Positions 1 to 22,748 of a stretch of 22,748 nt of DNA are shown here, one piece after another. The notes below the pieces were generated by a model. The model had not been told where the DNA came from. It ran no database searches and was given only the letters and a program-made list of their open reading frames with translations. This stretch comes from a virus: positions 1-22,748 of the IMG/VR virus record IMGVR_UViG_3300006920_000270. The stretch is one strand, 5' to 3'. The translations under genes and the position numbers were made by a program. How positions within the stretch are numbered: the stretch's first letter is position 1; each line of letters opens with the position of its first letter.

Positions 1-694
1 AAGAATCAGCAAAACCAAAAGAATTCTCGTCGATGTTAAATGCAAATTGAGAGCTTGACTCTAATATAGGTCTAGTTAAAACAATCTTAGGATCTATTAT
101 ATTAATAAACTCACTGGAACTTTTAGTACTATATACTTCTAGTTTATCAAAAACTATATACTCAGGGTCATTAAAAAAACTTATAACGCCAGATATATTA
201 CCCGTTTGACCAATGGCTGAAACTCCAGATCCAGCCCCTGCTGAACCGCTAAATCTCTTTACTCCACTAACATCTTGAATATCAATGCCGCTAATATACG
301 GGTGGTTTCCATACAAAAATAGTTTCGTTGTTTGCTCTGAGTCATCATTACCCACAACTTTCATTTGAACACCAAAATCTTTTTCGTATCCACCGAAAAC
401 ATTAATGTTATCATATTCAGTGAATGTGAAGTTGTTGGATTTGTAATCCTGTAAGAAGTTTTGATAAGCTACCGTGCCGTCTTGATTAAGAATATCTACA
501 TTTAACTTACTAGTGTAAGGGTTCTCTAAGAAGTCGGATGCGCTATCTACCTCGCCACTTATGTTGTCGATGATGGATGTATTTATAGTAACATCTCTTA
601 ACAACCTAACACCACTTACAGTTATCGTTGTTGATAAGTCTGTAAAATCGATGTTCGGTTGCGTAGTATCAAATTCTCTTAAAATAATAGGCAT
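1..694 (-). CDS. Tail-associated protein downstream of gpJ, C-terminus cut by window edge
   Basis: An ATG at 694-692 opens a frame that stays open for 231 codons to the left edge, so the C-terminus lies outside the window. It begins one base after the stop codon of the gpJ-like gene, which implies co-transcription and probably translational coupling; I see no separate Shine-Dalgarno. The N-terminus reads MPIILREFDTTQPNIDF. The rest is rich in Ser, Thr, Asn and Asp, with short beta-like stretches and a small Gly/Ser/Ala-rich segment near residues 149-165. There is no signal peptide or membrane segment. I do not recognise the family. Position directly after J suggests a tail fibre, a tip accessory protein or another receptor-facing structural protein, but this rests on gene order only. 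Confidence 0.75.
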   Translation of the reverse strand, partial: MPIILREFDTTQPNIDFTDLSTTITVSGVRLLRDVTINTSIIDNISGEVDSASDFLENPYTSKLNVDILNQDGTVAYQNFLQDYKSNNFTFTEYDNINVFGGYEKDFGVQMKVVGNDDSEQTTKLFLYGNHPYISGIDIQDVSGVKRFSGSAGAGSGVSAIGQTGNISGVISFFNDPEYIVFDKLEVYSTKSSSEFINIIDPKIVLTRPILESSSQFAFNIDENSFGFADS

Positions 695-695
695 A

Positions 696-3600
696 CTATT
701 CGAATGTTATAGTGTTAATAAATGGTCTATCGAATTCTTCAAAATCTTCATATAATGCAAATACTCTCTTAGTTGATACTTCAGAATCTAAAAAAACATT
801 AGAGGATGAGGAGTCGCCAAGAGCTTGAATACTTAGAGCGTAACCTCCAACACTAATTAAATTATCAAATCTAACTGAACTATTAATAACCCCTGTTGTT
901 ATGGATTTAAGGTTAGGCGTATGAAGAGTAGCTTGGTAAATAGTAGCGTTTGTCACATCGTCCCAGTTACCACTAATGAAAAATGTCGAAGCATCAGTAT
1001 AATCAGATGAGTCCCCAGTGCTTAAAGCAAGGTTTTGTGGAGAATTTAAAACTTTATAGGTTTTGTCTCCTAACTGTGTTGCGACATTATAATCATATGT
1101 ATTCTCTTTAGTTTCGATTGATATGTTTTGTTCAATTAAATTGAACTTGCCAGTATCGAATTTTGCAGCAGAAACCAGATACTCGTTAGGTGAGTTTTCC
1201 TTAATTGAATCAATCTTATAGATCGAATCATTGGTGTCTTTAAGCTCAAATCTGTATGGGCTACCCAACTTGATAAATGGTAAATATTCAGAAGAATCAA
1301 CGCCACTAACAAAAGATCCATAACTCATATTACCAACAGATCCAACAATATTCAAAGTGACTATTTGAGATGGTGAATTAAGAGATATTTCGGATTCTAA
1401 AACACCTTTGTTTCTTGAAGTACTTATATCTCCACTAATGTAATTGGAGAATGCGTAAGAATGAGTAGCGCTCCTCCTATCAGTAGTTGAAGAGTCAAAA
1501 GGTGCTATCACGCCTGTATTAAGATCAACTAAAGTGTGAATACCTGTCCCCACATTAATATAATCCGCATCACTCTCACTAAAGCTGGTTGAGAAAACCC
1601 AACCTGTGTGATCTGTATTAAAATATAGCAATCGAGATTGTGAGGAGTCCTCACCTGTGTAAACTCCGTATTGAGCAAAGGTACTTTTACTATGATCTGA
1701 GTCAGCGAAACCTTCTCTATATCCAGAGAATACATACTGACCAGTATATTTATAGAATGAGCTTTCAAAAGCATTACCTGTAATTTGAAACATCTCAGCC
1801 CTTCGACGATCTATTATTGCATCGCCATCAAGATCGTCAATTGAACTTATTCCAGTGGGATTGTATACGGTAAGCTGACCCGTCATAGAATCCCCGTCAT
1901 AAGGGCCGCTAAGTTGGATAAATTGTTTTTCGACATCAACATTGAGAATCTTACCGAAATTAGATTTTTTGTTTTTTAAATCATCGTCTACAACAATTAG
2001 ATCCCCGGGCTGACAGAGTAAAGCCTCTAATCCTGATGAGAAAGCGATCCTTTGATTCTCTTTAATTGTTCTAAAAATTAAATGTTGCCCGATCCTTCTA
2101 GCCATTGCTCTAGATGTAACCCCCAAACCATCTACCCTTTGTTTGAATACACCCCTACTTCGTATATCCTCCTCATCCTCAATAACCTCGACTTTTGGAG
2201 TGAAGTTTTCAAACCTATCTAAATAAGACACTTCGACAGTATTGAATTGTTGATCCCTTCTCAAGTTAGAGTAGTTAAACACCCCATCTTTGACATTATT
2301 ATTATTAAATAATGCGATAGGAAGCTTGACTCTATCGTCAGTAAAAGAAACTTCTGAAGCTCTAAAAAACGTGTGGCCCCTAAACAGCTTAGAAATGAGC
2401 TGTATTGAATCGAAAACCTTCTCATCACTGTTAAATACGATGTTACAAGAGTATCTTGGTTCTAACCCCCCTCTTCCATCAGGCACACCCTCAAAGAATC
2501 CCTCTTCATCGACAGCATCACAAAATCTTCCTATTTTATACAGCTCCCACTTATTGATATCTGAAGAATCAATATGTTGACCTAAACCATATCTAGTATT
2601 TACTAATAAGTCATATAGAATCCAAGCTGGATTATCTGTCCAACCTTCTTTTAAAGTACCATCCCAGTCACCAATATAAATCTGTTTGTTTGTATCAGAA
2701 GCTGTATCAAATTCTGATTTGCGGTCGTAATATCTTTTATCTTTTTTTGGACCCGTAGCTTCAGTGGGGTGATAATTTACTGGTATTTTTACGCGCTTCA
2801 ATCTTGCGTCAAAAGACCTTTGAGGCATTCCAGAAAAGTTCTTAGAATCTATCTTTGTACCAATGATGGCTGAGAAAGGATACGTTAAGTTTACAGGTAT
2901 AATCTCAGTTACCTTAAAAAAGGTTAATTCTTTAGATATTAAAATTGAAAAAGTTTCTGTAGATAATTTACTGACTTTAACATATCTTTTTTCTGGAGAA
3001 GAGTATACGTTATTTTCTGAATAATTATTTACTCTTGGCAAATAGTATGGGGTAGATAAATCAGCGTCTTCACTTAGATTTGTTACGTCTCTAATATGTG
3101 AATGCTGCTCTTCTGTCCCTTCGTTAAGCGGGTTGCCTATATCTATTAAAGTCGGCCCTTCTATGAGAGCAGATATTCTATAAGTTCTTGAGGCTGTAGG
3201 TTGTAATGATCCGTCAGAAAGTATTTTCCCTACTTCAATTTGAACGTTCATTATCGCTGGTAGTTTATCTCCAGCTGTAAAATCTCTAGCTTTCGGCTCC
3301 GAAACATAAGACGTTTCAATAGTATCAAAAAGACTATCTATCCTAAGAGTAACGAAAACTTCAGTAACATTAGGGTTTTGCACCACATAAGTAATCGGAG
3401 AAGCTGCTTCCTCTAACTCATATTCTCGACTATTATTATTCCAAGAAGAGAAGGAAGTTGATGGCTCAGACCCACGACCCCGTATATTATCATTACTACC
3501 CTCATCAATTGGTAAGCCTTGAGACAAAGTTAGATTAGGGCCATCGAATTCAGACTCTAACATATTAATATTCTCTTTATTGAAGGAGATATTCTTCTTT

Positions 3601-5186
3601 AATCTCTGAACTTGGCCATTGGTTTTGAATGGGCCATAGACATTTTTGTCTACAGATTTATCTATATTTATTTTATTAAAATATTTAAATGGAGATTGCT
3701 TCTCGTTACCCCATCTTGATTCAATTAAAACATTATTGTAGTTGTATTTTGAGCTTGTTAAGGAATTATTAAGCTTTTCAGTTAGAGAGAGGGTCGATAT
3801 TTTTTTTAATTCAGATATGGTTTTATCTATATCGTGAGACTCCTCTTTTAAAAATGGCTTAAGCGCGACTCCTTCATACAGATTCACATTGCCATCATAT
3901 AAATTTCCTCCTGCTGCTAGAAATTCCGATCTGTTTTTGTTTACCTGTGCCTCCCTAGTCTGACTTAACGTCTGGAATGAAGCGAATTGAGGGATGTGTA
4001 AAAATACAGCCCCAAGAACATCTTCGCCAGTTTGAACCACACCATTTTCATCGCATATTGGAATTAACAAATCTATGTAACTGGAATTTCTTACAATGGG
4101 AGACTCTTTGCCGTTAGAATCAGTAAATGTAAACCTAACTTGTGTTGGATCTTGAAATGTCACGGCAGACGTACCATTCAAAATATCTCGTTTGGGATAG
4201 TAAGTTATAAGATATCCAGCATCATCGCGAGTATAATAAAGTTGATCTCGCAAGCTGCCTATGCTGCGTTCCTGCCAACCTGTACCAAAAAAAGCGTTCA
4301 TTTTGGTCTCTATGAGCGACCTCATAAAAGCGTTGTTTTTGTAAGTTACATTATACGCATTTGTTAAAACACCAATAAAAGTCTCTGTCCCATCTCTCTC
4401 CTTCCCTCCGATTTTGAATGCTCCAATTGCGTCAATTATTCTTGGTTTGCCGTTAATATCTCTAGGTCCAACTCTACTATTTGGATCATAATTTTTGTAA
4501 AAACCTACAATAAGTTCTGTTGTGCTAGCACTTAGGTTAGCTCGTAAGTCACTGTCATTCAACACATTGGCCCAAAGAAAACTAACTCTGTACCCCACCG
4601 ACGACCTGATCATATTATAAGATTCTGAATCAGAGTCATAATTATATTTCTTTTTACTGGAGTTGTTTTTGCTAGCGCTTAGTGACGTAAAATCCTCGCG
4701 CGAGGAAAGAGCAATTAAAGGATCTACACCATCAACAAGGTTCTCCCAAGTTATGAGCTGATTTGTCACATCATTGCCTACGCTATACTCTTGATTAACG
4801 TGAGTTATATCATTTATTGTAACACTTGATTTTCCACCTTGATCTGCCACCTTTAAATTTTGAAAAGTGCTAGAAATATCTACATTTATTTTTTTAAAAT
4901 CTGTTACTGTCTTTTCATTTTCAGAGTCTTCAGTATTACTAGCTATTGAAACAGGGGTCGCATCCAAGTAAACCCCTCTTGAAATATCTTTAGTTTCTAA
5001 CAGATTACCTTTTGAGTCCACCAAACCTTCAATAGGTCCATCTGAAATAAGATCGAGTGTCTCCACAAAACTAAATGATGATCCAAACTGAAAATCACCT
5101 ATTTTTGGAGGGGATAAGACCGCAGGTTTAACCTTGGGTTTTTTACCCGCTCCATACAGCCTCTTTTTTCTAGATAGATGATTCAT
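696..5186 (-). CDS. gpJ-like central tail tip / host specificity protein
   Basis: This 1496-aa protein resembles lambda gpJ, the protein at the tip of a siphovirus tail that contacts the receptor and organises the baseplate. Near residues 39-57 is the family signature (FVETLDLISDGPIEGLVD). From about residue 842 a conserved core follows (WDGTLKEGWTDNPAWILYD, then NTRYGLG), and near 1030 a segment matches the gpJ region that ends in a PGD motif. Residues about 1378-1480 look like a fibronectin type III domain (PQNLALS, then the WDDV turn). Lambda gpJ is 1132 aa, so this one is about 360 aa longer. Much of the extra length lies between the N-terminal signature and residue 800 and is Asn/Ser rich. 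The start codon lies 3 bases after the gpI-like stop. The gene order L-K-I-J supports the call strongly. Confidence 0.92.
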   Translation of the reverse strand: MNHLSRKKRLYGAGKKPKVKPAVLSPPKIGDFQFGSSFSFVETLDLISDGPIEGLVDSKGNLLETKDISRGVYLDATPVSIASNTEDSENEKTVTDFKKINVDISSTFQNLKVADQGGKSSVTINDITHVNQEYSVGNDVTNQLITWENLVDGVDPLIALSSREDFTSLSASKNNSSKKKYNYDSDSESYNMIRSSVGYRVSFLWANVLNDSDLRANLSASTTELIVGFYKNYDPNSRVGPRDINGKPRIIDAIGAFKIGGKERDGTETFIGVLTNAYNVTYKNNAFMRSLIETKMNAFFGTGWQERSIGSLRDQLYYTRDDAGYLITYYPKRDILNGTSAVTFQDPTQVRFTFTDSNGKESPIVRNSSYIDLLIPICDENGVVQTGEDVLGAVFLHIPQFASFQTLSQTREAQVNKNRSEFLAAGGNLYDGNVNLYEGVALKPFLKEESHDIDKTISELKKISTLSLTEKLNNSLTSSKYNYNNVLIESRWGNEKQSPFKYFNKINIDKSVDKNVYGPFKTNGQVQRLKKNISFNKENINMLESEFDGPNLTLSQGLPIDEGSNDNIRGRGSEPSTSFSSWNNNSREYELEEAASPITYVVQNPNVTEVFVTLRIDSLFDTIETSYVSEPKARDFTAGDKLPAIMNVQIEVGKILSDGSLQPTASRTYRISALIEGPTLIDIGNPLNEGTEEQHSHIRDVTNLSEDADLSTPYYLPRVNNYSENNVYSSPEKRYVKVSKLSTETFSILISKELTFFKVTEIIPVNLTYPFSAIIGTKIDSKNFSGMPQRSFDARLKRVKIPVNYHPTEATGPKKDKRYYDRKSEFDTASDTNKQIYIGDWDGTLKEGWTDNPAWILYDLLVNTRYGLGQHIDSSDINKWELYKIGRFCDAVDEEGFFEGVPDGRGGLEPRYSCNIVFNSDEKVFDSIQLISKLFRGHTFFRASEVSFTDDRVKLPIALFNNNNVKDGVFNYSNLRRDQQFNTVEVSYLDRFENFTPKVEVIEDEEDIRSRGVFKQRVDGLGVTSRAMARRIGQHLIFRTIKENQRIAFSSGLEALLCQPGDLIVVDDDLKNKKSNFGKILNVDVEKQFIQLSGPYDGDSMTGQLTVYNPTGISSIDDLDGDAIIDRRRAEMFQITGNAFESSFYKYTGQYVFSGYREGFADSDHSKSTFAQYGVYTGEDSSQSRLLYFNTDHTGWVFSTSFSESDADYINVGTGIHTLVDLNTGVIAPFDSSTTDRRSATHSYAFSNYISGDISTSRNKGVLESEISLNSPSQIVTLNIVGSVGNMSYGSFVSGVDSSEYLPFIKLGSPYRFELKDTNDSIYKIDSIKENSPNEYLVSAAKFDTGKFNLIEQNISIETKENTYDYNVATQLGDKTYKVLNSPQNLALSTGDSSDYTDASTFFISGNWDDVTNATIYQATLHTPNLKSITTGVINSSVRFDNLISVGGYALSIQALGDSSSSNVFLDSEVSTKRVFALYEDFEEFDRPFINTITFE

Positions 5187-5189
5187 AAT

Positions 5190-5789
5190 TTACAAGCTAG
5201 GATTAGAAATCTCTACATCTGATTGTTGATAAGTAAGACCGTCTTCGTTTTGAGGCACATAAGTATCAGATTGCATTGCATCCACAGTCCTAACAGTTTG
5301 AGGTAGAGACTTCATTGATGACTGAATTACGCTAGATCCAACTTTTAATCTTCCGTAACCTATTGGTAGTGGAGAACCCTGAGCGGTCAAATTAATTAGA
5401 CTACTACTAAACATTAAAGATTTACTGTCTCCACCCACAGTTTGTTCACCACCATCAATAGTACCCGGGTCCATAAGAGCATATTGTATAGCTGTACTAA
5501 GCAACATAAGAAAAAGTGATATGCCGAAATCCGCAGCACCTACAATAAAAGGCACAAAATCTATCTCTTTAGGATTTTTGTTGTCTAAAAAAGTCTTTTT
5601 ACTTAGTCTTTCCTTGTTTACAATAATTTCGTAAGTAAAACCCTGTTTCTGTAAATCCATAACAGTCTTTCGGAAACCGCCCCTATTAACATCTATAGCC
5701 CTGATTACGTCTCTGGGCTTATCTATATCCATTTTGAACACTTTGCCATATTTTTGAGCTAAAATCCCATGTAATCTAATAGTTGTCAT
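5190..5789 (-). CDS. gpI-like tail tip assembly protein
   Basis: This 199-aa protein has the layout of lambda gpI. A ubiquitin-like N-terminal domain (about 1-80, starting MTTIRLHGILAQKYGKVF) is followed by a hydrophobic Gly/Ala-containing segment (about 80-110). The C-terminal part carries the family motif of a Ser/Leu stretch, AQGSPLPIGYGRLKVGS and a following V/I-Q-S. In lambda, gpI acts with gpL, gpK and gpJ in building the tail tip initiator and is not clearly retained in the mature tail. The start is well supported: AAGGAGG lies 3 bases before the ATG, the best Shine-Dalgarno in the window. The first 14 bases overlap the end of the JAMM gene, and the gpJ-like gene follows after a 3-base gap. 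Confidence 0.88.
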   Translation of the reverse strand: MTTIRLHGILAQKYGKVFKMDIDKPRDVIRAIDVNRGGFRKTVMDLQKQGFTYEIIVNKERLSKKTFLDNKNPKEIDFVPFIVGAADFGISLFLMLLSTAIQYALMDPGTIDGGEQTVGGDSKSLMFSSSLINLTAQGSPLPIGYGRLKVGSSVIQSSMKSLPQTVRTVDAMQSDTYVPQNEDGLTYQQSDVEISNPSL

Positions 5790-6171
5790 AATCCTCCTTA
5801 AACCTGTTATGTATATTTACATCTGTTTCTAGATTTTGTGGCTCATAAAGATTAAATTTTTTAGTTTCTAAACTGTATATGAGAAAGGGTATGCAGCAAT
5901 TATTACACATTTTTACATCAAACTCTGAGGGCTGCTCATCCACGTTGATATGGCTATGGTATATAGCGACCATATCAAATTTATCTTTGAAGATTAGATA
6001 CTCCAAAGGGTCTAGCATGAAGTTGCTTCTAGGGTCTTCTGATATATTTTCCAAATGTTGCACTACATAGCTTTCTGTTTTCTCATCAAAACCCAAAAAA
6101 CCACAAATTTCTACAAATGGGTTATTATCTGAATAATCAACTATTTCTTGTAGTTTTTGTTTTAAATTCAT
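5776..6171 (-). CDS. JAMM/MPN metallopeptidase, gpK-like tail assembly protein without NlpC/P60 domain
   Basis: The 131-aa protein carries an intact JAMM zinc-peptidase motif: Glu21 in VEICGFLG, then His72-Ser-His74, seven residues, Ser82, two residues and Asp85. In lambda gpK this domain is followed by an NlpC/P60 cysteine peptidase domain thought to help cut peptidoglycan. Here the protein ends about 45 residues after the JAMM motif, so only the first half is present. Gene order (between the gpL-like and gpI-like genes) fixes the assignment. The start overlaps the end of the gpL-like gene by 4 bases (ATGA), and the 3' end overlaps the gpI-like gene by 14 bases. The substrate is unknown; processing of a tail tip protein is a guess. 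Confidence 0.85.
   Translation of the reverse strand: MNLKQKLQEIVDYSDNNPFVEICGFLGFDEKTESYVVQHLENISEDPRSNFMLDPLEYLIFKDKFDMVAIYHSHINVDEQPSEFDVKMCNNCCIPFLIYSLETKKFNLYEPQNLETDVNIHNRFKEDYDNY
5793..5799 (-). promoter_or_regulatory. Strong Shine-Dalgarno of the gpI-like gene
   Basis: Read on the minus strand the bases are AAGGAGG, three bases before the ATG at 5789. The site lies inside the 3' end of the upstream JAMM gene. It shows that the phage can use canonical SD-led initiation, in contrast to several other genes here that lack any such sequence. Confidence 0.8.
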
Positions 6172-8177
6172 ATATTTTGTGATCCTAAAGCTTTGTAATC
6201 AAAGCCGTCTGTGCCGGGGAACCCACCAAAGGGTAAAGGTTGTAGCGCGTTTTGGTTAGCTATAAACTGTTCAAACTTACCTACTGTGTAATCTAGCCTC
6301 CGTGTTTCAAATTGGTTGGTGTCGCCAAATCCTGTTAGGTGGTTATCTCCATCCGACTCATCAAGGCTAAGAAATTTACCGCTAACAGTAGCTGTATTCA
6401 TGTCGTACCACCCCTTTAAATCCGTCCTTAACGATGACAAGTATCCTGTAGTTTCCCCATATGAAAGAGGTGCATAATCACAATAAAGATCTACACGTTT
6501 CTGTAGATTATTATCTGTTAAGTAATACTCTGAATCAGCTACACTATTCGCAGAACCTACCCAAGAAACTTCATCGTTAGATAGTTTTCTCCCCCAAACA
6601 CAAACCTGAGCTATATCGCCACCAAAACAATTTTCTTTATTTATTTGATTGACGGGATCTTCGTTTACCCCTGTAGCCTCACCAAACACAGAAAAGAAAT
6701 CAACACCCTTATCAAAGCCATGCGCTCTCATTGTGATCCTGTTTGAGTAACTAAATGCTCCGTATTGATTTTTGTATGGGTTAACAAGTATTTCAACATG
6801 GGGGCCACCCGCTCTGTATTTCCGTTTGATACCTCTAATAACTAAAAAGTTAAAATGTTCTGATGATGCTATTTTTGTGGGTATTTTTTTTGTATAGCTT
6901 CTATCATTGAAGTGTTGAGGGGCTGAAAGCTCTAAGAAGAGACCTTCTTCGCCTTGAATTGCAGAAGAAAAGTGTAGGTTAGCTGCAACGCAACTCGTAA
7001 ATGATCCCGAAGTCGAAGCTCCACCCTCGTCTACAGGAGTAAAAAGTTTATTTGTTCTAGGTAAACCCTTAGTAGCGAATACTGTAGGGTCTGTAAAATT
7101 CCCCGAACTATCTTCAAATTGTTTTTCTCCACGCATCCAAAGAGAAACAGTCCACTCTTGGTTATTGAATACCCCTGTTAGATCGGGACGTAAAGTAGCT
7201 AAAGTTGCACCCTCCTCCCCATCTAGATGTAGATAATTAAAACCCGTTTCCTCCACACCTAAAGATATTCTTTTTAAGCTATCACTAGTAAATCTCTTTT
7301 GACACGCTTCGATTTTTTTACTGCATCCATCTTTTTGCCAGAAAGATGAGTTGTCCTCTGGGTGCTGACCAGAATTACCACTAACGCAAACATACCAAGT
7401 TTTATGAAAAATTGGTTCATTATCTTGTTCTCTTCCAACTATTATTCTTGAGTTTTCTAAATAAACAGGTTCTCCAGCATTGTAAGTTTTCTCCGCTTCG
7501 TAGAATAATTGACCCGTCCTTATCATTTCTTCGGTAGCATCTACCGTTACCCTTTCTCCAAGCACGTTAACGAAGGCACTTCCATCTTCTTGTTCAACAG
7601 GTTTAGCTTCATATTGGCAACCTAAACCTCTATATGTCCAATAACAGTATTTTGCATTTACCGTTCTATAATTTATGTCAAAGTTGTCAAGATCTAAAGG
7701 TAAATTAAGCTCAAACTCAACAAATGCTTTATTTTCTTGAACTTTTTGGCCTATTAAATATTTCTCTGTTGAGATTTCAGATTCAGTATTAGCTAGACCG
7801 AAAGGGTTTTGGCCATCGAAGTTTGCATCGTCCAAGTGTTTAACAAAAACTTTTGTTCTAGATATAGAAGCATTTTTAAAATCTTTATATTTACCCAGTA
7901 AAAAGGTAATCAACTTGTTATTATTGCTTACTTTAATTTTAGGTCGAGGTAAAGTGCCATCGCCAAAAACCCCAAAACCTTCGGATTCTATAGGGACTGG
8001 GACATATTGAATGCCCTGCCAAGTAATATTTTTGCCAAACATTGAACCGCCGTGGAAAGCGATAGATAGATTCGGGCTATTGGTAGTATCTGGACGCAAT
8101 GTATATAACTCAACAATTGCTGTTGGCTGTAAATCCAACAAACTCCTTGCTACTTCATTTCTTCCTTCAGCCGCCAT
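6168..8177 (-). CDS. gpL-like minor tail protein with inserted carbohydrate-binding-like and LamG-like domains
   Basis: I place the start at 8177 (product 669 aa, beginning MAAEGRNEVARSLL). An in-frame ATG at 8243 would add 22 residues, but it would overlap the divergent gene at 8218. Lambda gpL features are clear: ITWQGIQYVPVPIES near residues 51-66, then KYCYWTYRGLGC with Cys178 and Cys187. Cys285 and Cys292 complete a four-cysteine set like the one that binds an iron-sulphur cluster in gpL. The C-terminus carries LPFGGFPGTDGF. Two insertions are seen relative to the 232-aa lambda protein. Residues about 227-285 look like a small CBM5/12-type module (GEPVYLEN, TWYVCVSGNSGQHP, FWQKDGC). Residues about 305-560 look like a LamG/concanavalin-like domain (WTVSLWMRG, VCVWGRKLSNDEV). 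These are probable glycan-binding decorations of the tail tip. Confidence 0.88.
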   Translation of the reverse strand: MAAEGRNEVARSLLDLQPTAIVELYTLRPDTTNSPNLSIAFHGGSMFGKNITWQGIQYVPVPIESEGFGVFGDGTLPRPKIKVSNNNKLITFLLGKYKDFKNASISRTKVFVKHLDDANFDGQNPFGLANTESEISTEKYLIGQKVQENKAFVEFELNLPLDLDNFDINYRTVNAKYCYWTYRGLGCQYEAKPVEQEDGSAFVNVLGERVTVDATEEMIRTGQLFYEAEKTYNAGEPVYLENSRIIVGREQDNEPIFHKTWYVCVSGNSGQHPEDNSSFWQKDGCSKKIEACQKRFTSDSLKRISLGVEETGFNYLHLDGEEGATLATLRPDLTGVFNNQEWTVSLWMRGEKQFEDSSGNFTDPTVFATKGLPRTNKLFTPVDEGGASTSGSFTSCVAANLHFSSAIQGEEGLFLELSAPQHFNDRSYTKKIPTKIASSEHFNFLVIRGIKRKYRAGGPHVEILVNPYKNQYGAFSYSNRITMRAHGFDKGVDFFSVFGEATGVNEDPVNQINKENCFGGDIAQVCVWGRKLSNDEVSWVGSANSVADSEYYLTDNNLQKRVDLYCDYAPLSYGETTGYLSSLRTDLKGWYDMNTATVSGKFLSLDESDGDNHLTGFGDTNQFETRRLDYTVGKFEQFIANQNALQPLPFGGFPGTDGFDYKALGSQNI

Positions 8178-8217
8178 GTTTAATATTACACTTCTTTTAC
8201 TATTATAGACAGGATAA
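8178..8217. promoter_or_regulatory. Divergent promoter region between the tail-tip operon and the plus-strand gene run
   Basis: This 40-base gap separates two diverging ATGs. On the minus strand, GTGTAATATTAAAC abuts the gpL-like start; its TGTAAT is a -10-like hexamer 7 bases before the ATG. A second minus-strand hexamer, a perfect TATAAT, lies at 8202-8207. On the plus strand TATTAT at 8201-8206 is -10-like and AGGA at 8211-8214 is a short SD three bases before the ATG at 8218. Which hexamer is used cannot be decided from sequence, and no convincing -35 element was found. Confidence 0.45.
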
Positions 8218-8925
8218 ATGATAATTAAACAACTAATCAACAAAGAAGAAGCTTGGGATGATTTTCAAGAATTCTGTCAAAAATCTAAACCTTTTAAAGT
8301 TTTCTGCTCAGGGTCTAGAATTATGCGAGAACAGTCAATCAAGAAATATTTTGATAATTTCTGGCGGGAATGTAATGTATATATCGCTAAGCTAAATAAT
8401 GAAAATATTCTTTACATATTCAATAAGGAATGCGACAACTTTAATTTGATTGAGTTTGTATTCTCTACAAAACCCCGAAATATTAAGAAAACATTTGAAG
8501 CGGCTTATTCTATAATGGATTTTATCAGATCTGATAATCACAAATATTTTTCTTCAGTGATAAGGAGGACTTTTAAATCTGACTCATACAAAAAATGGGT
8601 TGATAGATACGATAAAAGAGCTATAATATTTAATGATAAGGACGAAACCGTCCTATGGTATAATACAGAAAAGATGAAAAAACAGCTTAAAGTAATAGGC
8701 ACAAATGATAGCAGTAAACACCTACAAGATAAAATTGTGGATTACGATATAATTAACGTAGAATCTGGTATAAACGCCTGTGTAACTCAAATTAGTATTG
8801 ATGAACAGAAGTATCTTTTTGACGGGAAGCGCGTCTCCTTACGAGAAGGCAAGTGTCTAATTGAAGGAATGATCTCTGATGATAAAACATTTGTAGCCAA
8901 CATAACTTTAGAATTCACGCCGTAA
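8218..8925 (+). CDS. Hypothetical phage protein, weakly GNAT-like
   Basis: This 235-aa protein starts at an ATG with AGGA three bases upstream and leads a short plus-strand run, divergent from the tail-tip operon. I do not recognise the family with confidence. The first 140 residues have the feel of a GNAT acyltransferase: a beta-rich stretch with an aromatic core, a helical segment (KKTFEAAYSIMDFIRSDN), then FKSDSYKKWVDRYDKRAIIF, like the closing helix and strand of that fold. The canonical acyl-CoA loop (Q/RxxGxG/A) is not visible. The last 75 residues form a second mixed, Ile/Asp-rich region. There is no signal peptide or TM segment. The stop overlaps the next start by one base (TAATG). 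Confidence 0.7.
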   Translation: MIIKQLINKEEAWDDFQEFCQKSKPFKVFCSGSRIMREQSIKKYFDNFWRECNVYIAKLNNENILYIFNKECDNFNLIEFVFSTKPRNIKKTFEAAYSIMDFIRSDNHKYFSSVIRRTFKSDSYKKWVDRYDKRAIIFNDKDETVLWYNTEKMKKQLKVIGTNDSSKHLQDKIVDYDIINVESGINACVTQISIDEQKYLFDGKRVSLREGKCLIEGMISDDKTFVANITLEFTP

Positions 8926-9098
8926 TGAATCAAGAATTAGTAAAATATCGTGTATACGATAAAAGAAAGAAGTATCATCACTCTTACCTTTTGAAGGATG
9001 AAGCAATTAATTGTGCCAAATATGTCTCTGGCTCAGTAAAAGTTGTAGAAGATGATGGGGAAAAAGAGATTTTTAACAGTAAAAAACAAGCAAAGTAA
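8925..9098 (+). CDS. Small basic hypothetical protein (57 aa)
   Basis: A short frame starting MNQELVKYRVYDKRKKYHH and ending NSKKQAK. Its ATG overlaps the stop of the upstream gene (TAATG) and its own TAA overlaps the next ATG in the same way, so it sits in a translationally coupled chain. It is Lys/Tyr rich with a short acidic patch (VEDDGEKE) and no membrane segment. I do not recognise it. The double TAATG coupling is the main reason to believe that it is translated. Confidence 0.6.
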   Translation: MNQELVKYRVYDKRKKYHHSYLLKDEAINCAKYVSGSVKVVEDDGEKEIFNSKKQAK

Positions 9099-9364
9099 TG
9101 TCTCTGGTCAAATCTATCTTAAAAAGCATTGAGTTGTATCTCGCCTTGAGGAACAAACTTGCGTTTTTTGAAATCACAGAAAAGCATAATAAACAGAAAA
9201 ATGAATTTATCGAAGAAATTGAAAAGCTACGCGCTATTGGCGACAATGAGTCCAATGATCGCGCTGACTTCTTGCGGGGGCAGCTCCTCACCGAAAACAA
9301 GCAGTTTAAACATATATCAGCCGTCTTCCTTGAAGCTCAAGGCGGGTCAGTCGATTCAGACTGA
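9098..9364 (+). CDS. Small helical protein, candidate inner partner of a spanin-like pair
   Basis: This 88-aa protein starts at a TAATG overlap with the preceding gene. Residues 1-25 are an amphipathic, Leu/Ile-rich segment (MSLVKSILKSIELYLAL). Residues 26-50 form a charged, coiled-coil-like helix, and a second charged helix follows. A different-frame lipoprotein gene overlaps its last two thirds, the arrangement typical of Rz/Rz1 lysis pairs, where an inner-membrane coiled-coil protein overlaps an outer-membrane lipoprotein. The weak point is the N-terminus, which carries charges and is not a clean transmembrane helix. It could be a membrane-surface anchor, or the overlap may have nothing to do with lysis. 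I consider the coding call good and the function tentative. Confidence 0.65.
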   Translation: MSLVKSILKSIELYLALRNKLAFFEITEKHNKQKNEFIEEIEKLRAIGDNESNDRADFLRGQLLTENKQFKHISAVFLEAQGGSVDSD

Positions 9365-9452
9365 GGAAGGGATTTACACTCCCCAAACTAACGAAGTTTG
9401 GCATTCAGACGCTCGTTATAGGAAGTTAGAGCGCGAAGTTTACAATCAATAA
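9201..9452 (+). CDS. Lipoprotein, candidate outer partner (o-spanin-like) overlapping the upstream gene
   Basis: Read from the ATG at 9201, this is an 83-aa protein with a textbook lipoprotein signal: a basic start (MNLSKKLKSY), a hydrophobic stretch and the lipobox LTSC with Cys25, followed by GGSSS. A TTG at 9159 in the same frame would add 14 residues and spoil the signal length, so I prefer 9201. The mature part is about 59 residues: a Ser/Pro-rich flexible start, then a short polar tail. The frame overlaps the 88-aa helical protein from 9201 to 9364 in a different phase. Small size, lipobox and nested position are what one expects of an Rz1-like outer-membrane spanin. Its stop is immediately followed by the stop of the convergent PEP-CTERM-like gene. 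Confidence 0.65.
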   Translation: MNLSKKLKSYALLATMSPMIALTSCGGSSSPKTSSLNIYQPSSLKLKAGQSIQTEEGIYTPQTNEVWHSDARYRKLEREVYNQ

Positions 9453-10187
9453 TTAGCGCTTCCTTCTGAATAGAGGTAGTAAAGCTACAGTTAAAAATAG
9501 TAAAGAATTAGCTTCTGGCACTACTGGTAACGTAGTGCCATTACCTTGAACAAGAGAATTAGGAACAGCTTCATCAAACACAAAATTATCCATCCCAAAA
9601 CAAAAGCCTGAATTACCGCACTCAGGACAGCTTGAATTTCCAGTGTGAGTTCCTGATACACCCCTATCAAAAATAACTACTTTATCGACATTATTAAAAG
9701 AGCTGGGCAGGAAAACATCTCTAGTGCTTGCTGCGCCCCAATCTACACTGGGTAAAGCGTATATTTCGGTAACAGAAGAACCATTTAAGTAGCCTTGAAT
9801 TCCAATATTCTCTTCATTTGTAGCTGGTTGCCCACCAACAGAAGTATTCGAAGTTATCTGAAAATACTGTAAATCGAAAGGGTTGTTATTTTGAAGAGAG
9901 ATCTCTATAGCAGAGATTGCAGTCCAATGACCGTGAATGACATCATTCCCCACATCATAATAATCACCTACAGTCTGAAAACTCCAATCTTCGGTAGGTG
10001 AAACATATTCAAGAATAACGGATTGTTCTTGATAGCTAATGACCCCATAATTTTGAGAAGTTGTAGTTGTGATGATAGTGCCACCTGATTCTAAGTCTGC
10101 CGTCCCACCTGTAAAGGTGACGATAGCTGCTTTGCAAAAACAACATAAAACAAATAGTGACAATAATAAAGGTGTTAATTTTTTCAT
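9453..10187 (-). CDS. Secreted protein with PEP-CTERM-like sorting signal
   Basis: This 244-aa protein has a Sec signal peptide (MKKLTPLLLSLFVLCCF, probable cleavage near Ala20-Ala21). The body is Ser/Thr/Asn rich and beta-rich. The C-terminus is tripartite: VVPEAN, then the hydrophobic SLLFLTVALLPLF, then RRKR at the very end. This matches PEP-CTERM sorting signals, which are processed by exosortases in Gram-negative hosts; the motif here is PEA rather than PEP. The stretch FGMDNFVFDEA just before the signal also resembles the IDNV-type ending of many PEP-CTERM proteins. Near residues 185-196 are four cysteines (SSCPECGNSGFCFG). It starts at an ATGA overlap with the small TM protein upstream. 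Probable destination is the host cell surface; the role is unknown, with surface masking or lysis-time functions as guesses. Confidence 0.8.
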   Translation of the reverse strand: MKKLTPLLLSLFVLCCFCKAAIVTFTGGTADLESGGTIITTTTSQNYGVISYQEQSVILEYVSPTEDWSFQTVGDYYDVGNDVIHGHWTAISAIEISLQNNNPFDLQYFQITSNTSVGGQPATNEENIGIQGYLNGSSVTEIYALPSVDWGAASTRDVFLPSSFNNVDKVVIFDRGVSGTHTGNSSCPECGNSGFCFGMDNFVFDEAVPNSLVQGNGTTLPVVPEANSLLFLTVALLPLFRRKR

Positions 10188-10378
10188 TTTTTAAGTTTTT
10201 TAAGTAAGTAATTTTTGAGTTTTGACAATCTCCCAGTGACTTTGTTAAGTAATCTACTTAACTTGCTATCTTCTGGCGCGAAAAACGCAAGTGTCCCAAC
10301 TATGCCCATTACCGCGATTACAAATTCAGGCAGCGAGGACATATAAGGCGCTAAAATTTTGTCGAATATTTCTTCCAT
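10184..10378 (-). CDS. Small single-TM protein, holin-like candidate
   Basis: This 64-aa protein has an acidic N-terminus (MEEIFDKILAPYMSSLPEF), one transmembrane helix (about residues 18-35, FVIAVMGIVGTLAFFA) and a strongly basic amphipathic tail ending KNYLLKKLKK. Size, one membrane helix and a charged tail fit a small class of holins, but many unrelated phage membrane proteins look the same. It sits between the acidic 249-aa protein (2-base gap) and the PEP-CTERM-like gene (4-base ATGA overlap), so the three are probably one transcript. The spanin-like pair nearby on the opposite strand makes a lysis role reasonable, but no endolysin is present to confirm a cassette. Confidence 0.7.
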   Translation of the reverse strand: MEEIFDKILAPYMSSLPEFVIAVMGIVGTLAFFAPEDSKLSRLLNKVTGRLSKLKNYLLKKLKK

Positions 10379-10380
10379 GA

Positions 10381-11130
10381 TTAATAATCAGATAGTTTCG
10401 GGGGATTGGTAGGAGGCTCATTGGAATTAATTTTGAGATCCTCCCTTGCTTCAAGTAATTCCTTGTCTCTTTTTATTCTCTCCTCTTCAGCAAGCTCATC
10501 TTTTTCTTCGCCCTCCTCAGAAGAGGGGTTAGACCCTTTTATGTCACCATACCCTTTTTCAGCGTATTCTCTAATGCCTTCGAAGGTTGAAATGCCTAAA
10601 ACTGACTCAGTAAACCTATTGAATTTGGAAAATGCCCCATATTCTTGCTCTGTAACAACAGCTATCTCTATACCTTCCGTTTTCGCTGCTTTGGCTTGGA
10701 AATAGGTTCCGCTTGCAATCGTCATTAGCCCAGCAGTTCCCATTGCTGCCATTTTTTGAGTTGTAGCAGCTATAACTCCAACCCCTACCGTGACGTTTTT
10801 TGATTTTTTCGTTAGCCTCTTATTATTTTTATCTGTTTCTATAAGCTTTTCCAAGTTAGAATCATCTGAAGATTCACCTTTGACTTCTGAGTTTTCTTCC
10901 TGCTCTTCAGGGGGCGATTCAACTTCTTCTTCTGTGTCCTCTACTATCTCAACCCCACAATCCTCACAAACACACTTTTGATCATCTAAATGCTTGACCC
11001 TTTGCAGCAACGTCCAAGCCGTCTCTCGCGCATACCTGTCAAGATCGGAGATGACCTCGCTATCATCTGGGTTACAGTATTTTAAAGCGAAAGCCTCGGC
11101 TTCTTCAAGATTTTTATCTGTTTCCCCCAT
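10381..11130 (-). CDS. Acidic hypothetical protein with central hydrophobic segment
   Basis: The 249-aa protein is not a family I know. Order of parts: a helical N-terminus (1-50), a cysteine cluster (CVCEDCG, near residue 53), a very acidic low-complexity linker (60-95, Glu/Asp/Ser), a Lys-rich patch, then a hydrophobic Gly/Ala/Thr-rich stretch (about 112-148, including VTVGVGVIAATTQKMAAMG), a polar domain, and a charged Glu/Lys-rich helical tail ending in a Pro-rich segment. The hydrophobic stretch could cross or sit on a membrane. The gene leads a three-gene minus-strand unit and starts next to one arm of the inverted repeat that it shares with the divergent gene at 11207. Confidence 0.7.
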   Translation of the reverse strand: MGETDKNLEEAEAFALKYCNPDDSEVISDLDRYARETAWTLLQRVKHLDDQKCVCEDCGVEIVEDTEEEVESPPEEQEENSEVKGESSDDSNLEKLIETDKNNKRLTKKSKNVTVGVGVIAATTQKMAAMGTAGLMTIASGTYFQAKAAKTEGIEIAVVTEQEYGAFSKFNRFTESVLGISTFEGIREYAEKGYGDIKGSNPSSEEGEEKDELAEEERIKRDKELLEAREDLKINSNEPPTNPPKLSDY

Positions 11131-11206
11131 TTGATTTTAATTACACCTAAATCAAATTTTTTGAAATATTTTAATATTAATTAAAATAAATTGTGTAATT
11201 AAATCT
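11131..11206. promoter_or_regulatory. AT-rich divergent promoter region
   Basis: This 76-base gap lies between two diverging start codons and is more than 80 percent A+T. A TGTAAT hexamer lies 7 bases before the plus-strand ATG and 9 bases before the minus-strand ATG, as part of the inverted repeat listed separately. On the minus strand AGGTG precedes the start by more than 10 bases, too far for a good Shine-Dalgarno. The plus-strand gene has none. No -35 hexamer is convincing on either side. Confidence 0.45.
11133..11205. repeat. Inverted repeat with arms next to both divergent start codons
   Basis: The right arm GTGTAATTAAA (11193-11203) is the exact reverse complement of TTTAATTACAC (11136-11146). 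The match extends to GAT/ATC on the outside if one extra T in the left arm is allowed. The loop is 46 bases, too long for a simple terminator. Each arm lies within a few bases of a start codon, so it reads as the same motif placed before each gene. It may be a paired operator or a shared core promoter. A close copy (GTGTAATATTAAAC) precedes the gpL-like start at 8177. Confidence 0.6.
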
Positions 11207-11521
11207 ATGGATCATTGGACAATTATCTCATCCGTAGTGTCAGCATTATTCGGGGGAGCTTTGTGGAAATATATGAGTCAAAGACTAAGTGCCGAACATC
11301 AGATAAAAAAATTAGACTACCAAACAGAAGGAGTCCTGCTCAGTAATCTAATTGATAGGGTAAGTAAGCTAGAAGCCCTACTTATCAGCTCTTCTGAAGA
11401 AAAAGAAGCTATGAGGGTTCAAATAAGTGAACTGACCATCCAAGTCACAGAATTAAAAGTCGAAATTAAATTTTTAAGGGAAGAAAATCAAAGACTTAGA
11501 GATGAGAGTCAAACTAAGTAG
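11207..11521 (+). CDS. Small membrane protein with N-terminal TM and long coiled coil
   Basis: The 104-aa protein has a short N-terminal transmembrane helix (about residues 5-22, TIISSVVSALFGGALW) followed by a basic turn (KYMSQR). About 70 residues of Leu/Ile-spaced coiled coil follow, from residue 30 to the end. This TM plus coiled-coil plan is shared by inner-membrane spanins and by a frequent class of small phage membrane proteins of unknown role. It stands alone on the plus strand between two minus-strand genes, and its last 13 bases overlap the end of the convergent gene at 11509. There is no Shine-Dalgarno; a TGTAAT hexamer 7 bases upstream may be a -10 element giving a leaderless transcript. 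Confidence 0.7.
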   Translation: MDHWTIISSVVSALFGGALWKYMSQRLSAEHQIKKLDYQTEGVLLSNLIDRVSKLEALLISSSEEKEAMRVQISELTIQVTELKVEIKFLREENQRLRDESQTK

Positions 11522-11964
11522 CAATTGTATAAAGGTTGATTACCTTGCTTAAAATCATTTGCATAAATATGAACAGATTGAGGACTCTTATTAGGTCTGC
11601 GAATCACTCCAGATAGGTAGTCTTTACCCTTTTTGCTTTTCTTGATCCAAAAAGCGCCAGCCTCCTCCCTTTCTGAGTTGTTAGAGATTTTATAACAAAT
11701 TCGATCAGGTTGATTTTTGTCCTCTGAACGGTTTTTGAAGATGTGAAAGCACTCAGGCTTATCGTCTTCAATCATGACAGAACCAGACAAATAATTATTG
11801 CCTAATACATCTTTTTTGATCCAAAATCCACCAACTCTCTTTTTACTCCAATCACTGGAAGAGTCCTTCCGTTGCTTTAATGAAGTCTGATTTGTGTTGA
11901 GATGGGACACGTTGGTACTGGCGCTTGAATCTTCTGTAGTTCCTTCTTGATGTCGGGTCTTCAT
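11509..11964 (-). CDS. Protein with two tandem DUF736-like repeats
   Basis: This 151-aa protein has a Ser/Thr/Gln-rich, probably disordered N-terminus (about 1-42), then two copies of a roughly 50-residue unit. The first begins GGFWIKKDVLGNNYLSGSV and the second GAFWIKKSKKGKDYLSGVI. Each continues to an F/VHI motif, then a QP pair, then a Cys-Tyr-containing end (ICYKI, NCYLV). The pattern FWIKK-x-G-x-YLSG is like DUF736-type small phage proteins, which usually carry one copy; I make the family link from memory and hold it loosely. A promoter-like sequence lies just upstream. The 3' end overlaps the convergent coiled-coil gene by 13 bases. Function unknown. Confidence 0.7.
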   Translation of the reverse strand: MKTRHQEGTTEDSSASTNVSHLNTNQTSLKQRKDSSSDWSKKRVGGFWIKKDVLGNNYLSGSVMIEDDKPECFHIFKNRSEDKNQPDRICYKISNNSEREEAGAFWIKKSKKGKDYLSGVIRRPNKSPQSVHIYANDFKQGNQPLYNCYLV

Positions 11965-11970
11965 TGACTA

Positions 11971-11999
11971 ATGATAATGCTTTTCTAATTTTTTTGCAA
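11971..11999 (-). promoter_or_regulatory. Predicted promoter of the tandem-repeat gene, possibly leaderless
   Basis: On the minus strand TTGCAA (11994-11999) and TATCAT (11971-11976) are separated by exactly 17 bases, which fits sigma-70-type -35 and -10 elements (4/6 and 5/6 to consensus). Only six bases separate the -10 hexamer from the ATG at 11964, so transcription would begin at or next to the start codon. Confidence 0.45.
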
Positions 12000-12009
12000 G
12001 TTTTTCCGC

Positions 12010-12471
12010 TCATAATTTTGCTATGTAACATTCTGAGGTTTTTATGAAACCTAATTTTTTGTAAAGTTTTTTTACCTTGTCTTTTTTTGGAGATTTTTCC
12101 GAAATGCCCATAGATATGTATTCGAAACCGTTATTTTTAGCAAATTTTATTGCCGTAGCAAACAGTTTGTAACCTGCCTTGGGGTTAGCTGACAACCAAA
12201 CATATTCAGAAAAAATCTCTTGTCCATGTTTTGGGCTTTTATCTTTAATAAAAATTATCACAGCATCATATTTACCCAAATTATTTAGGTTAGCCCACAC
12301 AAACACATTAAAAGCTAACATTCTATCATGCCCAAAAGCTTTTTTTATTGCGTCTCCATTATTGGGTACTAGGTAATAATAATTATTAGACTCCTCGTTG
12401 AGGTCTAGATAACTAGAAACGTTATCTACAACCTTGCAAAATTCATCCGCGCTAACTATTCTTTTGATCAT
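12010..12471 (-). CDS. GNAT-family N-acetyltransferase
   Basis: The 153-aa length and layout fit a single GNAT domain. The most diagnostic part is the second half: a beta strand (EYVWLSANP), the pyrophosphate-binding loop region (NPKAGYKL, a variant of Q/RxxGxG/A), helix AIKFAKNNGF, strand YISMGIS, and the closing VKKLYKKLGFIKTSE typical of the acetyl-CoA-binding C-terminus. The substrate cannot be read from the sequence. In phages such enzymes may modify capsid, tail or host proteins, or small molecules. The ATG overlaps the stop of the upstream gene by 4 bases (ATGA), placing it last in the glycosyltransferase operon. Confidence 0.75.
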   Translation of the reverse strand: MIKRIVSADEFCKVVDNVSSYLDLNEESNNYYYLVPNNGDAIKKAFGHDRMLAFNVFVWANLNNLGKYDAVIIFIKDKSPKHGQEIFSEYVWLSANPKAGYKLFATAIKFAKNNGFEYISMGISEKSPKKDKVKKLYKKLGFIKTSECYIAKL

Positions 12472-13250
12472 TTGTGTAAAAGCCCAATAAGCTTACGGAT
12501 CTCTTTACTTGGAATATCTTTCCAAGACTTCCATTTTGCAACGTCCTCATTTTTGTAAGTTTCATCCTTCCAAAACACCTTCAGCATTTCAATAAAATCT
12601 TCAAATGAGGATACACCCTTTTTAGACAGCAAAGTTTTTTGTAAAAGGCCAATAGGTGTGGTGGCTGCTGCCTCCACAGATTCCACAGAGATGCTATTAT
12701 TAGCCCCCTTCGACTTATCGATCTCATCTGCACCCACGATATGGATGTTCAAGAAGTTACGAACGCAGCGAACAAAAGCTCTATTGCAAGCTATCGTCTC
12801 CAAGAATTTCGAAGCAAATGAATCTGTATTATCTAATGTGGCGTTAGCTACGTCTTGATAGGCTACCCGCTCTTTTCCGCTCTCATAATTAGCAGACCAA
12901 AGAATTTCGCAAGAAGCAACAACGTAACTCTCAGATACATTGTCAACCTCAAATGACACATTCTCAAAACCCCTAAGTCGAGCGAGTTCTTTAATACCTC
13001 CAAGCATGATGAGTAACTGATTGTCAGCTAAACCTTCAGAAGAATCTGGTACAGGCTTGTTCCTGTAATTAAACCAATCTCGATTCGGGTAAAGAAACTC
13101 AGGTTTGATCATAGCTCGCCAATTTACCGAACCATCTTCATTAAAGATGTAATCAACATTCTCTAGGAGACCATGCTCATCCCTCTTGTAAAGATCGGGT
13201 CCGAATAGTTTTTTCTTGGTGGCTTTCTTAGCTGCTTTTTTCTTGCTCAT
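12468..13250 (-). CDS. Candidate single-strand annealing / recombination protein
   Basis: I choose the ATG at 13250 (product 260 aa, beginning MSKKKAAKKATKKK). The in-frame ATG at 13316 would add 22 residues that lie wholly inside the upstream gene. A Lys/Ala-rich basic start is followed by a globular domain: VNWRAMIKPEFLYPNRDW, then GGIKELARLRGFENVSFEV, then SYVVASCEILW, then a helix ending CNRAFVRCVRNFLNI and VGADEI. The sequence of beta hairpin, helix, and an NRAFVRxVRN helix ending in an acidic site resembles Rad52-like annealing proteins and related phage recombinases. The C-terminal 60 residues are Lys/Trp rich. The match is by pattern only, so I offer the role as a hypothesis. It lies four genes after the putative ssDNA-binding protein in the same operon. 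Confidence 0.7.
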   Translation of the reverse strand: MSKKKAAKKATKKKLFGPDLYKRDEHGLLENVDYIFNEDGSVNWRAMIKPEFLYPNRDWFNYRNKPVPDSSEGLADNQLLIMLGGIKELARLRGFENVSFEVDNVSESYVVASCEILWSANYESGKERVAYQDVANATLDNTDSFASKFLETIACNRAFVRCVRNFLNIHIVGADEIDKSKGANNSISVESVEAAATTPIGLLQKTLLSKKGVSSFEDFIEMLKVFWKDETYKNEDVAKWKSWKDIPSKEIRKLIGLLHK

Positions 13251-14367
13251 AAATATAGAAGTGTTTGGACTCTTCCCAGTATTCAGGAGTATCCAACACT
13301 TTATCGCAGGAGTCAAGCCCTTTTTTGTAATGAGCGTAACTCATGTAGACCTTATCCCCTTCAATAAGTTTTTTGTTTGTTAAAAACTTGGCATTTTTAG
13401 AACACTCTACCCTATCCTTGTCATCATCTTTAAGATGAACTTGACAATCAAAATATCTATTCCTTAATTCAGGCAAGTCCTCTTCTTTTTTAGATAGCAA
13501 AATAAAATCAATATTTAACTTCTTCAAAGCCTCAAAATACTCTTCAGGGATCGTATCATCTTTATCTTGGATTGTGTATATAATCCTTTTTATGTTATCT
13601 TTATATTGAAGTAACATGTTTACCTGTACTAACTGATCTGTCAGTAATACTACTTCGTGATTAGAGAAATAGTAAAGTAGAGGCTCTTCCTCCACTCCAT
13701 AATCAATACGAACAAAAATGCTTTTTGGTAAGCCTTCCACTATTGAAGTGGGTATAACCTCTACAATTTTTTGATAATAAGAATCGCCAATATTTAATGT
13801 TTTAAAATTAAAGGTTAAATGGGATAACCCACAAAACTCTAATATTTTTTCGCAAATTAACTCTGGTTTAATCGAATCTATTTGTTTTTGTGGATCATGA
13901 CTAGAAAAACATGGTTTACAACTCCAATCTGGCTCTAGACAAACTTTATTTTTAAAGCTACCCCAAAAAGGCTTTGTGTTGCTTGCATAATTGCTGCCAT
14001 ACAAGGTGATAGTTTTTACATCTTGAGAACTGGCATACTGAGATAAATAACTATCAGGGCCAATATAAAGCATACTTTTTGAGACTATGTAAGCTTCATT
14101 TTTAAAGCTACAACTCAAATGCCTATTTGCTCCAACAATTGGATTTTCACCTCCGATTTGGTATATTTTAATATTATGATCTCTTAAAGTCTTACCTATA
14201 AGCTGGAAGATTGTAGAGTAATGTTTATAAATTTTAGATTGATTTTGATCGCCATCAAAAAATACTATAAACTTTTCATCCAAGCATGGAAAGAAATGTT
14301 GTTGGACATCTGGCCTAGAGGCTTTTACACCTAAACTCTTTGAGTATTCATGAAGTAAGTGAGACAT
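13228..14367 (-). CDS. GT9-like (heptosyltransferase-type) glycosyltransferase, lacking the first half-domain
   Basis: This 379-aa protein begins MSHLLHEYSKSLGVKASRP, which in GT9 enzymes is the middle of the protein, after the N-terminal Rossmann half. The sugar-nucleotide-binding half follows: a strand (KFIVFFDGD), ILE/QIGGE near 70-74, and the family motif YIGPDSYLSQYA at 101-112, then TLYGS and a Cys pair at CKPC (150-153). The last 200 residues are less conserved and may be a separate domain. The missing N-terminal half appears at the C-terminus of the upstream protein, whose TAA overlaps this ATG by one base (TAATG). The two products may therefore act as one enzyme. Probable role: glycosylation of phage or host surface molecules. 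Confidence 0.75.
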   Translation of the reverse strand: MSHLLHEYSKSLGVKASRPDVQQHFFPCLDEKFIVFFDGDQNQSKIYKHYSTIFQLIGKTLRDHNIKIYQIGGENPIVGANRHLSCSFKNEAYIVSKSMLYIGPDSYLSQYASSQDVKTITLYGSNYASNTKPFWGSFKNKVCLEPDWSCKPCFSSHDPQKQIDSIKPELICEKILEFCGLSHLTFNFKTLNIGDSYYQKIVEVIPTSIVEGLPKSIFVRIDYGVEEEPLLYYFSNHEVVLLTDQLVQVNMLLQYKDNIKRIIYTIQDKDDTIPEEYFEALKKLNIDFILLSKKEEDLPELRNRYFDCQVHLKDDDKDRVECSKNAKFLTNKKLIEGDKVYMSYAHYKKGLDSCDKVLDTPEYWEESKHFYIYEQEKSS

Positions 14368-16256
14368 TATACAAACGAAAATTCGTGTTTAGTGATTCCA
14401 TTGTGCGTGAAGGATACTGATTTCTGAGTGGTTGTATGCGGGTAAAACGCCGCCTCGAAAAGCCCCTTGGACTCTCCTGTCCCCTCTAGAAGCAAACAGT
14501 TTTCGATCTCTTTATCGTATTTTAAAATTTTAAATACATAGGGGCTATCCTCAATGAATTCGAAATATTCTGGGCTTGTGAAAAAATAAATATTATAATC
14601 TGAATACAATTTTTTAAATCTTTTCATTAGAGAGTTAACCAATAAAACATCGACTGCGGATTGAGGGAGTATGACAGCTATTCTAGAGCCACTATCTTCC
14701 TCACCAAGTAAATCTTCTAGAGAGGGAGCTTTATACTTTTGAATCTGCTGTTTAGCTATATTTTTAAAATGGCTAATTATCTGCTCTGGTTTTTCCCCCG
14801 ACTGAATTTTTTCTATCCAGTGCTTTACTCCAGTTGAGTTCTTATCGACATCTTCATCTAGAATGTTTTTATACAAGCTGATCAAGAAGTCCTCTTTGTT
14901 GTCGTAAGATCCAACTTCATAGTCTGGATTGTAATCTCTATGTTTTGAATCATAGTCGTAATCAACAGATGGCATATTATCAATAATCTCCTCCAGCTTC
15001 TTACCAATGACTTCAACAGAAAAATTATCAATCACCCATTGACGAGCGATTTTACCCATCTCACTTTTTTGTGAAGATGGCATCGCATGAACCTTTTCAA
15101 TCTGATTAGCGATTGAGTTCGCGCAAGTTGAAGCTTTGATAAATTGCGTCCCGGGTTCTCTATACTCACTCCAGTTAAGAGGGATACCCCCGCTTTCTTC
15201 AGTGCAGTTGTCTACCCCACATGAGTAGTCAGTCACTAAAGTCACAAGCTCCGTCAGTTTAGCCTCTTGGATTGGTATTTCCTGCCCACCACTGGTGAAT
15301 GGATGACAGTATAAATCCATAAGATTATAAATTTCATTCAACTGTTTTTCACTTACTCCTTTTCGAGTATTCGTTGTATTTACAGTCTCTTTTGAGCCGC
15401 AATTCCGACAATCTTTTTTCTGGCCTTGATAAGGTGAAATATGATAAGATCCACAATTAGAGCAAACGTATGTAGTAAGGATATCTGACCTATCTATGCC
15501 TTTTTCAGAGATTAATTTATTGATGTCCCACCCTTCCAACCAATGAGTATGTAAAAGAAGCTTAGCGTTAGAATCTGGGTTTTTACTTTTAAAAATTTTA
15601 AAACCTTCTAGCAGGTTAGGTACAGATTTACGCAGTTGATTCCTGAAAACAAAACCAATAATAAATTCATCAGATAAGCCGTAACGCTCTCGTAAATTTT
15701 TACGTTTGTCATCTGACAATCGTGTAAAATTATCATGCTCTAACGATCCTTTAAGAGTTTTTACATGATTGTAGCCTATCTCATTCATCGCCTTTTCAGC
15801 GAAAGAAGCCCAAACATAGTAGTTCTTAGTTTTTGGCGCGTATTCAATAGCTTGGGACAAAATTGGTAGACTATCTAAAGTAGTCCAAATCATGCAATTA
15901 ATTTTATTCCACCAAGGCTTCAGATGATAATTTTGAAACGCCCAAATATCCTCCATCCCAATGTATACATCAGGCTTGAAATCTTTCACTGCGCGATCAA
16001 CAGCAGACAAGCCATAACCTTCTGCCCTCTGACGCTCCTGATTCATTCCTGACAAGGTGGATTTTGATGGCATCGCCCCAACAGCTCGCCAAGGCATTAT
16101 AGATAATTGAGGATTAGACCACTCCAAACCATTAGCCAACTCGATTAATTCATACTTACCTGTATTCTGTAGGTAGCGCATGATATTCTTCTTATTCTTT
16201 CCAAAACCCGTAAAGGCTTTACAAGAATTAGAATGAATTAAAACTTTTTTCTTCAC
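14367..16256 (-). CDS. GT-B glycosyltransferase with zinc-ribbon insert, DUF4214-like domain and GT9 N-terminal half
   Basis: The 629-aa protein starts at a GTG that overlaps the previous stop (GTGA). Residues 1-430 form a GT4-like GT-B fold: KVLIHSN start, FVFRNQLRKS and LLLHTHW near 203-238, and GGQEIPIQEAKLTEL (323-337), equivalent to the ExxxxxxxE donor site. Inserted in it are four cysteines (265, 268, 283, 286) of a zinc ribbon. Residues about 454-500 match a DUF4214-type helical module (FLISLYKNILDEDVD, then W and IQSG). Residues about 523-629 begin a second Rossmann half (DVLLVNSLMKRFKKL) like the N-terminus of GT9 heptosyltransferases, and stop just where that fold should continue. 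The rest is in the next gene. Donor and acceptor are unknown. Confidence 0.82.
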   Translation of the reverse strand: MKKKVLIHSNSCKAFTGFGKNKKNIMRYLQNTGKYELIELANGLEWSNPQLSIMPWRAVGAMPSKSTLSGMNQERQRAEGYGLSAVDRAVKDFKPDVYIGMEDIWAFQNYHLKPWWNKINCMIWTTLDSLPILSQAIEYAPKTKNYYVWASFAEKAMNEIGYNHVKTLKGSLEHDNFTRLSDDKRKNLRERYGLSDEFIIGFVFRNQLRKSVPNLLEGFKIFKSKNPDSNAKLLLHTHWLEGWDINKLISEKGIDRSDILTTYVCSNCGSYHISPYQGQKKDCRNCGSKETVNTTNTRKGVSEKQLNEIYNLMDLYCHPFTSGGQEIPIQEAKLTELVTLVTDYSCGVDNCTEESGGIPLNWSEYREPGTQFIKASTCANSIANQIEKVHAMPSSQKSEMGKIARQWVIDNFSVEVIGKKLEEIIDNMPSVDYDYDSKHRDYNPDYEVGSYDNKEDFLISLYKNILDEDVDKNSTGVKHWIEKIQSGEKPEQIISHFKNIAKQQIQKYKAPSLEDLLGEEDSGSRIAVILPQSAVDVLLVNSLMKRFKKLYSDYNIYFFTSPEYFEFIEDSPYVFKILKYDKEIENCLLLEGTGESKGLFEAAFYPHTTTQKSVSFTHNGITKHEFSFV

Positions 16257-16738
16257 TTTCGCGACTTAATTTCTTCGTTTTTAGTCAGACGGAAGGCATA
16301 AATCTCTTGCAGGGCAAACCTAAAAAACTCAAGCAAGCAATAAGCTTCTGACATCTCCACCCCAATCCCAAACTTGTTGGTGGAGTTCCTAATAATGCCA
16401 AAAGAAAAAGCATTAGATCTCCCTTGTCTCTCCCAAGGCTTAAAAGAAATTTGAGTTTTATTGTCTTCATAGGAGTGATATGCAGAAAACTCTGTATATT
16501 TTTCAATCGCATGGATCAATCCCCCAATCTCAACCTCGTTAAGTTTGATAGAAATAGAAGCTTCTGGATTCTTTGAGTTTTGAGAAAAAGAGCCAGTCTT
16601 CTTATTGTTATCCCAAGAAAATTGTCTAACCGCCCTGACATAAACACAAGGTTCGCCTTTTTGATTAGCGCTACCGATATCGCAACTAAATGCGAACCCA
16701 GTATTTCTAGGGTTAGGTTTGTAAAGCTGAACAATCAT
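16253..16738 (-). CDS. Putative ssDNA-binding protein (PC4/Whirly-like pattern)
   Basis: The 161-aa protein begins MIVQLYKPNPRNTGFAFS and is made of beta strands with aromatic and basic residues (VRQFSWDNNKKTGSF, ISFKPWER), followed by one long C-terminal helix (EAYCLLEFFRFALQEIYAF). A mostly beta domain with a closing helix, and the phrase NKFGIGVEMSEAYCLLEF, resemble PC4/Whirly-type single-strand binding folds, where a beta surface binds DNA. No OB-fold signature is visible. I do not claim a family match. The position at the head of an operon that also holds a possible annealing protein fits a DNA-metabolism role. The ATG at 16738 has no Shine-Dalgarno; the 3' end overlaps the GTG of the glycosyltransferase. 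Confidence 0.65.
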   Translation of the reverse strand: MIVQLYKPNPRNTGFAFSCDIGSANQKGEPCVYVRAVRQFSWDNNKKTGSFSQNSKNPEASISIKLNEVEIGGLIHAIEKYTEFSAYHSYEDNKTQISFKPWERQGRSNAFSFGIIRNSTNKFGIGVEMSEAYCLLEFFRFALQEIYAFRLTKNEEIKSRK

Positions 16739-16774
16739 AAATGATGATACATGAAAGGGTTTATAATTGAATAA

Positions 16775-17845
16775 TTAATCTTTAACCCTTCTGTCAAAAA
16801 CAGGCTCTGTTATATTTCTTAATATAAATTCTCTATGTTCTTTGAAAATAGGTATCTTGCAAAGTCTTTTATAGCTTTGAGAAAAAGAGTCTATAATTTG
16901 AATTATAGTTTCTACCCTCATAGACTCGTAAACATAAACTTCTTTTAAATATTGTAGTAAATAGTATAAAGCCCTGCGCCTCAATTCTAGCTCATAATAA
17001 AGTTTATATAAATCTTGATTAAATTCTATTCCACACTTCTCTGAAGCTGTTTTTAAAAGTTTTTTTTCTAAGAACGTATTTAAACCATAAAATAAAACCA
17101 TATTTGCTATATCTGAGTAAATATGCCCCTTACATGCAAATCTTAAATCTTTAAATAGGAACTGATCTCCAGAAGTAAATATTGAGTTTTTACTCATATC
17201 TCCAAGGATATTCCCAGTATACAATTTAGGGAGCTTCTCTACACGATCTAATATCTCTGATTTGAGTTGATCTACAATTGTTTTACATTTTTCATAATCA
17301 GAATTATCTTGGATAAACTCTTTTTGATCTTCATCAAATATTTGATCCATGTCGGATTCCATAACAGACTCTTTGACGATAGTCTTATATAGAGTCCTGT
17401 AGTTTGAGTTAGAAGCGAAATCTGCATAGCAGTCGCAAAACAAAGTTAAATGACTAGATAGGATAGACCTGCCATAATCAAACAAAGATTCAGATAAATC
17501 CGACTCACAAAGCAGAAAACAAACTTTGTCACCCACTTTTATTGTATCGCTTTTTACATACTTCGGGGAGTATTGAGACTTGCATGATTTTACATTTTTG
17601 ATTTCTCTAAAAAAGTTTTTACTCTCATGATCTAGTGAAAATTTCAAATCAAACCCGCGAACATCGTCCTTTATAGTGTAAAAATCATAATCCTCTTCAA
17701 CATAAAGAAGGGAGGTTTTACTTTCAGGGGTTTTAATATCGCAAGAATCTAATATTTTAGAAACAATCTTGCGCTCTGCCTTACTAGGATTACTAGCAAC
17801 AGGCAAATTATATAACCTGTCCTTGAATATTGAATTAATGTTCAC
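16775..17845 (-). CDS. Protein-kinase-fold (APH-like) protein with degenerate catalytic loop
   Basis: The 356-aa protein starts at a GTG at 17845, directly after an extended -10 promoter. It follows the order of aminoglycoside phosphotransferase-like kinases: an N-lobe strand with Lys68 (FDLKFS) and a Glu-containing helix (FFREIKNVK, Glu81), a helical middle, then a catalytic-loop candidate GNILGDMSKNSIF with Asp216. The metal-binding position follows in FLFKDLRFACKGHIYSDIANMV, with Asp233 and the second Asp of the usual DLA motif. In classical enzymes the loop is HGDLxxxNIL; here the His is Leu and the Asn seems displaced by one. It may have altered or no catalysis. The C-terminal third is helical, rich in Leu, Tyr and Arg. 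I am fairly sure of the fold pattern, not of the substrate. Confidence 0.65.
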   Translation of the reverse strand: MNINSIFKDRLYNLPVASNPSKAERKIVSKILDSCDIKTPESKTSLLYVEEDYDFYTIKDDVRGFDLKFSLDHESKNFFREIKNVKSCKSQYSPKYVKSDTIKVGDKVCFLLCESDLSESLFDYGRSILSSHLTLFCDCYADFASNSNYRTLYKTIVKESVMESDMDQIFDEDQKEFIQDNSDYEKCKTIVDQLKSEILDRVEKLPKLYTGNILGDMSKNSIFTSGDQFLFKDLRFACKGHIYSDIANMVLFYGLNTFLEKKLLKTASEKCGIEFNQDLYKLYYELELRRRALYYLLQYLKEVYVYESMRVETIIQIIDSFSQSYKRLCKIPIFKEHREFILRNITEPVFDRRVKD

Positions 17846-17850
17846 AATGT

Positions 17851-17859
17851 ATTATAACA
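17851..17859 (-). promoter_or_regulatory. Extended -10 promoter of the kinase-like gene
   Basis: Read on the minus strand the bases are TGTTATAAT, a perfect extended -10 element. It follows directly on the T-tract of the terminator and lies five bases before the GTG start codon. No -35 is needed for an extended -10 and none is clear. The predicted transcript would start at or within a base or two of the GTG. Confidence 0.6.
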
Positions 17860-17886
17860 AAAACCCGCCCCTTTTAAAGGGACGGG
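17859..17886 (-). terminator. Rho-independent terminator of the replication/Clp operon
   Basis: On the minus strand CCCGTCCC and GGGGCGGG form an 8-bp stem with one G-T wobble, around the loop TTTAAAA, followed by TTTTT. The mirror image on the plus strand has a C-A mismatch and no T-tract, so this is a minus-strand terminator. It ends the operon whose last gene is the TM2 protein at 17922-18131. Confidence 0.85.
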
Positions 17887-17921
17887 TCTTGCGTTATGGC
17901 TACAAACTAATATTACCTATC

Positions 17922-18131
17922 CTAGTTTTTTACAACTAAACCTTGAGAGTCTTTAAACGACCCTACGGCGATCATGACAAGATCAATCGTCGCCCATATG
18001 CCTAGACCTCCAAGAGTCAAAAGAGACAGGATTCCTGTTCCAATTTTACCAACGTAAAATCTATGAACTCCAAATACTCCTAAAAAGAAGCATAACAACA
18101 ATGTTGGCACGAAGCCTTTTTCACTTTTCAT
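17922..18131 (-). CDS. TM2-domain membrane protein
   Basis: The 69-aa protein is one TM2 domain: first helix (about 8-24, VPTLLLCFFLGVFGVH), the signature GVHRFYVGKIGTG around residues 19-31, second helix (GILSLLTLGGLGIWATIDLVMI), and a short tail with the usual DSQG. TM2 proteins are small two-helix membrane proteins of mostly unknown function in bacteria and are sometimes carried by phages. It follows the 72-aa protein by 9 bases and is the last gene before a strong terminator. No Shine-Dalgarno is seen; the upstream bases are AT-rich (TTAATATT before the ATG). Confidence 0.85.
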   Translation of the reverse strand: MKSEKGFVPTLLLCFFLGVFGVHRFYVGKIGTGILSLLTLGGLGIWATIDLVMIAVGSFKDSQGLVVKN

Positions 18132-18140
18132 AATATTAAT

Positions 18141-18359
18141 TTATCGACGAACTTGACCAAAGGTACGAGAACCTGAACGCACTCCAGCGATACTAGTTTT
18201 CGATAAACGGCGGGTACGATTAAAATTGCGATCATAAATCACAATTGTTTGGTCTGTTTCAGATTGAAGCTGGGCGTTAAGGGATTCGCCCTGCTTGGTG
18301 TAAAGACCGAAAAAACGACCTTTTGAATTGCGAATAGCTTTAAGAACTGACTTACTCAT
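18141..18359 (-). CDS. Small basic protein, possibly SH3-like (WYL_2/DUF2693-type)
   Basis: The 72-aa, Arg- and Ser-rich protein begins MSKSVLKAIRNSKGRFFGLY and continues with short strands and turns, ending RSGSRTFGQVRR. The start, a short helix then GRFF and a strand, is similar to the small SH3-like phage proteins annotated as WYL_2/DUF2693, but my match covers only that part. High positive charge suggests nucleic-acid or ribosome contact. It lies 9 bases after the Clp-like gene and 9 bases before the TM2 gene. The start has no Shine-Dalgarno but has TAATAT six bases upstream. Confidence 0.65.
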   Translation of the reverse strand: MSKSVLKAIRNSKGRFFGLYTKQGESLNAQLQSETDQTIVIYDRNFNRTRRLSKTSIAGVRSGSRTFGQVRR

Positions 18360-18368
18360 GTTTGTATA

Positions 18369-20783
18369 TTAGTAGACTTTGATAGTCTTGTCAACAACTT
18401 TTAGTGACAATTTTTTGTTTTTTTCTTCATCCATCATAAATGAGGCTAATGGGAACTGAATTAGCTTCACAACTAGAGCTTTTATGTTCCTAGCATTTAG
18501 TTTTTTAGCTTTAATTTCCTCAACTAGAAACTTCTGGATTGCCTTCGGGACAGAAAGGTTAATACCTTTATCGGATAAGCGATTTTTAATCTTTTTTATT
18601 TCTACACCCACAATATTCGCCATGATCTCATCATTTAGTGTATTGAAGATTAGGGTGTTTTGTATTCTAGCTATTAGCTCTGGTCGTAGATATTTACTCA
18701 AACTTTCTTTATAAGAATCCTGCTCATTCTTTTCGGACATAAAGCCCATTGTGTTTTTTGTAGCTTCTTTGTGTCCAATGTTAGTCGTCATCACAATAAT
18801 GCATTTTGAGAAGTCGATACGTCTATTGAAGCTATCTGAAATGTAACCTTCGTCGAGTAGATGCAAGAGTAGGTCTAGAATTTTTGGATCACACTTCTCA
18901 ATCTCATCAAACAAGATGACAGAATTTGGATTGTCTATAACAAATTCACTTAGGATTCCCCCATCTTCATGACCAACATAACCAGCGTTTGCTCCAAGCA
19001 ATTTGGAGATACCAGTCTTATCTTGGTATTCACTCATGTTGATTTGAAGGAATGAATTCTTATTACCAAAAAAGTGTTTAGCGATATTCTTAGCTGTAAA
19101 TGTCTTGCCTACGCTAGTTGGGCCAACAAATAAGAAGTTAGCTAGAGGCTTGTTCGGGTCGTTTAATCCCACCTTCACAGAACAGAGGATATTGTAAATC
19201 CTGTCTAGAGCTTCGTCCTGACCAAAGATTTCCGACCGTATCTTCTTTTTGAAATTAGAAAAAGATTTGTTGCTTTCCCCAATTATTTTTTTGGGTATAC
19301 CCGTTTTCTTTTCAAAGACTTCAAGGATCTGATTCCTTGAAACTTTTCTTTTTTTATCTTCTTTATCTATATAAGAAACTAGATCTTTAATATATTCTTT
19401 AATTAATTGCCCCGATTCTTCCTCTGTATCTGAATCTTTGCCTTTTTCAGAAAATCTTTCTCTAATATTAGCTAAGTCTTCAGCGGGGTAGTCCTGCTCG
19501 ATTTTTGCTTTTGCTCCAACTTGGTCAATAACATCAAAAGCTTTTTCAGGAAACTTTTTATTTGATAAATAGATTTCACTTAGATCTAAGATGTCTTGGA
19601 TATTTCTTTTTGAGTATTTAACTTTGTGAAAATTTTCATAGTATGAGATGCTATTGTTGATCATAAGCTCTGTCTGATCTTTTGTTGGCTCTTTTACCTC
19701 AACCTTATCGAACCTTCTTTTAAGAGCGGGATCTTTACCAAAAGACTTTTCGTACTCTTTAAAGGTTGTGGCTCCTATACATTTAACTTCTCCTCTGGCA
19801 AGCGCGGGTTTAAGCATGTTTGAAGCATCTATGCCGTTCTCGCTGGAGTTGCCAGCGCCCATTAAGGTGTGAATCTCATCAATAAACAGAATTGCTTCAG
19901 GACGCATTTCAACGTCTTTGAGTAAACCTTTGAATCTTTCCTCAAACTGACCTCTGTATTGAGTGCCAGCAACCATAGACGCTATGTCAACGCTATACAC
20001 AGTACACAAGCTCATGTGGGCTGGGACTTCATCCCTAACTATTTTTTGAGCGAGACCTTCAGCAATCGCCGTTTTACCAACTCCAGAATCTCCCAGCAAT
20101 ATAGCATTGCTTTTGTTCTTTTTTGACAGGATCTCAATCAAACTATCTATCTCCTCATCTCTTGAGGTTATAGGCACTTGATTTTCCTGCATGGCTTGAT
20201 CATTAAGGTTTACGCAATACTCAGATAAAAATCCAGAAGGCTCATCACCCATAGATGTCTTAAGTAACTCTAAAAAATCTTTTGATTGTTTATCTTCAGG
20301 ATGAAAAGCTTCCGATTTAGGGATTACTAAATTAGCATCTATAATCAATTCAAGAAGTACTTCAGACATGCTCAAAACGTCACATAAATCTGATTGTATA
20401 CACTTGCAGAACTGGGATGATAAAATGCAGTAAAGTATGTGATCTACCCCAATGAAAAAATCTTCATTATCGTCAGCGAATGACTTAGCATCAGATATGA
20501 CATCATTTAGTTCAGAATGCCAAGCATTTTCGTTTTTGGATCTTAAGAAGTAACTGTCATTTTCAGTGCAGAAGCTTTTAAAATCTTTTACATATTCTTT
20601 AGATGAGTATTCAATACCTCTGCTTTCAAGCAGAAGTCGAACCCTGTCCGAAAGGTTACATAAGCATCCATAAAATAAGTGAGGTATCCTAATTAAAGCG
20701 TGGTCATTTGATCTGGCGAAAAGTTTAGCGTCCTTTATTGCTTTTTTTGCTTTGGGCGTGAGATTATAATCAGTTAGAGACAT
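18369..20783 (-). CDS. ClpA/ClpC-like AAA+ unfoldase
   Basis: This 804-aa protein has the full Hsp100 class I layout. Residues 1-155 are a Clp N domain with two repeats. The first AAA+ module has Walker A GDSGVGKT (near 231), pore loop GTQYRGQFEERF, Walker B ILFIDEIH (near 298) and an arginine-finger region LKRRFD. The second has Walker A GPTSVGKT (near 554), pore loop GYVG, Walker B VILFDEIE (near 619) and a sensor-2 Arg (NARNIKAL). The linker is short and lacks the long ClpB M-domain, so ClpA/ClpC is the closest type. At the place where ClpA has its IGL ClpP-docking loop this protein has MGF (near 677). It probably unfolds proteins and may feed host ClpP. A TATAAT hexamer lies 8 bases before the ATG. 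It follows the polymerase by 15 bases. Confidence 0.93.
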   Translation of the reverse strand: MSLTDYNLTPKAKKAIKDAKLFARSNDHALIRIPHLFYGCLCNLSDRVRLLLESRGIEYSSKEYVKDFKSFCTENDSYFLRSKNENAWHSELNDVISDAKSFADDNEDFFIGVDHILYCILSSQFCKCIQSDLCDVLSMSEVLLELIIDANLVIPKSEAFHPEDKQSKDFLELLKTSMGDEPSGFLSEYCVNLNDQAMQENQVPITSRDEEIDSLIEILSKKNKSNAILLGDSGVGKTAIAEGLAQKIVRDEVPAHMSLCTVYSVDIASMVAGTQYRGQFEERFKGLLKDVEMRPEAILFIDEIHTLMGAGNSSENGIDASNMLKPALARGEVKCIGATTFKEYEKSFGKDPALKRRFDKVEVKEPTKDQTELMINNSISYYENFHKVKYSKRNIQDILDLSEIYLSNKKFPEKAFDVIDQVGAKAKIEQDYPAEDLANIRERFSEKGKDSDTEEESGQLIKEYIKDLVSYIDKEDKKRKVSRNQILEVFEKKTGIPKKIIGESNKSFSNFKKKIRSEIFGQDEALDRIYNILCSVKVGLNDPNKPLANFLFVGPTSVGKTFTAKNIAKHFFGNKNSFLQINMSEYQDKTGISKLLGANAGYVGHEDGGILSEFVIDNPNSVILFDEIEKCDPKILDLLLHLLDEGYISDSFNRRIDFSKCIIVMTTNIGHKEATKNTMGFMSEKNEQDSYKESLSKYLRPELIARIQNTLIFNTLNDEIMANIVGVEIKKIKNRLSDKGINLSVPKAIQKFLVEEIKAKKLNARNIKALVVKLIQFPLASFMMDEEKNKKLSLKVVDKTIKVY

Positions 20784-20791
20784 TATATATT

Positions 20792-20797
20792 ATTATA
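20792..20797 (-). promoter_or_regulatory. -10-like hexamer before the Clp-like gene
   Basis: TATAAT on the minus strand lies eight bases before the ATG at 20783, in the 15-base gap after the polymerase stop. It may allow separate expression of the unfoldase. No clear -35 is present, and the gap is so AT-rich that a chance match is quite possible. Confidence 0.3.
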
Positions 20798-20798
20798 C

Positions 20799-22748
20799 TT
20801 ATTTTACCTGAGAGAGCTTCATATAAATCTTATCTTTTAAAGTATTTATTGTATTAGCGAATATTATGTCGTCACCCTTACTTCCTGTAAGTATGACCAC
20901 ATCGTCTTTCTTGGGTAATTTATTACCAGCATCAAGGTAATCTGTCAAGCGTGATTCTCTATTGCTATCCATAAATAATGCATTAATCACGCCTTTTTCG
21001 TCATGCAGTTCTAACCTAGCGTATTTATTGCCATTCCTGCTTGTTCTCTTGGTTATGTCAGCTAATACGCCAACGCATCTTACTTCAGATCTCTCACCCG
21101 CCATCTTCACAGATTCGGAACATTGGTAGTCTTCGGGGTGCTTAAATATATCCCTGATGCTATAAGAGTAACTGTAGCCTAAAAGCTTTGTTTCAAAATA
21201 CCAGTTCGCATACTTAATAGAGTGTTTATTGAGTCTGCAAATCTCCTTGTAAGGCTCCCACTTTTTCTTTAGGGTGTTGATTCTGGTATCTCTGAAAATC
21301 TTTTTGTTGTCATCTGCAACCATTTCATTAGTTATGACATCATTAATCGAGTCTATTATATTGTAATTATAGTTCTCGCCTAACGCTATGAAGTTCCTTT
21401 TCTCTCTATCTGTTAAGGCATTAAAAACTTGAGCCTCCAAAACTAAATCGGAACGATTACCATCAACAAAAGATTCCAAAAGACCAGCTTGAATTAAGCT
21501 AGATAATACACCGATATTAAGACCAACCTGCTTTGCTACCACAAACACCTCATACTTGTTTGCAAAAGAACCCTCTCTGAAATCTAGAAGGTTAATCAAA
21601 ACCTTCTCAGAAACACCCTTGATTGAATTTAGACCATATCTGATATCCTTACCCTCAATCTTGAAGTCAATATCTGACTTGTTAAGATCTGGTGGGAGAA
21701 GCGTAATATCAAAATTAGCCAACTCCTGAGATATCTTTGCTATTTCTTCATGACTGTTTGGCTCAAACTTGGCGAATCTCAAAAGACTTAAAAAGAATTC
21801 TTGTGGATATTTAAATTTTAAATAAACTGTAATAGCTGCCAAATACGCATAACTAATTGAGTGGGATTTATTGAAGGAGTAGTTTGCTGAGTCTTCAGCT
21901 ACCTTCCACAGAACATCAGCTATAACAGGATCTGAATTCTCAAGCTGGCTAACCTTCTCGCTAATCTTAGCCTTCCAAGCTGGCATTTGATCAATCTTCT
22001 TCTTGCCAACAATACGGCGAAGCTGCTCTGAATCGTCTAAGCTGAAACCAACCTTCACAGCCATCTTCATTAACTGCTCCTGATAAAGAGGAATGCCTCC
22101 TGTATAGTCTAGAACAGAATCAAAGAATTCATGTACCGATTGGGACTCTCCAGTCTTAGCGTATTCAGCATAGCGATCTTTGAAGTCTAAAGCCCCGGGT
22201 CTAGCAATAGCTACGACAGCGGAAAGCTGCTCAAGATTTCTTGGTGCAATCTTTTGACAGACTTTGAAGTTTGTATCTGCTTCGATCTGAAACAAGCCTT
22301 GAGGGTTTTGCAGGTCAGATAAAGCTGTATAAATCAAAGGGTCATGAGGATCAATATCATTTACATTCAGACCCAATCTCTCGCAAACATCATTGACAAC
22401 TGATAAAGTCCTCAAACCCAGAATATCAAACTTGACACTCAAGCTCGCAACATCATCCATGTCGTAACCTGAAACTAAAGATCCATCATTAGTCTTTTGC
22501 AAGGGCATGATGTCTGACTGCTGGTAGTAGCAAATAGAAATTCCTGAAGGGTGTACTCCAGTGTTTTTTACTAAGCCTTCTAACTTTCTAGCTATCTTAA
22601 ATGCTTTAGGATTATTGTCTGCATGTTTCTTGAATGACTCACTCTCTTCATAAGCGACCTTTAATTTAGCCACCTTCCCAAACTGCTTGGGGATGCTGTC
22701 GCTAATTTGATTTACATCTATCTCTTTGAGTTCAGATACAATCTTGCC
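20799..22748 (-). CDS. Family C DNA polymerase (DnaE-like), C-terminal part; N-terminus beyond the window
   Basis: The visible 649 residues are the C-terminal part of a bacterial-type replicative polymerase. The frame is open to the right edge, so an internal GTG at 22673 is not the true start. KFDILGLRTL (Asp near visible residue 108) carries the third catalytic Asp of the palm; the first two would lie outside the window. Then come fingers motifs IARPGALDF, GGIPLYQEQLMKMA, DSEQLRRIVGKKK and FNKSHSISYAYLAA, followed by the helix-hairpin-helix region (LNSIKGVSEKVL). Near the end is an OB domain (VGVLADITKRTSRNGNKYA, LHDEKGVINALF). It ends soon after the OB fold and lacks the extra tau-binding domain of E. 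coli DnaE. Encoding it means the phage probably replicates its DNA with its own enzyme. Confidence 0.93.
   Translation of the reverse strand, partial: GKIVSELKEIDVNQISDSIPKQFGKVAKLKVAYEESESFKKHADNNPKAFKIARKLEGLVKNTGVHPSGISICYYQQSDIMPLQKTNDGSLVSGYDMDDVASLSVKFDILGLRTLSVVNDVCERLGLNVNDIDPHDPLIYTALSDLQNPQGLFQIEADTNFKVCQKIAPRNLEQLSAVVAIARPGALDFKDRYAEYAKTGESQSVHEFFDSVLDYTGGIPLYQEQLMKMAVKVGFSLDDSEQLRRIVGKKKIDQMPAWKAKISEKVSQLENSDPVIADVLWKVAEDSANYSFNKSHSISYAYLAAITVYLKFKYPQEFFLSLLRFAKFEPNSHEEIAKISQELANFDITLLPPDLNKSDIDFKIEGKDIRYGLNSIKGVSEKVLINLLDFREGSFANKYEVFVVAKQVGLNIGVLSSLIQAGLLESFVDGNRSDLVLEAQVFNALTDREKRNFIALGENYNYNIIDSINDVITNEMVADDNKKIFRDTRINTLKKKWEPYKEICRLNKHSIKYANWYFETKLLGYSYSYSIRDIFKHPEDYQCSESVKMAGERSEVRCVGVLADITKRTSRNGNKYARLELHDEKGVINALFMDSNRESRLTDYLDAGNKLPKKDDVVILTGSKGDDIIFANTINTLKDKIYMKLSQVK

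Follow-up and report, generated by a model that had tools for sequence, protein, structure and literature searches.

Phage-encoded proteins with PEP-CTERM-like sorting tails as candidate substrates of a host exosortase

The window, by which we mean the whole stretch of DNA that was analysed, is a linear viral record of 22,748 bases. Its minus strand carries lambda-type tail genes together with a gene for a ClpB-like ATPase and a fragment of DNA polymerase III alpha, and the tail genes include a Phage_tail_L gene (6168-8243, minus strand) and one whose J-like product has a Phage-tail_3 domain (696-5186, minus strand). Near the tail genes L, K, I and J, and on the strand that they share, lies a tightly packed cassette of three genes, which we refer to as A, B and C. 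Gene A (10381..11130, minus strand) encodes an acidic protein of 249 aa with the conserved hydrophobic segment GTAGLMTIASGTYFQAK. Gene B (10184..10378, minus strand) starts two bases past the end of A and encodes a single-TM protein of 64 aa with a Lys-rich C-terminus. The stop codon of B overlaps the start codon of C in the sequence ATGA, and this protein is the small transmembrane neighbour of gene C that the first-pass annotation had reported. Gene C (9453..10187, minus strand; ATG at 10187, stop at 9453-9455) encodes a PEP-CTERM-type secreted protein of 244 aa. The ORF had been placed exactly, and the features ascribed to its product are borne out: a probable Sec-type signal, a P-E motif, a hydrophobic stretch, here of 15 residues, and a terminal RRKR.

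Elsewhere in the window, a DUF736-like protein (11509-11964) consists of two similar repeats and has relatives at differing positions in both main phage types. A TM2-domain gene (17922-18131) is a singleton that is missing from related contigs; it shares 73% DNA identity over 162 bases with a Verrucomicrobiota genome and was ruled out as a host marker because it also weakly matches a Flavobacteriaceae genome.

The gene C protein comprises a signal region (approximately aa 1-20), a beta-sandwich (approximately 21-204), a linker, the PE motif (224-225), a hydrophobic segment (226-240) and RRKR (241-244). The N-terminus, MKKLTPLLLSLFVLCCFCKA followed by AIV, is compatible with a Sec signal, and the cleavage sites are clearer in its relatives, in which AKA, AEA or VKA precedes an A; by eye and in the AlphaFold2 model, the N-termini of the family show a K-rich start, a hydrophobic helix and sites of the A-x-A type. 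The model, which was built from 29 sequences and superseded a weaker one from 15, has a pLDDT of 80.3 with a core mostly above 90, and it places an N-terminal helix at 5-15, the beta-sandwich at 21-204, a low-confidence linker and a detached C-terminal helix at 228-241. Searches with gene C found no match among PDB sequences or, by tblastn, in INPHARED. The best fold matches of the domain are CBM29, CBM32, CBM4, F-type lectin domains and DUF4465, and these matches are moderate (Foldseek E of about 2e-4; VIA Z of 9-10; identity of 10-14%). Because several folds tie as the best match, we limit the claim to a CBM-like sandwich. The mature protein is modelled as a carbohydrate-binding-module-like beta-sandwich, a similarity that does not by itself imply sugar binding. 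The presence of DUF4465 structures among the top matches (Z 10.0; Foldseek 1.4e-4) would suit a BtuJ-like nutrient-binding protein (BtuJ is a DUF4465 protein that scavenges vitamin B12) with which the phage boosts the cell it infects. However, CBM29, CBM4 and CBM32 match about equally well, no DUF4465 Pfam match was obtained at E<=1 in 15 members, and the B12-binding loop of DUF4465, GTPAYF (PMC13398666), is missing from the family alignment; we regard the scavenger explanation as extremely unlikely.

Two scans of IMG/VR place the gene C family on 43 viral contigs with identities of 34-100%. A scan of genomes returned 19 loci, including two phage contigs in one Flavobacteriaceae MAG. The chromosomal-looking homologues, which are about one third identical, occur in Verrucomicrobia, Geobacteraceae, Cyanobacteria, Pseudomonadota, Planctomycetota and others, and mostly have classical PEP-CTERM tails, such as VPEPSTILLLGAGLAGLAVWRKRKAA; in Verrucomicrobiota, cellular homologues of full length are rare (1 of 289). 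A, B and then C occur together in phages whose remaining genes differ. B precedes C in all phage types with enough flank, either as an ORF or as the shadow of an ORF on the opposite strand, and the ATGA overlap of B and C is present in every phage type inspected. Of the contigs on the C list, 17 also have gene A, and two further contigs end inside A; before B-C in other phage types there are diverged homologues of A (hhalign probability of 95-99%), which in distant types are recognised by profile comparison only. The existence of genuine cellular homologues might suggest that a bacterial gene came onto the contig by chance, as host DNA or through mis-assembly. This explanation, whose probability we put close to nil, is refuted by synteny, since the cassette is shared by 43 viral contigs with several distinct phage neighbourhoods and gene C has a viral clade of its own. 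Gene C is therefore phage-encoded, as had been claimed.

The clade was recovered in a tree built on the domain with the tail left out, in which one branch (support 98/97) has all 22 viral sequences on one side. This topology fits a single old capture followed by evolution within phages. The neighbour group (96/95) consists of one Verrucomicrobia gene and two actinobacterial-bin sequences. On actinobacterial-bin contigs (L036:6057-6647 and L045:3-617), the same domain occurs without the PEP-CTERM tail, so the domain is also used without the signal; in L036, a very long secreted protein ends with it.

The C-terminus of the gene C protein, VVPEANSLLFLTVALLPLFRRKR, contains the sorting signal PEANSLLFLTVALLPLFRRKR (9456..9518, minus strand). 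In the alignment of 15 family members, P224 and E225 are the sole invariant residues of the tail; P occupies the third motif position in some lineages only, and most phage tails read PE-x (PE-A/S/I/L/V/M) and not PEP. A rule that requires PE, a hydrophobic segment and a basic end was passed by 25 of the 25 distinct family tails and by 0 of 663 other ORFs on the same contigs; the rule was devised after the family had been seen, and the latter count is its informative half. Moreover, in a profile made from the tails of the cellular homologues only, 17 family tails outrank every shuffle and every other ORF. The resemblance of the family tails to PEP-CTERM is not due to chance, and the PEP-CTERM-type tail proposed in the first-pass annotation is genuine; it also recurs, as that annotation had suggested looking for, in other phages.

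The domain and the tail are both under purifying selection, with pN/pS of 0.13 and 0.21, respectively. In the lineage of contigs L012, L014 and L017 (the same contigs as L059, L061 and L064), DNA identity to the sister sequences is 82-98% across the domain and 42-57% in the tail, and the replacement tail, IPEASVALLSGLSILLLLQRRK, again has the PE-hydrophobic-basic form. Because the motif was kept through the replacement of the tail DNA, the sequence may be free to vary while the signal must remain. In this lineage, the sorting tail acts as an exchangeable module.

Established models recognise the family unevenly. Among the 15 members, NF038120 matches 13 (best E 1.1e-8), TIGR02595 matches five (best E 5.2e-5), PF07589, the Pfam PEP-CTERM model, also matches five (best E 8.4e-4), and several other NCBIfam PEP-CTERM models match a few. 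The expectation that a PEP-CTERM model would recognise the signal thus holds for relatives but not for the window protein itself, which the general models TIGR02595 and PF07589 do not match, the former not even at E<=10; its single PEP-CTERM match is to NF038120, at 24.9 bits against a curated cut-off of 80. TIGR02595 run directly on the record returned nothing, in a search in which the controls were silent too.

The surroundings of the cassette point to lysis. On the plus strand and convergent to C, an 88-aa coiled-coil protein (9098..9364) is a possible inner-spanin-like partner, and it is overlapped out of frame by an outer-spanin-like lipoprotein that begins MNLSKKLKSYALLATMSPMIALTSC (9201..9452, plus strand; Met at 9201). 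The listed ORF of the lipoprotein is 9159-9452 with a TTG start; its lipobox, LTSC, was identified by eye, and the protein has no database match. The spanin-like pair reported opposite gene C is only half supported: the lipoprotein and the overlapping coiled-coil ORF stand, but a TM helix is not clearly discernible in the 88-aa ORF. A 104-aa protein with an N-terminal TM segment and a coiled coil (11207..11521, plus strand) matches PHROG 2658, "hol-like chemotaxis" (E 3.4e-8); PHROGs gave no convincing match for the lipoprotein or for any gene of the cassette. In phages of the L053 type, gene A is adjoined by a holin-like protein of 110 aa and an Amidase_2 endolysin, and in the L071 type, the genes that precede A encode a phage lysozyme and an amidase. 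The amidase, lysozyme, holin-like and spanin-like genes near the cassette bear out the lysis neighbourhood.

In phages of the L079 and L085 types, which have ribonucleotide-reductase-like genes, a secreted protein directly follows C (L079, 10677-11846; L085, 7072-8238). It has a signal peptide, a terminal Phe and the look of an outer-membrane beta-barrel, and no family match was found for it (c48).

These neighbourhoods also bear on whether the gene C protein could be a virion or adsorption component, that is, a lectin-like protein on particles whose tail serves export or assembly only. Phage tail proteins can have CBM-like folds, and in the window the cassette is close to tail genes. Nevertheless, a Sec signal combined with a C-terminal helix is unusual in virion proteins, which are assembled in the cytoplasm, and other phage types have the cassette beside an amidase or a lysozyme, away from tail genes. 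We therefore consider a role in the particle very unlikely.

Exosortase (PF09721) was found in seven of the seven tested cellular genomes with a homologue (E<1e-39) and in none of 20 phage records of up to 122 kb, and gene C, present once per contig, has no EPS locus or exosortase alongside. The phages would therefore depend on the enzyme of the host. Because the tail of gene C copies a bacterial surface-sorting label, they probably borrow the host exosortase. A profile of 24 positions made from 11 phage tails only was run on genomes at E<=0.01. It matched 106 of 241 Verrucomicrobiota genomes, many with at least 10 copies and some with at least 35 (best 1.9e-10), compared with 18 of 119 Planctomycetota and 3 of 150 Pseudomonadota among the control genomes and none of 59 Flavobacteriaceae once the two phage contigs of the family are set aside. 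Verrucomicrobiota tails such as AVPEVSSALLGGLGMLALLRRRR are close to phage tails such as SIPESSSALLGGLGMLVLFRRRR. To judge from such sequence comparisons, the hosts are probably exosortase-bearing and Verrucomicrobiota-like, which agrees with the earlier narrowing of the host to lineages with exosortase. The two contigs in the Flavobacteriaceae MAG (L031, CAKZOO010000058.1; L032, CAKZOO010000148.1) belong to different phages of the family; no exosortase was found in this bin, and their placement there is probably a binning error. The phages that carry the gene C family are uncultured and probably marine.

Other markers of the host were less informative. In 388 Verrucomicrobiota genomes, a search for the gpL tail protein, run without a positive control, found no homologue, and the window DNA gave weak matches only, almost all of which fell in the ClpB-like and TM2 genes. 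The distance between PE and the first R/K (15-18) did not separate Verrucomicrobiota from Planctomycetota, the best-matching cultured phages gave a mixed picture, and the tRNAs of long relatives indicated no host. The cultured Verrucomicrobia phage P8625 has no gene C-like protein.

A simpler reading would make the gene C product an ordinary type I membrane protein, with a signal peptide and a plain anchor, whose periplasmic sandwich is held on the inner membrane and acts in lysis without exosortase. The lysis neighbourhood, the failure of TIGR02595 to match the tail of the window protein and the departure of PE-x from classical PEP are consistent with such a protein. However, a plain anchor needs no invariant PE, yet PE survives the replacement of the tail; the family tails match Verrucomicrobiota PEP-CTERM tails far more than those of other lineages; and exosortase is present in the genomes of the cellular homologues. 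Therefore, we consider an ordinary membrane protein unlikely and believe, with a probability of about 0.68, that the gene C product is an exosortase substrate displayed on the host envelope.

Known exosortase substrates are exported by Sec, retained by the C-terminal helix and processed, and, once outside the cell, they link exopolysaccharide to its surface (PMC1569441, PMC12188702, PMC9850573). By analogy, the phage product is expected on the surface or in the EPS of the infected cell. The best reading of the family is that phages long ago captured an exosortase substrate of a host and use it late for modification of the host surface. Gene C would go back to a single early capture, probably from a Verrucomicrobiota-like host, after which it would have evolved within phages as the third member of a tightly coupled cassette beside lysis genes. 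Its protein would be exported by Sec and held in the inner membrane by the C-terminal helix until the host exosortase recognised the PE motif, cut the protein off the helix and passed it to the host surface or extracellular polysaccharide. There, the lectin-like domain may bind a surface or EPS glycan of the host, and the most likely role would be a late remodelling of the surface of the infected cell. Masked receptors could reduce superinfection and keep progeny from re-adsorbing to the dying cell and its debris; alternatively, the EPS might be loosened at lysis. These best guesses at an effect follow from the lectin-like fold and the lysis neighbourhood, and a role in masking or lysis, taken alone, is tentative. 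Equally speculative is the fuller proposal that the three-gene cassette coats the infected cell in a lectin of phage origin via the host exosortase, as a dedicated late step, and that phages swap tails to suit the signal dialect of the host enzyme. Two large ORFs that by eye look like glycosyltransferases lie between the replication and tail genes of the window (13228-16256), and they might act on the same surface glycans.

A phage protein whose tail is under selection would be evidence that the exosortase pathway can be exploited from outside, and it would provide the exosortase reaction, of which little is understood, with a natural substrate of small size. Gene C would also be a marker by which uncultured phages could be linked to hosts that have exosortase, which are probably Verrucomicrobiota, and the linkage of the uncharacterised genes A and B to C suggests a testable function for them.

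Several known systems resemble the one described here. The surface-exposed B12-binding proteins of the DUF4465/BtuJ type, and CBM29, CBM32 and the F-type lectins, have a moderately similar beta-sandwich fold and include surface-exposed partner proteins, but they differ from gene C in the low identity and the lack of a Pfam match and, for DUF4465, in the B12 loop. Superinfection-exclusion proteins and spanins are likewise phage products in the host envelope that are encoded near lysis genes, although the likeness is an analogy only: they use lipoprotein signals or TM anchors, whereas gene C has an exosortase-type signal and no homology to them. A closer likeness is to the NF038120 family of PEP-CTERM proteins (QFxxD), which the matching members resemble over both domain and tail; being below the cut-off, the window protein is a relative and not a member by that rule. 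According to the description of the PEP-CTERM/exosortase system (TIGR02595, PF07589; Haft 2006, PMC1569441), its substrates have a signal peptide, a PE motif, a single helix and a basic end, and the gene C protein follows this plan with a probable signal peptide. It differs in being phage-encoded, single on its contig, separate from any EPS locus or exosortase, and, in most members, of the PE-x type. We found no report in the open-access literature of a phage PEP-CTERM protein or of phage use of the exosortase pathway. PEP-CTERM proteins are already known, and one that belongs to a phage would be new.
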